Shown here piece by piece: positions 1-64,000 of a stretch of DNA of 64,000 bases (positions are counted from its first letter, which is position 1; every line of letters starts with the position of its first letter). Position numbers and translations under genes: made by a program. Under the pieces are notes generated by a model. The model ran no database searches and was not told the DNA's origin. It saw only the letters and a program-made list of their open reading frames with translations. Source of the stretch: an uncultured Litoreibacter sp. (GTDB lineage Bacteria > Pseudomonadota > Alphaproteobacteria > Rhodobacterales > Rhodobacteraceae); NCBI GenBank assembly GCA_947494435.1, contig CANLUY010000002.1, forward strand, positions 124,001-188,000, written 5' to 3'.

Positions 1-76
1 AGATCAGGGGCGTCGCAATGCGCAATGACGCAGCCCAGAAGCTGTCGGTCATCAGAATGTTCAGAAGGTCCATCAT
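1..76 (-). CDS. ABC transporter permease (second BMP-system permease), partial
   Basis: Only the first 25 codons are inside the window. The reading begins MMDLLNILMTDSFW and continues into a hydrophobic stretch (ASLRIATPLI), the usual N-terminus of the second permease of BMP-type nucleoside importers. Its ATG overlaps the TGA of the preceding permease gene (ATGA at 73-76), so it is the fourth gene of the operon. The assignment rests on the visible N-terminus and on operon order, because the rest of the gene lies outside the window. Confidence 0.75.
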   Translation of the reverse strand, partial: MMDLLNILMTDSFWAASLRIATPLI

Positions 77-1140
77 GCTGTGGCCCCCTTGGTGCGCAAG
101 ATGCGGTACTTGGCCAGAAACCCGCCAACCAAGACGCAGAGCAGTGACATGGAAACAACCAGATCGGCAAGAAAAGACGATACGCCCATGGCGCGGCTCA
201 TACTGTCAGCACCAACGAAGACTGACGCGATAAAGAGGGCCGCGATTACAACACCAACTGGCGACAAGCCCGCCAGCATCGCAACGACGATCCCCGTGTA
301 GCCAAACCCGGGGGAAAGATCAGCCGTCAGATACCCCTTTAGCCCGGCCACTTCGGACACACCCGCGAGCCCTGCCAGCGCGCCAGAGATCGCTGCTACG
401 CCAAACAAGGAGCGGCGCACATTGATGCCTGCGTGCCGGGCTGCAGCCGCATTTTCACCAACCGCCCGCAATTTGAACCCCCAGACGGACCGCGCCAACA
501 TGAACTGCGCAATGGCTGCCAGGACAAGCGCAAGGATCAGCCCTGAATGCACCCGCATTCTGTCCATCAGTGGCGGCAGCATGCCCTGGTCCAGTACCGG
601 TGCCGATTGCGGCCACCCCAATCCCATGGGGTCTTGTAGTGGGCCTTCAAGCATCATCTGAAGAAAGATCAGAATGGTGAAGTTCAGCAGCAAGGTCGTT
701 ACAACTTCATCTGCGCCAAAGCGCACTTTCAGATAGGTCGGTGCCATCATTCCTGCAGCCCCGGCTGCTGCGCCCAGGACGATGATCAGCGGCAATAGCA
801 GGAGGCCAGAAATGTCGAGCACCCCAGACCCAATGGCGACCGCTGCCATAGCGCCTAGATAAAGCTGTCCTTCGGCCCCGATATTCCAAAGCTTGGCGCG
901 AAACGCCAAAGCGGCAGCTAGCCCGGTGAATATCAACGGCGTTGCGCGCGTCAGCATTTCGGACACGGCAAAGACCGATCCAAAAACACCTTTGATCATC
1001 TCGCCATAGGCGGTGATCGGGTTTGCCCCGGCGGCCAGCAAGGGAATGGCCGCAAAGGCGAGTGAGATGACAGCCGAAAGGATAGGAATACCAAAGGCAA
1101 ACGCGCGGGACGGGTTTTCGCGCGGCTCAATACGGATCAT
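73..1140 (-). CDS. ABC transporter permease, BMP/nucleoside-type importer
   Basis: This 355-residue inner-membrane protein has many hydrophobic segments. It carries the family signature around residues 60-95 (RATPLIFTGLAAALAF, then LWNIGAEGQLYLGA), typical of BPD_transp_2 permeases that pair with BMP-family binding proteins. With the second permease it would form the channel for a nucleoside, purine or related substrate. Its start overlaps the end of the ATPase gene (ATG at 1138-1140, ATPase stop from 1137), and its stop overlaps the next permease start, so translation is probably coupled. The family is clear, but the substrate cannot be read from the sequence. Confidence 0.92.
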   Translation of the reverse strand: MIRIEPRENPSRAFAFGIPILSAVISLAFAAIPLLAAGANPITAYGEMIKGVFGSVFAVSEMLTRATPLIFTGLAAALAFRAKLWNIGAEGQLYLGAMAAVAIGSGVLDISGLLLLPLIIVLGAAAGAAGMMAPTYLKVRFGADEVVTTLLLNFTILIFLQMMLEGPLQDPMGLGWPQSAPVLDQGMLPPLMDRMRVHSGLILALVLAAIAQFMLARSVWGFKLRAVGENAAAARHAGINVRRSLFGVAAISGALAGLAGVSEVAGLKGYLTADLSPGFGYTGIVVAMLAGLSPVGVVIAALFIASVFVGADSMSRAMGVSSFLADLVVSMSLLCVLVGGFLAKYRILRTKGATA

Positions 1141-2654
1141 GCCGGTTCTCCTGCCATCATGAGGCCGATTAGCTCACGGTCATGGTTGACAGCCTCAACA
1201 AGATTTCCATCGCGGATCACCACGATCCGGTCAGCAAGGCCCAGAATTTCGTCAAGATCTTCCGAGATCAGAACAACGCCTGCACCGCGCTCGCGGGCTT
1301 CCAACAAGCGCCGACCGACCTCTGCCGCAGCGCCCATATCAAGGCCGCGCGTGGGTTGGTTTGCAAGGATGAGCCGGGGGGAGCGTTCAAAAACACGCGC
1401 GAGGATCAGCTTTTGAATATTCCCGCCTGAAAGTAATCTGGATGCCGCCGTCACGCCAGGGCCGCGCACGTCATAGGCCTTGGCAAGCCTTTCGGCATTG
1501 GTCTGAATGGCGTCACGCTTTAGCAATCCGCGTGTTTGAATGGCCGGGTCATCAAGCCGTTCGATCACCATGTTTTCCGCAACGCTCATCGCGCCGACGA
1601 TGCCTTCGTGATGGCGGTCTTCGGGGATGCGCCCGATACCCGCTTTGACCATCGCGCCCGGGCTTGGTTTCGGCACGTCTTGCCCGTCCACCGATATCGT
1701 CCCAAAGCTCGGTTGCGCGAGCCCGGAAATCACATTGGCCAGCCCGCTTTGTCCGTTGCCGGAGATGCCAGCGATGCCAAGAATTTCGTGGGCGTTTACT
1801 GTCAGATTGATGGCGTTGAGCGTATCGCGCTTAGCACGGCCTTCCACCGATACGTTCGACAGCTTCAGCACAGGCGCGCCGGGGGCCATGTCGCTGCGGG
1901 CCACCTTGGGTGTATCCGCCCCGACCATCATGCGCGCGATGACTTTTTCATCCGCGTCTTTGGTGGCCATCTCGCCAACTTTTTTACCGTGGCGCAGAAC
2001 AGCGATGCGGTCGGAAAACGCCAGAACCTCGCGCAGTTTGTGGCTGATGAAGATAACCGACAACCCGTCCTTGGTCATCGCCTTTATGTTGGCAAACAGC
2101 GTGTCCGCCTCTTGCGGCGTCAAAACCGCCGTCGGCTCATCCAGTACCAGAATACGCGCATCCCGGTACAACGCTTTCAAAATCTCTACCCGCTGGCGTT
2201 CCCCGACCGAAAGCCGACCCACAGGGACGTTTAGGGGCGAGCTAAGCCCGCTGCGTTCAATAATGCCTTCGATCTTGGCGCGTGCTGAGCGCCGGTCACG
2301 TTTCAGGGCCAAAAGCGGTTCAGACCCCAAGGTGATATTGTCCAGCGCATTGATATTTTCAGCCAGCGCAAAATGCTGATGCACCATGCCGACCCCTGCG
2401 GCTAGTGCGGCTTGGGGGTGGCCCAAAGGTAAGGGATGCAACGTGCCGTTTTCATCGGCAACTTCAACGGTGCCTGCATCCGGCAAGTAATGTCCAAACA
2501 GCATGTTCATCAGCGTGGTTTTGCCCGCGCCGTTTTCACCCAAAAGCGCCAGCACTTCACCTTTTTCAAGGGTCAAGCTGACATCATCATTTGCAACCAC
2601 CGAGCCGAAGCGTTTGCTGAGCCCAGTGAGCCTGAGAGCAGTGGATTGTGTCAT
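1137..2654 (-). CDS. ABC transporter ATP-binding protein, BMP/nucleoside-type (two NBDs)
   Basis: This is a 505-residue tandem ATPase of the RbsA/NupO type. The first domain has Walker A GENGAGKT at residues 39-46 and signature LSVGERQ. The second has a degenerate Walker A (GISGNGQSG) and signature LLSGGN, a known asymmetry in this family. I start it at the ATG at 2652-2654 (MTQSTALRL) rather than the ATG at 2685-2687: the latter would add 11 residues (MGWRRRQPDLS) encoded inside a strong intergenic hairpin, and the conserved domain begins right after MTQST. It energises the two permeases downstream. Confidence 0.93.
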   Translation of the reverse strand: MTQSTALRLTGLSKRFGSVVANDDVSLTLEKGEVLALLGENGAGKTTLMNMLFGHYLPDAGTVEVADENGTLHPLPLGHPQAALAAGVGMVHQHFALAENINALDNITLGSEPLLALKRDRRSARAKIEGIIERSGLSSPLNVPVGRLSVGERQRVEILKALYRDARILVLDEPTAVLTPQEADTLFANIKAMTKDGLSVIFISHKLREVLAFSDRIAVLRHGKKVGEMATKDADEKVIARMMVGADTPKVARSDMAPGAPVLKLSNVSVEGRAKRDTLNAINLTVNAHEILGIAGISGNGQSGLANVISGLAQPSFGTISVDGQDVPKPSPGAMVKAGIGRIPEDRHHEGIVGAMSVAENMVIERLDDPAIQTRGLLKRDAIQTNAERLAKAYDVRGPGVTAASRLLSGGNIQKLILARVFERSPRLILANQPTRGLDMGAAAEVGRRLLEARERGAGVVLISEDLDEILGLADRIVVIRDGNLVEAVNHDRELIGLMMAGEPA

Positions 2655-2663
2655 GGAAAGGTC

Positions 2664-2685
2664 GGGCTGGCGCCGCCGCCAGCCC
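2664..2685 (-). promoter_or_regulatory. Intergenic stem-loop between bmp and ATPase genes
   Basis: This is a perfect 9-bp inverted repeat (GGGCTGGCG and CGCCAGCCC) with a 4-base loop. It lies between the stop of the binding-protein gene (2694-2696) and the chosen ATPase start (2654). No strong U-tract follows on the minus strand. In binding-protein ABC operons such hairpins often stabilise the 5' part of the message or partly terminate it, giving more binding protein than transporter. That role is inferred here. Confidence 0.6.
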
Positions 2686-2693
2686 ATGTGTCT

Positions 2694-3683
2694 TTAATTG
2701 TCAGATACAGGGCGCGCGTCGTTCACGTTGACGCGGAACAGGCCGCCCAGAATCTCGGCTTCACGTTCTCTGACCGAAGCCGCTGTTTCTGCCGCAACAA
2801 GACCTTCGTCCATCACCAGCGATCCACCGCCATACGCCATAAAGCTGTACTGGCCATAGTCCGACGCTTCGAAAGTGCCGCCTGCAACGTTGGACACGGC
2901 CTTGTCGATGGTCGCTTCCATGTGCCACAGGGCAGAGGCCATGATGGTTCCGGGATAGTCGCCAGAGGTGTCGATGACGTTGCCGATGGCTTTCACGCCA
3001 CGTTCGACCGCTGCGTCGGACACTCCGAAGCGCTCCGCATACATCACGTCCGCACCTGCATCCATCATCGCAAATGCGCTTTCTTTTGCTTTCGGCGGAT
3101 CGTACCAGCTGTCGATGAAGTTCACCATGAACTTCACATCCGGGTTTACTTCGCGCGCGCCATCCATGAAGGCATGCATCAATCTGTTCACTTCAGGGAT
3201 CGCATATCCGCCAACCATCCCAATCAGGTTGGACTCGGTCGCTGCACCGGCAACCATGCCGGACAGATAGGACGGTTCGTGAATCCAGTTGTCAAAGACG
3301 GAAAAATTCGGCGCGACCGGACCAAAGGACGAGCCCATCAGGAACGCTGTCTCGGGGTAATCCGTCGCCACTTTGCGCGCGGCGCGCTCAAGTCCGAACA
3401 CTTCACCGACAATCAATTGTTGGCCTTGCTCTGCATATTCGCGCATCACGCGTTCATAATCGGTGTTGGCGACATTTTCCGAAAACACATAATCGATATC
3501 GCCGCGCTCGGCAGCGGTATTTAGCGCCTTGTGAATGCGACTGATCCACTGCTGTTCGACGGGCAATGTATAGATCGCGGCAACCTTCAACTTTTCTGCG
3601 GCAGCGGACCCGGCCGCCAATAGGGTCGATCCCGCGACCATGGCGGCGAGCAGTGCTCTTTTTGTTAGCGATATTCTTGACAT
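2694..3683 (-). CDS. BMP family ABC transporter substrate-binding protein
   Basis: This 329-residue protein has a Sec signal peptide (basic MSRISLTKR, hydrophobic core, probable cleavage after GSAAA near residue 29). The mature part matches the BMP/Med family: AAIYTLPVEQQWISRIHKAL, then QGQQLIVGEVFGLE and ETAFLMGSSFG. There is no lipobox cysteine, so it should be a soluble periplasmic protein, as expected in a Gram-negative. It is first in the operon with the ATPase and two permeases. Family members bind nucleosides, purines or related compounds. The adjacent RutR-like regulator fits a purine or pyrimidine substrate, but that is inference. Confidence 0.93.
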   Translation of the reverse strand: MSRISLTKRALLAAMVAGSTLLAAGSAAAEKLKVAAIYTLPVEQQWISRIHKALNTAAERGDIDYVFSENVANTDYERVMREYAEQGQQLIVGEVFGLERAARKVATDYPETAFLMGSSFGPVAPNFSVFDNWIHEPSYLSGMVAGAATESNLIGMVGGYAIPEVNRLMHAFMDGAREVNPDVKFMVNFIDSWYDPPKAKESAFAMMDAGADVMYAERFGVSDAAVERGVKAIGNVIDTSGDYPGTIMASALWHMEATIDKAVSNVAGGTFEASDYGQYSFMAYGGGSLVMDEGLVAAETAASVREREAEILGGLFRVNVNDARPVSDN

Positions 3684-4000
3684 GTCATCCTCTCCTGTTC
3701 GGCATTTTGTATGTCGATTTTTTCACAGTAGTCGTCGCGCCAGTTGACTGGCGAAGCGTCCTTGCATCCCATCAGGGTTCCTTATTGCGGGTGAATTCCG
3801 TGTTCCTTGGCAGTGTCTTCGGCCCCCATCCCAATGCCACACGCGTGAATGCTGAAAAGATTCAGCTGCCCGGTCAAGAATTTTCTGCACGATCGTGCAG
3901 AAAGTTTCCAAGTCCGATAGGATTTGTTAGTTTGTTCGGCATCAGAAGTTCAAACAGGACCTTTCTCGGCCAAACGCACCTTTCAAAGGATTAAATCGGC
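3684..4000. other. Divergent intergenic region, bmp operon / TetR gene
   Basis: This 317-bp non-coding spacer lies between the two divergent starts and should contain both promoters. I could not pick convincing -35/-10 pairs. Its outstanding feature is the 22-bp palindrome listed separately. A Shine-Dalgarno AAAGGA at 3985-3990 serves the GTG start of the regulator. Confidence 0.6.
3882..3903. promoter_or_regulatory. Perfect 22-bp palindrome, probable TetR operator
   Basis: The half-site TTTCTGCACGA is followed at once by its exact reverse complement, giving a gapless 22-bp palindrome. It lies 98 bp upstream of the TetR-type regulator and about 180 bp upstream of the bmp gene, in the shared spacer. 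Symmetry, size and position fit the operator of a dimeric TetR protein controlling itself and the importer. The sequence differs from the E. coli RutR site (TTGACCA-N5-TGGTCAA, from memory). Confidence 0.6.
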
Positions 4001-4627
4001 GTGAACAAGCAAAGCGGCGGAATACAGATCCGACATCGCGAAGAAACAAGGGCGCAAATTCAGCAGGCCGCTGAACGTGTCTTTGCCGACTTTGGTTATG
4101 TTGGTGCGTCATTCAGCCGGATTGCCACCGAAGCTGGTCTGCCGAAATCCAACATCGTCTATTATTATCAGACCAAAGAAAAACTGTACCGGAATGTGGT
4201 CGAGAACATCTTCAATGTCTGGCGTGAAGCCGCGGATGTCCTGTCGCCGGAACGCGATCCGATAACTGCTTTGGGCGACTATATCGAAACCAAGCTGGAA
4301 TTGGCCCGAACGCGCCCCTATGGCTCCAAGGTCTGGGCAAACGAAATCATCCAGCGCGCGCCCGTCGTGCAAGATTACCTGGAGGGCGAACTGCGCCAAT
4401 GGACCGATGATCGAATAGCAGTGATCGAATACTGGATCGCTCAAAAGCAGATTAGGCCCGTCAGCGCACGGCATTTGCTTTACGCAATCTGGGCGACCAC
4501 GCAGCACTATGCTGACTTCACACACCAGATCAGAACATTGAATGATGATCTGGAACTGACAAATCAGCAGTGGGAAGATACGAAACGCTCGCTTCGAGAG
4601 ATTTTGCTGGAAGGCGTAAAACTCTGA
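4001..4627 (+). CDS. TetR family transcriptional regulator, RutR-like
   Basis: This 208-residue protein has an N-terminal TetR helix-turn-helix (residues about 14-60: ETRAQIQQAAERVFADFGY, then GLPKSNIVYYYQTKEKLY). The long C-terminal ligand domain resembles the RutR branch (KVWANEIIQRAPVVQDYL, WATTQHYADFTHQI). The start is GTG at 4001, with AAAGGA 10 bases upstream. It is divergent from the BMP ABC operon and probably regulates it through the palindrome at 3882-3903. RutR binds uracil or thymine in E. coli. Whether this protein senses a pyrimidine or purine cannot be told from sequence alone. Confidence 0.88.
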   Translation: MNKQSGGIQIRHREETRAQIQQAAERVFADFGYVGASFSRIATEAGLPKSNIVYYYQTKEKLYRNVVENIFNVWREAADVLSPERDPITALGDYIETKLELARTRPYGSKVWANEIIQRAPVVQDYLEGELRQWTDDRIAVIEYWIAQKQIRPVSARHLLYAIWATTQHYADFTHQIRTLNDDLELTNQQWEDTKRSLREILLEGVKL

Positions 4628-5093
4628 TCTGGTCGACATCTTCAAATTGGCGGTTCGGGTGATCGCGCCTGTTACAAAGGGGTTCGTCCAGTCCAACAGC
4701 AACGTAACCTAATATCAGATTGCACGGAATCCCTGATCGAGTGTCACGGGTCGGCATCCTTGCAGCCGTTGAAAACGGCCGTTTTAAGCGCCAAGAACGC
4801 CACTGTCTTTGATCTAATACTCCATCAAGGAGACATTGGTGGGGCGACGCTCAAAGTCCGCAACGTCCCGCGATGCAGTCATCGGACAACCCTTTGACCT
4901 CGCGACCGCAGCGAACGGCAGCAATGCGGGCTGCGAATGCAGAAACTTGAAGGTAGATCGAAAGTCCGCAAAGGGCCGTCCTTGCTCAGTGTTGCATCCC
5001 GGACCAAATGAATGCCGCGATGCATCTGAGTTCCGCTAGGAGCCCAAAATGACAGATGCTGCACGGCGGACGAATGGCTGCTTGGTGGCATAA
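4628..5093. other. Non-coding stretch, nothing recognised
   Basis: This 466-bp gap lies between the TetR gene and the convergent end of the LysR gene. A 67-codon frame opens with TTG at 4836 behind AAGGAGA (4827-4833), but its product has no recognisable feature and a skewed composition. It could be decayed coding sequence. No hairpin with a U-tract was seen. Confidence 0.4.
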
Positions 5094-5999
5094 TCATGCA
5101 TCATCTTTGACGGCCTCACCATCCAAAAACTCCTCTCGGAGCCAATCCTCAAACAGCAAGACCACTGATCGTTTTGAACGCTTTGATTTAGGCCGCATGA
5201 GGTAATGCGCGCTTGGTGTGGGAACGTCTGTGCCAATGATCGAGACGCGCGCGCCCGTCGCATTTGCCATTTCAACCAAACGCCTGAGAACAACTGCGTA
5301 TCCGCCTCCATTCGCGGCCAGCTCAATCGCGGCTGTCATTGTATCAACATAAAGTTCGTCTGCTCCCGTCGACAAAGCAAGATCATGGGCTGCCAAGTAT
5401 CTGACCCAGTCAGCTTCCTGCCCCAAAATGCGTATGAAGGGACCTTTCAACAATTGGTCAAGACTAAGGGCCGTTTTGTCCAAGTGCACAGCCCCAATCG
5501 GGACCATTACATCATCAGACAAACGTTCTGACGCTGCATCAGTCCAATCCCCTCTGCCAACGCGCAGTTCCACATCGACGTGGTCAAACCCTGTCGTATC
5601 TGTCCAGATGTTAGACACGAGACGGATATCGATGTCAGGGTAGGCCAGCTTGAACTTGGGCAGCCGTGGTGCCAACCAAAGAGCGGAGGTCGAGATCGGC
5701 GCTTTGACGGTGATGGTCTCGTTGCGGGTTGCGCCAAACAGGCTGGTCGTGGCAACGTCGATGTCCGCCAAAGCCTGCCTGACTGTCGAAACATAGGCCT
5801 GCCCGATATCGGTCAAAGAGAGATGGCGTGCCTTGCGGTGAAACAGGCGGCTTCCCAATTGTTCCTCCAAAGTTCGAACATGAAGGCTCACGGCTGTTTG
5901 GGTAAGACCCAACTCAGTTGCGGCTGCGGTGAAGTTCAGATGGCGTGAGGCCGCTTCGAACGTGCGCAGCCATGTCAGGTTAATCTGTTTTGCGAACAC
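5094..5999 (-). CDS. LysR family transcriptional regulator (next to dddW)
   Basis: This 301-residue LysR-type regulator has an N-terminal winged helix-turn-helix (residues about 7-66: LTWLRTFEAASRHLNFTAAATELGLTQTAVS). A periplasmic-binding-like effector domain follows (about 95-295), with GcvA-like features (ISTSALWLAPRLPKFKLAYPDI). It is divergent from the cupin gene at 6115, with 115 bp between starts. In Ruegeria pomeroyi the DMSP lyase gene dddW also lies next to a LysR gene and is strongly induced by DMSP (recalled from the literature). By analogy this protein probably activates the cupin gene in response to DMSP or a product. Confidence 0.9.
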   Translation of the reverse strand: MFAKQINLTWLRTFEAASRHLNFTAAATELGLTQTAVSLHVRTLEEQLGSRLFHRKARHLSLTDIGQAYVSTVRQALADIDVATTSLFGATRNETITVKAPISTSALWLAPRLPKFKLAYPDIDIRLVSNIWTDTTGFDHVDVELRVGRGDWTDAASERLSDDVMVPIGAVHLDKTALSLDQLLKGPFIRILGQEADWVRYLAAHDLALSTGADELYVDTMTAAIELAANGGGYAVVLRRLVEMANATGARVSIIGTDVPTPSAHYLMRPKSKRSKRSVVLLFEDWLREEFLDGEAVKDDA

Positions 6000-6025
6000 A
6001 GCTTATCACCAAAAATTCTTGCTTA

Positions 6026-6040
6026 TAAAATCCCTTTTTA
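6026..6040. promoter_or_regulatory. Candidate LysR-type binding dyad
   Basis: TAAAA-N5-TTTTA is an AT-rich inverted repeat in the 115-bp spacer between the divergent LysR and cupin genes, where a LysR-type box would be expected. It is only loosely like the T-N11-A consensus and could be chance in AT-rich promoter DNA. Confidence 0.3.
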
Positions 6041-6114
6041 GTCGCTTTTACTTTTCCTGCAAGTCGTAGAAACCTCAACCTATCAAAATACCCCTTTGTT
6101 CAGGAAACCACCCT

Positions 6115-6567
6115 ATGCCTATGTCTCAGCTCGACACCTTCGCAATTGAGCAGCCCCTTATTCCCACGGCCGCAAATGACAACCCCAGTGGCTTTGTTGC
6201 GGCTTTGGGTGATCAGCCGATTGAAGGCGGATTTGATCCGGTCTTTGGTGATGTGACTTGGCAAACACTGATTTCAAGTGACAAAACACAGTCGAACGGC
6301 GTGGTTCTGGGTGTCGCCACTTTTCCTGCCAATGGCGTCTTGCACCTGCATCGCCATACACCACCCGAATTTTACTTTGGCCTCACAGGTTCGGGGACCG
6401 TCATGCTGGATGGGCAACCCGTCGAAATTGTTCCTGGGTTGGCCATTTTTATCCCTTCCGATGCGGAACATGGTGTAACTGCCGGACCGACCGGTTTGAC
6501 CTTTGCTTACGGGTTTGGCGAAGACGCCTTTTCAGAGATCGAGTACAGATTTTCAGCTGTGCAGTAA
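6115..6567 (+). CDS. dddW: Cupin, probable DMSP lyase DddW
   Basis: This 150-residue single-domain cupin has H79, H81 and E85 (HRHTPPEFYFG) plus H119 (DAEHG), a complete HxHxxxE...H metal site, and Y87 two residues after the glutamate. Ruegeria DddW is a 152-residue iron-dependent cupin lyase with ligands that I recall as H81, H83, E87 and H121. The spacing here is identical, with an offset of two. The N-terminal block (GGFDPVFGDVTWQTLISSDKT) also fits my memory of that family. The divergent LysR gene matches the dddW context. DddW cleaves dimethylsulfoniopropionate to DMS and acrylate in the cytoplasm. SD-like AGGAAA precedes ATG 6115. A different small cupin remains possible. Confidence 0.7.
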   Translation: MPMSQLDTFAIEQPLIPTAANDNPSGFVAALGDQPIEGGFDPVFGDVTWQTLISSDKTQSNGVVLGVATFPANGVLHLHRHTPPEFYFGLTGSGTVMLDGQPVEIVPGLAIFIPSDAEHGVTAGPTGLTFAYGFGEDAFSEIEYRFSAVQ

Positions 6568-6634
6568 CCAACAGCGGAGATTCATAGGTACTTCATCAAA
6601 GTCTGTTTCGTCCCGCAGAGCGTACATAGCCCGA

Positions 6635-8467
6635 TTACTCCTCCATAGCCTCCAACTCGTCGATCATGCCAGAGATCATAGACAAGCCTTTGTCCCAGAA
6701 CTTCGGGTCGCTGGCATCCAGTCCGAAGGGTGCCAGAAGCTCTTTGTGGTGTTTGGAACCGCCCGCTTTGAGCATGTCGAAATACTTGTCTTGGAAGTCG
6801 CCCTCGCCTTCCTCGTAGACAGCGTAAAGTGCGTTTACCAAGCCGTCGCCGAAGGCGTAGGCGTAGACGTAGAAGGGGGAGTGGACGAAGTGGGGGATGT
6901 AGGCCCAGAAGGTCTCGTACCCGTCCATATATTCGAATGCAGGGCCGAGGCTTTCGGCCTGCACGGACATCCACAGCGCGTTGATATCGTCTGGGGTCAG
7001 CTCGCCGTTTGAGCGGGCATCGTGGAGCTTGCATTCGAAATCGTAGAAGGCGATCTGGCGCACGACGGTGTTGATCATATCCTCGACCTTGCCCGCGAGC
7101 ATGACTTTGCGCTGCTCTTGCGTCTCGGCCCTGTCGAGCATTTTGCGGAAGGTGAGCATTTCGCCGAAGACGGAGGCGGTCTCAGCCAGTGTCAGGGGGG
7201 TGGAGGACAAGAGTTCGCCTTGGCCAGCGGCCAGGACCTGGTGAACGCCGTGGCCCAGCTCATGCGCTAAGGTCATGACATCACGGGGTTTTCCGAGGTA
7301 GTTCAGCATGACATAGGGGTGGACGTCGGTGACGGTCGGATGCGCGAAGGCGCCGGGGGCTTTGCCGGGTTTGACGGCGGCATCGATCCAGCCATCGGTG
7401 AAGAAGGGCTTGGCGATCTCTGCCATTTCAGGCGCGAAATCGGCATAGGCTTCCATAACGGTGCTTTGCGCCTTGTCCCAGTCGACCAGCGTCGGGTCTT
7501 CCATCGGCAGCGGCGCGTTGCGGTCCCAGACCTGCATCACGTCGAGGTCCAGCCATTTGCGCTTCAGCTCATAATAGCGGTGCGAGAGCTTCGGGTAGGC
7601 GGCGACCACGGCGTTGCGGAGCGCTTCGACCACTTCAGGTTCGACATGGTTCGAAAGATGGCGTCCGGTTTGCGGCGTGGGCATGCCGCGCCAGCGGTCT
7701 TCGATCTCTTTCTCTTTCGCCAGCGTATTGTGCACGCGGGAGAAGAGTTTGACGTTTTTGCCGAAAACATTGGCCAGCTCGCGCGCGCCTTTTTCGCGTT
7801 GATCACGGTTGGGGTCGGTGAGCAGGTTGAGCGTGCTTTCGATATTCATCTCTTCGCCGTCAATCTCGAAGGTCAGACCGGCGATCGTTTCGTCAAACAG
7901 GCGGTTCCACGCCGCAGATCCGACGGTGGATTGATCGTGCAGGAATTTCTCCAGCTCATCTGACAACTGATAGGGTTTCATCGCGCGCAGACGCTCGAAG
8001 ACTGGTTTGTAGCGGCCGAGGTCGGCGTTTTCCTCAAGCCAGCCGTCCAGCACGTCATCGTCGATCCGGTTCAGTTCCAGCGAGAAGAAGACCAGCGGCG
8101 TTGTGTAAGTGGTGATCTTGTCCTGCGCGTTCGCCATGAATTGCGCGCGTTCGGCATCGGTGGTGTTCTGGTAGTAGCGCAGGCCCGCAAAGGACATGAT
8201 GCGGCCCGCGATCAGGTCGATCTTTTCGTAGCGCAGAACACACTCGAGCATGCCGTCCGCACCCAGACCGGCCATGTTGCCTTCGTAGTCCTTGGCGAAA
8301 TCGGCACAGGCTGTTTCCAACCAGTCCATATCGCGCTTGAGCTCTTTGGCGTCTTCGCCTGCATAAAGATCGCTCAGGTCCCATTCCGGCAAATCGCCAA
8401 GCCCCCCTGATGCGTCATGCGCGTCGCGCAAAATGGCAGGGGCGGTCGGGCGAAATGGGGTGTGCAT
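6635..8467 (-). CDS. pepF: M3 family oligoendopeptidase F
   Basis: This 610-residue cytoplasmic zinc metallopeptidase has the HEXXH motif at H402-E403-L404-G405-H406 (LAHELGHGVHQ), with the third ligand expected in TLAETASVFGE about 25 residues on. The tail shows the family block FVHSPFYVYAYAFGDGLVNALY. Length and layout match PepF/M3 oligoendopeptidases, which cut short peptides in peptide turnover. The N-terminal extension MHTPFRPTAPAILRDAHDAS is unremarkable. The neighbours on the same strand are unrelated and no operon role is evident. Confidence 0.93.
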   Translation of the reverse strand: MHTPFRPTAPAILRDAHDASGGLGDLPEWDLSDLYAGEDAKELKRDMDWLETACADFAKDYEGNMAGLGADGMLECVLRYEKIDLIAGRIMSFAGLRYYQNTTDAERAQFMANAQDKITTYTTPLVFFSLELNRIDDDVLDGWLEENADLGRYKPVFERLRAMKPYQLSDELEKFLHDQSTVGSAAWNRLFDETIAGLTFEIDGEEMNIESTLNLLTDPNRDQREKGARELANVFGKNVKLFSRVHNTLAKEKEIEDRWRGMPTPQTGRHLSNHVEPEVVEALRNAVVAAYPKLSHRYYELKRKWLDLDVMQVWDRNAPLPMEDPTLVDWDKAQSTVMEAYADFAPEMAEIAKPFFTDGWIDAAVKPGKAPGAFAHPTVTDVHPYVMLNYLGKPRDVMTLAHELGHGVHQVLAAGQGELLSSTPLTLAETASVFGEMLTFRKMLDRAETQEQRKVMLAGKVEDMINTVVRQIAFYDFECKLHDARSNGELTPDDINALWMSVQAESLGPAFEYMDGYETFWAYIPHFVHSPFYVYAYAFGDGLVNALYAVYEEGEGDFQDKYFDMLKAGGSKHHKELLAPFGLDASDPKFWDKGLSMISGMIDELEAMEE

Positions 8468-8591
8468 GAAAGCGTCCTTTGCAATGTGCTGTTGGGTGGC
8501 AACCTAGGCGTGGTGCAAGGCAGTCTCAAGGCACACGTATAAAAAACAACAACTCGTGGAAAATTCCGACGTAGATGTTATCGACAAAGGT

Positions 8592-9401
8592 TTATCTGAG
8601 GGTGGGGGCTGCGTTTTCCAATGTGAAATCCTCGGTATGGACGATAATCCCGTCGTTGTCCGCGAGAACGATCCCGTATGCGCCGGGTTCAGCCACAGAA
8701 TGCGCGCTGCCAGCTTCGCCCAACAACATCGGCATTTGATCGCAGGTGCTTTTGAAGATCGTGAAAGACAGCCCTTTCGCTCGGCCAGAGATTGTCCGGT
8801 GGATATGTCCGCAAAGCAGATGAACCTCGCCCGCATATTTGGTCAGCCGGTCGTATAGGGCATCCGGGTTTTGCAAAGCGATCCGGTCCATGCCGGTGAA
8901 GCCTGTGGCAAAAGGCGGATGGTGCAAGGCCACGATAATCTGACGCCCATTCGCCCATGCCAGCGCCTGATCGAGCCACGCTAGCCGCTGCACACAAAGC
9001 GCACCAGCATGATGCGGGCCAGTTGGGGGATCCAACGTGTCGAGCGTGAAAAGACAGGTGTCCCCGAGATCAATCATCTGTTGGATAAACCCATCGGACG
9101 TGACGTCTGTTTGCGGGAACTGGCGCAGGAATACAGCGCGATTGTCATGGTTGCCCATCATGAAACTTATGGGAATATCAATGTCTTGTAACAGCTTCGC
9201 AAGTTGGGCGTATTGCGCGCTGCGTCCCTCATGCGCCAGATCGCCCAGCAGAATGATCCTGTCCGCATCTGGATGGGTGCTGATCGCATGAGCCAGCCCC
9301 GCGCGGAACCGGTCATAGGGATCAAGGCCGATGATCGTCTCGCCTTGGTTGACAAGGTGGATGTCAGAGAAAATCAGGAGTTTTTTGGGTCGGTTTTCCA
9401 T
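8592..9401 (-). CDS. Metallophosphoesterase (cyclic-nucleotide/glycerophosphodiester type)
   Basis: This 269-residue calcineurin-like phosphoesterase has all the dimetal motifs in order: SDIH near residue 13, GDLAHEG near 52, GNHDNR near 85, LHHPP near 160 and GHIHR near 200. The combination resembles class III phosphodiesterases (CpdA/GpdQ). I place the start at ATG 9401 (MENRPKKLLIFSDIH), because the first beta-strand begins there and family members have short N-termini. In-frame starts at 9422 and 9566 would add poorly conserved residues. The substrate (cAMP, glycerophosphodiester or other) is undetermined. Confidence 0.85.
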   Translation of the reverse strand: MENRPKKLLIFSDIHLVNQGETIIGLDPYDRFRAGLAHAISTHPDADRIILLGDLAHEGRSAQYAQLAKLLQDIDIPISFMMGNHDNRAVFLRQFPQTDVTSDGFIQQMIDLGDTCLFTLDTLDPPTGPHHAGALCVQRLAWLDQALAWANGRQIIVALHHPPFATGFTGMDRIALQNPDALYDRLTKYAGEVHLLCGHIHRTISGRAKGLSFTIFKSTCDQMPMLLGEAGSAHSVAEPGAYGIVLADNDGIIVHTEDFTLENAAPTLR

Positions 9402-9483
9402 AGCGCGCCCGCCGTGATGCATTTGCACCGACTCTTGTGACAGAATTCTTGTTTGGCAACCTGCAAGTGTTGCAGAGCGCTGA

Positions 9484-9906
9484 TTATGCAGACCCGTCGG
9501 CGTCAGATGTGTCGCGGGCCCTTGGAAACGTCTGCGTGCCGGAAAACTCTGGAAGCCAAGCTTCACGGTGGATTGTCCAGCATTCGTAAGTTGGTTCTAA
9601 CTGGCTGGGCGTGTCCAAGGCCGCGAGGTGAATTTCGGTCTCATTGCCTGTGCGCGCAAAAACAGAACTTCCGCAGGAGGGACAGAAATGTCGCCCGCGG
9701 TAGTCGTTTGTCTGGCCGGCTATCATGACGGCATGCTCAGGAAAAATCGCCGCCGCATAGAAGAGGGCGCCGTGGTGCTTACGGCAGTCCATGCAGTGGC
9801 ACAGTCCCACCCGAAGCGGAGCGCCTTGCGCTTCAAATCTCACGTCTCCACATGCGCAGCCTCCAGTGAATTTTTCGATGGCGACCTGCTCCTTCTCGGG
9901 ATGCAT
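9484..9906 (-). CDS. GFA/CENP-V family zinc protein
   Basis: This 140-residue protein has the GFA fold cysteine pattern: GGCACGDVRF (C-x-C), LCHCMDCRKHHG (C-x-C-x-x-C) and FCPSCGSSVF (C-x-x-C). Family members are often annotated as glutathione-dependent formaldehyde-activating enzymes, but most have no proven activity. It is on the same strand as the pyruvate carboxylase gene, 22 bp after that gene's stop at 9929. A role in formaldehyde handling next to methylated-sulfur metabolism would be attractive but is not supported by the sequence itself. Confidence 0.85.
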   Translation of the reverse strand: MHPEKEQVAIEKFTGGCACGDVRFEAQGAPLRVGLCHCMDCRKHHGALFYAAAIFPEHAVMIAGQTNDYRGRHFCPSCGSSVFARTGNETEIHLAALDTPSQLEPTYECWTIHREAWLPEFSGTQTFPRARDTSDADGSA

Positions 9907-9928
9907 TAGGGACAGCCCCCTTTTGAGA

Positions 9929-12900
9929 TTACTCCAACTCGATCAGCAGGTCCTTGGCATCAATCTGGCCGCCCGGTGTCACGTGAACGGCGGCGATTGT
10001 TGCGTCGCGTTCTGCGTGAATGCCGGTTTCCATCTTCATGGCTTCAATGGTCAGGAGCAGATCGCCTTCCTTGACATCCGTGCCAACTTTCGCAGCAACC
10101 GTAGCAACTACGCCGGGCATCGGCGCGCCGATGTGGTTGGGGTTTCCGACCTCGGCCTTTGGCATCTTGGCGATCACTGCGGCGGCTTTGCGATCTGGAA
10201 CGCGGATCACGCGGGGCTGGCCGTTGAGTTCAAAAAAGACCTTTGCTTCGCCGTCATCATTGGTGGCCGCGCGGGCCTGCATACGCAGCTCGAATGTTTT
10301 GCCGGGATCAATTTCGACGCTGATTTCCTCACCCGGTTCCATTCCGTAGAAGAAGGTGTGCGTGGGCAGGGTCCGAACGGGGCCGTACATCTCATGGCGT
10401 GTTTGGTAATCGGTGAAGACTTTCGGATACATCAGGTAGCCATTGAGGTCTTCATTGTCGATTTCCTTGCCGTCGAGCATCTCGGAGACTTCTTTGCGGA
10501 CAGCTTCGAGATCGACGGCGGCCAGTTCCTCGCCGGGCCGCTTCGTTGATGGCTTCTCGCCTTTGAGGATTTTCTTCTGAATGGCTTTTGGCCAGCCACC
10601 CGGCGGTTGTCCGAGCGAGCCGCGCATCATGTCGACGACGCTTTCGGGGAAGGCCACATCGGTCTTGGGGTCCTCGACCTCATCGCGGGTCAGACCTTGG
10701 GAGACCATCATCAAGGCCATGTCACCAACGACTTTGGACGATGGTGTCACTTTGACGATATCGCCGAACATCTGGTTCACATCCGCATAGGTTTGCGCGA
10801 CCTCGTGCCAGCGTTCTTCCAAGCCGACGGAGCGGGCTTGCGCCTTGAGGTTGGTAAACTGTCCACCGGGCATTTCATGCAGATAGACTTCCGATGCGGG
10901 GGCCTGCATGCCGGATTCAAAGGCTGCGTATTGGCCACGCACGGCTTCCCAATAGTCAGAGATTTGGCGCACGGTTTTGATGTCGAGGCCTGTGTCACGC
11001 TCTGTGTTGGCGAGGACTTCGACGACCGAGCCTAGCGTGGCTTGGCTGGTGTTTCCTGACAGCGCGTCCATGGCGCAATCGACTGCATCAACACCTGCTG
11101 CGGAAGCCGCGACGATGGTGGCAACGGCAGTGCCTGCCGTATCATGCGTGTGGAAGTGGATCGGGAGGCCGACTTCTTCCTTTAGGGCTTTGACAAGGAT
11201 CGTGGCTGAAGCAGGTTTAAGCAAACCGGCCATGTCTTTGAGGCCGAGGATATGCGCGCCTGCGGCTTTAAGCTCTTTGCCCATATCGACGTAGTATTTC
11301 AGGTCGTATTTCGCGCGCTCTGGGTTCAGAAGGTCGCCTGTATAGCAGATCGTGCCTTCGCAAATCTTGCCGCTTTCGACAACGGCATCCATCGCGACAC
11401 GCATGTTTTCAACCCAGTTGAGGCTGTCAAACACACGGAAGACATCGACGCCGGTCTCCGCCGCTTGGCGGACGAATTCCTGTACGACATTATCGGGATA
11501 GTTGGTGTAGCCGACGCCATTTGAGGCACGCAGAAGCATTTGGGTGAGCAGATTCGGCATTGCCTTACGCAGATCGCGCAAGCGCTGCCACGGGCATTCC
11601 TGCAAGAAGCGATAGGCCACATCGAACGTCGCGCCCCCCCAACACTCCATAGAGAAGAGTTGCGGCATGTTGGAGGCATAAGTCGGCGCCACGCGGATCA
11701 TGTCGATCGACCGCATACGGGTGGCAAGCAAAGACTGGTGCCCGTCGCGCATTGTGGTGTCTGTGATCAGCAGTTGTTTTTGCTCCGACATCCAATCTGC
11801 GACCGCTTGGGGCCCGTGATCTTCGAGGATATTGCGTGTGCCATAGGCCGGATCGCCAACAGGCTCTGGTGCTTTCGGAGTACGAACCTCGGAAGGTGCC
11901 GCGCGGCCTTCCGTTTCCGGATGGCCGTTGACGGTGATGTCGGCGATGTAAGTCAAAATTTTGGTTGCGCGGTCACGGCGTTTCTTGAAGTCGAACAGCT
12001 CTGGCGTCTCGTCGATGAACTTCGTGTGGTATTCGTAATTCAAGAAGGTCGGGTGCTTCAGCAGGTTTTCGACAAAGGCGATGTTTGTGCTGACGCCACG
12101 GATGCGGAATTCGCGCAAGGCACGGTCCATGCGCGCAATCGCGGCCTCGGGTGTCGGAGCCCATGCGGTGACTTTTTCCAAAAGCGAGTCGTAATAGCGG
12201 GTGATCACCGCGCCGGAATAGGCCGTGCCGCCATCGAGCCGGATGCCCATGCCGGTCGCGCCGCGATAAGCGGTGATGCGGCCGTAGTCGGGAATGAAGT
12301 TGTTCTGTGGGTCTTCCGTTGTCACGCGGCATTGCAGCGCGTGTCCGTCGAGCTTGACGTCGTATTGGGAGGCCGTTCCGGTGGCTTCAACGAGGCTTTT
12401 GCCCTCGGCAATGAGGATTTGTGCGCGGACGATGTCGATGCCGGTGACTTCTTCCGTCACGGTATGCTCGACCTGAACACGAGGATTCACTTCGATGAAG
12501 TAGAATTCGCCGGAATCCATATCCATTAGGAATTCGACCGTGCCGGCGCATTCGTAATTCACATGTTCGCAGATTTTCTTACCCAAAGCGCAGATTTGTT
12601 CGCGCTGTGTGCCTGAGAGATACGGGGCAGGGGCGCGCTCCACGACCTTTTGGTTGCGGCGCTGAACGGAGCAATCGCGTTCCCACAGGTGGTAAATCTG
12701 ACCATGCGTGTCGCCGAGGATTTGCACCTCAACATGGCGCGCGCGCAAGATCATCTTCTCAAGATAGCCCTCACCATTGCCGAACGCGGCTTCCGCTTCG
12801 CGGCGGCCCTCAAGGACTTTTTCTTCCAGCTCATCTTCCGACAAGATAGGACGCATGCCGCGCCCGCCGCCGCCCCAGGAAGCCTTGAGCATAAGCGGAT

Positions 12901-13366
12901 AGCCGACTGCATTGGCCTCTTTTTTGATGGCAGCCATATCATCGCCAAGCACGTCGGTGGCTGGAATGACGGGAACGCCTGCCTCAATCGCGACTTTACG
13001 AGCCGACGCTTTGTCGCCGAGTTTGCGCATTGTGGCGGCCTTTGGGCCGATGAAAGTGATGCCGTTGGCTTCGCAGGCGTCCACGAATTCGGGGTTTTCC
13101 GACAGCAGGCCATAGCCCGGGTGGATCGCATCCGCGCCGGACATTTTCGCGACGCGGATGATCTCTTCAATCGACAGATAGGCCGCGACGGGACCAAGAC
13201 CCTCGCCGATGCGGTAGGCTTCATCGGCTTTGAAGCGGTGCAAGCCCAGCTTGTCTTCTTCCGCAAAAACGGCGACCGTTTTCTTTCCCATCTCGTTGGC
13301 AGCGCGCATTACGCGGATAGCAATCTCGCCCCTGTTTGCAATGAGAATTTTCTTGAAATCGGCCAT
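9929..13366 (-). CDS. pyc: Pyruvate carboxylase
   Basis: This 1145-residue single-chain anaplerotic enzyme (pyruvate + bicarbonate + ATP to oxaloacetate) has the expected domains in order. Biotin carboxylase occupies about 1-455 (KKILIANRGEIAIRVMRA; ATP-grasp LKASWGGGGRGMR; NPRVQVEHTVTEEVTG). The carboxyltransferase occupies about 530-810 (DTTMRDGHQSLLATRMR). The PC/oxaloacetate-decarboxylase-like region follows, and the C-terminal biotinyl domain has EAMKMET with K1111 as the biotinylated lysine. Length matches the family (about 1150). The start MADFKKILIANRGEIA is typical. It appears monocistronic or co-transcribed with the downstream GFA gene. Confidence 0.97.
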   Translation of the reverse strand: MADFKKILIANRGEIAIRVMRAANEMGKKTVAVFAEEDKLGLHRFKADEAYRIGEGLGPVAAYLSIEEIIRVAKMSGADAIHPGYGLLSENPEFVDACEANGITFIGPKAATMRKLGDKASARKVAIEAGVPVIPATDVLGDDMAAIKKEANAVGYPLMLKASWGGGGRGMRPILSEDELEEKVLEGRREAEAAFGNGEGYLEKMILRARHVEVQILGDTHGQIYHLWERDCSVQRRNQKVVERAPAPYLSGTQREQICALGKKICEHVNYECAGTVEFLMDMDSGEFYFIEVNPRVQVEHTVTEEVTGIDIVRAQILIAEGKSLVEATGTASQYDVKLDGHALQCRVTTEDPQNNFIPDYGRITAYRGATGMGIRLDGGTAYSGAVITRYYDSLLEKVTAWAPTPEAAIARMDRALREFRIRGVSTNIAFVENLLKHPTFLNYEYHTKFIDETPELFDFKKRRDRATKILTYIADITVNGHPETEGRAAPSEVRTPKAPEPVGDPAYGTRNILEDHGPQAVADWMSEQKQLLITDTTMRDGHQSLLATRMRSIDMIRVAPTYASNMPQLFSMECWGGATFDVAYRFLQECPWQRLRDLRKAMPNLLTQMLLRASNGVGYTNYPDNVVQEFVRQAAETGVDVFRVFDSLNWVENMRVAMDAVVESGKICEGTICYTGDLLNPERAKYDLKYYVDMGKELKAAGAHILGLKDMAGLLKPASATILVKALKEEVGLPIHFHTHDTAGTAVATIVAASAAGVDAVDCAMDALSGNTSQATLGSVVEVLANTERDTGLDIKTVRQISDYWEAVRGQYAAFESGMQAPASEVYLHEMPGGQFTNLKAQARSVGLEERWHEVAQTYADVNQMFGDIVKVTPSSKVVGDMALMMVSQGLTRDEVEDPKTDVAFPESVVDMMRGSLGQPPGGWPKAIQKKILKGEKPSTKRPGEELAAVDLEAVRKEVSEMLDGKEIDNEDLNGYLMYPKVFTDYQTRHEMYGPVRTLPTHTFFYGMEPGEEISVEIDPGKTFELRMQARAATNDDGEAKVFFELNGQPRVIRVPDRKAAAVIAKMPKAEVGNPNHIGAPMPGVVATVAAKVGTDVKEGDLLLTIEAMKMETGIHAERDATIAAVHVTPGGQIDAKDLLIELE

Positions 13367-13561
13367 GGCAGTCTTCCCCGTCTTGGTCGGTTATTGTGCA
13401 GTTGCGGCATTCTTTAAGCGGGAATTGCCCTGTCGTAAACTAGTTACAATTGGGTATGGCCCGATCCAACTGTCCTGCGCGCATATTTTCTAAAGCTCCT
13501 CGAAGGGGTTTGCCCCCTTTGCCACACGCGCGAATGCCCAGCGTATCCGCGTCAAAAGACG

Positions 13562-14692
13562 CTAAAGGAGGCGGTGGGCAAGCTCTGGCAGAGTTTTGGT
13601 GCCAAGCTGGCCCATATTCGCCTCCATATCCTTACGTAGCAAATCGGCCAAATGGGCGGGGCCTTCTGCCCCAATCGCGCCCAATGCATAATGCCAGGCG
13701 CGACCCAACATCACGAAATCAGCGCCCAATGCGAGTGCGCGCAGAATATCAAGGCCGCCTTCGACGCCGCTGTCAAAGACAACGGGAAGCGTCGTCGCGT
13801 TGCGCACCTGTTTGAGCGTATCAATAGCGCCTTGTGCGCCGTCGAACTGCCGTCCCGCATGGTTGGATACCCAAAGCGCGTCAACGCCTTCATCTTGGAG
13901 CCGCGCCGCATCATCGGCTTGTGTCACCCCTTTGATGATCAGCGGTCCCGTCCAAGCCTCGCGCAAGCGTCTGAGATAATCCCAGTCAGGCGAGGTTCTG
14001 AGCAGGTAGCCGATATGTTCGGTGGAGGGCAGCTGGCCTTTGAAGTCGGAGTATTTGTCGAGCGTTTTCATTCGTGGCATGCCGGTTTGCCGGATGCCGT
14101 TGAGCCAAGTTGGGCATTGTGCTGCTTGCATTGCGAGACGGGGCGTCAGCTTTGGGGGCTGGGTCAGCCCGCCGCGTGTTTGCCGCTCGCGACGGCTGGC
14201 GACAGGGACGTCGACCGTCAGGATCAGCGCGTTGAACCCAGCGGCCCGCGCGCGGGAGATCATGTCATCGCGGATCGCCTCATCGCGGGGCGGGTACATT
14301 TGATACCATGCGTGCTCGCCCAGATGCGGCGCGACGTCTTCGGGCGTTTGCGTAGCGACAGTGGACATGGCGTAGGGAATGCCGAGGTCTTGGGCGGCGG
14401 TTGCCAGCATCTGTTCTGCGCCGGGCCAGATCAGACCGGACATGCCAACGGGCGCGATGCCAAAGGGCAAGGGAAAGCCGCGGCCTAGGAACGTTGTGGT
14501 TAGGTCGGGTTTGAATTCCCCATGCAGAATGGAGGTCTTGAACAGGATTTGGTCCAGTGCCGTGCGATTGCGCATGGCCGTTCTCTCGTCACCCGTGGCG
14601 CTGTCGAGATATTCCCACACGAAATGCGGGATGCGTTTGCGGGCGGCGTCTCTCAGGTCCGAGACCGCCGGATATCTGCTGTGTAAGTCCAT
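13562..14692 (-). CDS. FMN-dependent alpha-hydroxy-acid dehydrogenase (LldD/glycolate oxidase family)
   Basis: This 376-residue TIM-barrel flavoprotein has the family FMN and catalytic signature: K254 (LIIKGV), catalytic H278 in SNHAGRQFDG, and the phosphate-binding FDSGVEGGLDILRALALGADFVMLGR. The usual Gly after His is Ala here (NHAGR rather than NHGGR), a minor variation. Members oxidise L-lactate, glycolate or mandelate. I start at ATG 14692 (MDLHSRYPAVSDLRDAARKR), the normal family N-terminus; the in-frame ATG at 14746 would add 18 residues. It is divergent from uvrD with 104 bp between starts. The substrate cannot be assigned from motifs alone. Confidence 0.88.
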   Translation of the reverse strand: MDLHSRYPAVSDLRDAARKRIPHFVWEYLDSATGDERTAMRNRTALDQILFKTSILHGEFKPDLTTTFLGRGFPLPFGIAPVGMSGLIWPGAEQMLATAAQDLGIPYAMSTVATQTPEDVAPHLGEHAWYQMYPPRDEAIRDDMISRARAAGFNALILTVDVPVASRRERQTRGGLTQPPKLTPRLAMQAAQCPTWLNGIRQTGMPRMKTLDKYSDFKGQLPSTEHIGYLLRTSPDWDYLRRLREAWTGPLIIKGVTQADDAARLQDEGVDALWVSNHAGRQFDGAQGAIDTLKQVRNATTLPVVFDSGVEGGLDILRALALGADFVMLGRAWHYALGAIGAEGPAHLADLLRKDMEANMGQLGTKTLPELAHRLL

Positions 14693-14796
14693 GGCATCGT
14701 TTGTTCTTTGTATCGCGCGGCTTGTCCACAGAAAGCTGCGGAACAAAAATAGAACACCTCTTTCCCTATTGCCCGCTTCACGCTATCTTTACGCGC

Positions 14797-17196
14797 ATGA
14801 GCAGCTCAGATGATTTCGACGCCTTCGAGGCGGCCTCCAACGTTCCCTTGTCCCAACGTGCCTTCGGTGCGGCCATGGCCTCGCGTGCGACGCCCTATTT
14901 GGACGGGTTAAACGACGCTCAACGCGCAGCCGTTGAAACCTTGGACGGGCCGGTTTTGATGTTGGCGGGTGCGGGCACCGGTAAGACCCGTGCGCTGACG
15001 TCGCGGATTGCGCATTTGCTGACGACGGGATCAGCGCGACCGAACGAGATTTTGGCGGTGACGTTTACCAACAAAGCCGCGCGGGAGATGAAAGAGCGTG
15101 TGGGGCGCTTATTAGGGGAAGCTGTTGAGGGTGTGCCGTGGTTGGGTACATTCCATTCGATCTGTGTGAAGCTCTTGCGGCGGCATGCTGAACTTGTTGG
15201 GCTGAAGTCGAATTTCACAATTCTCGATACCGATGATCAACTGCGATTGCTCAAGCAATTGATCACGGCGGAAGGTATTGATGACAAGCGTTGGCCTGCA
15301 CGTCAGCTCGCCGGGTTGATCGACCAATGGAAAAACCGGGCGTGGACACCTGAAAGCCTACCTGCATCAGAAGGCGGAGCCTACAACAATCGCGGTGGTG
15401 AGTTTTATGCGGCCTATCAACAACGGTTGAAGACGCTGAACGCGGTCGATTTTGGTGACTTGTTGTTGCACATGGTCACGATCTTTCAGCAACATGAGGA
15501 CGTGCTCGCGCAGTATCAGCGTTGGTTCAAATACATCCTTGTCGATGAGTATCAGGATACGAACGTCGCGCAGTATTTGTGGCTGCGTCTGTTGGCGGCT
15601 GGGCACAAGAATATTTGCTGTGTAGGCGATGATGACCAGTCAATCTACGGCTGGCGTGGTGCCGAGGTCGGCAACATTTTGCGGTTCGAAAAGGACTTTG
15701 AAGGCGCAAAAATTGTCAAATTGGAACAAAACTACCGTTCGACGGAGCATATACTGGGTGCCGCAGCCGGTGTGATATCAGCGAATAAAGGAAGGCTCGG
15801 CAAGACACTTTATACCGAGGCTGAGGGCGGCGAGAAGGTCCGCCTGATCGGCCATTGGGACGGCGATGAAGAAGCGCGTTGGGTCGGTGACGAGTTGGAA
15901 GCGATGCAAGTCGGCACGCGCGGCATGGAGCCGATGTCATTGAATGACATGGCGATCCTTGTGCGTGCTTCGCATCAGATGCGTGCCTTCGAAGACAGGT
16001 TCCTGACCATTGGGTTGCCCTACCGCGTGATCGGTGGCCCCCGGTTCTATGAGCGGATGGAAATTCGCGATGCGATGGCCTATTTCAGGCTCGCTGTCTC
16101 GACCGATGATGATCTGGCGTTCGAGCGGATCGTGAACACACCGAAGCGCGGCCTCGGCGATAAAGCGCAGCAGAAAATCCAGATGGCGGCACGTAGCAAT
16201 GGTGTCAGCTTGCACGAAGGCGCACGGATTTTGCTGATGACCAAGGGGCTGGGCGGCAAGGGCGCGGTGGAGCTTCAGAAACTTGTCGACGGGATTGACC
16301 GCTGGTCGGCGCAGGTGCGCGGTGAGGCGGACACGCATATCGAGACGGCGGAGATGATTTTGGAGGAGTCCGGCTACACCGAGATGTGGCAGAACGATAA
16401 GACGCCGGAGGGGCCGGGGCGGCTGGAGAACCTTAAGGAGCTGATCAAGGCGCTGGACGGGTTTGAGAACCTTCAGGGGTTCCTCGAACATATCTCTCTC
16501 GTGATGGACAATGATACTGAGAACGCGGGCGAGCAGGTCTCGATCATGACGCTGCACGGGGCCAAGGGGCTGGAGTTTCCGGCGGTGTTCCTGCCGGGCT
16601 GGGAGGACGGATTGTTTCCGTCGCAACGCTCGATGGATGAGAGCGGGTTGAAGGGGTTGGAGGAAGAACGCAGGCTGGCTTACGTGGGCATCACGCGGGC
16701 GGAGACGCTGTGCACGATCTCTTTTGCGGGCAACCGTCGGGTCTATGGGCAGTGGCAGTCGCAGCTGCCGTCGCGGTTCATTGATGAGCTGCCGGAAGAG
16801 CATGTTGAGGTGCTGACGCCGCCGGGATTGTATGGCCATCAGGGGGGCATGATGAACCAAGCGAGCCCTGAGTTGCAGGCGATGCAGGGCAGTGATTTGC
16901 ATGACAAAGCGGCCTCGGCGAATGTTTATAATTCACCGGGATGGCGGCGGCTTCAGGACCGACAATCCCAGCGCGGGATGAGCCAGCCGAGGGAGAGCAA
17001 GAATATGGTGATTGATGCGCAGGCCGTGTCGTCTTTCACCGCAGGGGACCGCGTGTTTCATCAGAAGTTTGGCTACGGGACCATCGTCGGATTAGAGGGT
17101 GATAAGCTGGATATCGAGTTCGATAAGGCTGGGGCCAAGAAGGTTGTGGGCAAGTTTGTAGTAGCGGCTGAATCGGCCGGAGATGTGCCTTTCTAG
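14797..17196 (+). CDS. uvrD: ATP-dependent DNA helicase UvrD/PcrA
   Basis: This 799-residue superfamily 1A helicase shows its motifs in order: Walker A AGAGTGKT with K63, TFTNKAAREMKER (Ia), LVDEYQDTN (II), VGDDDQSIYGWRGA (III), QNYRSTEHIL (IV), MTLHGAKGLEFPAVFLPGWEDG (V) and LAYVGITRAE (VI). The C-terminal 60 residues (FTAGDRVFHQKFGYGTIVGLEGDKLDIEF) form the Tudor-like RNA-polymerase-binding module of PcrA/UvrD. I start at ATG 14797 (MSSSDDFDAFEAAS), because upstream in-frame codons overlap the divergent gene and look unlike protein. It acts in nucleotide excision and mismatch repair. A hairpin terminator follows. Confidence 0.96.
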   Translation: MSSSDDFDAFEAASNVPLSQRAFGAAMASRATPYLDGLNDAQRAAVETLDGPVLMLAGAGTGKTRALTSRIAHLLTTGSARPNEILAVTFTNKAAREMKERVGRLLGEAVEGVPWLGTFHSICVKLLRRHAELVGLKSNFTILDTDDQLRLLKQLITAEGIDDKRWPARQLAGLIDQWKNRAWTPESLPASEGGAYNNRGGEFYAAYQQRLKTLNAVDFGDLLLHMVTIFQQHEDVLAQYQRWFKYILVDEYQDTNVAQYLWLRLLAAGHKNICCVGDDDQSIYGWRGAEVGNILRFEKDFEGAKIVKLEQNYRSTEHILGAAAGVISANKGRLGKTLYTEAEGGEKVRLIGHWDGDEEARWVGDELEAMQVGTRGMEPMSLNDMAILVRASHQMRAFEDRFLTIGLPYRVIGGPRFYERMEIRDAMAYFRLAVSTDDDLAFERIVNTPKRGLGDKAQQKIQMAARSNGVSLHEGARILLMTKGLGGKGAVELQKLVDGIDRWSAQVRGEADTHIETAEMILEESGYTEMWQNDKTPEGPGRLENLKELIKALDGFENLQGFLEHISLVMDNDTENAGEQVSIMTLHGAKGLEFPAVFLPGWEDGLFPSQRSMDESGLKGLEEERRLAYVGITRAETLCTISFAGNRRVYGQWQSQLPSRFIDELPEEHVEVLTPPGLYGHQGGMMNQASPELQAMQGSDLHDKAASANVYNSPGWRRLQDRQSQRGMSQPRESKNMVIDAQAVSSFTAGDRVFHQKFGYGTIVGLEGDKLDIEFDKAGAKKVVGKFVVAAESAGDVPF

Positions 17197-17202
17197 CTGC
17201 CG

Positions 17203-17222
17203 CCCCGCGTGCGGGGAATTTT
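17203..17222 (+). terminator. Rho-independent terminator after uvrD
   Basis: The hairpin CCCCGC-GT-GCGGGG (17203-17216) starts six bases after the uvrD stop and is followed by AATTTTAT. Nearly the same hairpin follows ftsA (49468-49481). Confidence 0.7.
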
Positions 17223-17319
17223 ATAAATATCTGATATTAAACAATATTGTGCGTTATTGGTATTTGGCAGAAAGTGTGGTGATCAAAGACTGCCGTTGAT
17301 ACCCCGAAAGGCGGACACC

Positions 17320-17694
17320 CTACTTTTGCTCTTTGGGCGGGGCATAGGGTTCGGTGATCTCTGGACCCGCAGGCCTAAGTTCAACATGCCGGACGGTATG
17401 CATCATGGCGACGCCTGAGCTATCCATTGTTAACTTTGAGCGAACCGCACCGATGAGGGCGCAAACGAGCGATACAACCATCACGATCAATCCGGGACCG
17501 GAATCGCTAACTGTAAATTCAATACCCCAAAATTTTCCGGTCGCGGCAGCGTCTGAGGCCAACCCAAGTTGATACAATTGTAACCCTACAAACCCAAAGA
17601 ATGCTGCGAGCAAAATCCATGCCAGCTTTCCTAAGAAATGCAGGAAAGCGATAAAGTTAGGGTTCAATCCGTTCATGTAGCTTGTGTCGGCCAT
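17320..17694 (-). CDS. Small membrane protein of unknown function
   Basis: This 124-residue protein was not recognised. It has two hydrophobic segments (about residues 17-40, LAWILLAAFFGFVGLQLYQLG; and about 65-85, GLIVMVVSLVCALIGA) and a polar C-terminus ending ITEPYAPPKEQK, so it should be an integral inner-membrane protein. I start at ATG 17694 because GAGG lies six bases upstream; the ATG at 17748 would add 18 residues without a clear ribosome site. It follows the VPLPA-CTERM gene on the same strand, about 100 bp away. No function can be proposed. Confidence 0.65.
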   Translation of the reverse strand: MADTSYMNGLNPNFIAFLHFLGKLAWILLAAFFGFVGLQLYQLGLASDAAATGKFWGIEFTVSDSGPGLIVMVVSLVCALIGAVRSKLTMDSSGVAMMHTVRHVELRPAGPEITEPYAPPKEQK

Positions 17695-17792
17695 AATACC
17701 CTCAGTCGAAAAAGTTGCGTTATCTTGCTGAAAAATTGATGTGTTCAAAGTCGTATATGCGTGAAATCTAAATTGGCCGCGTTTGCTCGGTT

Positions 17793-18494
17793 CTAAGGGG
17801 ATTTGTTTCTTTTCCTGCCGAGGCCCAATAGGAAAAATGCACCAATGGATAAGAACCAGAACCCCGCCGGTAATGGAACTGCACTGACCGGCACTAAACT
17901 GGTCTCAAAGATAAAGCTATAGGTTGCCTGCACTGTATCAATTCCTACACCGCTGCCACTTCCGATAATGTCTGTCCACGCGACGCCAAGATCGATTGAT
18001 TGACCTGAGACAGGAAGGTCAAACCCCGTCAATGTCCCGACAACACTATTGCCGGCGCCAATTCCGACATTTGGCATTTCATAGATTGGCAGACCGAAGA
18101 TGCTGGAACTGCCATTCAAGCTGAAAGCAAAGCTGTCCAGCCTGAGAGCGGCTGAGATAGAAACGGCAAATCTGTCCGATACGTCGCCTGCAAAAGCGAC
18201 GCAGCCCAAGCTGCCTGATGGAAGAGTGCTGTATGTACAAGATCCAAGAAGGCTTCCTGATAGTGTTGTTACCCCTTCGCGCAGTTCAAAAACTGTCTGC
18301 CCGGTAGACGTTGGACCAAAATCACCGATATCCGCCTCGTTGATAACGGTTGCTTGGGCCGGAGCAGCCATTGACGCGACCAGTGTTAAGGCGAGTACGG
18401 CCTGTACCAAACCTGACTGAGCCAAGCGAAATAACTTTGGCCGGTGGCAGAATGACATGGATATAATTTTTGAATTTGAAACTGAATTTCCCAT
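17793..18494 (-). CDS. VPLPA-CTERM sorting domain protein
   Basis: This 233-residue exported protein has a basic stretch followed by a hydrophobic signal peptide (LVQAVLALTLVASMAAPAQA, cleavage likely after AQA). The serine/glycine-rich body is followed by a C-terminal sorting tail: VPLPA motif, transmembrane helix (FWFLSIGAFFLLGLG), then RKRNKSP. This is the exosortase-type VPLPA-CTERM signal known in Rhodobacteraceae. Such proteins are anchored or released at the outer surface, often with exopolysaccharide functions. The start at ATG 18494 has GGAG six bases upstream. It lies downstream of a LuxR-type regulator. No exosortase gene is in the window. Confidence 0.85.
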   Translation of the reverse strand: MGNSVSNSKIISMSFCHRPKLFRLAQSGLVQAVLALTLVASMAAPAQATVINEADIGDFGPTSTGQTVFELREGVTTLSGSLLGSCTYSTLPSGSLGCVAFAGDVSDRFAVSISAALRLDSFAFSLNGSSSIFGLPIYEMPNVGIGAGNSVVGTLTGFDLPVSGQSIDLGVAWTDIIGSGSGVGIDTVQATYSFIFETSLVPVSAVPLPAGFWFLSIGAFFLLGLGRKRNKSP

Positions 18495-18588
18495 CAGGCG
18501 CTCCGAAAGCTGAATTCTACGATGTGCTTCCGATATCGTTATCACGCAGCAAGATAGTCCGTCTGTCCCCGATCCCGGGGACAAGACA

Positions 18589-19653
18589 TCACACAATTGC
18601 GCGGATTTGCTCCAGCCAGCTGCGCAACGCCGTCTTGTTTGCCAATCTCATCTGAACGCAAAGACGGTCGATATGGGTTTCTACGGTACTTGATGTAATC
18701 CCTAATCTGTTGGCGATTTCTGATGTTGGCATGCCTTCCAGAACCAATTTTCCGACCTCGATTTGGCGTGACGTCGCCCCGAAAACTGTTTTGATGAGTT
18801 GCCAAAGATTTGGAGCATCTCTGTCGAATTGTAAGAGTATCAAGAGGGAGGAATTATGATCGTTCCAGCGTCCAATCTCGCCAACCTGCATCCGTACGCG
18901 GATCGCGAGTATCGGGGTATTTGGCGCGTCCAAAAGGACAAAAGTATCGTCCACGACCGTCTTTATATTCCGTGCTGCATGGAGTTGGAGGGCCGGCGTG
19001 CCGTTCGAAGACAAGAGCGTCTCAGCTACGGAATTCATTTTTGCAATTTGACCGGTTTCAGTTTGTACCACCAATCCCAATCCCAATCCGAGCGTCGAGA
19101 GTGCATCCCAGAGCGACCGGTTTTCGCGCTCTGCCAAGGCCATACGGCAAGTGATTTCGAATGCTGGAGCTAGAAAGCGGTGCAAGTCTGTTGTCAGCTC
19201 AAGTGCTGATGAGGTGACGGGGTGACCTGATGTGGGTCCTAGGACGGAGAGAAGACCGCCATATTCACCGTCCCAGAACAAATTCATCGCGAACTTCTTG
19301 GTCAGCCCCATTGGATGGATCAGATCGCGGGCAATAGGAATTTGGTCCCACTTACTTTTGTCGATGATTTTCTCCCAATTTTCAGCACGTCCTAGGGGTG
19401 CTTGCCGAAATACATTCAGTGCCAAGTTGTCTTCAGAATGGGCGTAGTCACGCAAAAAGGTCGCGATACGATCTTCATCTATGCCCCAAGAAAAGAATGG
19501 CCCTGTAAGGTTGGCTTTGCTTTGGCCAGACAGAGCGATAGCCGTTTGCCCTGTTGCAGTGGCGATACGACGTAATATTTCTGGCCAGCGCGTGGGGTTG
19601 AGTGCTGCGTCAAATAGATCGACCGCGGGAATTGATGGGTTGTCCAGTTCCAT
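18589..19653 (-). CDS. LuxR-type helix-turn-helix transcriptional regulator
   Basis: This 354-residue protein has a C-terminal LuxR/FixJ helix-turn-helix (residues about 290-345: FGATSRQIEVGKLVLEGMPTSEIANRLGITSSTVETHIDRLCVQMRL). The N-terminal 280 residues show no autoinducer-binding or receiver signature that I recognise. The protein lacks the phosphorylatable aspartate context of response regulators. It ends 94 bp before the VPLPA-CTERM gene on the same strand and may control it. Similar solitary LuxR proteins are common in roseobacters. Its signal is unknown. Confidence 0.85.
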   Translation of the reverse strand: MELDNPSIPAVDLFDAALNPTRWPEILRRIATATGQTAIALSGQSKANLTGPFFSWGIDEDRIATFLRDYAHSEDNLALNVFRQAPLGRAENWEKIIDKSKWDQIPIARDLIHPMGLTKKFAMNLFWDGEYGGLLSVLGPTSGHPVTSSALELTTDLHRFLAPAFEITCRMALAERENRSLWDALSTLGLGLGLVVQTETGQIAKMNSVAETLLSSNGTPALQLHAARNIKTVVDDTFVLLDAPNTPILAIRVRMQVGEIGRWNDHNSSLLILLQFDRDAPNLWQLIKTVFGATSRQIEVGKLVLEGMPTSEIANRLGITSSTVETHIDRLCVQMRLANKTALRSWLEQIRAIV

Positions 19654-19842
19654 TTCTCATCTCTTTGCCGGTTGGTCTTTCATAAAGTCTACATGGAGGC
19701 TGGGTAGTCGCAAAGGTGGACATGGCCTTTGTTAAGCGACGCGCTGGCGTTGAGAGTGAGCCCCGATTTTCTTGCATAAAACAAGGTAGACTATCGGGAA
19801 TGCGCGGTGTGCTAATCAGTTGTTTCGATCCACGGACGCGCC

Positions 19843-20511
19843 TCAATGCGTGGTGGCTGTCGCCACACCGATCGCGCCGACGCCGATGAGGCTGAGGGCC
19901 CATGCGATGTCGAGGTTGAACCATGTTTTCGACAGGAATTTCAGGCCGAGCCAGAAATACATGCCTGCGGCGAGGAGGCCTCCGGCGAGCATCATGGCGG
20001 CTGTGTGTGCGGTGGCGACAGTGAAAGCGGTTTTGATGTTGTCGCTCATCAGGGAGGCTGCGGCTTGGTGGCCGGTGTCTAACTCGCTGACCGCGCAGAT
20101 GCCCAGATAGATGGGGACGAGCATCAGGCCCGCACCATGCGCGAGGGCGGCGAGGAAGGACCAGAGGCCCAGTTGGGTGGGTTTGACGCGGGCGAGGAAG
20201 CGCGGGTGGCGGCGGTTCCAGAGAAGGTAGAGGCCCAGCGCGATGACCATGAGGCCCGCGCCGATGCGGATTTGGCTTTCCCATTCGATCAACGTGATCA
20301 TCACGGTGAAGGGTAACAGGATCGCGGTCATGGCGATGAAATGGCCGATGGAGAGGGCTGCGAGGGCGCGCAGGAGGGCGGAGGGTTTCTGCTCGAACAG
20401 CGCGGCTGAGACGGCAAGGGGCCATCCCATGCCGGGGTTCACACCGTGGTAGAGCCCGGAGAAGATGACGGCCCCCCAGAGGGCCGCCAAGGATGTTGGG
20501 TCAGACAGCAC
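19843..20511 (-). CDS. Polytopic membrane protein coupled to mtoX
   Basis: This 222-residue protein has about six hydrophobic segments and motif-like GLYHGVNPGMGWPLAV near the N-terminus, IGHFIAM around residue 55 and AHGAGLMLVPIYLGI around 145. The recurring H-x-x-x-P/G elements in membrane helices resemble metal or small-solute transport families (HupE/UreJ, RcnA or sulfite-exporter-like), but I do not recognise a specific family. It begins with GTG at 20511 directly after the mtoX stop codon (no spacer), so translation is almost certainly coupled. The context suggests a role in copper supply or product export for methanethiol oxidation, which is inference. Confidence 0.75.
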   Translation of the reverse strand: MLSDPTSLAALWGAVIFSGLYHGVNPGMGWPLAVSAALFEQKPSALLRALAALSIGHFIAMTAILLPFTVMITLIEWESQIRIGAGLMVIALGLYLLWNRRHPRFLARVKPTQLGLWSFLAALAHGAGLMLVPIYLGICAVSELDTGHQAAASLMSDNIKTAFTVATAHTAAMMLAGGLLAAGMYFWLGLKFLSKTWFNLDIAWALSLIGVGAIGVATATTH

Positions 20512-21909
20512 CTAGACGTTGGGGTAGCAGAAGCTATCCGTGGAGCAGTCTCCGCCTTCCAGCCGGATCTGGTGGGATCGCAGGCCCTTGGGGAAGTCGA
20601 CATAGAAGTCTTTGTCTAGGTGGAAGCCGTTCTCGTCGTTGTTGGCCATGACCATCTGGCCGCCTTCGTCGTCGGGATAGAACTGGTCGTCCCATGAGGA
20701 ATAGAGCGAGTTGGTCCAGTAGACGCGTTTGCCGTCGCGGCTGATTTCCACCATTTGCGGGCCGTAGACGAAAGGTTTGCCGTTCGGGTGGGCTGCGCCT
20801 TTGGCGATGCCGCCGACCTCGACCTTGCCTGCAAGCACGGGGTTCATCGGGTCGGAGACGTCATATTGGTGCATCTCGCCCAAGCCCCAGCAGGCGACGT
20901 AGAGGTATTTATCGTCGAGGCTGAGGTCGATGTCAGTGACCAGCGGCGGCACGGCGCCGAAGCCTTTGAGAAGCTCGGGCAGGTTGTCTGCATCTTCGGG
21001 ACGCGGGTCGATGGTTATGGTTTTCTTGGCCTGCCATTTGCCGTCATCATCGCGCCACCATGTGAAGATCGCGCCTTGCAGGTTGGTGGTGTCGACCACG
21101 ACGCCGCAAAAGCCGTAGGATTTGGCGGGGTCGTGGGCGGGGCGGATTTCGAGGGCCATCTGGTAGTTTTCTCCAAAGTCGATGGTCTGGACATTCTTGC
21201 GCTTGCGCAGGTCCCAGAAATGGATGGAGTGGCCGTACTTGTTTGACAATAGGTCTTCGGGAACGACGCCGTTTTCGAACTGCGGGGGCAGGCCCCACTC
21301 GCTGCTGACCATGTAGTCTTGTGGCAGGTTCCACCAGAAATCATAATGCTTGTCTTGCGGACCGCGATCCATCTCGTAACGGCCGATGATCTCGAAGGTT
21401 TCGCAATCCATGATGAAGATACCGGGCGGGCCGTCAGTACCATCTTCACCGCCGCCTCCCAATGTGGACACATAGATGCCCTCCGGGCCGCAATGGATTG
21501 TGTGTGGGCGGGAATAGCCGGTTTTGGCGAAGACTTCTTCGGGTTCGATGGTCTTATGGATCTTGGCTTTCAACGGGTCTTTGACGTCGATGATGTAGAT
21601 CCGGGACGAGCGAATGCCCGGCACGATCAAGTAGCGGCGTTCAAGGAAGGCGTGGCCTGTGAGCGGCGACAGGGCGGAGGAGCAGGCGTTCCAGCCGAAA
21701 TGGTGAAACTCGTCGCCTTTGTTGGGCACGATCACCTGATGCACGATCTCGCCATAGGTCTTGGATTTTGGGTTCACATCGACCACGGCGATGCCGTCGG
21801 ATTGCGAGCCATCGGGGCTGAGCATGACGGTAAACGCGTAGTTTTCAGTCGGCGCGGCCATGGCGAGTTGCGGCGTGGCGTGAAACGTTGGGTCTGGTCT
21901 TAAGTTCAT
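20512..21909 (-). CDS. mtoX: Methanethiol oxidase / selenium-binding protein SBP56 family
   Basis: This 465-residue beta-propeller of the SBP56/SELENBP1 family, including MtoX (methanethiol + O2 + H2O to formaldehyde, sulfide and peroxide), is recognisable over its whole length: DEFHHFGWNACSSALSP, RYLIVPGIRSSRIYIID, SRPHTIHCGPEGIYVS, HYDFWWNLPQDYMVSSEWG, GHSIHFWDLRKR and DDKYLYVACWGLGEMHQYDVS. I start at ATG 21909 because GGGAGG lies 9 bases upstream; the ATG at 21918 would touch it. Hyphomicrobium MtoX has a signal peptide (recalled), but none is visible here, so this form may be cytoplasmic. It fits use of methanethiol from DMSP demethylation. Confidence 0.88.
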   Translation of the reverse strand: MNLRPDPTFHATPQLAMAAPTENYAFTVMLSPDGSQSDGIAVVDVNPKSKTYGEIVHQVIVPNKGDEFHHFGWNACSSALSPLTGHAFLERRYLIVPGIRSSRIYIIDVKDPLKAKIHKTIEPEEVFAKTGYSRPHTIHCGPEGIYVSTLGGGGEDGTDGPPGIFIMDCETFEIIGRYEMDRGPQDKHYDFWWNLPQDYMVSSEWGLPPQFENGVVPEDLLSNKYGHSIHFWDLRKRKNVQTIDFGENYQMALEIRPAHDPAKSYGFCGVVVDTTNLQGAIFTWWRDDDGKWQAKKTITIDPRPEDADNLPELLKGFGAVPPLVTDIDLSLDDKYLYVACWGLGEMHQYDVSDPMNPVLAGKVEVGGIAKGAAHPNGKPFVYGPQMVEISRDGKRVYWTNSLYSSWDDQFYPDDEGGQMVMANNDENGFHLDKDFYVDFPKGLRSHQIRLEGGDCSTDSFCYPNV

Positions 21910-22142
21910 TGAATGCATCCTCCCAGTTGCATCGCGGATGACAGTCCAGAGGGGGTCTTGGTCCTCCCGAGACCAGCCGCAAATTTTGAAGGGATACCGA
22001 GAAAATTGGCAGCCGGTATCCGTTGCCTTTTAAATGTAAGACAATTGAATGGGAGAAAATTTACGAATGCAAGAAAATTTTTTGCAGTCTGTTCGCACCT
22101 TTGGGCGATTGGCGGAATGTTGTTCTGATTGGCGGCGTATCG

Positions 22143-24020
22143 CTACGCCTGTTTGTCGCTGTTCAAAATCGCGGCCATCTGGTCTTGAAGCTCTGCTTCC
22201 CACGTTTCGGCCATCTCGCGGACCGCGGCCATGTAGGTTTCGTTCTCCATGGCGGGAATGTCGGGGTCGTAATGCTGGGCCAAAGCGAGCATGGATTTGC
22301 GATCCATTTGGTTGAACGCTTCTTTCATTGCTTCGGCTTTCTCGGCTGGGACGCCTAAGGATTGCAGGGCGAAGCGGCCCATGCGCAGGGAGCTGTCATA
22401 GGTGTCGCGGATGATCTCGCGGCAACCGGCTTGATAGAGATCATAGACATGCTGACGGTCCACAGCGCGGGCCACGACCTTGAGATCGGGATATGTGGCG
22501 ATTGCATATTTCACCATCTGCGTGATCTGTTCTTTGCCGTCGATGGCCACAACCAGCAGCTTGGCGTCAGCAATGCCTGCGGAGTGTAACAAGTCGGGGC
22601 GTGTGGCGTCGCCGTAATAGGCTTTGAAGCCGAATTTTGCGAGCATTTCGAGTTGTTTGGAACTGTAGTCGATAACGGTCGGTGCATGACCAGCGCCCTT
22701 CATCATGCGATTGATGATGCCGCCCACGCGGCCATGGCCGGCGATGATAATGTGGCTTTGCTGGTCGATCTCATCTGCGTCACGGTCGTGATCGGCGTCG
22801 TGTTTTGGCGCAATGACCTTGTCATAAAAAATGAACAGCGCTGGGGTCAGCAGCATCGACAGTGCTACGACGAGGAGAAGGAGGTCAGCAATGTCGGTTG
22901 GGATGACGCCATTCGCGACCGTGAAGGACAAAAGCACGAAGCCGAATTCCCCTGCTTGGGCTAGGCCGAGAGCGAAGAGCCATTTGTTTGCGCCTTTGAG
23001 TTTGAAGGCGAAAGCGAGGATCAACAGGACGACCGCTTTGAAGGCCATCAGGCCGATGGTGAGCCCAAGGATGGTAAAAAGGTTTTCGCTAAGAAGACCG
23101 AAATTGATCCCCGCACCGACGGTCATGAAAAATAGGCCGAGCAGTAGCCCTTTGAACGGGTCGATGTCGGATTCAAGCTCGTGGCGGTACTCGCTATTGG
23201 CCAGCACGACGCCTGCGAGGAACGTGCCGAGTGCGGGGGAAAGGCCAACAAGCGACATCAAAAGCGCTATTCCGATGACCATCATCAGGGCTGTTGCGGT
23301 AAAGAGTTCGCGCAGCTCTGCTGCGGCAATGAAGCGGAAGATCGGGCCGGTCAGAAAGTTGCCGCCAAGAATAACAGCGGCGATTGCGCCCAAGGTGACG
23401 AGCGTTGTTTGCCAGCCGGAGAGACCGTCAACGAGGCTCATTTGTTCGCCGTGATCGCCTTCTGCTCCGTGGCCGTCGCTGGCGTGACTTGCGACATCCA
23501 TCAACTCGGGGATCGCGAGCAGGGGGATCAGGGCGAGCATCGGGATGACGGCGATGTCTTGGAAGAGGAGGACAGAGAAGCTTGATTGCCCGCCATCGCT
23601 TTTCATCAGGCCCTTTTCCTGCAGTGTTTGCAGGACAATTGCGGTGGATGACAGGGCCAAAACGAGGCCGATAGCGAGCGCGATGGTCCAAAGTTGGCCG
23701 AACAGCATGGCTACGCCCGTCACGCCGAGGGTGGTGAGGCCGACTTGGCCGCCTCCTAGCCCAAGAAGTTTCGCGCGCATGGACCAAAGGAGTTTGGGTT
23801 CCAGCTCAAGCCCCACGAGGAACAGCATCATCACGACGCCAAACTCGGCGAAGTGCTGGATGGAGATCACATCGACATGCAGCACCGAAAGGATCGGGCT
23901 GATCACGATGCCTGCGATCAGGTAGCCCAAGACAGAGCCAAGGCCGAAGCGCGAAGCAATCGGCACGGCGATGACGCCGGCAATCAGGAAGATGAAAGCG
24001 AGGAGGAGGAAGTCTGTCAT
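22143..24020 (-). CDS. CPA2 family cation:proton antiporter with RCK (TrkA-N) domain
   Basis: This 625-residue protein has an N-terminal Na+/H+ exchanger domain with about 12 hydrophobic segments (residues 1-390; EFGVVMMLFLVGLELEPKLLW is typical of KefB/KefC). A charged linker rich in D/H is followed by a cytosolic TrkA-N domain starting near residue 420 with HIIIAGHGRVGG. Members are K+/H+ or Na+/H+ antiporters, or glutathione-gated K+ efflux systems. The C-terminal tail MAAILNSDKQA is polar. No ancillary KefF/KefG gene is adjacent, so glutathione gating cannot be claimed. A short hairpin (GGCGTA/TACGCC, 22134-22149) spans the 3' end. Confidence 0.9.
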   Translation of the reverse strand: MTDFLLLAFIFLIAGVIAVPIASRFGLGSVLGYLIAGIVISPILSVLHVDVISIQHFAEFGVVMMLFLVGLELEPKLLWSMRAKLLGLGGGQVGLTTLGVTGVAMLFGQLWTIALAIGLVLALSSTAIVLQTLQEKGLMKSDGGQSSFSVLLFQDIAVIPMLALIPLLAIPELMDVASHASDGHGAEGDHGEQMSLVDGLSGWQTTLVTLGAIAAVILGGNFLTGPIFRFIAAAELRELFTATALMMVIGIALLMSLVGLSPALGTFLAGVVLANSEYRHELESDIDPFKGLLLGLFFMTVGAGINFGLLSENLFTILGLTIGLMAFKAVVLLILAFAFKLKGANKWLFALGLAQAGEFGFVLLSFTVANGVIPTDIADLLLLVVALSMLLTPALFIFYDKVIAPKHDADHDRDADEIDQQSHIIIAGHGRVGGIINRMMKGAGHAPTVIDYSSKQLEMLAKFGFKAYYGDATRPDLLHSAGIADAKLLVVAIDGKEQITQMVKYAIATYPDLKVVARAVDRQHVYDLYQAGCREIIRDTYDSSLRMGRFALQSLGVPAEKAEAMKEAFNQMDRKSMLALAQHYDPDIPAMENETYMAAVREMAETWEAELQDQMAAILNSDKQA

Positions 24021-24071
24021 GGCGGAGCCCCTGCGAGTTTCGGTCAGCCTAGGGGCGTGCGCGCCGGATTG

Positions 24072-24665
24072 CTAGGTGATGAGCACCGGATAGAGTGATG
24101 CCATGAGCAAGGCCGCCATGGTCCAGTTGAAGGCGCGCAGGCGTTTGGGGTTCGTCAGAACGCGGCGCAATTGCTGACCGATCAGCGTCCATGTGCTGAC
24201 GGCAGGGCCATTCACCAAACCGAACATTCCCGCGACGGCAGCGACGGCCAGAACGGAGGTGCCCAGCGAGTAGACGGTGACGGCGGTCAGGGCCATGGCC
24301 CAGGCTTTTGGGTTGATCCATTGGAAGGCGGCGGCTTGCAGGAAGGTCATCGGCGTGCCTGCGGCTTCGCCTTCTTTCGGCGGGGCGGAGTTGGCAATTT
24401 TCCACGCGAGCCACGCCATGTAAATCACGCTGAGCACTTTCAGGACTGTGTGGAGGATCGGGTAAGCATCGAAGACTTGTGCAAGGCCGAGACCCACGAG
24501 GAAGACCATCAGAGTGAAGCCCAGCGCGATGCCAAGCATATGGGGAATTGTACGCGCAAATCCGAAATTCGCGCCTGAGGCCATGAGCATCAGATTGTTC
24601 GGCCCCGGCGTGATGGAGGAGACGAATGCGAAGCCTGCGAGGCCTATGAGGATATCGGTATTCAT
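24072..24665 (-). CDS. LysE family amino-acid exporter
   Basis: This 197-residue inner-membrane protein has the LysE/RhtB signature at the N-terminus (FVSSITPGPNNLMLMASGANFGFARTIPHMLGI) and about six hydrophobic segments. Family members export amino acids or derivatives by proton exchange. It is divergent from an Lrp/AsnC regulator gene 82 bp away, a very common pairing in which the regulator senses the exported amino acid. The exact substrate is unknown. Confidence 0.93.
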   Translation of the reverse strand: MNTDILIGLAGFAFVSSITPGPNNLMLMASGANFGFARTIPHMLGIALGFTLMVFLVGLGLAQVFDAYPILHTVLKVLSVIYMAWLAWKIANSAPPKEGEAAGTPMTFLQAAAFQWINPKAWAMALTAVTVYSLGTSVLAVAAVAGMFGLVNGPAVSTWTLIGQQLRRVLTNPKRLRAFNWTMAALLMASLYPVLIT

Positions 24666-24747
24666 AAGCGCAACGCTATGCGAGGGGTTGCGCAGTTTGG
24701 TTGCGTAGTTACGGTGTATCGCGAAAATTGTGCAATTTGGCGGCGTG

Positions 24748-25191
24748 ATGGATCAGATAAACGAGAAAATATTGCGTGAACTGTCGCGTGACGGGCGGCT
24801 CAGTAACATCGAGCTATCAGATCGCGTCGGGTTGTCCCCGTCGGCCTGTTTACGGCGGGTGCAGGATTTGGAAAAGCGCGGCGTCATCAAAGGCTACCGC
24901 GCGGTTCTGGATCGCGACAAGATGGGGGCCGGGTTCGTGGCTTATATTGCGGTCGGGCTATCGGACCATTCGAAAGCCTCTCAGGAAGCGTTCGAGCGCT
25001 CCATTGGGCGGGCGCGGGAGGTGCGGGAGTGTCACAACATCACTGGAACTGTGGAATACATGCTCCGCGTCGAATGCGCGGACTTACCCAGCTATAAGCA
25101 CTTTCATACGGAGATTTTGGGCGTGCTGCCGCAGGTGAGTTCAATCACCAGCTATATTGTCATGGGCTCGCCCAAGGACGAGCGGGCGTGA
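24748..25191 (+). CDS. Lrp/AsnC family transcriptional regulator
   Basis: This 147-residue protein has an N-terminal AsnC-type helix-turn-helix (MDQINEKILRELSRDGRLSNIELSDRVGLSPSACLRRVQDLEKRGVIKGY) and a C-terminal RAM effector domain (ECHNITGTVEYMLRVECADLPSYKHFHTEIL). I start at ATG 24748, since the helix begins right there; GTG at 24730 would add six residues. It is divergent from the LysE exporter gene and very probably regulates it in response to an amino acid. Confidence 0.92.
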   Translation: MDQINEKILRELSRDGRLSNIELSDRVGLSPSACLRRVQDLEKRGVIKGYRAVLDRDKMGAGFVAYIAVGLSDHSKASQEAFERSIGRAREVRECHNITGTVEYMLRVECADLPSYKHFHTEILGVLPQVSSITSYIVMGSPKDERA

Positions 25192-25283
25192 ATGTGCTTT
25201 AGGGCGATGTCACACAACCTTGAATTGCCGAGCTGCGTTTTCGCGCTAAGACCTTACGGTATCACAACAGGAAAGGTCATCTC

Positions 25284-26195
25284 ATGAAACTCACTCGCCG
25301 CCAAACACTGATGGCAGGAGCCGCGCTGCCGCTGGCCTCGGTCCCGACCATGGTTGCCGCTGATGGGCATGCCGCAACGTCTCTGCCGACGCATCGCGAC
25401 TTCACACTTGGTGATTTCAAGGTGACGACCCTTCTGGTGGGAAGCCGCAGCGTGCCGGAGCCGCATAAGATCTTCGGGTTGAATGTGGATGACAAGACTT
25501 TTGAAGATGTCAGTACGGCCAACTTCCTGCCGACCGACGCCGCGCAATTCTTCTTTACACCGACCGTCGTCAATACAGGCAGCGAAGTGATCTTGTTCGA
25601 TACGGGCCTGAACGCGGAGGGCACGACCAAAGCGCTGAGCGCTGCGGGCTATGCGACATCGGACATCACGCATGTCGTCGTCACCCATATGCACGGTGAT
25701 CACATTGGTGGCTTGATGGATGGCGAGGGCAACGAAACATTCTCGGGCGCTGCATATGTTACGGGTCAGGTCGAGTTTGATGCTTGGGCAAAGGCCGAAA
25801 ATGACGGGTTCGAGGGCAAAGTGCGCCCGTTGGCGGAGAAGTTCAGCTTTATCGGTGGCGGCGATGATGTGCGTTCGGGCATCACAGCCGTTGAAAGCTT
25901 CGGTCACACACCCGGACATCTGACATATATGTTGGAAAGCGGTGGCAAGCAGTTGCTGTTGATGGCCGATACCGCGAACCACTATGTCTGGTCTGTTGCT
26001 TATCCTGAGTGGGAGGTGCGGTTTGACATGGACAAAGCCGCCGCTGCAGCGACCCGCAAAAAGCTGATGGATATGGCGGCAACTGACCGCTTCCCTGTTA
26101 TCGGATATCACATGCCATTCCCCGGCCTGGGCTTCATTGAGACCCGCGGTGAAGGGGGTTATCGCTATGTGCCCCACAGCTATCAGTTGATCTAA
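25284..26195 (+). CDS. Tat-exported MBL-fold metallo-hydrolase
   Basis: This 303-residue protein begins with a twin-arginine signal (MKLTRRQTLMAGAALPLASV, cleavage probably near VAADGHA, residue 30), so it is exported folded to the periplasm. The mature domain is a metallo-beta-lactamase fold: H135-M-H137-G-D139-H140 (THMHGDHIGG), later GHTPGH and a C-terminal GYHMPFPGLG histidine. It may act on lactones, phosphotriesters, sulfates or peptides. The sequence resembles the broad AHL-lactonase/organophosphate-hydrolase branch but without diagnostic residues that I can call. Two hairpins follow. Confidence 0.88.
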   Translation: MKLTRRQTLMAGAALPLASVPTMVAADGHAATSLPTHRDFTLGDFKVTTLLVGSRSVPEPHKIFGLNVDDKTFEDVSTANFLPTDAAQFFFTPTVVNTGSEVILFDTGLNAEGTTKALSAAGYATSDITHVVVTHMHGDHIGGLMDGEGNETFSGAAYVTGQVEFDAWAKAENDGFEGKVRPLAEKFSFIGGGDDVRSGITAVESFGHTPGHLTYMLESGGKQLLLMADTANHYVWSVAYPEWEVRFDMDKAAAAATRKKLMDMAATDRFPVIGYHMPFPGLGFIETRGEGGYRYVPHSYQLI

Positions 26196-26205
26196 TTGAA
26201 CAGCT

Positions 26206-26228
26206 TTGACCTGCAACGTGCAGGTCAA
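26206..26228. repeat. Perfect 10-bp inverted repeat after the MBL gene
   Basis: TTGACCTGCA and its exact reverse complement are separated by ACG, 11 bases past the MBL stop codon. No U-tract follows, so it is a stable hairpin or operator-like dyad rather than a classic terminator. Confidence 0.6.
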
Positions 26229-26239
26229 CAAACGATGAT

Positions 26240-26278
26240 GCCGTCCCTTTCCGATTTCGGAAAGTGGGCGGCTTTTTT
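26240..26278 (+). terminator. Rho-independent terminator of the MBL gene
   Basis: The stem pairs GCC..CCC..TTTCCG with CGGAAA..GGG..GGC around a short loop (some bulges) and runs into CTTTTTTG at 26272-26279. The position fits the end of the MBL transcript. Confidence 0.75.
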
Positions 26279-26541
26279 GCTTCCGAGACGAGCGAACTTT
26301 ATGGCTGGGCAAAACCAAACGATGTCGGGGGAGTGAGCAAAGCTAAGATCACCTACATGCTTGTCTGAGAAGATGTAGGACAGTGGGGCGGACTGCATCT
26401 CTCACAGAAGGTGCTGTCGCGACGATTTGAATTTACTCTGTCGTCCAACACCAGCGTTCCAGAAAGTCTACCGTAAATTCGTACAGGCACCGTGAAGCAA
26501 CTCTGTTTCGCCAGTGCCCTATACCTGCCTATCGGTGGTGC
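26279..26541. other. Non-coding spacer, nothing recognised
   Basis: This stretch lies between the MBL terminator and the 3' end of the convergent VPLPA-CTERM gene. I see no open frame of substance, no clear hairpin and no promoter elements worth naming. Confidence 0.4.
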
Positions 26542-27156
26542 TTATTTTCTTGAACGATAACCGAGCAATCCGATGCTACCCAGACCAAAAACTAGAAATA
26601 ACACCGATGCTGGCAATGGAACTGGCGTGGGGTTTTCATTATTTCGGATAACCGAAAAATTTCGAACAAAACTGTCCCAGGTGGCGTAGCCTTCGCCAGC
26701 ACGGAATTCGAAGGTTGGTGCGCCACCAAACACAGAGAGTGTTACTTTGTCTCCAACTGCGGTGCCACCTTTCATCGAAAAGTCACCCCATGAACCTGAA
26801 CCATCTCCGGCCCCGAGCGTGAAATCGCTCCCGCCTAAGGTTCCAAAAGCTCCTGTGCATGAATATGTGCCAATGGTGCACATGTTTAACGGTCCAGAAC
26901 TTCCGTCAAATTCTGCAGTTACTGAAACCTCATCTCCAACAGTGAATCGTTCGTCTGGCTTCGTTATGCCCCAAGTGTCATCTTCGACGTTAAGGAATTC
27001 GCCCTCAGCTTGAAGGTCGAAGTCCGCATTGTATGTCGACACGTCCGTAAAGCCGATTGAATCTAGTCGCAGCACAACGTCCAAGGTGCTGATTGATGCA
27101 GCTGAAGATGCGCCAGCAAGGGTGCAACACGTAAGCGTTGTGAAAAATCTAAGCAT
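26542..27156 (-). CDS. VPLPA-CTERM sorting domain protein (second copy type)
   Basis: This 204-residue secreted protein has a short signal peptide (MLRFFTTLTCCTLAGASSAA, cleavage near residue 20). The beta-rich body is rich in G, D, S and T. The C-terminal sorting signal is VPLPA at about 180, a transmembrane helix (SVLFLVFGLGSIGLLGY) and RSRK. The tail is the same type as in the gene at 17793, but the bodies are not evidently similar. There is no adjacent regulator or exosortase gene. Function is unknown; surface or matrix association is expected. Confidence 0.85.
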   Translation of the reverse strand: MLRFFTTLTCCTLAGASSAASISTLDVVLRLDSIGFTDVSTYNADFDLQAEGEFLNVEDDTWGITKPDERFTVGDEVSVTAEFDGSSGPLNMCTIGTYSCTGAFGTLGGSDFTLGAGDGSGSWGDFSMKGGTAVGDKVTLSVFGGAPTFEFRAGEGYATWDSFVRNFSVIRNNENPTPVPLPASVLFLVFGLGSIGLLGYRSRK

Positions 27157-27237
27157 GCCAAGTTAATCGCTAGTTGAAATAAAGGATTGTTAGTAACTGG
27201 TTAAGCTATGTTTGGGGGCGTTTCGAGTCAAACGTCC

Positions 27238-27261
27238 GCCGTGCAATAACACGGCGTTTTT
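27238..27261 (+). terminator. Terminator-like hairpin without an upstream + strand gene
   Basis: The arms GCCGTG and CACGGC enclose a six-base loop and are followed by GTTTTT. The form is a good rho-independent terminator for + strand transcription, yet no + strand gene ends nearby (the MBL gene ended 1 kb earlier at its own terminator). It may end an unannotated antisense or small RNA. Confidence 0.5.
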
Positions 27262-27451
27262 CCGCGCATCTTGCCTGCTAGATACGTAACAGCGCGGTTG
27301 TCAGTGTGTCGCCCAGCGTCCACGAAAGCCGCCGTTTAATGGCCAAGATGTGCCCTTCGTTGATTGATCAATACCTTCTTCGCCTTTCAGGCGGATGCTA
27401 AGGTGCGCGCCGCGACGCATCCGGGAATCAACGGACAGAGACATTTAAGGC
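27262..27451. other. Non-coding spacer beyond the CcsR-like array
   Basis: No gene, clear hairpin or repeat was recognised here. The minus-strand transcript from the DUF1127 locus should end at the U-rich tract at 27453-27458, so this stretch probably lies outside it. Confidence 0.35.
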
Positions 27452-27492
27452 ATAAAAAACGGTGGTGCCGGGAGGAGGTGGCACCACCGTTC
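27452..27492 (-). ncRNA. CcsR-like small RNA hairpin 4 (with terminator)
   Basis: On the minus strand ACGGTGGTGCC pairs perfectly with GGCACCACCGT around the loop ACCTCCTCCC, and six U follow. It carries the exact CCUCCUCCC loop motif of Rhodobacter CcsR (cuckoo family) RNAs and also forms a rho-independent terminator for the whole locus. Boundaries are those of the visible hairpin, not mapped ends. Confidence 0.75.
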
Positions 27493-27501
27493 TTATTGTT
27501 A

Positions 27502-27536
27502 CGATCTAACCTCAGGGAGGAGGTTGGGTTAGACCG
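27502..27536 (-). ncRNA. CcsR-like small RNA hairpin 3
   Basis: On the minus strand TCTAACC pairs with GGTTAGA, and outer CG pairs extend the stem past one mismatch. The loop contains CCTCCTCCC. It is third in a run of four hairpins sharing this anti-Shine-Dalgarno-like loop. Confidence 0.7.
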
Positions 27537-27541
27537 TTAGG

Positions 27542-27582
27542 TGCGTCGCGGCCCTCGGGAGGAGGTGAGGGGTGGCGTCGCA
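27542..27582 (-). ncRNA. CcsR-like small RNA hairpin 2
   Basis: Read on the minus strand, outer TGCG/CGCA pairs and inner GC-rich segments form a stem with a few mismatches around a loop containing CCTCCTCCC. The stem sequence differs from hairpins 3 and 4, but the loop is identical, so the loop is the conserved element. Confidence 0.65.
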
Positions 27583-27586
27583 GGTC

Positions 27587-27629
27587 TTGCGGTGGGGCAT
27601 CAATCGGGAGGAAATCGGACCCAGCGCAA
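27587..27629 (-). ncRNA. CcsR-like small RNA hairpin 1 (shortened loop motif)
   Basis: The stem TTGCG..TGGG pairs with CCCA..CGCAA with one internal mismatch. The loop, read on the minus strand, has TTTCCTCCCG, i.e. CCUCCC rather than the full CCUCCUCCC. It lies just after the DUF1127 stop codon and completes a set of four, the number found in Rhodobacter sphaeroides. Confidence 0.55.
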
Positions 27630-27636
27630 ATCTCAA

Positions 27637-27843
27637 TTAGGCAGTGTAGGCTGCCTCATAAGCGACACGCTTGATTTCAGAGCGGTGAATGCCCAGATCA
27701 GCGAGTTCGCGGCCCGACAGAGCGTTCAATTCGTTGAACGTTGTGCGGTATGTTTGTGCACGACGGCTGCGCTCGCCCAATTCGGCGAAGAAGCCACGGA
27801 TGCGGTCAGCAAGGCCGACATTGATTGTAGAAGTATAAGACAT
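27637..27843 (-). CDS. ccaF1: DUF1127 small RNA-binding-type protein (CcaF1-like)
   Basis: This 68-residue protein has a C-terminal DUF1127 domain (TTFNELNALSGRELADLGIHRSEIKRVAYEAAY) and an arginine-rich middle (RIRGFFAELGERSRRAQTYR). SD GAGGA lies eight bases before the ATG. In Rhodobacter sphaeroides the DUF1127 protein CcaF1 (RSP_6037) is co-transcribed with four CcsR small RNAs and affects their maturation (recalled). The same order is seen here with four CCUCC-loop hairpins downstream. A candidate stress-sigma promoter lies upstream at 27920-27947. Confidence 0.85.
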   Translation of the reverse strand: MSYTSTINVGLADRIRGFFAELGERSRRAQTYRTTFNELNALSGRELADLGIHRSEIKRVAYEAAYTA

Positions 27844-27919
27844 TTACTCGTCCTCTTTCGGTTGTGCTGGCGTGGCGGGCGGTCCCGGGTGCCAGCGGGT
27901 ATCGTTCTGTTGTGATCAA

Positions 27920-27947
27920 TATGTAGGACAATGCTGCGATGCCGCAA
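27920..27947 (-). promoter_or_regulatory. Candidate promoter of the DUF1127/CcsR-like locus
   Basis: On the minus strand TTGCGG (27942-27947, within CTCTTGCGG) is followed after 15-16 bases by CTACAT/TACATA (27920-27926). The pair sits about 80 bp upstream of the DUF1127 ATG. The CTTG-type -35 fits RpoHI/RpoHII promoters that drive the Rhodobacter locus, but a sigma-70 promoter cannot be excluded by eye. Confidence 0.45.
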
Positions 27948-28183
27948 GAGGGTTGTCTGCAATGCTGCTATGCAGCAATTGCATGGCTTAAGTAACTGTT
28001 TTTGTTTGTTAACATCACATAAATTTTACCGCTTGATCAGCGAATTCCTGCCGGATTTGTCATCATTTCGCCATCAGTATGTGCGGTCGGCGGAAACTGT
28101 CGCATGAGAAGGGCGCAAATGGGGCTTGTGCTTTATCCGTGCGCCCTACAGTTAAGCGTCAGGGCTAAATTAGGGGCAGTTTT
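27948..28183. other. Divergent upstream region, DUF1127 / mrp
   Basis: This AT-richer spacer should hold the mrp promoter. Around 27958-27980 there is an imperfect repeat of TGCAATGCTGC/TGCAGCAATTGCA type. No clear -35/-10 pair for mrp was picked and no gene was seen. Confidence 0.35.
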
Positions 28184-29263
28184 ATGTCAGCGACAAAAGA
28201 GCAAGTTCTCGCCGCACTTCGGAGTTTGGGTCTGCCTGACGGCGGTGATCTCGTCTCCCGCGATATGATCAGAGCGTTGGAGGTTGAGGGCGGGGCGGTT
28301 CGATTCGTCATTGAAGTGTCTCCGGATCTGGCCCCGAAATTCTCTGGCGTGCGCGATGCGGCGCAGGCCGTTGTGTCCCGTGTTGAAGGGGTGGAGAGTG
28401 TTTCTGCCGTTTTGACCGCCCATGGACCTGCCGCGTCACCAGCACCTGCGGGCGCGCCACCATCTTTGAAAGTGGGGGGGCACCCGAAACCTCAGGCGGA
28501 GCCCACGAAACCATCGGGCGTTGACCGGATCGTGGCGATTGCGTCTGGCAAGGGTGGCGTCGGGAAATCTACCTTGTCCTCTAACCTTGCCGTGGCTTTG
28601 GCCAAGCAGGGGCGGAAGGTCGGATTGTTGGACGCGGATATTTATGGTCCGTCCCAGCCGCGGATGATGGGCGTGTCGGAGCGGCCGAAATCACCCGATG
28701 GCAAAACAATCATTCCACTGCATGCGCATGGCGTGACCATGATGAGCATTGGTCTGATGATGGACCCGGATAAAGCGGTGGTTTGGCGTGGGCCAATGCT
28801 GATGGGCGCGTTGCAGCAGATGATGGGGCAGGTCGAGTGGGGCGAGCTGGATATCCTGCTGGTCGATCTGCCGCCAGGGACGGGGGATGTGCAACTGACG
28901 CTATGCACCAAGACGCAGATGACCGGCGCGATTGTTGTTTCCACCCCGCAAGACGTGGCGCTGCTGGATGCACGCAAGGCGCTGGATATGTTCAAGACGC
29001 TGCATACGCCGGTGCTGGGGCTGGTCGAAAACATGTCCCACTATATATGTCCCACCTGCGGGACAGAGGCGCATATCTTCGGTCATGGCGGTGTGAAGGA
29101 CGAGGCGGACAAGCTGGGCTTGCCATTCCTAGGTGAGATCCCATTGGAGCTGGATATCCGGTTGGCCGGAGATGGCGGCACGCCGATTGCGGCGGGCGAC
29201 GGGCCGTTGTCGGATGCCTATGCGGTGCTCGCCAAGCGCTTGGTCGATGGCGGGATGGCCTAG
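28184..29263 (+). CDS. mrp: Mrp/ApbC iron-sulfur cluster carrier ATPase
   Basis: This 359-residue protein has an N-terminal MIP18/DUF59 domain (1-80), a proline-rich linker (82-110) and a P-loop ATPase domain with the deviant Walker [10 protein letters not shown] at 122-130 ([10 protein letters not shown]). The CPTC motif at C289-x-x-C292 can hold a bridging Fe-S cluster. It transfers Fe-S clusters to apoproteins in the cytoplasm. Length and layout are standard for ApbC/Mrp. It is convergent with the aminotransferase gene; the stops overlap by four bases. Confidence 0.95.
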
Positions 29264-30462
29264 CGTAAGGTCTTTGCCAGCCGTGCGATGCCTTCGTTGA
29301 TGGTTTCGGGGCTGGGGAGTGAAAAGTTCAGCCGGATGCTGTTGGCCCCTGAGCCGTCTGCAAAGAATGCTCCGCCGGGCACGAAGGCGACTTTCTGGGT
29401 TTTGATAGCTTGTGTAAGAAGCTGCGCGCCGTCGATGCCTTTCGGTAAGGTCAGCCAGATGAACATGCCGCCTTCGGGTCGCGTCCACTCGATCCCCTCA
29501 GGCATATGCGTTTCAAGCGCTGTCAGCATGGCGTCGCGCCTTTCACGGTAGCTGGTGCGCAATTTTGCGACGTGTTCGTCAAAGATACGGCTGGCGACGT
29601 GGTGCATCACCATTTGATTGATCGTGGGCGATTGCAGGTCGGAGGCTTGTTTGATCAGCTCCAACCGCTCAATCGCGGGGCGGGCGGCGCAGACCCAGCC
29701 GACACGCAGACCGGGAGTGAGGGTTTTTGAGAAACTGCCGCAGTAGAGTGTGCGCGTGTTTTCGATGCTACCATGGCGTTCAATGTCCAGCGCAAGGATT
29801 GGGGGAATGGCCGTGCCGTCGAACCGCAGGGCCTGATAGGCGGCGTCTTCTATTATAGCGATGTCCATGCGCTCTGCTTGGTTGAGGACCGCTAAGCGTT
29901 CACTCAGATCCAGCGTGCGGCCGGTGGGGTTCGCGAAATCGACAGAGGTATAGGCGAATTTCACATGGCCGCCTTGGGCCTTGGCGGTCTCTATATAAGA
30001 AGTGTCATCGCGATTGGCTTTGGGGTCGAGCCGGTCATAGGCTGGCTCATAGGCATTGAAAGCGCCCAAAGCGCCGAGGTATGTGGGCCAACTGACCAGC
30101 GCCGTGTCGTTGGGGGACAGGAAGAGTTTGCCCAGATAGTCGAGCGCTTGTTGCGAGCCTGACGTGATCAGGATGTTGTCCGTCGTGCAAGGGATGCCGA
30201 TCTTGGCCATTTCGCCCACGATCCATTCGCGCAGGGGCAGGTATCCGGCGGAGGTCGAGTATTGTAATGCGCGGCTCGCATGTGCGGGTGAGAGCATGTC
30301 GGCATAGGCCTGTTGAAACGCTTCTGCTGGAAACAAGGTAGGGTCGGGGATACCGCCCGCGAAGGAGATGATGTCGGGCTGATCTAGCAACTTCAGCAGT
30401 TCGCGGATTTCCGAGGCTTTCATCCGCGACGCGCGGCTGGCGAGTATGTCTTCGAGTTGCAT
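29260..30462 (-). CDS. PLP-dependent aminotransferase (2-aminoadipate/MocR-like class I)
   Basis: This 400-residue fold-type I aminotransferase has the PLP lysine K246 in [17 protein letters not shown], preceded by [10 protein letters not shown] and [10 protein letters not shown], the standard cofactor-binding segments. The N-terminal [12 protein letters not shown] and [16 protein letters not shown] are typical of the 2-aminoadipate/kynurenine/aromatic transaminase subgroup (LysN-like). It lacks the N-terminal GntR domain of MocR regulators, so it is an enzyme only. The amino-acid specificity is unclear. It lies just upstream of, and divergent from, the dcw leader. Confidence 0.92.
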
Positions 30463-30620
30463 TTCGTGTCCTCCCGTCGCGGAGGATGCCGTGTTCGCAA
30501 TTTAAGTCAATAATACTGACCTTATTGTAACCTTATGTGATCACCTGGCGGTATTTGGCGCATGGCTTGTGGATAACCTTGAATCGCCGCCCGAAATGTC
30601 TCATTTCACGGGAAATGGCA

Positions 30621-30640
30621 TGGGATCACATGGGACGATC
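30621..30640 (+). promoter_or_regulatory. MraZ box pair 1
   Basis: TGGGA is repeated with a 10-base period (TGGGATCACA then TGGGACGATC). Direct TGGGN repeats spaced by five bases are the known binding sites of MraZ upstream of dcw clusters. The mraZ gene starts 470 bp downstream, after a long leader. Confidence 0.75.
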
Positions 30641-30670
30641 CTGAAATTTCGCCGCATTTTGTCAGTTTTG

Positions 30671-30690
30671 TGGGAAAATATGGGAAAAAC
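30671..30690 (+). promoter_or_regulatory. MraZ box pair 2
   Basis: This is a second TGGGA pair with the same 10-base period (TGGGAAAATA then TGGGAAAAAC), starting exactly 50 bases after the first pair. Both pairs therefore lie on the same helical face. The dcw promoter should overlap or closely follow them. Confidence 0.8.
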
Positions 30691-30699
30691 TTCAAAAAA

Positions 30700-31060
30700 A
30701 TTTTGCACTATATGTAGTGGCTGACTGACTGCCCACCACACTCACGGCCAATTGAGCTATCGTTACAGGGTGTGTTTGAGGTTTTCGGGCCACAGGTCAC
30801 CATGTTGGCCCATATTTTTCCATTGCTTCCCATGAAGTGGCATGGCACAAAGTTTCCAGACGATGAGGACGGGCCAAAAAAACAAGGGGCACTCAAGAAC
30901 CCCAAAGGCGACCAAAAGGTTTCATACAGGCACCCTTTCACATCGTACGACGCTGAACCCTGCGCGAGCAGACATCCCCCCAGGTGGCGCGGGTTTGGCA
31001 TATCCCCAAGTGGGAACACGCGGCGGATTGATCAGTGGCAGCAGATCAATCCGCCGTTTC
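30700..31060 (+). ncRNA. Extended mraZ 5' leader, UpsM-like small RNA region
   Basis: About 420 bases separate the MraZ boxes from the mraZ GTG, and no convincing gene lies between. Rhodobacter sphaeroides has an unusually long dcw leader that yields the small RNA UpsM (recalled). This leader ends in a strong hairpin (31021-31056) and is in the same place. The 5' end is set loosely after the MraZ boxes and the 3' end at the hairpin; neither is mapped. No sequence similarity to UpsM was tested. Confidence 0.5.
31021..31056 (+). terminator. Strong leader hairpin before mraZ (attenuator or UpsM terminator)
   Basis: CGGCGGATTGATC and its exact reverse complement (13 bp) enclose a ten-base loop AGTGGCAGCA, followed by TTTCCATTTC, 53 bases before the mraZ start. 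The U-tract is short, so partial termination, RNase E processing or both are plausible. Confidence 0.65.
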
Positions 31061-31109
31061 CATTTCTACAGCATGGCTTGGGGCGGACGGGACATAAGGG
31101 GTCACTTTA

Positions 31110-31628
31110 GTGGCACAACGGTTCAGAGGCGAAAGCGTCCACAAGGTGGATGGCAAGGGCAGGGTGTCTATCCCCGCCCAGTTTCGTCGTGTGATCGAGG
31201 CCGGTGATCCCAAATGGGCCGAGGGCTTGGCCCCTTTCGTCACTATTGTTTACGGCGGCAAGCAGCGCGATTTCCTTGAGGCTTATACCGAGGAAGCGAT
31301 TGCAGATGTGGATGCACGCATCGAACGGCTGCCGCGCGGATCAAAGCAACGCCGCGCGATGGAGCACTTCTTTAATGGTCAATCGCTGCGCATGCAGATT
31401 GATGACACGGGCCGTTTGGTTCTGAGCCAGAAGCTGCGCGATAAGATCGGGATTTCGAACGAGGCCTATTTCTTAGGGTCTGGCGATACATTCCAAATCT
31501 GGTCGCCAGATGGGTTCGAAGACAAGAATGCTGACATTGAAGAGTTCCTCGATAGTTTTGGCGATGATTTTGATCCTCTGACCTTGCTGGAAGGCACTGA
31601 CGCGCCTGCCGCTGACGCGGGGGAGTAG
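31110..31628 (+). CDS. mraZ: Transcriptional regulator MraZ
   Basis: This 172-residue protein has the two SpoVT-AbrB-type domains of MraZ (first: [26 protein letters not shown]; second: [24 protein letters not shown]). It is longer than E. coli MraZ (152) by an acidic tail. The start is GTG at 31110 with AAGGGG upstream. It heads the dcw cluster and binds TGGGN direct repeats; two such pairs lie at 30621 and 30671. rsmH starts two bases after its stop codon. Confidence 0.95.
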
Positions 31629-31630
31629 GG

Positions 31631-32623
31631 ATGAGTGCAGCCGTGCGCGAGCCTCACTCTGATGCACCGCACCTGCCGGTTCTTATTGATACGATTTTGG
31701 ACCACGTGGATGCCTCCGGCGTTTGGCTGGACGGCACTTTCGGGGCTGGCGGGTATACGCAGGCGTTTCTGGAGGCCGGGTCTGATTGCGTGATCGGTGT
31801 GGATCGGGACCCGATGGTGTTCGAGATGGCGTCCTCATGGGCTGCGGATTTCGGGGACCGGTTGAAGCTGGTCGAAGGCACGTTTTCTGAGTTGGACGCT
31901 TTGGCCGGTTGTGAGCTGGACGGGGTTGTTCTGGACCTTGGTGTTTCGTCTATGCAGTTGGATCAAGCAGAGCGCGGGTTTTCGTTTCTGCGTGATGGGC
32001 CGCTGGATATGCGGATGGGGCAGGACGGTGTGTCTGCCGCTGATTTGGTCAATGAGGCCAGCGAGGCTTTGCTGGCCGATATTCTGTTTCAATATGGCGA
32101 GGAACGGGCATCGCGGCGGATCGCCAAGGCAATCATCGCGGCACGACCTATGGTGACGACGGCGCAATTGGCGGATGTGGTTGCGGGCTGCCTGCCGAAA
32201 TCCAAGCCGGGGCAAAGCCATCCGGCGACCCGTAGTTTTCAGGCGATCCGAATTGCCGTGAATGATGAATTTGGTCAATTGATCAAGGGCTTGGAAGCCG
32301 CAGAGCGCGCGTTGAAGCCCGGTGGGTTTTTAGCGGTTGTGAGCTTTCATTCGCTTGAGGATCGCGTGGTGAAGAAATTCATGGCGTCACGGGCAGGGGC
32401 GACGGGTGGTGGCTCGCGCTACGCGCCTGAGGTCGCGCAGGACGCGCCGACTTTTACGCTGACGCCGCGCCGTGCCATTGCGGCGGATAAGGATGAGCTG
32501 GCGCGCAATCCGCGCTCCCGCTCCGCGAAATTGCGGGTCGCGACACGGACGGAGGCGCCTGCGCGGGCCTCTGATCGCGCGGGGCTTGGGTTGCCGAAAT
32601 TGGTTGGGAAAGGTTTGCTGTAA
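31631..32623 (+). CDS. rsmH: 16S rRNA m4C1402 methyltransferase RsmH
   Basis: This 330-residue SAM-dependent enzyme methylates N4 of C1402 of 16S rRNA. Motifs: [29 protein letters not shown] (SAM loop), [31 protein letters not shown] and [17 protein letters not shown]. It is the standard second gene of the dcw cluster. Its TAA overlaps the ftsL ATG (TAATG). Confidence 0.96.
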
Positions 32624-32997
32624 TGCGTGGTTTGTTGTTCGGCCTGTTTGCATTGGTGGTCATGGGGCTGGCCTATTGGTCCTATTCCGAGAATTACAAA
32701 ACACGTGACAGCTTGCGCACGGCGCAGAGCCTGCAGCGTGAGATTGGTTCGTCGCGGGAAACCCTCGCCGTTTTGCAGGCCGAATGGGCCTATCTGAACC
32801 GGCCAGAGCGTTTGGCGGACTTGGCTGATCTGAATTTTGAGCGCTTGCAGTTGTTGCCGATCACAGCGGCGCAGTTTGGGACGGTGACGCAAGTGTCCTT
32901 TCCGCCAGCGACTTTTGATATTGAAGAACTGACAGGCTCTATTGAGGTGCGTGGGCAGATCGACGATGAAACCTCCCCCGATGGAGATTACCCGTAA
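32623..32997 (+). CDS. ftsL: Cell division protein FtsL
   Basis: This 124-residue bitopic membrane protein has one transmembrane helix near the N-terminus (about residues 4-22, LLFGLFALVVMGLAYWSY). A periplasmic coiled-coil-prone region follows (TAQSLQREIGSSRETLAVLQAEWAYLNRPERLADLADLNFERLQL) and then a polar tail. FtsL identity comes from size, topology, the LxxEWxxLNxPxRL signature and its place between rsmH and ftsI. It joins FtsB and FtsQ in the divisome. Both junctions are TAATG overlaps. Confidence 0.92.
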   Translation: MRGLLFGLFALVVMGLAYWSYSENYKTRDSLRTAQSLQREIGSSRETLAVLQAEWAYLNRPERLADLADLNFERLQLLPITAAQFGTVTQVSFPPATFDIEELTGSIEVRGQIDDETSPDGDYP

Positions 32998-34775
32998 TGC
33001 GTACTCCTTTACGTCCTCTTGCCCGCATCCTGCCTGCGCGTCTGCGCGGCGAAAATACCGACCGCATTGAAGCGGAGAATATCCGTCAACGGCATGAAGA
33101 GATGCGAGATCGCGCCCGTGTACGTGCGGAGTCGCGTTTGCTGTTTGTCGCTGTGTTGTTCCTCGCAGGCTTTACGATTGTCGGGACACGCATGACGGTT
33201 CTGGCCTCTTCTGAGGCTGTTGAGCCGCAGGCGTCGGCCTCTTCAGCGCGGATCGTAGCACAGCGCGCCAATATCGTGGATCGCAACGGGCGGGTGTTGG
33301 CGACGAACCTGATCACAAACTCGCTTTATGCGCAGCCACAGCAGATGATCGAGCCCGAGCGCGCGGTTAAAGAGCTCGTGGACATCTTCCCCGACCTTGA
33401 CGCGAAGCGCTTGCTGAAAGACTTCACTGGGGAGCGTAAGTTCCTGTGGGTGAAGAAGAAAATTAGCCCCGAGCAACAGCAGGCGGTGCATGAGATCGGC
33501 GAACCCGGTCTGCTGTTTGGTCCTCGTGAGATGCGGCTTTACCCTAATGGCAAACTGGCGGCGCACATCCTTGGTGGCGCTTCTTTCGGGCGCGAAGGCG
33601 TGCATTCGGCGGAAGTCATCGGCACAGCAGGCGTTGAGAAAGCATTTGACGACTACTTGCGTGATCCTGCGTTGGAAGGCGCGCCACTGCAGTTGTCGAT
33701 TGATATGACGATCCAATCCGCGATGCGCCGTGTGCTTTACGGCGGCATGAAGCTGATGAATGCCAAGGGCGCTACGGCGATCTTGATGAAGGTTGATACG
33801 GGGGAAATCGTCTCCATGGTGTCGCTGCCGGACTTTGATCCGAACACGCGCCCACGGGTGCTGACGGAGGGCGATGCGTCTGACAGTCCCTTGTTCAACC
33901 GCGCAGTGCAGGGTGTGTATGAGCTTGGCTCGACGTTCAAGATTTTCGCGGCAGCGCAAGCGATCGAATTGGGCTTGGTCAACCCGAACACAATGCTTGA
34001 TACAAAAGGCCCAATGCGTTGGGGGCGTTATAAAATTCGCGATTTCCATGACTATGGGAAGACGTTGAGTGTCACGGATGTGATCGTGAAGTCTTCCAAC
34101 ATCGGAACTGCGCGTATGGCGCTCAATATTGGAGCCAAGCGGCAGAAGGAGTTTCTGCAAGGTCTTGGCTTCTTTGATCCTACTCCGGTGGAATTGGTCG
34201 AAGCTCCGGGTGCGAAGCCACTGTTGCCGCCGAAATGGTCTGATATCTCAACCATGACGATTTCCTACGGTCACGGAATGGCAGCCAGCCCGCTGCATTT
34301 GGCTTCGGCCTACGCAACGGTTGTAGGGGGCGGAACCTTGGTGAAGCCCACATTGATCAAAGCGCGTGGCGTGACCAAAGGCCCGCGCGTGATGTCGGAG
34401 AAAACATCCGCCATGGCACGCTCCATGCTGCATCAGGTCGTTGAGCGCGGCACGGCGTCGTTTGCGAAAGGCACGGGCTACGCGGTGGGTGGCAAGACTG
34501 GCACGGCGGATAAGCCCAAGACGCGAGGCGGCGGCTATTACAAGGATAAGGTGATTGCGACCTTTGCATCGGCCTTCCCGATGAATGATCCTGAATACGT
34601 GTTGATCGTGACGTTGGATGAGCCGTCTGAGAACTCCGGTAAGGAACCGCGCCGCACGGCTGGGTGGACGGCTGTGCCGGTGGCGGCTGAAATCATTAAG
34701 CGCACTGCGCCGCTTTTGGGGCTAAGACCGATTGAAACCGGTCCCCAAACGGGAGTAACTACTGTCAAATACTAA
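32997..34775 (+). CDS. ftsI: Septal peptidoglycan transpeptidase FtsI (PBP3)
   Basis: This 592-residue class B penicillin-binding protein has an N-terminal cytoplasmic segment, one transmembrane helix (about residues 44-64), a pedestal domain and a transpeptidase domain. The active-site motifs are S312-T-F-K315, S366-S-N368 and K500-T-G502. It crosslinks septal peptidoglycan with FtsW. The start overlaps the ftsL stop (TAATG). The gene is intact with all catalytic residues. Confidence 0.96.
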   Translation: MRTPLRPLARILPARLRGENTDRIEAENIRQRHEEMRDRARVRAESRLLFVAVLFLAGFTIVGTRMTVLASSEAVEPQASASSARIVAQRANIVDRNGRVLATNLITNSLYAQPQQMIEPERAVKELVDIFPDLDAKRLLKDFTGERKFLWVKKKISPEQQQAVHEIGEPGLLFGPREMRLYPNGKLAAHILGGASFGREGVHSAEVIGTAGVEKAFDDYLRDPALEGAPLQLSIDMTIQSAMRRVLYGGMKLMNAKGATAILMKVDTGEIVSMVSLPDFDPNTRPRVLTEGDASDSPLFNRAVQGVYELGSTFKIFAAAQAIELGLVNPNTMLDTKGPMRWGRYKIRDFHDYGKTLSVTDVIVKSSNIGTARMALNIGAKRQKEFLQGLGFFDPTPVELVEAPGAKPLLPPKWSDISTMTISYGHGMAASPLHLASAYATVVGGGTLVKPTLIKARGVTKGPRVMSEKTSAMARSMLHQVVERGTASFAKGTGYAVGGKTGTADKPKTRGGGYYKDKVIATFASAFPMNDPEYVLIVTLDEPSENSGKEPRRTAGWTAVPVAAEIIKRTAPLLGLRPIETGPQTGVTTVKY

Positions 34776-34801
34776 CGCGCAAACGCGAAGGGCAGGGCAG
34801 T

Positions 34802-36292
34802 ATGACACAACGCAAAGACCGGTCGAACGCCCGCTTGAGTGAGCTGGGTCTGACCGCCATAAGTGGCGATGCAGAGATCACTGGCCTGTCCGTTGACAGT
34901 CGCGATGTTAAGCCCGGACATTTGTTTGCAGCTTTGCCCGGCTCTGCTGTTCATGGGGCCGAGTTCATCAAATATGCGCTGCGCATGGAGGCAGCAGCTG
35001 TGCTGACTGATCCTGCTGGCGCAGAGATCGCAGCGGATGAGTTGGCGGGGTCTGAGGTGGCTTTGGTCGTGACAGAAGACCCAAGGCAAGCCTTGTCTTA
35101 TGCAAGCGCGCTGTGGTTCGGGGCCCAGCCTGGCACGATGGTTGCGGTGACCGGCACAAATGGCAAAACCTCTGTTGCCAACTTTACCCGTCAGATTTGG
35201 ATGGAGATGGGGTTGGCTGGGGTTAATCTTGGCACGACGGGCGTTGAGGGGGCATATGCCGCCCCAATGACGCACACCACGCCGGAACCGATTACATTGC
35301 ATCGTCTGCTGGCCGAGATGGCGGCAGAGGGCGTAACCCATGCCGCGATGGAAGCGTCATCGCATGGGTTGGAACAGCGCCGCTTGGACGGCGTGCAATT
35401 GATGGCGGCGGGGTTCACGAACTTCACGCAAGATCACCTCGACTACCATGCGACCTTTCAGGAGTATTTCGACGCAAAAGCGGGTTTGTTCCGTCGCGTG
35501 TTGCCGCAAGATGGTGTCGCTGTGATCAATATGGATGATCCGCGCGGACGGGATATGGCCTCTGCTGCCAAAAAACGCGGGCATCATGTGCTGCGCGTGG
35601 GCTCTGGTGAGGGTTGCGAATTGCAATTGTTAGGGCAGCGGTTTGACGCGACAGGGCAGGAACTACGCTTTGCCTATGGCGGGGACGTTCATCAGGCGCG
35701 GCTGGAATTGATCGGGGGTTTTCAGGCGTCGAACGTACTGCTTGCGGCTGGCTTGGCGATTGGGTGTGGAGCCAAACCCTCAGACGTGTTTCAGACCTTA
35801 CCGATGCTGACAACCGTGCGCGGGCGGATGGAGAAAGCCGCGACGCGTGATAACGGCGCGGCGGTCTTTGTGGATTATGCGCATACACCAGATGCGTTGA
35901 GTACGGCGCTGCAAGCCATGCGCCCGCATGTTATGGGACGTTTGATCGTTGTGTTTGGTGCGGGCGGTGATCGTGATACGGGCAAGCGCCCTTTGATGGG
36001 GGCGGCGGCGCGCGATCATGCAGATGTGGTGTTCGTGACAGATGACAACCCGCGCTCAGAAGAGCCTGCGAGAATTCGTGCGGCGATTATGGACGCTGTG
36101 CCAGAGGCCACGGAAGTGGGCGACAGGGCCGAGGCCATCTTGCGCGGCGTCGATGCGTTGGGTCCGGGCGATACGCTTTTGATCGCGGGCAAAGGCCATG
36201 AGACGGGGCAAACCGTCGGCGACGATGTTTTGCCCTTCGATGATGTGGAACAAGCAAGCGTTGCGGTCGCCGCTTTGGATGGGAGGCTCTGA
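34802..36292 (+). CDS. murE: UDP-MurNAc-tripeptide synthetase MurE (meso-DAP)
   Basis: This 496-residue Mur ligase adds the third stem residue. The ATP loop is T117-G-T-N-G-K122-T. The DNPR motif (TDDNPRSEEP) near residue 417 is diagnostic for meso-diaminopimelate-adding enzymes, so the peptidoglycan is of the usual Gram-negative A1gamma type. GGCAGGGCAG precedes the ATG as a weak ribosome site. A one-base spacer separates its stop codon from the murF start. Confidence 0.96.
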   Translation: MTQRKDRSNARLSELGLTAISGDAEITGLSVDSRDVKPGHLFAALPGSAVHGAEFIKYALRMEAAAVLTDPAGAEIAADELAGSEVALVVTEDPRQALSYASALWFGAQPGTMVAVTGTNGKTSVANFTRQIWMEMGLAGVNLGTTGVEGAYAAPMTHTTPEPITLHRLLAEMAAEGVTHAAMEASSHGLEQRRLDGVQLMAAGFTNFTQDHLDYHATFQEYFDAKAGLFRRVLPQDGVAVINMDDPRGRDMASAAKKRGHHVLRVGSGEGCELQLLGQRFDATGQELRFAYGGDVHQARLELIGGFQASNVLLAAGLAIGCGAKPSDVFQTLPMLTTVRGRMEKAATRDNGAAVFVDYAHTPDALSTALQAMRPHVMGRLIVVFGAGGDRDTGKRPLMGAAARDHADVVFVTDDNPRSEEPARIRAAIMDAVPEATEVGDRAEAILRGVDALGPGDTLLIAGKGHETGQTVGDDVLPFDDVEQASVAVAALDGRL

Positions 36293-36293
36293 T

Positions 36294-37715
36294 ATGGCCC
36301 TTTGGACATCGGCAGAGGCGGTCGCGGCGACAGGTGGGCAGACCCAAAGTGAGTGGAGCGTGGATGGCGTCTCCATCGATACGCGGACGATTGAAAAGGG
36401 TGACTTGTTTGTTGCCTTGAAAGATGTGCGCGACGGGCATGATTTTGTCGCGCAAGCGCTGGAGGCAGGGGCGTCTGCGGCATTGGTCTCTCGGGTGCCG
36501 GACGGTGTGTCAGAGGACGCGCCGCTTTTAATTGTCGATGACGTATTGAATGGCTTAGAGGCATTGGGCCGTGCGGCACGGTCGCGGACCGATGCGAAAG
36601 TCATCGGTGTGACGGGCTCTGTCGGGAAAACGTCCACGAAAGAAATGTTGCGGACCTGTTTGGGTGCGCAGGCGCGGGTTCATGCGGCTGAGAAAAGCTA
36701 CAACAATCATTGGGGCGTGCCGCTGACCTTGGCGCGGCTGCCGCGTGACAGTGAGTTTGCGGTCATCGAGATCGGGATGAATCATCCCGGTGAAATCTCG
36801 CCGCTTGCGCAGATGGCTGATCTTGATGTGGCGCTGATTACAATCGTGGCTCCAGCCCATCTTGAAGCGTTTGAAAGCATTGAGGGGATCGCCGGAGAGA
36901 AAGCCGCGATATTCGACGGACTTCGGGACGATGGCGTGGCGATTGTGAACGGCGATTTGGACGTGTCGGCCTTGCTGATGTCACTTGCGCCAAAGGGGTG
37001 TCTGCAATTCGGGGAAAGTGCCGCTTGTGACTGGCAGTTGCTGGAAGCAGACCAAGGGGCAGAGAGCACCGTGTGCCGTGCATCTTACCTTGATGAAAAG
37101 GTGCTGTATAAGCTGGCGTCTCCGGGAAAACACTTTGCAATGAATGGTTTGGCGGCCTTAGCTGCCTGTGTGGCTGCGGGCGCTGATCTTGGTCAATCGG
37201 TGATCGCATTGGGGCAATGGCAGCCGCCACAAGGGCGGGGGCGCAGACATTTTGTGCAGGTTGATGAGATGCACCCAGAGATAGGCATTGATCTGTTCGA
37301 TGATGCCTACAACGCCAATCCGGCCTCGGTCGGAGCGGCGTTGAATGTTGTCTCCGTCATTGATCCGCCGGAGGCGGGCGGGCGCCGTGTTGTGATCCTT
37401 GGGGATATGAAAGAGCTGGGGCAGACCGAGGCAGCTTTGCACGCGGATTTGGCTGGGCTGGATGCTGTCGCAGAGATTGACGTCGTCCATTGCGTGGGCC
37501 CTTTGATGAAGCATCTGCATGATGCACTGCCCGAGGCCAAACGCGGCCTGTGGGCGGAACGCTCTGACGAGCTGGCGGCTGTTCCAAACCAGCTTGTTCA
37601 GGCAGGTGACGTGGTGATGGCAAAGGGATCTTTGTCGATGAAAATGGCACTGATCGTTGACGCCATCACAAATTTGGGCCAATCCGTTGAGTCAAAAGAC
37701 AGGGGACACCGCTAG
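36294..37715 (+). CDS. murF: UDP-MurNAc-tripeptide--D-Ala-D-Ala ligase MurF
   Basis: This 473-residue Mur ligase has the P-loop at V106-T-G-S-V-G-K112-T (GVTGSVGKTSTKEM), followed by SYNNHWGVPLTLARL and IEIGMNHPGEISPLA, both MurF-typical. I start at ATG 36294 (MALWTSAEAVAATGG), which has GGGAGG 7 bases upstream inside the end of murE. Upstream in-frame codons lie within murE and are not part of it. It adds D-Ala-D-Ala to the stem peptide. mraY begins directly after its TAG. Confidence 0.95.
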   Translation: MALWTSAEAVAATGGQTQSEWSVDGVSIDTRTIEKGDLFVALKDVRDGHDFVAQALEAGASAALVSRVPDGVSEDAPLLIVDDVLNGLEALGRAARSRTDAKVIGVTGSVGKTSTKEMLRTCLGAQARVHAAEKSYNNHWGVPLTLARLPRDSEFAVIEIGMNHPGEISPLAQMADLDVALITIVAPAHLEAFESIEGIAGEKAAIFDGLRDDGVAIVNGDLDVSALLMSLAPKGCLQFGESAACDWQLLEADQGAESTVCRASYLDEKVLYKLASPGKHFAMNGLAALAACVAAGADLGQSVIALGQWQPPQGRGRRHFVQVDEMHPEIGIDLFDDAYNANPASVGAALNVVSVIDPPEAGGRRVVILGDMKELGQTEAALHADLAGLDAVAEIDVVHCVGPLMKHLHDALPEAKRGLWAERSDELAAVPNQLVQAGDVVMAKGSLSMKMALIVDAITNLGQSVESKDRGHR

Positions 37716-38801
37716 ATGTTGTATTGGCTGACCGCTTTTTCGGATGGCGGGGATTTCTTCAACCTGTTTCGCTATATCACCTTCCGCGCAGGCGGTGCGT
37801 TCTTCACAGCGCTGATCTTTGGCTTCATTTTCGGGCGACCGCTGATCAACCTGCTCAAGCGCAAGCAGCGCAATGGTCAACCCATTCGCGATGACGGGCC
37901 AGAAAGCCATCTGCTGACGAAGCAAGGCACGCCGACCATGGGGGGCGTGCTCATCCTCGGTGCGTTGGTCCTGTCGACTTTGCTGTGGGCACGATTGGAC
38001 AATGGCTTTGTCTGGATCGTGCTCTTCGTCACCATTGGGTATGGGATGATCGGCTTTGTCGATGACTACGCAAAGGTGACATCGAACAGCCATGGCGGGA
38101 TTTCCGCGAAGTCGCGCTTGATCATGGGGTTCATTTTGGCTGCTGTTGCAGGCTATTGGGCCACGCAGATGCATCCAGAAGAGTTAGTGAACCAGCTGGC
38201 GTTGCCTGTGTTCAAGGACACGTTGGTCAACCTCGGCTTTATGTTCATCCCCTTCGCCATGTTTGTGATCGTAGGGGCCGCGAATTCCGTAAACCTGACG
38301 GACGGTTTGGACGGTCTTGCGATCATGCCGGTGATGATCGCAGCGGGGTCTTTGGGCGTGATCGCCTATGCGGTGGGGCGCGTAGATTTCACGGAGTATT
38401 TGGGTGTGCATTACGTGCCGGGAACCGGGGAGTTGCTGATCTTCGTTGCTGGTATCATCGGCGGCGGTTTGGGATTTTTGTGGTATAATGCGCCGCCTGC
38501 AGCTGTGTTCATGGGCGACACCGGCTCTTTGGCTTTGGGGGGTGCGCTGGGTACGATCGCCGTATTGGCCAAGCATGAACTGGTTATGGGCATCATCGGC
38601 GGCTTGTTTGTGGTGGAGACGCTGAGCGTCATCATTCAGGTGCTTTACTACAAAAAGACCGGCAAGCGCGTGTTCCTTATGGCGCCAATCCACCATCATT
38701 TTGAGAAAAAGGGCTGGGCTGAGCCGCAGATCGTGATCCGGTTCTGGATCATCTCTCTGATCCTCGCGATGATCGGGTTGGCCACGCTGAAAATCAGATG
38801 A
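37716..38801 (+). CDS. mraY: Phospho-MurNAc-pentapeptide translocase MraY
   Basis: This 361-residue polytopic membrane enzyme makes lipid I from UDP-MurNAc-pentapeptide and undecaprenyl phosphate. Catalytic and family motifs: [20 protein letters not shown] (aspartates), [27 protein letters not shown] and [12 protein letters not shown]. About ten hydrophobic segments. Its ATG follows the murF stop with no spacer, and its TGA overlaps the murD ATG (ATGA). Confidence 0.97.
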
Positions 38802-40207
38802 TCCCTGTTCTTGGCTATTCCGGCGCGCGTGTTGCGGTTCTTGGACTTGGCCGCTCCGGCCTGTCTGCTGCGCGTGCATTGCGGGAGGGTGGGGCTGAGC
38901 CACTCGTTTGGGATGACAATGCAGATGCGCGCAAGCGCGCGGAGGCCGAAGGGTTTACACCCGTTGACTTAAGCAAAAACCGGGTCTTTGACGGCGTGTC
39001 GGCGCTGATCGTCTCACCCGGTATTCCGCATCTGTACCCCGCACCTAATCGGACCATCGCTGCCGCTTGGGCCGCGGGTGTTGCGGTCGATAATGACATA
39101 TCGTTGTTCTTCCAATCCTTTGCGACGCAGGATTGGGAGGGGTTTGACCAGATGCCAAAGGTCATCGCGGTGACGGGCTCGAACGGCAAATCGACAACCT
39201 CTGCGTTGATCCATCACATTCTCGAAGAGGTAAACCGGCCCACGCAATTGGCAGGCAATATCGGACGCGGTGTTTTGGATTTGGAACCGGCGATTGATGG
39301 CGAAGTGATTGTGCTGGAACTGAGTTCTTATCAAACGGATTTGGCCCGAAATCTGACGCCAGATGTGGGCGTTTTCACCAATCTCAGCCCTGATCATCTG
39401 GACAGGCACGGTGGCTATGGCGGGTACTTCGCAGCAAAACGTCGTCTGTTTGCCGAGGGTGGTCCGGATCGTGCGATCATTGGTGTTGATGAGGTTGAGG
39501 GGCAGTATCTGGCCAATCAGCTTTCAGGTGGCAACGGTGATGATCGTGTCATCCGCATCTCCTCCGGCACCAAGTTGAGCGGGCCAGGGTGGCATGTCTT
39601 TTCCAAGAAGGGCTTTCTGGCGGAATGGCGCAAGGGGCGGCAGGTTGCCAATATAGATTTGCGTCAGGTCGCGGGGTTGCCTGGAGCGCATAACCACCAA
39701 AACGCCTGTGCCGCCTATGCGGCCTGTCGGACATTGGGACTGGCCCCAAAGGTGATCGAGGCTGCGTTTCATAGTTTTGGCGGGTTACCCCACCGCTCAC
39801 AACGTATTGCGGAGAAAGATGGTGTGAGCTTCGTCAATGACAGCAAAGCTACGAATGTCGACAGCGCCGCGAAAGCACTACAGGCGTTCAATAATATCCG
39901 TTGGATTTGCGGCGGGCTTGAGAAAGAGGGCGGGCTTGATGGCCTGCTGGATCATCTCTCAGACGTGCGTAAGGCTTACGTGATTGGCCGCGAAGCTGGC
40001 GCATTTGCGTTGCAGCTAGGTGATTTGCCGCATGAGATCTGCGGAACGATGGAGGCGGCTGTGGCCAAAGCGGCTGAAGACGCGGAACCCGGCGATACGG
40101 TTTTGTTAGCTCCGGCAGCGGCGAGCTTCGATCAATATGATAGCTTTGAAAAGCGCGGCGATGATTTCGCGGCGCAAGTTGGCAAAGTCACGGGTCAGGT
40201 CGAGTAG
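38798..40207 (+). CDS. murD: UDP-MurNAc-L-alanine--D-glutamate ligase MurD
   Basis: This 469-residue Mur ligase has an N-terminal Rossmann-like domain ([16 protein letters not shown]), the ATP loop [18 protein letters not shown] near residue 128, and [17 protein letters not shown] in the C-terminal half, a MurD hallmark. It adds D-Glu to UDP-MurNAc-L-Ala. The start overlaps mraY (ATGA). The last 13 bases overlap the 3' end of the opposing zinc-protein gene. Confidence 0.96.
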
Positions 40208-40788
40208 GCGGCCTCTCGCTCGGCCTCTGTGAGGCGATAGGGTTTTGCGACGCTTCGCCCGGTGGTCGCATCGAAAAACGGTGTGTCTTTCCATTTTCCA
40301 TTTATCCGGGATAAAGCAGCGTTGCGCATCGTGCGAAAGGCGAACCGCGCGAGGCTCCCCGTGGGCTCGGACACAGGCGAAAGAGCCTGTTCCTTTTTGT
40401 AGCGAAACTGGATGGGGCCGATTGAGCTGGTGTCGCTTTTCATATTTGCCACCATGAAGCCGACAAAGGACATTTTCGGCGTGCCCAACGTGTTGCAGAG
40501 CGGCGTGTTGCAGCAATTTACATACCACCGGTAGAGGCCTTTTTCGGCAAGCTGGAGAACTGCCAGGTGCTCCGCGCCGCTTTGTATTTCGACTTGGAAT
40601 GGTTGGGTTTGGTAAAGCTCCGTCCCGCCTTTTTCGTCCAAGACGCGATCTGTTTGACCAAGATGGCGGATGAACGCCTGACAATCGGTGCAGTAGCATA
40701 TTGCGTGGTTGCCAGTCTTTTCGGACGCGCCATGAATGACCGCTGTGAAGCTTCCGCAAGTGCAAGCGAGGGAGATGTCTTGGGGCAT
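40195..40788 (-). CDS. DUF6151/GFA-like zinc-binding protein within the dcw cluster
   Basis: This 197-residue protein has a GFA-like cysteine pattern: ACTCGSF (C-x-C), CYCTDCQAF (C-x-C-x-x-C) and [10 protein letters not shown] in place of the usual C-x-x-C. This fits the DUF6151 group, of unknown function. I start at ATG 40788, preceded by AAAGGA six bases upstream; the ATG at 40803 leaves no ribosome site. It is the only minus-strand gene inside the dcw cluster, tail to tail with murD (13-bp overlap) and divergent from ftsW, so it splits the cluster into two transcription units. Confidence 0.75.
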
Positions 40789-40974
40789 CGGCGTTCCTTT
40801 CACGTCTCGTATCCACGCTAATAAACCATTTGGACGCGTCGATTACCAAAGAAATAGGCGTTTGGGCGCAAACTGACACTGGATTGCGGAAAGATTATTC
40901 GCTACCATTATCGTATAGATCCGAAAAATCGGACACCGGGTAACCGGATATGAGGCAGTAATGGCGGTATTCTC

Positions 40975-42144
40975 ATGACTGAGATGGTGTATGGCACCGT
41001 AACGGCGCGCGTGGGCGAGCCTATTCTTCCCAAATGGTGGCGGACGGTTGATCGTTGGTCGATGGCTTGCGTCTTTGCTCTGTGCGGTATTGGTTTGCTG
41101 CTTGGGCTGGCGGCGTCCCCGCCATTGGCCGCAAAGAACGGGTTGGACCCGTTCCACTATGTCTCCAAACAAGCGGTTTTCGCCTGTCTTGCCATGACGG
41201 TTATGGTTGTCATTTCGATGATGTCGACCAATCTCGTGCGGCGGCTCGCGGTGTTGATGTTCTTCATCACCTTTGCCGCTCTGGCGATGTTGCCTGTTCT
41301 TGGAACGGATTTTGGGAAGGGTGCGACACGCTGGTATTCGCTTGGCTTTGCGTCCGTGCAGCCATCGGAGTTTCTGAAGCCCGTTTTCATCGTCTTCTCT
41401 GCTTGGCTCATCGCCGCAAGTTCCGAGATTAATGGCCCTCCGGGCAAAACCTTTTCATTCGCTTTGACCTGCGTGGTGGTTGGTTTCTTGGCACTGCAGC
41501 CTGATTTTGGCCAAGCCTGTCTGATCCTGTTCGGCTGGGGTGTCGTTTACTTCGTTGCCGGTGCGCCGTTGACTCTGTTGATCGGGATGGCCGGTGCGGT
41601 CGTGGCTGCCGGTGTCAGCGCGTATAATATGTCGGAACATTTTGCGCGCCGCATTGATGGGTTCTTGTCTGCGGATGTCGACCCCACGACGCAGCTTGGT
41701 TACGCGACAAACGCGATCCGTGAGGGCGGGTTCTTTGGTGTCGGGGTCGGTGAAGGGTCTGTCAAATGGTCACTTCCCGACGCGCATACAGATTTCATAA
41801 TTGCCGTGGCGGCTGAAGAATATGGGCTGGTTTTGGTGATCGCAATCATCGCGCTTTATGCGATTTTCACTATTCGGTCGTTGCATCGTCTGATGAAGGA
41901 ACGTGATCCATTTATCCGTTTGGCGGGCACAGGTCTCGCGGCAATGTTCGCGATGCAGGCCATTATCAATATGGGCGTGGCTGTCCGGTTGCTGCCTGCG
42001 AAGGGTATGACATTGCCGTTTGTCTCCAACGGTGGCTCGTCGCTTGTTGCAGGCGCCATTGCGGTGGGCATGCTTCTGGCCTTCACGCGCAGCAGGCCGC
42101 AGGGCGACATGCGCGATATCATGATCCAGCGAGGCCGCGGGTGA
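40975..42144 (+). CDS. ftsW: Septal peptidoglycan glycosyltransferase FtsW
   Basis: This 389-residue SEDS-family polytopic protein polymerises glycan strands at the septum with FtsI. Family features: [35 protein letters not shown] ([12 protein letters not shown]), [30 protein letters not shown] and [22 protein letters not shown]. It needs its own promoter in the 186-bp region shared with the divergent zinc-protein gene. Its TGA overlaps the murG GTG (GTGA). Confidence 0.96.
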
Positions 42145-43238
42145 GCGCGCCGCTGCTCGTCATTGCCGCAGGTGGCACAGGCGGGCATATGTTCCCGGCT
42201 CAAGCCCTGGCGGAGGCGATGCTGGCCAAAGGCTGGCGCGTAAAGCTGACGACTGATGCGCGCGGCGCGCGCTATGTTGGTGGGTTCCCGGATGCGGTTG
42301 TGATCGAAGAGTTGAAGTCCGCGACTTTCGCGCGTGGCGGTTTGGTCGGCAAACTCACTGCGCCTTTCAAGCTTGGAACGGGTGTGCTGTCAGCGATGAT
42401 GGCGTTTCGCCGGGACCGGCCTGCGGTTGTTGTGGGATTTGGTGGGTACCCGTCTTTTCCTGCGATTGCAGCCGCTTGGCTGATGAAGCTGCCGCGTATG
42501 TTGCATGAACAAAACGGTGTGCTTGGCCGTGTCAATCAAGCCTTTGCGACCCGTGTCGACAAGATTGCGTGTGGCACGTGGCCGACGGAGATGCCAGAAG
42601 GGATCGAGGGCGTTTACACAGGAAATCCGGTGCGCGCAGCCATTTTGGATCGTGCAGGCGCCGCCTATATTCCGCCCGGTGACTATCCGATGAGTATCGT
42701 GGTCATTGGCGGCAGTCAGGGCGCGCGGATTTTGTCGGAGGTGGTGCCCAAAGCGATTGCGCTATTGCCCGAGGCGATACAGGCAAATTTACGTGTCGCC
42801 CATCAAGCGCGCGATGAAGACGCTGAGAAGGCGGAAGCGGTCTATGCTCAAGCCGGGATTTCTGCAGAAGTAGAGCCGTTTTTCAATGATATTCCAAGCC
42901 GGTTTTCTGAGGCGCAACTGGTGATCTCACGCTCCGGCGCGTCGACGGTCGCGGATTTGTCGGTGATTGGACGGCCGTCGATTCTCGTTCCGTTGGCTGC
43001 AGCAATCCGCGATGAGCAGACCGCAAACGCGCGCGGATTGGTAGAAGCTGGCGCCGCGATCATGATGCCTGAAAGCACCTTTACGCCTGAGGCTTTGGCC
43101 GAACAAATTCTGTCGATCCTTACGCAAGATCAAGCTGCACTTCAGATGGCAAATGCGGCATTGAGCGTCGGACGACCTGATGCAACCGAAGCGCTGGTGG
43201 CGCTCACCGAGATCCTTAACGAGAAGAACAGTATATGA
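42141..43238 (+). CDS. murG: UDP-GlcNAc:lipid I transferase MurG
   Basis: This 365-residue GT28 glycosyltransferase makes lipid II on the inner leaflet. The glycine-rich loop [15 protein letters not shown] is near the N-terminus. [15 protein letters not shown] and [14 protein letters not shown] follow, then the UDP-GlcNAc site ([36 protein letters not shown]). The start is GTG 42141 overlapping the ftsW stop, and its own stop overlaps the murC ATG. Confidence 0.96.
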
Positions 43239-44635
43239 ATGCTGCAGCAACAAAATTGCCTTTGGAATTGGGCGCGATCCATTTCGTTGGCATAGGCGGG
43301 ATTGGCATGTCCGGAATTGCCGAGGTGCTATTGAACCATGGCTACAAGGTGCAGGGTTCCGACCTGAAAGCGTCTAAAATTACGGATAGACTGAAAGAGC
43401 TTGGCGCGACAATTTTTGAGGGCCAGCGGGCTGAGAATTTGGAGCATGCCGATGTGGTTGTGATCTCCTCCGCGATCAAGCCTGGCAATGCAGAACTTGA
43501 CGCTGCGCGCGCGCAAGGTCTGCCTGTGGTCCGGCGGGCTGAGATGCTGGCCGAACTGATGCGGCTGAAATCGAACATCGCCGTTGGTGGCACGCATGGC
43601 AAGACCACGACGACAACGATGGTTGCAGCGCTGTTGGATGCCGGTGGCATTGATCCGACGGTGATCAATGGCGGGATCATCCATGCGTATGGCTCAAATG
43701 CGCGGGTCGGCCAAGGCGAATGGATGGTCGTTGAAGCCGACGAGAGTGACGGGACGTTTAACCGCCTGCCTGCGACAATTGCGATCGTCACGAATATCGA
43801 CCCTGAGCATATGGAGCATTGGGGCGATTTCGACACGCTGCGTCAGGGGTTCTTGGACTTTGTGTCTAACATTCCCTTTTACGGTTTGGCTGTCTGCTGC
43901 ACTGACCACCCAGAGGTTCAAGCGCTGGTCGGCAAGATTAGTGACCGGCGTGTGGTGACCTTTGGCTTTAACGCGCAGGCCGATGTGCGGGCCGTGAACC
44001 TAAGCTACAAGGCGGGTGTCGCCTATTTCGATATCGCGCTGCAAAATGATGAGATGGTGATCGAGGGCTGTTCGCTGCCGATGCCGGGGGATCATAACGT
44101 CTCCAACGCTTTGTCCGCTGTTGCCGTCGCGCGGCATCTGGGCATGAAAGCCGAAGAGATCAAAGAGGCTTTGGCGAATTTTGGTGGTGTGAACCGCCGC
44201 TTTACGAAGGTCGGCGAAGTCGATGGTGTCACGATCATCGACGACTATGGCCACCATCCGGTCGAGATCGCCGCTGTCCTGAAAGCTGCCCGTCAAGCGA
44301 CCGAAGGTCGTGTGATCGCCGTCCACCAACCGCACCGTTTCACGCGGCTGCATGATCTGTTCGAAGATTTTTGCAGTTGCTTCAATGACGCTGACGTTGT
44401 GGGCATCACTGATATCTTTGCCGCTGGTGAAGATCCGATTGAGGGGGCAGGACGCGATGATCTTGTGTCAGGCCTGATCCGTCATGGGCATAGGCATACG
44501 CGCATTGTCGAGGGCGAAGATGATCTGGTGCGCCTTGTTCGAGAACAGGCGAAGCCCGGTGATATGGTCGTATGTCTTGGGGCAGGGACGATCAGTGCTT
44601 GGGCCAATGCTTTGCCTGAAAGGCTAACGGCATGA
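43235..44635 (+). CDS. murC: UDP-MurNAc--L-alanine ligase MurC
   Basis: This 466-residue Mur ligase has an N-terminal [14 protein letters not shown] loop, ATP loop [49 protein letters not shown] and C-terminal [18 protein letters not shown]. It adds L-Ala to UDP-MurNAc. The start overlaps murG (ATGA). Its TGA overlaps the ATG of a 46-codon frame that leads into the DUF2484 genes. Confidence 0.96.
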
Positions 44636-44772
44636 GCGCGGAATTTACTAAAACTTGCTTCATCCAAAGACTTTATAAAATCGGCCAAAGGTGCGAAAAG
44701 CCTGACTTTCTTTGGGGTATCGCCCTGTGCAGAATGGAAATGTTCGATTCTGGGGATTTCGGAACACTATGA
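44632..44772 (+). CDS. Possible 46-residue ORF linking murC to DUF2484
   Basis: ATG 44632 overlaps the murC stop (ATGA), and its own TGA (44770-44772) overlaps the ATG of the next gene (again ATGA). GAAAGG lies seven bases before it, inside murC. The product ([20 protein letters not shown]... ending GDFGTL) has no recognised domain. Codon use is unlike the neighbours (AGA, AGG, CTA, low third-position GC), so it may be a non-conserved coupling frame or chance. It is included because both junctions copy those of the real genes around it. Confidence 0.3.
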
Positions 44773-45023
44773 GTGCATCACTTATCATTGCAGCCGTGTG
44801 GGCGCTGGCCGCGACGGTCGTCGCGCTTTTGCCCATGCGCTACCAATATGTTCCGGGTTTCAGCTTGCTGTTGGCCGCTCCATTGGTGATTGCCTTTATC
44901 GGGTATCAGCATGGCGTATGGGTCGCTCTTCTCGGGCTTGCGGCGTTTGCGTCGATGTTCCGCAATCCACTGATTTACTTCTACCGCAAGTTTAAAGGTG
45001 AGACGCCAGAGGTCCCGCGATGA
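44769..45023 (+). CDS. DUF2484 family membrane protein (first of two)
   Basis: This 84-residue protein has three hydrophobic segments (SLIIAAVWALAATVVALLP, GFSLLLAAPLVIAFIGY, VWVALLGLAAFASM) and a basic tail (RNPLIYFYRKFKGE). Small DUF2484 proteins are found between murC and murB in Rhodobacteraceae; function is unknown, but the location implies cell-envelope work. I start at ATG 44769 (MSASLII); the in-frame upstream ATG at 44712 adds 19 polar residues. Its TGA overlaps the next gene's ATG. Confidence 0.8.
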   Translation: MSASLIIAAVWALAATVVALLPMRYQYVPGFSLLLAAPLVIAFIGYQHGVWVALLGLAAFASMFRNPLIYFYRKFKGETPEVPR

Positions 45024-45292
45024 GTTGGTCTTTGGTTCTCGCACTGGTCTGGCTGATCGCGGCAAATATGCTTGCGATGATCCCTTCACGCGACAATCAC
45101 TGGCGGCGCGCTTATGTGCTGATCGCGATTGGTATTCCGTTGCTTGGCTGGCTGACATGGGAAAACGGTCCGTGGATCGGGCTTGCAGCGCTGGCCGCTG
45201 GTGTGTCAGTTTTACGCTGGCCGGTGCGTTACTTGGGGCGGTGGATCAGTCAAAAGCTCGGTCTGGCCAAGCCCGTACCGCCAGCGGAGTAA
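45020..45292 (+). CDS. DUF2484 family membrane protein (second of two)
   Basis: This 90-residue protein is built like its upstream neighbour: three hydrophobic segments (LVLALVWLIAANMLAMIP, AYVLIAIGIPLLGWLTW, WIGLAALAAGVSVL), then RWPVRYLGRW and a polar end. The shared pattern (VWxxAAN/AxxxxMxP at the start, VLRxPxxYxxR at the end) marks the pair as paralogues by tandem duplication. It is coupled to the first by ATGA. Function unknown. Confidence 0.8.
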   Translation: MSWSLVLALVWLIAANMLAMIPSRDNHWRRAYVLIAIGIPLLGWLTWENGPWIGLAALAAGVSVLRWPVRYLGRWISQKLGLAKPVPPAE

Positions 45293-45331
45293 GCCCTGCG
45301 CGCAATCGAACCTAGGAGTGGTAATGCCGTC

Positions 45332-46252
45332 ATGAGTACGCAATTGCCGGACGTGCGCGGCACGCTGACCCCCGACAGAGAGCTCGCTGATTTGACATGG
45401 CTGCGCGTTGGCGGCCCTGCCTTGGCTCTGTTTCAACCTGCCGATGTGGATGATCTGGCCTCTTTCCTGAAAAGCTATGCAGGCGATGTATTCCCAATGG
45501 GTGTCGGCTCTAACCTGATTATCCGCGATGGCGGTCTTGATGCCGTGGTGATCCGGCTTGGCCGTGGGTTCAACGGCTTTTCCACCGACGGAAATCGCGT
45601 CACTTGCGGGCCCGCCTTGCTGGACGCGCACGCTGCGCGCAAAGCGGCCGATGCGGGTCTTGATCTAACGTTTCTGCGTACCATTCCCGGCGCGATTGGT
45701 GGGGCCGTCGCGATGAATGCCGGGTGCTATGGCAGCTACATGGCAGATGTGTTTGTGGAAGCGACAGCGATCTTGCGCTCCGGAGAAACGGTCACGCTTA
45801 ACAAGAGCGATCTGAACTTCCGCTATCGCCAGTCGGACCTGCCAGTTGGCGCTGTGTTGGTCGAAGTGGTAATGGACGCGCCCTCAGGCGATCCGGCAGA
45901 ATTGCATGCCCGAATGGAAGATCAACTGGCCAAACGCGATGCAACGCAACCGACAAAGGATCGCACGGCGGGCTCCACCTTCCGAAACCCGGCTGGTTTT
46001 TCTTCCACCGGCAAAGCAGATGATACGCATGAGTTGAAGGCGTGGAAGGTCATCGATGAAGCGGGACTACGCGGTGAAACACTTGGCGGCGCGCAGATGA
46101 GTGAGAAACACCCCAATTTTCTGATCAACACTGGCACGGCCACAGCCGCTGACCTTGAAGATTTGGGAGAGTTGGTGAGGAAAAAGGTTTTCCAGAACAG
46201 TGGAATAGAGTTACAATGGGAGGTGCTTCGGGTTGGAAATCGAACATCCTGA
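45332..46252 (+). CDS. murB: UDP-N-acetylenolpyruvoylglucosamine reductase MurB
   Basis: This 306-residue FAD enzyme reduces UDP-GlcNAc-enolpyruvate to UDP-MurNAc. Motifs: [48 protein letters not shown], the catalytic-serine segment [10 protein letters not shown] and a C-terminal EVLRVG. The length matches the shorter (type II-like) MurB. GGAG lies upstream of ATG 45332. It follows the DUF2484 pair by 39 bases. Confidence 0.95.
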
Positions 46253-46338
46253 GGTAACGCACAAGATGTAGTGGTCGCAAAGGCTGCACATACAAAAACA
46301 AGGCCCATTAACGGGTCGGCGGTAAAAATGAGGCGGAT

Positions 46339-47253
46339 ATGTCGAGCAGGGCATTCCGTAAAGTAGTGGTTTTGATGGGCGGACCCTCGGCTGAGCGCGA
46401 GGTTTCTCTGTCCACTGGGCGTGAATGCGCCGCTGCATTACGGGAAGAAGGCTATGAGGTTGTTGAACTGGACGCAGGTCCAGACCTCGCCATGCGTCTT
46501 GCAGAGATTTCTCCTGATTGCGTTTTCAATGCGCTCCACGGTCGTTGGGGTGAGGACGGGTGCGTGCAAGGGATGCTGGAATGGATGGGCATTCCTTATA
46601 CGCATTCCGGTGTTCTGGCTTCCTCGCTGGCCATTGACAAAGAGCGGACCAAAGACATTTACCGCGCGCATGGATTGCCGGTTTGTGAAAGCACTCTGGC
46701 GTCCAAGGCTGATGTGATGGCCTCCCATGTTATGCCGATGCCTTACGTGGTGAAGCCCTATAACGAGGGCTCTTCCGTTGGTGTGTATCTCGTAGCGGAG
46801 GGTGCGAATGCGCCGCCGAAACTTGCCGATGACATGCCTGAGATCGTGATGGTTGAAGCCTTCGCGCCGGGGCGTGAATTGACCGTCTCGGTTATGGGTG
46901 ACCGGGCGCTAGAGATCACCGATATCTATTCCGACGGCTGGTATGATTATGAGGCGAAATATACCGAAGGTGGATCGCGCCATGTCGTGCCTGCCGAGGT
47001 GCCTGCAAACATTCGCGAGATGTGTTTCGAATATGCGGTCACTGCACATAATGCGCTGGGGTGCCGTGGTGTGACGCGCACGGATTTTCGGTGGGACGAG
47101 AGCAAGGGAGCTGATGGGCTGATCTTGCTTGAGACTAATACGCAACCGGGCATGACCGGTACATCGCTGACGCCGGAGCAGGCGGGCAAGGTCGGGATCA
47201 GCATGGGCGCGCTATGCTCTTGGATCGTGGAGGATGCTTCATGTGGCCGTTAA
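46339..47253 (+). CDS. ddl: D-alanine--D-alanine ligase
   Basis: This 304-residue ATP-grasp enzyme makes the D-Ala-D-Ala dipeptide used by MurF. Motifs: VLMGGPSAEREVSLSTGREC, ALHGRWGEDGCVQGMLEWMGIPYTHSGVLASSLAIDK, PYVVKPYNEGSSVGVYLV and LLETNTQPGMTGTSLTPEQ. Length is typical of DdlB. Its 3' end overlaps the ftsQ start by 13 bases. Confidence 0.96.
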   Translation: MSSRAFRKVVVLMGGPSAEREVSLSTGRECAAALREEGYEVVELDAGPDLAMRLAEISPDCVFNALHGRWGEDGCVQGMLEWMGIPYTHSGVLASSLAIDKERTKDIYRAHGLPVCESTLASKADVMASHVMPMPYVVKPYNEGSSVGVYLVAEGANAPPKLADDMPEIVMVEAFAPGRELTVSVMGDRALEITDIYSDGWYDYEAKYTEGGSRHVVPAEVPANIREMCFEYAVTAHNALGCRGVTRTDFRWDESKGADGLILLETNTQPGMTGTSLTPEQAGKVGISMGALCSWIVEDASCGR

Positions 47254-48134
47254 GAGGTAAAGCCGCGTCGACGCTCAAGCGTGATCCAGCGCCAAGCCGG
47301 ATGGCCTACCGGATGGAGCGGCTTTGGCTACGCCCCGGTTTCCGTCGCTTCGTGCGCGTTGGCGTGCCGCTTGGATGTTTCATTACACTGGGTGTTTGGT
47401 ATTTTGGCGACGAGCGTCGCCAGCAAGCGATTGTTGATCAAGTGGCTGAGATGCGTTCCTCCATCGAGACGCGGCCTGAATTTATGGTCAAGGGCATGGC
47501 GATTGACGGGGCGTCGACGACGCTTGCGGGGCATGTGCGCGAAGTCATGCCTGTGGATTTGCCGATATCCAGCTTTGATCTGGATTTGGAAGCTATGCGC
47601 AAACAGGTCGAAAGTCTGGACGCGGTCAAGAAAGTTGAAGTGCGCGTCAAGGCGGGCGGCCTTTTGCAGGTCAATATCGAGGAGCGCGTGCCCGCAATCA
47701 TCTGGCGCGGGCCGGACGGGTTGGAGCTACTTGATGCGGGTGGGCACCGTGTTGCGGCGCTTGGGTCCAGGCTGGAACGCAGCGACTTGCCGCTGATCGC
47801 GGGCGAGGGCGCGAATGCGGCTGTGCCGGAGGCGCTTGCATTGTTTAAGACGGCTGAGCCTATCAAGGGACGTCTGACAGGCATGGTGCGCATGGCGGAG
47901 ATGCGCTGGGACGTGGTGCTGGATCGTGGGCAGCGGATCATGCTTCCGCAGAACGGCGCAGGTCCCGCGTTGGACCGCGTGATTGCACTTAACGAGGCAC
48001 AAGAATTGCTGTCACGCGATGTGGCGCGGGTGGATATTCGCAACGCGAAGCGCCCGACATTGCGATTGACAGAAGGCGCGATGGATGAACTCCGCGCGCT
48101 GAAGGGCTTTGAGATCAAAGGGAACACAGAATGA
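47241..48134 (+). CDS. ftsQ: Cell division protein FtsQ
   Basis: This 297-residue bitopic protein has a basic cytoplasmic N-terminus, a transmembrane helix at about 38-56 (VRVGVPLGCFITLGVWYFG), a periplasmic POTRA-like domain (about 75-145) and an FtsQ domain. I start at ATG 47241 (MWPLRGKAAS), which has GGAGG at 47229-47233; an in-frame start at 47214 lies before that site. It bridges FtsL/FtsB with the rest of the divisome. The stop overlaps the ftsA start (ATGA). Confidence 0.92.
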   Translation: MWPLRGKAASTLKRDPAPSRMAYRMERLWLRPGFRRFVRVGVPLGCFITLGVWYFGDERRQQAIVDQVAEMRSSIETRPEFMVKGMAIDGASTTLAGHVREVMPVDLPISSFDLDLEAMRKQVESLDAVKKVEVRVKAGGLLQVNIEERVPAIIWRGPDGLELLDAGGHRVAALGSRLERSDLPLIAGEGANAAVPEALALFKTAEPIKGRLTGMVRMAEMRWDVVLDRGQRIMLPQNGAGPALDRVIALNEAQELLSRDVARVDIRNAKRPTLRLTEGAMDELRALKGFEIKGNTE

Positions 48135-49465
48135 CCGATCTTTATCAAACTCAACGGGCAATGCGGAACAAACGACAGGCTGCGATGCAGCGGGGCGTGA
48201 TTGCTGTGCTTGATGTGGGCTCGTCGAAGATCGCTTGTTTTGTTTTGCGCTTTGACGGGCCGGAACGGTTCCGCGACAGCGATGGGATCGGGACGATGGC
48301 GGGGCAGTCGGCGTTTCGTGTGATTGGTGCTGCGACGACCCGCTCTCGTGGGGTGCGTTTTGGTGAGATCGAGACGATGCACGAAACAGAGCGCGCTATT
48401 CGCACTGCCGTGCAGGCCGCACAGAAGATGGCGAATGTTCGGGTTGATCACGTCATTGCGTGTTTCGCTGGTGCCAAGCCACGCTCTTACGGTTTGACAG
48501 GTCAGGTTGAGTTGCATGATGGGCAAGTGACAGATAATTGCGTGGCGCGAGTGCTAAGCAGTTGTGATCTGCCGGAATACGGGCAGGACCGTGAGGTGCT
48601 TCATGCGCAGCCTGTGAACTTTGCGGTGGATCATCGCTCGGGTCTTGGGGATCCCAGAGGGCAGGCGGGGAATGCGCTGTCGACGGACCTGCATATGCTG
48701 ACCGTGGACCGGTCCCCGATTGAGAACCTTTTATATTGCATCAAGCGCTGTGATCTGGATGTCGCGGGTATTGCGTCGTCTTCCTATGCTGCAGGCATCT
48801 CCTCGCTGGTTGAGGATGAGCAAGAGCTGGGGGCGGCTTGTATTGATCTGGGTGGTGGTTCGACTGGGATTTCGATCTTCATCAAGAAACACATGATCTA
48901 TGCCGATACAGTTCGGATGGGGGGCGATCATGTGACGTCTGATATCTCCCAAGGCTTGCAGGTTCCGATGCCGACGGCGGAGCGGATCAAGACGTTTTAT
49001 GGTGGCGTTGTTGCGACCGGGATGGATGATCGGGAGATGATTGATCTGTCGTCGGATACAGGCGACTGGGAGCATGATCGGCGGACGGTGTCTCGGGCGG
49101 AAGTTATTGGCGTGATGCGGCCTCGGATGGAAGAGATTTTGGAGGAGGTTCGCGCGCGTTTGGATGCGGCTGGGTTTGAGCATCTTCCGAGCCAGCGGAT
49201 CGTCCTGACCGGCGGCGCTTCGCAGCTTCCTGGGTTGGACGGGTTGGCTACGAAAATTCTGGGTCAGCAGGTTCGGCTGGGCCGTCCTTTGCGGGTGCAG
49301 GGCTTGCCTCAATCGGTGACCGGCCCCTCTTTCGCGGCGGCTGTAGGGACCTGTTTGTTTGCGGCGCATCCTCAGGATGAGTGGTGGGATTTTGATGTGC
49401 CCGTCGATAGCTATCCCGCGCGGTCTTTGAAGCGTGCTGTGAAGTGGTTTAAGGACAATTGGTGA
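48131..49465 (+). CDS. ftsA: Cell division protein FtsA
   Basis: This 444-residue actin-like ATPase anchors FtsZ to the membrane. Motifs: VIAVLDVGSSKIACFVL (phosphate 1), CIDLGGGSTGISIF (phosphate 2), VLTGGASQLPGL (adenosine). The C-terminal amphipathic helix ARSLKRAVKWFKDNW is the membrane-targeting sequence. It ends the first part of the dcw cluster. ftsZ, normally the next gene, lies 13.5 kb downstream. Confidence 0.95.
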   Translation: MTDLYQTQRAMRNKRQAAMQRGVIAVLDVGSSKIACFVLRFDGPERFRDSDGIGTMAGQSAFRVIGAATTRSRGVRFGEIETMHETERAIRTAVQAAQKMANVRVDHVIACFAGAKPRSYGLTGQVELHDGQVTDNCVARVLSSCDLPEYGQDREVLHAQPVNFAVDHRSGLGDPRGQAGNALSTDLHMLTVDRSPIENLLYCIKRCDLDVAGIASSSYAAGISSLVEDEQELGAACIDLGGGSTGISIFIKKHMIYADTVRMGGDHVTSDISQGLQVPMPTAERIKTFYGGVVATGMDDREMIDLSSDTGDWEHDRRTVSRAEVIGVMRPRMEEILEEVRARLDAAGFEHLPSQRIVLTGGASQLPGLDGLATKILGQQVRLGRPLRVQGLPQSVTGPSFAAAVGTCLFAAHPQDEWWDFDVPVDSYPARSLKRAVKWFKDNW

Positions 49466-49467
49466 TC

Positions 49468-49481
49468 CCCCGCATGCGGGG
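49468..49481. repeat. Short GC hairpin directly after ftsA
   Basis: CCCCGC-AT-GCGGGG begins two bases after the ftsA stop. Apart from one loop base it equals the hairpin after uvrD (17203-17216). The following ATTCTG gives only a weak U-tract. Confidence 0.6.
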
Positions 49482-49563
49482 ATTCTGACAAGGTGTTGAA
49501 TTTGCTGGATAAAGCAATTTCTTAGGCATTTGTTAATCATGAGAAATCAGCGCCCGTGTGATG

Positions 49564-49588
49564 CCGCTCCGGTGGGGCGGTTTTCTTC
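49564..49588 (+). terminator. Rho-independent terminator between ftsA and glgB
   Basis: CCGCTCC pairs with GGGGCGG (one T-G wobble) around GGT, followed by TTTTCTTC. It separates the dcw message from the glycogen cluster. Confidence 0.7.
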
Positions 49589-49706
49589 GTTCTGCCAAAG
49601 ACATGTACCATTTTCTTCACCGGAAATTTGACCTTTCGCAGCGCGCGTGTTTCAGTTGAGCCTCGCGGTCAGATGGGACTGAGACATTTACAGACGTGGA
49701 GTGCCG

Positions 49707-51923
49707 ATGCGGACGACAAATCGCGACCAGATCCCAGCACATGACCTGCCCGCTTTTCTGACGTCTGATGATATTGACGCCCTCAACACCGGAACCCATC
49801 CTGCACCGTTTGACGTTCTGGGTCCGCATAAATCCAAAAACAAGCGCTGGATCGCGACGTTTCAACCTGATGCGGTGGAGGTCGTGGCTAAGGTGGGTGC
49901 GAAGGAGACGGAATTGCACCGGCTTGGCGGGGATGTGTTTGCAGCCCCTGTTCCGGGGAAAGCCTATGAGCTGACCATGCACTACGCCGATGGCCAGACT
50001 TATACGACACGGGACCCGTTTGCCTTTGATCCGGTCCTGACCGAGTTTGATCAATATCTGGTAGGTGAGGGGACCCATAAGGAATTGTGGAGGGTGCTGG
50101 GCGCCCACGTGACCACGCATCAAAAAGCCAAGGGCGTACATTTCGCCGTCTGGGCGCCGAATGCGCGGCGGGTCAGTGTGGTTGGTGATTTCAACACTTG
50201 GGACGGGCGCAGACATCCGATGCGGCCTGCGGGTCAGACCGGTGTGTGGGAAGTGTTCCTGCCCGGTGTTGAGGACGGGGCCTTGTATAAATACGAGGTG
50301 GTCGGAGCGGATGGCGCTATTGCTTTGAAAGCTGACCCCGTGGGCTTTGGCTCCCAGCATCCGCCCGAGAAAGCGTCCATCGTTCGCGATATTTCGGGTT
50401 ATGGCTGGAAAGATGCGGATTGGATGAAATCACGGGCGGCACGGGCAGATCGCACGCAACCGATGTCGATCTACGAGGTGCATCTGGGATCATGGCGCAG
50501 ACGCTATGACGATGGGGGCCGACCGCTAAGTTACAAAGAACTGGCGCGCGATCTTGTGGCTTACGTGAAATACATGGGGTTCACCCATATCGAATTGCTG
50601 CCCGTCTCGGAATTTCCGTTTGACGGGTCTTGGGGCTATCAGCCTGTGGGGCTGTTTGCGCCGACGATCCGGTTCGGCCCGCCGCATGAGTTTCGCGATT
50701 TCGTTGAGGCTGCACATGCCGCCGAGATTGGTGTGTTGTTGGACTGGGTGCCGGGGCATTTTCCAACCGATGCTCATGGACCTGCAAAGTTTGATGGCAC
50801 GGCGCTTTATGAACATGCCGATCCGCGCGAAGGGTTTCATCAAGACTGGAATACGCTGATCTATAATTACGGGCGGCGTGAGGTGAAAAACTACCTCGTG
50901 TCCAATGCGCTTTATTGGATGGAGGAGTATCATCTGGATGGGCTGCGCGTGGATGCTGTCGCCTCCATGCTGTATCGCGATTATTCGCGCAAAGATGGTG
51001 AGTGGGTGCCAAACAAAGATGGCGGGCGCGAAAACTACGAAGCGATTGCCTTTCTGCAGGAGATGAACACGGCTGTTTACGGCGCCGATCCGAGTGTCAT
51101 CACGGTGGCGGAAGAAAGCACGTCTTTCCCTGCGGTGTCGCAACCTGTTCATGCCGGTGGGCTCGGCTTTGGTTTTAAGTGGAACATGGGGTGGATGAAC
51201 GACACGCTGCGTTACATGGAAAAAGACCCGATCTACCGTCAGCACGATCACCATTTGATGACCTTTCCGATTGATTGGGCCTTCACGGAGAACTTCATAT
51301 TGCCGATCAGCCATGACGAGGTGGTGCATGGCAAAGGCTCCATGATTGAGAAGATGCCCGGCACGGAATGGGAGAAATTCGGGAACTTGCGGGCGTATTA
51401 CGCGTTTATGTGGATGCAACCGGGGAAAAAACTGCTGTTTATGGGGTGTGAATTTGCACAACCTGAAGAGTGGAACCACAATGCAGAACTGAATTGGGGT
51501 GCCGCTGAGGAGCCTGCGCGCAAAGGGGTTCAGCAGCTGATCCGCGATTTGAATGCGCTTTACCGTGAGACACCGGCGCTGCATGTGAAAGACTGTCTGA
51601 CGGACGGGTTTGGCTGGCTGAACAACGATCCGAGCCAATCCACCATTGGGTTTGCGCGTTATGGCAATGACGGCGATGCGCCGGTTGTTGTGATGTGCAA
51701 TTTCACCCCTGTCGAGCGGCCGGGTTTCCGTGTCGGCGTGCCTGCGCCCGGTGCTTGGGCCGAGGTGCTCAACACGGATGCGGCTGTGTATGGCGGTGAC
51801 AATCGGGGCAATCTGGGCGCTGTCCGCACGGAGGAGATTGAGGCGGATGGGCATGGGCAATCGGTGGTTCTGACCTTGCCGCCTTTGTCGGTGATCGTCT
51901 TGCGTCACGGCCATGACAGTTAA
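49707..51923 (+). CDS. glgB: 1,4-alpha-glucan branching enzyme
   Basis: This 738-residue GH13 enzyme makes alpha-1,6 branches. It has N-terminal branching and CBM48-like domains (HPAPFDVLGPH; FAVWAPNARRVSVVGDFNTWDGRRHPM), and the catalytic barrel has nucleophile D416 (GLRVDAVASMLY), acid/base E469 (AEESTSFP) and D537 (ISHDEVVHGKGS). All three are offset by exactly +11 from E. coli GlgB (405, 458, 526). ATG 49707 is preferred over GTG 49701 because GGAG lies about five bases upstream. It is first in the glycogen operon. Confidence 0.95.
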   Translation: MRTTNRDQIPAHDLPAFLTSDDIDALNTGTHPAPFDVLGPHKSKNKRWIATFQPDAVEVVAKVGAKETELHRLGGDVFAAPVPGKAYELTMHYADGQTYTTRDPFAFDPVLTEFDQYLVGEGTHKELWRVLGAHVTTHQKAKGVHFAVWAPNARRVSVVGDFNTWDGRRHPMRPAGQTGVWEVFLPGVEDGALYKYEVVGADGAIALKADPVGFGSQHPPEKASIVRDISGYGWKDADWMKSRAARADRTQPMSIYEVHLGSWRRRYDDGGRPLSYKELARDLVAYVKYMGFTHIELLPVSEFPFDGSWGYQPVGLFAPTIRFGPPHEFRDFVEAAHAAEIGVLLDWVPGHFPTDAHGPAKFDGTALYEHADPREGFHQDWNTLIYNYGRREVKNYLVSNALYWMEEYHLDGLRVDAVASMLYRDYSRKDGEWVPNKDGGRENYEAIAFLQEMNTAVYGADPSVITVAEESTSFPAVSQPVHAGGLGFGFKWNMGWMNDTLRYMEKDPIYRQHDHHLMTFPIDWAFTENFILPISHDEVVHGKGSMIEKMPGTEWEKFGNLRAYYAFMWMQPGKKLLFMGCEFAQPEEWNHNAELNWGAAEEPARKGVQQLIRDLNALYRETPALHVKDCLTDGFGWLNNDPSQSTIGFARYGNDGDAPVVVMCNFTPVERPGFRVGVPAPGAWAEVLNTDAAVYGGDNRGNLGAVRTEEIEADGHGQSVVLTLPPLSVIVLRHGHDS

Positions 51924-51950
51924 CTGAAACACGAATGGGAGGACCGAAAT

Positions 51951-53207
51951 ATGCCAACGAAACGTCTGACGCAACGATCCATGGTCTTTGTGCTGGCTGG
52001 TGGCCGCGGAAGCCGCTTGAAAGAGCTGACGGACCGACGCGTGAAACCTGCGGTTCCCTTCGGCGGTAAGGGCCGCATTATTGATTTCGCTTTATCTAAC
52101 GCGACCAATTCTGGCATCCGGAAGATGGCGATCGCGACGCAGTATAAGGCGCATAGCTTGATCCGCCATTTGCAGCGCGGGTGGAATTTCTTCGCGCCAG
52201 AGCGGAACGAGTTTCTGGATGTGTTGCCTGCCTCGCAACGTGGCGGGACGGAAAGCTGGTACAAAGGTACGGCGGATGCTGTGACGCAAAATATTGATAT
52301 CGTTGACAGTTATGACGTGGATTACGTCATCATTCTGGCGGGCGATCACATCTATAAGATGGATTACGAGATCATGCTGCGCCAGCATGTTGAGACAAAG
52401 GCCGATGTAACGGTCGGGTGTCTGACTGTGCCGCGCAAAGAGGCCTCGGCCTTTGGGGTGATGGATACGGATAACACGGGCAAGATCACCAGTTTCCTTG
52501 AAAAACCGGCTGATCCGCCCGGCACGCCGGAAGATCCTGAGAAGGCTTTGGCCTCCATGGGGATTTACGTGTTCAACTGGACATTCCTGCGCGAATTGCT
52601 GTTGAAGGACGCGGATGATCCGAACTCCACCAATGATTTCGGCAATGATCTGATCCCCGACATTGTGGCGCATGGCAAGGCGATGGCGCACCGGTTTGAC
52701 GAAAGCTGTGTGCGGGAAGAGGGGGCTCCGGCCTATTGGAAGGATGTGGGCACGGTGGATGCGTTCTGGCAGGCGCATATTGATCTGACGAACTTTACGC
52801 CGGACCTTGATCTGTGGAGCCGCAACTGGCCGATCTGGACTTATAACGAAAGCGTGCCGCCTGCGAAATTCATTCATGACGAGCGGGACCGGAGGGGGAT
52901 GGCGATCTCCTCCATGGTGTCGGGGGGCTGCGTGATTTCGGGGACGGAGGTGCGCAACTCGGTGTTGTTTACGAATGTGCATACCAATTCCTATGCGGTG
53001 CTGGATCATGCGGTGTTGCTGCCGAAAGTGGTGGTACACCGCTCTGCGCGGCTGAGGCAGGTTGTGGTCGATGGTGGCGTGGTGATCCCGGAAGGTCTGG
53101 TCGTGGGGGAGGACCCGGCGGATGACGCGAAATTCTTCCGCGTGACGGAGCGTGGGACGACATTGATCACGCAAGAGATGCTCGACAAGCGAGCCGCCAG
53201 CTTATGA
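51951..53207 (+). CDS. glgC: Glucose-1-phosphate adenylyltransferase
   Basis: This 418-residue ADP-glucose pyrophosphorylase carries out the committed step of glycogen synthesis. Nucleotide loop: [28 protein letters not shown]. Later motifs include [38 protein letters not shown] and a C-terminal left-handed beta-helix with [15 protein letters not shown] precedes ATG 51951. Its TGA overlaps the glgA ATG. Confidence 0.96.
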
Positions 53208-54634
53208 CGAAGGTCCTGTTTGTCGTGTCCGAATGCGCCCCGTTGATTAAGACGGGCGGGCTGGCGGATGTGGCGGGGGCGTTGCCGCAGGCTTTGGGGG
53301 CGTTGGGCTGTGAGGTGCGCACGCTGTTACCGGGCTACCGCGCGATTATGGGGGCGCTTGGCAAGACCAAGGTTGTTGAGACGTATGACGGGCTGTTCGG
53401 CGGGCCTGCGAAATTGCGGGCGTGTCAGGTCGGTGGGCTTGACTTGTTGGTGCTGGATGCGCCGCATCTGTATGACCGCGACGGGGGCATTTACGGCGAT
53501 GCGGCGGGGCAGGACTGGCCGGACAATCCTGAGCGGTTCGCGGCGCTGTCTTATGTGGCGGCTGCGATCGCGGATAAGGGTGCGGGTAAATGGAAGCCCG
53601 AGATCGTGCATGGGCATGATTGGCAGGCGGGGCTGACGCCGGAGTACCTGCATGCGTTGGATGTGGATGTGCCGTTTGTGTTCACGATCCACAACATTGC
53701 ATTTCACGGCAATGCCAGTGCGGAGCGGTTGAAAACGCTAAGGCTGGACCCGGATCGCTTCACGGCGGATCATTTTGAATTCTGGGGCCAAATCTCTGCG
53801 CTGAAGGCGGCGCTGGCGGGGGCTTCGAAGATTACAACTGTTTCGCAAACTTATGCGCGTGAATTGCTGACGCCGGAGTTCGGGATCGGCATGGATGGCA
53901 TCTTGCGTGCACGTGGCGCCAATCTGGTGGGGATCGTGAACGGGATAGACGAGGGTGTCTGGAACCCTGAAACGGACCCCAACATCAAGACCTATAAAAC
54001 GGCGAGCGGGAAGGCCGCGAATAAGACCGCTTTGCGAAAGACATTCGGGCTTGGGAAAGCGGATGGACCGCTTTGTGTGCTTGTGTCCCGATTGACGGAG
54101 CAGAAGGGCGTCGACCTGTTGCTGCATGCGCTGCCGGAATTGCTTGATCGCGGCGGTCAACTGGCGCTCTTGGGATCGGGCGCACCTGAATTGGAGGTTG
54201 CTTTGTCGCAGGCTGCGCGGGCGCATCCGAATGTGGCGGTCAAGATCGGGTATGACGAGGCGCTGTCCCATCAGATGATGGCGGGTGGCGATGCAATCTT
54301 GGTGCCGTCGCGGTTTGAGCCTTGCGGTCTGACGCAGCTTTACGGGTTGCGCTATGGCACTTTGCCTTTGGTGGCGCTGACCGGTGGTCTAGCGGATACG
54401 GTGATCAATGCCTCCCCCGCCGCTTTGGCCAGTGGCGTGGCCACGGGGGTGCAATTCAATCCGATCACAGCGCAATCGCTGGGCCATGCGTTCGGGCAGC
54501 TCTGTGATTTGTTTGCGCAACCGGCGGTGTGGAAGAAGATGCAGCGCAATGCGATGAAACAGGCTGTTGGCTGGGATGCGTCCGCTGTGAAGTACAAAGA
54601 GATTTACGACCAATTGAGGCCGACAGACAGGTGA
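53204..54634 (+). CDS. glgA: Glycogen synthase
   Basis: This 476-residue GT5 enzyme elongates alpha-1,4-glucan from ADP-glucose. Motifs: [23 protein letters not shown] (N-terminal ADP-glucose loop), [44 protein letters not shown] and [23 protein letters not shown] with the catalytic glutamate in EPCG. It is coupled to glgC by ATGA. Confidence 0.96.
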
Positions 54635-54639
54635 CAGCG

Positions 54640-56712
54640 ATGCGTGGGCCTATTCAACCGGGCCGTCCTTATCCACTTGGGGCGACGCTTGAAGGCGACG
54701 GCGTGAATTTCGCTGTCTTCTCGCGCAATGCGACGAAAGTAATGCTGTGCCTGTTTGATGAGGCGGGGCGTGAGGTTGAGATTATCACATTGCCCGAACG
54801 CGAAGGTCATGTGTGGCACGGGTTTTTGCCAGGTCTGACAGCGGGTCAGCAATACGGATATCGCATGGACGGGCCATATACCCCGCGGCGGGGGCATCGG
54901 TTCAACCCGTTCAAGCTGCTGATTGACCCCTATGCCAAGCAGTTAACCGGACATCCGGTGTGGAATGACGCGCTTTTTGGCTACAAGGCGGGTCACAAGG
55001 ACAAAGACCTAAGTTTTGATAAGACCGATAGCGCGCCTTACATGCCGCGCTGCATTGTGACCGACCCGCGTTTCGCGTGGAGTGACGATGACCGGCCCCA
55101 TCACGACTTGGAAAATTCGGTTATCTACGAGGCGCATGTCAAAGGTCTGACGGCGGGACGCCGCGATATTGCCAATGCCGGGACCTATCTTGCGATGGCC
55201 TCTGATCCGATTTTGGAACATCTCAATCAGCTTGGTGTCACGGCGGTGGAATTGCTGCCAGTGCAGGCGTTTTTGAACGACAAGTTCCTGATTGATCGGG
55301 GGCTGACGAATTACTGGGGCTATATGACCCACGGCTTCTTCGCCCCTGATCCGCGCTATATGCAAGGCGCTGATATTGCTGAGTTTCAGCAGATGGTGCA
55401 GCGGTTCCATTCTGCTGGGATCGAGGTCATTTTAGATGTGGTGTACAACCACACGGCTGAGGGCAGCCAATTGGGGCCGACCTTGATGTTCCGCGGGCTT
55501 GATAACGCAAGCTATTACAGGCTGGCGGATGACCCGCGTTTCTATATCGACGATGCGGGTTGCGGAAATACGTTGGATTTCGAGAACCCGTTTGTGATCC
55601 GGCTTGTGATGGACAGTCTGCGCTATTGGGTGGAGGTCATGCATGTGGACGGGTTCCGCTTTGATTTGTGCTCTGCCCTTGGGCGAACGCGTCATGGGTT
55701 TGAGCGGGACGGGCCGTTCTTCCGTGCTGTCGGGCAAGATCCTGTATTGCAGAAGGTGAAGCTGATCGCGGAACCTTGGGACATTGGACCGGGCGGTTAC
55801 CAGTTGGGCGCGTATCCTGCGCCGTTTGCCGAGTGGAACGACAAGTTTCGCGATGACACGCGCAGTTTCTGGCGCGGGGATCAGGGGAAAGTGTCTGCGA
55901 TGGCCGCGCGGCTTGCAGGCTCTGCCGAGTTTTTCGACCATGACGGGCGGGCGGCAACGTCCTCGCTTAACTTTTTGACCGCGCATGACGGGTTCACGCT
56001 GCACGATACGGTCAGCTATGCGACCAAGCACAATCTGGCCAATGAGGAAGGCAACCGCGACGGGCATTCCAATAATCACTCGGATAATATGGGCGTCGAA
56101 GGCCCTACAGACGATCCTGAGATCATGGCCGCACGGGTGCGGCGCAAGCGCAATATGATTGCGACGCTGATGCTGAGCCAAGGCACACCGATGCTGCTTG
56201 CGGGTGACGAGTTGAGCAATTCGCAAGGCGGCAACAACAACGCCTATTGTCAGGACAATGAGATCGGCTGGGTCACTTGGCCCGAAAAGGGCGATCCGTT
56301 CTTCGATTTCTGCCAGCAGGCGATTGCGTTCCGGCGGATGCATCCCTTGTTGCGTCAAACGCGGTTTCTGCATTCGCGGCCACGGTTGGTGGATGGTGCG
56401 CCGGATTTGTTTTGGCGCAGGGCCAATGGCAAGCCGATGCGGCAGGCGGATTGGGACAATCCTGACCTCGACATCTTGATTGCTGAGATGCGGATGGCCT
56501 CCGGTGCGCCGGAATATGTGCAGCGTGAAGGCGCGCTGCTGGTTGTGCTCAATCGTGGGGGCGCGGTGGAGATCACGCCTCCGGCGCTGCCTTCGGGAGG
56601 GGCGTGGGTGCGACGGTTCGATACCAGTCAGGACGATGCCATCAAAGTGACCGCGGGCACGCATGTGGCGGCGGATGCCGTTGTCGTATTTTCACATGAG
56701 GCCGTACCTTAG
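54640..56712 (+). CDS. glgX: Glycogen debranching enzyme GlgX
   Basis: This 690-residue GH13 isoamylase-type enzyme removes short branches from phosphorylase-limit glycogen. An N-terminal CBM48-like domain (PLGATLEGDGVNFAVFSRNATKVMLCLFDE) is followed by the barrel with DVVYNHTAEGSQLGPT, nucleophile D342 in GFRFDLCSALG, AEPWDIGPGGYQLG (acid/base) and LTAHDGFTLHDTVSYATKHN. I prefer ATG 54640, with AGGTGA just upstream. GTG 54631, overlapping the glgA TGA (GTGA), would add three residues and is an equal alternative. Confidence 0.93.
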   Translation: MRGPIQPGRPYPLGATLEGDGVNFAVFSRNATKVMLCLFDEAGREVEIITLPEREGHVWHGFLPGLTAGQQYGYRMDGPYTPRRGHRFNPFKLLIDPYAKQLTGHPVWNDALFGYKAGHKDKDLSFDKTDSAPYMPRCIVTDPRFAWSDDDRPHHDLENSVIYEAHVKGLTAGRRDIANAGTYLAMASDPILEHLNQLGVTAVELLPVQAFLNDKFLIDRGLTNYWGYMTHGFFAPDPRYMQGADIAEFQQMVQRFHSAGIEVILDVVYNHTAEGSQLGPTLMFRGLDNASYYRLADDPRFYIDDAGCGNTLDFENPFVIRLVMDSLRYWVEVMHVDGFRFDLCSALGRTRHGFERDGPFFRAVGQDPVLQKVKLIAEPWDIGPGGYQLGAYPAPFAEWNDKFRDDTRSFWRGDQGKVSAMAARLAGSAEFFDHDGRAATSSLNFLTAHDGFTLHDTVSYATKHNLANEEGNRDGHSNNHSDNMGVEGPTDDPEIMAARVRRKRNMIATLMLSQGTPMLLAGDELSNSQGGNNNAYCQDNEIGWVTWPEKGDPFFDFCQQAIAFRRMHPLLRQTRFLHSRPRLVDGAPDLFWRRANGKPMRQADWDNPDLDILIAEMRMASGAPEYVQREGALLVVLNRGGAVEITPPALPSGGAWVRRFDTSQDDAIKVTAGTHVAADAVVVFSHEAVP

Positions 56713-56758
56713 GGGGCGGAGCGGCCCACCAACGTATTTATCCGGGAGGAGACGGACC

Positions 56759-58390
56759 ATGCCGATGCAGACAGTACGCACAGACCCTATCGAGGGCCAG
56801 AAACCCGGCACCAGCGGCCTACGCAAGAAGACTGCCGTGTTCAAGCGGCCGCATTTTCTTGAGAATTATGTGCAGTCGATCTTTGACGGGATTGGCGGTG
56901 TTGGCGGGCGTACGCTGGTTGTGGGTGGCGACGGGCGGTACTTTAACGATGACGCGATCCAGATCATTTTGCGCATGGCCGCGGCCAATGGAGCGGCGAG
57001 GTGCATCGTTGGGCGAGGCGGCATTATGTCGACGCCTGCGGTGTCCCATCTGATCCGGTTGAGGCAGGCACATGGCGGGTTGATCCTATCGGCCAGTCAC
57101 AATCCCGGCGGGCCGGAGGCGGATTTCGGACTAAAATATAATGGGCCCAACGGTGGTCCTGCGACGGAGGCCGTCACCGACAAGATTTATCAGCGCACGC
57201 AGCAAATCACGATTTACCGGATCACCGCTTCGGGCGGGGTCGATATCGACACGCTGGGTCTGCATGACCATCAAGGCATGGAGGTCGAGATCGTCGATCC
57301 GGTGGCAGATTATGTGGCTTTGATGGAGCGGCTGTTTGACTTCGACAAGATCGCAGCGTTGTTCGCGGGCGGGTTCACGATGCGATTTGATGCGATGCAT
57401 GCTGTGACGGGCCCCTATGCGCGCGCCATTCTCGAAGAGCGTCTGGGGGCTGCGGAAGGGACTGTGGTGAACGGTGTGCCGAGTGCGGATTTCGGCGGGG
57501 GGCATCCTGATCCGAACCCGATTTGGGCGAAGGGTCTGATGGATGTGATGTATGGCGCTGAGGCGCTTGATTTCGGAGCGGCCTCAGATGGGGATGGAGA
57601 CCGGAATATGATCGTGGGCAAAGGTTGCTATGTGACGCCGTCGGACAGTCTGGCGCTGCTGACGGCCAAGGCGCATCTGGCGCCTGCATATAAGGGCGGC
57701 TTGGCAGGGGTTGCGCGCTCCATGCCGACCTCGCGCGCGGTGGACCATGTGGCGGAGAAGCTGGGCATTGGTTGTTTTGAAACGCCGACTGGGTGGAAGT
57801 TCTTCGGTAACCTGCTTGATGCCGGGAAAGTCACGTTATGCGGTGAGGAAAGCGCCGGAACAGGGTCGGACCATGTGCGGGAAAAAGACGGGCTTTGGGC
57901 GGTGTTGTTATGGCTGAACATTCTGGCAGAGAGCCAGAAATCTGTAGCGGACCTGCTGGCTGATCTGTGGGCGGAACATGGGCGATGTTATTATTCGCGC
58001 CACGACTATGAGGATGTCGAGGCGGAGAAAGCCTACGCGATGATGGACGGGCTGCGTGCAAAACTCCCCTCCCTCGCGGGCTCGGAGGCGGGCAAGTTGA
58101 GCGTCGAGATGGCGGATGAGTTCGCCTATCATGATCCCGTCGATGGCTCGCATTCGGCGGGGCAGGGCATCCGGGTCGCCTTCACCAATGGCGCGCGGGC
58201 TGTGTTTCGGCTGTCGGGGACGGGTACCGAAGGGGCCACGATCCGACTTTATCTGGAGCAGATGGAAACCGACCCTGACAAACTGGCGATGCAACCGGAG
58301 GAGGCGCTGGCTGATATCCGGGAGGCGGCGATGCAGTTGTCGGATCTGACGGCGATGACGGGGCGCGAGGCCCCTGATGTGATCACCTGA
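56759..58390 (+). CDS. pgm: Alpha-D-glucose phosphate-specific phosphoglucomutase
   Basis: This 543-residue enzyme interconverts glucose-1-phosphate and glucose-6-phosphate and so connects glycogen to glycolysis. Motifs: phosphoserine S113 in SASHNPGGPEADFGLKYN, metal loop ASDGDGDRNMIVG, sugar loop GEESAGTGSDHVREKDG and C-terminal phosphate loop RLSGTGTEGATIRLY. The ATG at 56759 has GGGAGGAG eight bases upstream; upstream in-frame codons lie inside glgX. Confidence 0.95.
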   Translation: MPMQTVRTDPIEGQKPGTSGLRKKTAVFKRPHFLENYVQSIFDGIGGVGGRTLVVGGDGRYFNDDAIQIILRMAAANGAARCIVGRGGIMSTPAVSHLIRLRQAHGGLILSASHNPGGPEADFGLKYNGPNGGPATEAVTDKIYQRTQQITIYRITASGGVDIDTLGLHDHQGMEVEIVDPVADYVALMERLFDFDKIAALFAGGFTMRFDAMHAVTGPYARAILEERLGAAEGTVVNGVPSADFGGGHPDPNPIWAKGLMDVMYGAEALDFGAASDGDGDRNMIVGKGCYVTPSDSLALLTAKAHLAPAYKGGLAGVARSMPTSRAVDHVAEKLGIGCFETPTGWKFFGNLLDAGKVTLCGEESAGTGSDHVREKDGLWAVLLWLNILAESQKSVADLLADLWAEHGRCYYSRHDYEDVEAEKAYAMMDGLRAKLPSLAGSEAGKLSVEMADEFAYHDPVDGSHSAGQGIRVAFTNGARAVFRLSGTGTEGATIRLYLEQMETDPDKLAMQPEEALADIREAAMQLSDLTAMTGREAPDVIT

Positions 58391-58401
58391 GGGAAAACCA
58401 T

Positions 58402-58428
58402 AGGCCCATTCGCGGCTTGGCCTTTTTA
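58402..58428 (+). terminator. Terminator-like hairpin between pgm and glgP
   Basis: AGGCC and GGCCT enclose a 12-base loop and are followed by TTTTATA. A weak to moderate rho-independent terminator that may reduce read-through into glgP, which starts 84 bases later. Confidence 0.45.
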
Positions 58429-58511
58429 TATTGGTAAAGATATGGCAACACCCGACTGCTATCTGGCGGGCGTTGGGGCATGCCCGCGCTGTGACATAGG
58501 GAAGTGTCTGA

Positions 58512-60893
58512 ATGAATGTGGTGAATGATCTGTCCGGCGAAGCTCTGCGCGCGCGCGTCACGCAGCATCTGACCTATACTCTTGGTAAGGATAAGTCTCA
58601 TGCGAGCCTTTATGACTGGCGTATGGCTGTCAGCTACAGCGTGCGCGATATCCTGATCGAGCCTTGGTTCGAGGCGACGCGCAAGACCTATGAGGCGCAA
58701 GGCAAACGCGTCTATTACCTGTCGATGGAATTTCTGATCGGGCGCATTTTGGAAGATGCGATGGTCAATCTTGGCCTGCGCGACGCGATGGAAGAGATGC
58801 TGGAAGCAGAGGACATCGCATTGGCGGATGTCATCGAGGACGAGCCTGACGCGGCCTTGGGAAATGGCGGTCTTGGCCGTTTGGCGGCATGTTTTCTGGA
58901 AAGCATGTCAACGCTGGCTTGCCCCGCCTATGGCTATGGTATCCGCTACGAGCATGGGTTGTTTCGCCAGAAATTTGAGGGTGGCAGGCAAGTTGAGCAT
59001 CCTGAGGATTGGCTGAACCAGCCGCATCCTTGGGAGTTTGAGCGCCCCGAAGCCCGTTACACGATCCCGTTCAAAGGCCACGTGGATGGCACAGCTTGGT
59101 ATCCGGCAGAGACGGTTTTTGCACGCGCTTATGACATGCCGGTCATTGGCTGGCAGGGCAAATGGGCCAATACGTTGCGCCTGTGGGGCGCGCATCCAAC
59201 AGAGTTGTTTGATCTTGAACAGTTTAACTCCGGCGATCACACCGCTGCTGCTGCGCCTGAAGCGTTGGCGCGGACATTGTCGCGTGTGCTTTATCCCGAG
59301 GACACGACCGACAACGGCAAAGAATTGCGGTTGAAACAGGAGTATTTTCTAACCTCAGCCGCCTTGCAGGACATCTTGCGCCGGTTCCTGAGCGAGTACG
59401 ATGATCTGAGTTTGCTGCCCGAAAAGGTGGCGATCCAGATGAATGACACCCATCCCGCGCTGGCGGGGCCGGAGTTGATCCGGCTTTTGACCGATGTGCA
59501 TGGGCTGGCATGGGATGAGGCAAAGCGGCTGGCGCAGGGCTGTTTGAACTACACCAACCACACGTTGTTACCTGAGGCGTTGGAGGCGTGGTCGACATGG
59601 TTGATGGGGCGGGTCTTGCCGCGCCATATGCAGATTATCGAACGGATTGACGCCGAACACCAAGCGTTGAGCGGTTGCACGCCGGACTTGGCGATTGTGC
59701 GGCATGATCAAGTGCATATGGGCACGTTGGCTTTTGTAATGGCGTCGCATGTGAACGGCGTCTCGGCGCTGCATACACAGCTGATGCAGGAGACGGTTTT
59801 TGCGGGCCTGAGCAAGCTTTACCCGAACCGGATTATCAACCAGACCAATGGTGTGACACCGCGCCGTTGGTTGCGGTTGTCGAACCCCGCCTTGTCGAGA
59901 GTGTTGCACGACACGATTGGCGCAGGGTGGGAGCGCGATTTGGACCGTTTGGCTGACCTTGGCACGCATGAGGCGGACGCGAGCGTGCGCGACGCGGTCG
60001 GCGCTGCGAAACGCGAGAATAAGGTGGCGCTGTCAAACTGGTCGGCAGAGCATTTGGGCGTGACGCTTGATCCGGACGCGATGTTCGATGTGCAGATCAA
60101 ACGTATGCACGAATATAAACGCCAGTTGATGAATATTCTTGAGACGGTCGCCCGCTGGTCGGAGATACGAGCCAATCCGCAAGGCAATTGGACACCTCGG
60201 GTCAAGATTTTCGGGGGCAAAGCTGCGCCGGGCTATTTCTTTGCCAAGGATGTGATCCGGTTCATCAATGATGTGGCGCATGTCATCAATAATGACCCGG
60301 TGACGGGTGATCTTTTAAAGGTGATTTATCCGGCGAATTACAATGTCTCCATGGCGCAGCGGTTGATCCCTGCGGCTGATTTGTCGGAACAAATCTCGAC
60401 CGCTGGCAAAGAAGCCTCTGGCACGGGCAATATGAAATTTACGATGAACGGCGCGCTGACGGTTGGCACGTTGGATGGGGCGAATGTTGAGATCCGCGAA
60501 CATGTGGGGGAAGAGAATTTCTTTTTGTTCGGAATGACGGCTGACGAGGCGCAAAAGCGTGCGCAGATGTCCGATCACGCGCGTCGTGCGATCCTTGCGA
60601 GCCAAGCCATGCAGGATGTTTTGCAATTGAGTGTGGAGGGGCGGTTCAGCCCCGATGACACCGACCGCTATAACGGGTTGGTCGATACGATGTGGCAGCA
60701 TGACCCGTTTCTGGTGGCGTCAGATTTTGACAGCTACCGTGCGGTGCAGGCGGAGGTGGACACAGCTTTTCAGGACCGTGACCACTGGAACAGGCTGGCG
60801 CTGCGCAACATCGCCGGATCGGGCTTCTTGTCGTCGGATCGCACGATAAAAAGCTACATGCGCGATATTTGGGACGCGAAGAGCCTTCTTTGA
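58512..60893 (+). CDS. glgP: Glycogen/starch/alpha-glucan phosphorylase
   Basis: This 793-residue GT35 enzyme releases glucose-1-phosphate from glycogen. The PLP-binding lysine is K642 in EASGTGNMKFTMNGALTVGTLDGANVEI. Other motifs: YYLSMEFLIGRILEDAMVNLG, ALGNGGLGRLAACFLES, YGIRYEHGLFRQ, NDTHPALAGPELIRLL and KRMHEYKRQLMNIL. Full length. It ends four bases from the stop of the convergent alpha-glucosidase gene, leaving no room for separate terminators. Confidence 0.96.
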   Translation: MNVVNDLSGEALRARVTQHLTYTLGKDKSHASLYDWRMAVSYSVRDILIEPWFEATRKTYEAQGKRVYYLSMEFLIGRILEDAMVNLGLRDAMEEMLEAEDIALADVIEDEPDAALGNGGLGRLAACFLESMSTLACPAYGYGIRYEHGLFRQKFEGGRQVEHPEDWLNQPHPWEFERPEARYTIPFKGHVDGTAWYPAETVFARAYDMPVIGWQGKWANTLRLWGAHPTELFDLEQFNSGDHTAAAAPEALARTLSRVLYPEDTTDNGKELRLKQEYFLTSAALQDILRRFLSEYDDLSLLPEKVAIQMNDTHPALAGPELIRLLTDVHGLAWDEAKRLAQGCLNYTNHTLLPEALEAWSTWLMGRVLPRHMQIIERIDAEHQALSGCTPDLAIVRHDQVHMGTLAFVMASHVNGVSALHTQLMQETVFAGLSKLYPNRIINQTNGVTPRRWLRLSNPALSRVLHDTIGAGWERDLDRLADLGTHEADASVRDAVGAAKRENKVALSNWSAEHLGVTLDPDAMFDVQIKRMHEYKRQLMNILETVARWSEIRANPQGNWTPRVKIFGGKAAPGYFFAKDVIRFINDVAHVINNDPVTGDLLKVIYPANYNVSMAQRLIPAADLSEQISTAGKEASGTGNMKFTMNGALTVGTLDGANVEIREHVGEENFFLFGMTADEAQKRAQMSDHARRAILASQAMQDVLQLSVEGRFSPDDTDRYNGLVDTMWQHDPFLVASDFDSYRAVQAEVDTAFQDRDHWNRLALRNIAGSGFLSSDRTIKSYMRDIWDAKSLL

Positions 60894-60897
60894 TCGT

Positions 60898-62514
60898 TTA
60901 GCCCGTGCTGACGGTGATTTTTGCTGTGTGGTCGAGGTAGGCGAAGCCGTTGCCCTCTAGCGTCAGAGTGCTGCCTTCGAGCGTTGCCGCGTTGGCATAG
61001 GAAAGCGTGGCCGCGCCTTTGATCGTTAACTGTTTTCGGTCAAGGCGGAGGTTGAAGAGGCAGGTGATCGTCTCGTCTTTTGCGGTGCGCGTGAAGCCCA
61101 GAATGGGTTCGGGCAAGCGCAGGAAGGTAGTCGTGCCTGTGCTAAGCGCTGGGCTGGCTTTGCGGCGGGCGATGGTGTCTTTGTAGAAGGTCAGAATGCT
61201 GTCTGGTCCCTGCTGGTCAACGGCTTTGGCGGCTTGGGGTGGTTTGACGGGCAACCACGGTGTTCCCTCTGAGAAGCCTGCATTCGGCGCGTCTTTTTCC
61301 CAGACCATCGGGGTGCGGCATCCATCGCGGCCTTTGACGGCTGGCCAGTAGCGAATAGCAGGTGGGTCGGTGAGTTCTTCGAAGACCAGCTCCGTCTCTG
61401 TCTGGCCGAGTTCCTCGCCTTGATAGATGCCGATTGTGCCCTCAAACGCCATCAGCATGGCGCAGGTCAGGCGGGCCATTGCGTCTTCAGAGGTGGCGTA
61501 GTCGGCCCAACGGCTGACTTGGCGCGGGACGTCGTGATTTGAGAAAGACCAATAGGGGTGCCCGTCTGGCGCGCCGCGCTGAAAGCCTTGGATGCAGTTT
61601 TGGAAATGCTCGGCTGAGAAATCGGGACCGAGCATTGCGAAGCTGTAGGCCATGTGCAGGCGGGACGTGCCTTTGGTGTACTCGCCCATGATCTCGATGG
61701 ATTTGTGGCCCATCTCGCCGACTTCGCCGACCATCATGATGTCTTCATATTGGTCCGTCAGGCTGCGCAGACGTTCGAGGAAGCTCAGGTTTTCAGGCCG
61801 GGTCTTGTTGTAGATGTTGTTCTGCATTCCATAGAGGTCGGTTGCCATGACCTGCGGCTTGGCTTGGGCCGGAGGGTTGGAGCGCAGCTTTTGGTCGTGG
61901 AAGTAGTAGTTGACCGTATCAAGGCGGAAGCCGTCCAGCCCGCGGTCGAGCCAAAACTTACAAGTTTCAAGGATCGCATCAACGACATCGGGGTTGTGGA
62001 AATTCAGATCGGGTTGGGAGGCGAGGAAGTTGTGGAGGTAATATTGCCCACGGCCGGGATCGAACTCCCATGCGGGGCCGCCGAAATGGCTGTGCCAGTT
62101 GGTTGGCGGCGCGCCATCGGGCAGGGGGTCGGCCCACACGTACCAGTCTGCTTTGTCATTGTCGCGGCTGACGCGGGACTGTTTGAACCACTCGTGTTGA
62201 TCGGAGGTGTGGGACAAGACCTGATCAACGATCAGTTTCAGACCCTTGTCATGGGCGGTTTGGATCAGCCGGTCAAAGGCATCGAGATCGCCAAACAGCG
62301 GATCGACTGCGAGGTAATCAGAGACGTCATAGCCCATATCCGCTTGCGGGGAGGCGAAGATCGGGGACAGCCAGATGCAATCCACGCCAAGGGCTGCGAT
62401 ATGGTCCAAGCGGCGGGTGATGCCGTCCAGATCGCCGACACCGTCGCCGTCATCGTCCTGATAGGACCGGGGATAGACCTGATAGATTACAGCGCTGCGC
62501 CACCATTCGTTCAT
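60898..62514 (-). CDS. GH13 alpha-glucosidase (oligo-1,6-glucosidase type)
   Basis: This 538-residue GH13 enzyme begins WWRSAVIYQVYPRSYQDDDGDGVGDL, the signature of the oligo-1,6-glucosidase/alpha-glucosidase subfamily. Nucleophile D199 in DGFRLDTVNYY, acid/base in MMVGEVGEM, and FSNHDVPRQVSRW complete the site. No signal peptide, so it is cytoplasmic and would cleave short maltodextrins or isomalto-oligosaccharides released by GlgX. I start at ATG 62514, with AAAGGA six bases upstream. It opposes the glg operon and is divergent from ftsZ. Sucrose or trehalose hydrolysis cannot be excluded. Confidence 0.9.
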   Translation of the reverse strand: MNEWWRSAVIYQVYPRSYQDDDGDGVGDLDGITRRLDHIAALGVDCIWLSPIFASPQADMGYDVSDYLAVDPLFGDLDAFDRLIQTAHDKGLKLIVDQVLSHTSDQHEWFKQSRVSRDNDKADWYVWADPLPDGAPPTNWHSHFGGPAWEFDPGRGQYYLHNFLASQPDLNFHNPDVVDAILETCKFWLDRGLDGFRLDTVNYYFHDQKLRSNPPAQAKPQVMATDLYGMQNNIYNKTRPENLSFLERLRSLTDQYEDIMMVGEVGEMGHKSIEIMGEYTKGTSRLHMAYSFAMLGPDFSAEHFQNCIQGFQRGAPDGHPYWSFSNHDVPRQVSRWADYATSEDAMARLTCAMLMAFEGTIGIYQGEELGQTETELVFEELTDPPAIRYWPAVKGRDGCRTPMVWEKDAPNAGFSEGTPWLPVKPPQAAKAVDQQGPDSILTFYKDTIARRKASPALSTGTTTFLRLPEPILGFTRTAKDETITCLFNLRLDRKQLTIKGAATLSYANAATLEGSTLTLEGNGFAYLDHTAKITVSTG

Positions 62515-62926
62515 GCATGATCCTTTCGACATTCGTCACCCTAGCAGTCGACGCCTCAAAGAAAAGCAGGTCTTGTTGTCACGTGGCCGGAGAGATGGTA
62601 GTTATCCCCAACAACACAGGCGCAAAGCGCCGATAGGCCGAGCAGTTGGCCCTGCAAGCAGACGAATTCGCCTCGCGGCTTTGCGCGGGAGGTGGCTTTT
62701 TTCGTGTGTTCTCTATGGGGTAAAGGGCTACTGGCCCCTATAATTTGAGTGATTTGGCAAGATACCGCCGAAAGCACGCAAGTTTTCCCCAGATTTTGTG
62801 GCATAAATGCCTTTTTTCGCGTGACCTCAGGGGCGACTCTGGCTAGGGTCTTCGACAAAGAGGCAAAACGATAAGGGCGAAACGCCCAATTTCTTGGTGC
62901 ACAGTACAAACAGGCGGACACAACCC
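62515..62926. other. Divergent region between alpha-glucosidase and ftsZ
   Basis: This 412-bp non-coding stretch should carry the ftsZ promoter and that of the alpha-glucosidase gene. It includes a short hairpin (GGCGC-AAA-GCGCC, about 62619-62635) and a + strand terminator-like hairpin (62671-62702). AGGCGG at about 62912 is a weak ribosome site for ftsZ. I could not pick reliable -35/-10 elements. Confidence 0.45.
62671..62702 (+). terminator. Terminator-like hairpin upstream of ftsZ with no gene before it
   Basis: CCT-CGCG pairs with CGCG-AGG (GG bulge) around GCTTTG, then TGGC and six T. It would stop + strand transcription 220 bases before ftsZ, though no + strand gene starts between glgP and this point. 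It may end a small RNA or attenuate a leader. Confidence 0.4.
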
Positions 62927-64000
62927 ATGACACTCAACCTTCGGATTCCCGAGCAACCAGAATTGAAGCCACGTATCACTGTTTTCGGTGTTGGCGGCGC
63001 AGGCGGCAACGCTGTGAACAACATGATCGAGAAAGAGCTTGATGGTGTTGAATTCGTAACGGCCAATACAGATGCACAAGCGTTGCAGCATTCGAAGGCT
63101 CCGTCGAAAATCCAGATGGGCGTGAAAGTCACTGAAGGTCTGGGCGCGGGTGCACGCCCGTCGGTCGGCGCGTCCGCTGCCGAAGAAACCATTGAAGAAA
63201 TTGTCGACCATCTGGCCGGCGCGCACATGTGCTTTATCACCGCCGGCATGGGTGGCGGAACGGGCACAGGGGCTGCGCCAATCATCGCGCAAGCGGCGCG
63301 GGAGCTGGGTGTTCTGACTGTTGGTGTTGTCACCAAGCCGTTCCAGTTCGAGGGCGGCAAACGCATGAAGCAAGCCGATGAAGGCATTGATGAGCTTCAA
63401 AAAGTTGTCGACACACTGATTATCATTCCGAACCAGAACCTGTTCCGTCTGGCCAATGAAAAGACGACCTTTACCGAGGCGTTTTCCATGGCGGATGACG
63501 TGCTGTATCAAGGCGTCAAAGGTGTGACCGATTTGATGGTCCGTCCTGGCTTGATTAACCTCGACTTCGCTGATGTTCGCGCCGTTATGGACGAGATGGG
63601 CAAAGCGATGATGGGGACAGGCGAGGCAGAGGGCGAAGATCGCGCGATCCAAGCTGCAGAAAAAGCCATCGCCAACCCGCTGCTGGACGAGATTTCCCTG
63701 CGTGGCGCCAAAGGTGTGCTGATCAACATCACTGGCGCACATGACCTGACCTTGTTCGAACTGGACGAAGCGGCCAACCGTATTCGCGAAGAAGTCGACC
63801 CAGAAGCCAACATCATTGTCGGCTCCACGCTGGATACAACAATGGAAGGCGCGATGCGCGTGTCTGTTGTGGCAACGGGCATCGAGGCATCGGAAGAGTT
63901 GCTGGCACAGCCAGTGCCGCGCCGGTCTTTGGCGGCCCCATTGTCGCAAGAGCGTGTGGCTGAACCCGCGCCTGTTGCGGCTGCCGCCCCTGCATCCGTC
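62927..64000 (+). CDS. ftsZ: Cell division protein FtsZ, partial (3' end outside window)
   Basis: 358 residues are visible of this tubulin-like GTPase. They include [17 protein letters not shown], the tubulin signature GGGTGTG at 109-115 ([12 protein letters not shown]), [16 protein letters not shown] and [24 protein letters not shown] in the T7 and synergy regions. The GTPase core is complete by about residue 320, and the start of the variable linker ([11 protein letters not shown]) is visible at the window edge. The start is ATG 62927. It is separated from ftsA by the glycogen cluster and must be transcribed from its own promoter. Confidence 0.96.

Follow-up and report, generated by a model that had tools for sequence, protein, structure and literature searches.

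A DUF1127 gene followed by a hairpin array

The window analysed here, a stretch of 64 kb (C2:124001-188000) from a 12-contig genome of 3.89 Mb, encompasses a short minus-strand gene for a CcaF1-like DUF1127 protein that is directly followed by four consecutive hairpins (Table 1). This gene order, which the initial annotation had read from the letters, is confirmed by the PF06568 match and by the fold, as are the CCUCC loops (CCUCCUCCC in three hairpins and CCUCCC in one, all unpaired in the fold) and the perfect stem with a T run in the last hairpin. Among the matches listed, those closest to the DUF1127 protein are Litoreibacter records (six loci, 62-72% identity), and the genome contains four DUF1127 genes in total. 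Downstream of the array, a gene for a PEP-CTERM-type protein (PF07589) occupies window positions 26542-27156 on the minus strand.

Table 1. Features of the DUF1127-array locus (positions in the window; strand "." for palindromic boxes)
Feature	Position	Strand	Basis
LsrB-type box TGCA-N6-GCAT (TGCAATTGCTGCAT), overlapping box 1	27970-27983	-	sequence motif
PhaR-like box 1, TGCTGCATAGCAGCA read on minus strand	27963-27977	.	0 mismatches; matrix 17.5, rank 1/63,980
PhaR-like box 2, TGCGGCATCGCAGCA read on minus strand	27932-27946	.	1 mismatch; matrix 15.1, rank 2/63,980
putative -35, CTTGCGG	27942-27948	-	read from sequence; TTG invariant in 45 aligned promoters
putative -10, ACATAT, N17 after -35	27919-27924	-	read from sequence
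DUF1127 gene, CcaF1-like, 68 aa	27637-27843	-	PF06568, E 2.5e-11
hairpin H1, imperfect stem, shortened loop motif CCUCCC (CCTCCC, unpaired, at 27606-27611)	27587-27629	-	fold
ar14 sRNA (RF02344), hairpins H2-H4	27454-27587	-	60.5 bits, gathering cut-off 58.8
hairpin H2, loop CCUCCUCCC, inside ar14 match (CCTCCTCCC, unpaired, at 27557-27565)	27542-27582	-	fold
hairpin H3, loop CCUCCUCCC, inside ar14 match (CCTCCTCCC, unpaired, at 27515-27523)	27501-27537	-	fold
hairpin H4, loop CCUCCUCCC, perfect stem, then T run, Rho-independent terminator (CCTCCTCCC, unpaired, at 27470-27478)	27455-27494	-	fold

The hairpins of the window array are spaced by 42-49 nt, and the region 27445-27640 folds with -72.9 kcal/mol against a mean of -44.5 kcal/mol for shuffled sequences (z -7.8; none of 200 shuffles was as good). 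All three occurrences of CCTCCTCCC in the 64 kb window fall within the array, where 0.5 would be expected in the window as a whole, and three were reached by one shuffle in 100. In an alignment of 18 arrays (17 arrays of the genus and a DUF1127-less orphan array), the stems diverge and the loop motifs are conserved, with 8 of the 16 predicted pairs changed on both sides and pairing retained; compensatory changes are seen in relatives for H4. Such conserved loops on variable but compensated stems argue against the reading of the hairpins as a decaying series of 3' UTR or terminator elements of the DUF1127 mRNA that have no trans-acting role, as do the match to the ar14 model above its cut-off and the retention of arrays in two genomes that lack PhaR. 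We give this reading hardly any credence, even if the loop motif of H1 is shortened and four loci (L046, L061, L083 and L137) keep the promoter module and the DUF1127 gene with no CCTCCTCCC within the stretch scanned.

Relationship to the ar14 and CcsR RNAs

Hairpins H2-H4 pass the curated cut-off of the ar14 model, albeit narrowly (Table 1), with an E value of 1.7e-8 over the window, and display the traits of this family, namely, three hairpins with divergent stems in which CCUCCUCCC is unpaired. The array thereby withstands the covariance search that had been named as a refuting check. The CcsR family invoked in the initial annotation fares differently: the array scores 24.2 bits with CcsR1 (RF02791), for which the cut-off is 65.3, and also misses the cut-off for ar7 (27.2 bits vs 60). 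The Rfam CcsR1 model itself contains two CCUCCUCCC hairpins, and RS0680a of R. sphaeroides is described as two stem loops with the motif in each (PMC3927594). Given that the CcsR RNAs have two hairpins each, the array, with four hairpins in total, is not the full four-member CcsR1-4 array that had been proposed, and membership in CcsR1 is ruled out by the score together with the hairpin count. In Cereibacter johrii, which is closely related to R. sphaeroides, there are eight motifs, arranged in four close pairs at locus L044; L042 also has eight, whereas L043 and L053 have twelve, likewise paired.

The assignment to the CcaF1/CcsR class of loci does stand, in the sense that the DUF1127 gene lies directly upstream of CCUCCUCCC-loop hairpins, as in the "CIN1 locus" of the cuckoo RNAs (reportedly Reinkensmeier and Giegerich 2015), where, according to PMC10253847, CcsR-like sRNAs accompany short DUF1127 genes. 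Neither the RNA nor the DUF1127 gene that goes with it is of a new kind. The succession of a DUF1127 gene, CCUCCUCCC RNAs and a terminator is shared with CcaF1-CcsR1-4 of R. sphaeroides (PMC10253847, PMC8307010), although the CcsR RNAs comprise two hairpins each and the window array four in all. The ar14 family is that of S. meliloti NfeR1, which is described as a transcript of 123 nt from a promoter of its own; NfeR1 likewise forms three consecutive hairpins with CCUCCUCCC loops, and its three anti-Shine-Dalgarno motifs are redundant on target mRNAs (PMC10746234). The window locus differs from NfeR1, which is repressed by NtrC, in the DUF1127 gene and the additional hairpin that precede the ar14 part and in putative repressor sites that resemble those of PhaR. 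The SmelA075 and SmelA099 models of Rhizobiales, with three and four hairpins, respectively, also combine CCUCCUCCC loops with variable stems, and since SmelA099 has four, the four-hairpin form is already described (PMC3927594). The window locus differs from the description of these models, which come from another bacterial order, in its DUF1127 gene and its PhaR-like boxes: a text search of PMC3927594 found no mention of DUF1127, and PhaR does not occur in the passages considered.

We suspect that gene and array are transcribed as one unit, in which a CcaF1-like DUF1127 message carries four anti-Shine-Dalgarno hairpins at its 3' side; the last three of these would constitute an ar14 sRNA ending in the terminator. 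By homology to CcaF1-CcsR, the transcript would be processed, and the exposed CCUCCUCCC loops would pair with the ribosome binding sites of target mRNAs and block them, as in the case of NfeR1 and CcsR.

Overlapping sites in the promoter

Upstream of the DUF1127 gene, there are two TGC-rich palindromes with starts 31 bp apart (boxes 1 and 2 in Table 1), which the initial annotation had passed over and the second of which overlies the putative -35 and the spacer. Both resemble the sites of PhaR, as scored with a matrix that was derived exclusively from S. meliloti, namely, from 18 sites in promoters efficiently bound by His6-PhaR (Table 3, PMC12542648); the training sites score 13.5-26.5, and the lowest of these values served as the threshold. 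A palindromic site of the YGCRNYGCR type is present in the promoter, with box 1 departing from it at one centre base. The box pattern with at most one mismatch occurs at two sites in the window against 0.34 expected, but two of 100 shuffles also reach two, so that this test is weak alone. In the whole genome, with up to two mismatches, there are 332 matches to the pattern and 131 to the reversed pattern; because the two boxes at phaP are absent among the matches listed, no genome-wide rank was taken from these counts.

The putative core, CTTGCGG-N17-ACATAT, can be aligned with the promoter of the CcaF1-CcsR loci of Cereibacter and is likewise similar to CTTAGAC-N17-CTATAT, the sigma70 signature found at the ar14 gene in S. 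meliloti, and the promoter may be RpoH- or sigma70-dependent. The R. sphaeroides ccaF1-CcsR promoter is an RpoHI/RpoHII promoter (PMC10253847, PMC8307010), which favours the account of the window locus as a conventional stress-RNA locus of the CcsR/ar14 kind, driven by RpoH, a LysR-type activator or both, with the boxes belonging to the activator/sigma promoter and PhaR playing no role. We consider this account rather unlikely.

Box 1 overlaps a TGCA-N6-GCAT motif. In the S. meliloti ar14 promoter, the same motif, at -72 to -60, is that of LsrB, an indispensable activator at the NfeR1 promoter (PMC10746234). As in NfeR1, the motif of the window is found upstream of the promoter, even though here it precedes the DUF1127 gene; it falls outside the Rfam definition of ar14 and has three further occurrences in the window. 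In an alignment of 45 promoters selected with box 1 at 0-3 mismatches (A1), TGC and GCAT are invariant (TGC-N7-GCAT in 45/45, TGCA-N6-GCAT in 41/45), and the centre of box 1 is ATA or ATG in every one, the centre usual in S. meliloti PhaR sites being R-N-Y (Table 3, PMC12542648). Because the invariant TGC-N7-GCAT matches the LsrB motif, we read the ATA/ATG centre as the GCAT half-site of an activator. Box 1 as simply a PhaR site was rejected in view of this centre and of the survival of TGC-N7-GCAT in genomes without PhaR; a composite of two overlapping sites, one PhaR-like and one for an activator, fits the sequence better. The same centre, being better suited to the GCAT of an LsrB-type box than to PhaR, counts in favour of the stress-RNA account.

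Our preferred reading, by a modest preference, is that of an anti-Shine-Dalgarno sRNA array under LysR-type activation and PhaR repression, where we infer both the binders and the sign of control from the sites and their precedents. The promoter would act as a switch with two inputs: TGCA-N6-GCAT, immediately upstream of the -35, would be the site of an LsrB-like activator of the LysR type, whereas the PHB-binding repressor PhaR would occupy box 1, over the right half-site of the activator, and box 2, over the -35 and the spacer. PHB granules would sequester PhaR, so that the array would be expressed, and without PHB it would be off, by analogy with the action of PhaR on MmgR. MmgR (ar8) is a 77-nt sRNA of PHB control in S. 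meliloti for which repression by PhaR (AniA) is experimentally documented (PMC12542648, PMC8401924); a dyad between -35 and -10 reportedly underlies its regulation by NtrC and AniA (PMC8401924). At mmgR, the site CAATTGTGCACCGCAGCATTA is similar to box 2 as seen in the genus, for example, TGTTGCAGCGCAGCA (PMC12542648); unlike MmgR, the window RNA belongs to another family, and its control by PhaR is predicted.

A different repressor is suggested by NfeR1 of S. meliloti, where an NtrC site, TGC-N11-GCA, lies beside the LsrB box and NtrC represses NfeR1 and outcompetes LsrB (PMC10746234). The pattern TGC-N11-GCA is readable in the window promoter as well, and TGCATAGCAGCATTGCA is present in the window. 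Nevertheless, NtrC in place of PhaR appears highly improbable to us: the second GCA of this reading is not conserved in the promoter alignment, and NtrC accounts neither for the sharing of the sites with phaP and phaR nor for the pattern in PhaR-less genomes.

PhaR-like boxes across genomes and at PHB genes

The association of the boxes with the array holds in all genomes of the genus analysed. When the main ar14 match of each of 19 genomes was taken, the window included, all 19 of these chromosomal-type loci had a site of at least 13.5 within 600 bp upstream, compared with one of 75 control stretches drawn from these loci, and in all 19 a DUF1127-like ORF lies between the box and the array (17 by pattern, two more by inspection). 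The stress-RNA account leaves this result unexplained. For the single ar14 match obtained in a different family (G260, 35.7 bits), no box was found within two mismatches.

In the broader set of at least 57 related DUF1127 loci in named genomes, 30 of the 57 listed have a site of at least 13.5 within a distance of 300 bp, compared with 3 of 767 controls, and 27 fall below. Values under the threshold were obtained for all six Pseudotabrizicola loci (9.1-12.5), for Cereibacter johrii (6.5), C. changlensis (4.7) and, just under 13.5, C. ovatus, and for three of the five Gemmobacter loci (10.2-12.3), the other two of which pass; three Limimaricola loci and L074, which are without the module, score -3.1 to 2.9. 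The phaR gene is present in 35 of the 37 tested genomes with DUF1127 loci, so the low scores do not generally result from its absence. The low values in Cereibacter, Pseudotabrizicola and some Gemmobacter, despite phaR where tested, are what the stress-RNA account would lead one to expect; the window boxes, unlike those of the Cereibacter loci, are strong.

The genome contains two strong ar14 matches, the window array and a second array at G000:C3:35927-36055 (2928-3056 of L012) that, with 56.7 bits, is just under the cut-off and has no DUF1127 gene in front. The second array resides on a plasmid-like contig of 93 kb, in the vicinity of SNase, SRAP, DUF4942 and ArdC genes; in a search for relatives, neither array was matched in the plasmid collection. 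Directly before the second array, there are twin PhaR-like boxes (matrix 24.3 and 20.1), and its own TGCA-N6-GCAT, TGCAAGTCACGCAT, is at the corresponding place. In the same genome, boxes are found at phaP (23.1 and 14.3), where TGCA-N6-GCAT is absent from the 130 bp examined, and at the start of phaR (17.3; gene at G000:C2:1223386-1223568, E 5.6e-28). When phaR loci were examined in 30 genomes of the family, a site at or above 13.5 was present in the upstream 1 kb of 22, and 14 show a pair of boxes, each with no more than one mismatch, at a distance of 26-30 bp. Ahead of phaR, the 3' UTR of phaP contains a CCTCCTCCC-loop hairpin (G000:C2:1223735-1223743, L025), and similar hairpins (with at least TCCTCCC) were detected by folding in 11 of the 30 phaR loci examined, the source genome included, although for L104, which is among these 11, the local fold did not give such a hairpin. 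Repression by PhaR would accommodate the twin boxes at phaP and at the DUF1127-less array and the site at phaR, all of which the stress-RNA account leaves unexplained.

Within the family, PhaR is found in 191 of 198 genomes. Of the seven without it, strong promoter matches were obtained for G098 (84% complete) and G166 (71%), in which the lack may merely reflect incompleteness; G033, G090 and G136 have no promoter match at 0.01, and the complete G150 and G003 have weak matches. These two complete genomes retain the array, with eight and three exact motifs, respectively, along with the DUF1127 gene, a recognisable core and TGC-N7-GCAT, whereas TGCTGC in box 1 and GCAGCA in box 2 are altered, a selective change that the stress-RNA account does not explain. 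The pattern supports a role of PhaR at the boxes but rests on two informative genomes, with no correction for phylogeny.

The matrix scores of the promoters are less clear-cut. The two complete PhaR-less modules score -0.8 and 4.8 compared with 4.7-20.1 in A1, and the value for L145 (4.8) is no lower than that of the weakest A1 promoter (L053, 4.7); when the scan covers 300 bp, the best values of L144 and L145 are 4.1 and 9.2. Six further loci were scored: the DUF1127 promoter of the PhaR-bearing G079 (1.2), the promoter of the DUF1127-less array in the PhaR-bearing G023 (5.7), G058 (9.1), G069 (14.7), G151 (19.1) and the DUF1127-less array of G035 (L172, 19.3). The low values of G079 and G023 fit the stress-RNA account. 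With the promoter model, a match weaker than E 1e-6 or no match at all was obtained for five of the seven PhaR-less and 32 of the 191 PhaR-bearing genomes; this tally carries little weight because phylogeny confounds it, as none of the 16 PhaR-bearing genomes with a divergent PhaR (over 105 bits) yields a match at 1e-6.

If PhaR does repress the array, the window locus could be part of one carbon-storage regulon, in which PhaR would control the DUF1127-ar14 array, the plasmid-like DUF1127-less array and phaP with its CCUCCUCCC hairpin in the 3' UTR, would compete with an LsrB-type redox activator at overlapping sites, and the translation of many mRNAs would be throttled in step with PHB granules; we regard this wider scheme as tentative, with somewhat more doubt than confidence. 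The new element is the promoter with its PhaR-like sites, through which the array may respond to carbon storage in addition to stress. This class of RNAs is known for regulation in stress or nitrogen metabolism and would become tied, within this Rhodobacteraceae branch, to the storage of polymer, and the MmgR case would widen from one sRNA to a regulon that includes a phasin 3' UTR RNA. The weakness of the boxes in the Cereibacter loci could explain why a link to PhaR would not stand out in R. sphaeroides. The literature searched yielded no description of ar14 promoters with PhaR-like sites, of a box-bearing orphan array or of the phaP 3' UTR hairpin, nor any paper that combines Roseobacter PhaR, polyhydroxybutyrate and a small RNA, which does not establish priority; in text searches, "sRNA", "DUF1127" and "ar14" were absent from PMC12542648 and "PhaR" from PMC10746234.

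The arrays L166 (G023) and L172 (G035), which have no recognised DUF1127 ORF, lie directly behind a promoter of the same kind. One DUF1127 paralogue of the source genome (G000:C1:2021597-2021689, L023) adjoins a LysR gene on the opposite strand; this gene was considered as a candidate for LsrB and rejected, its nearest solved relative being LrhA.
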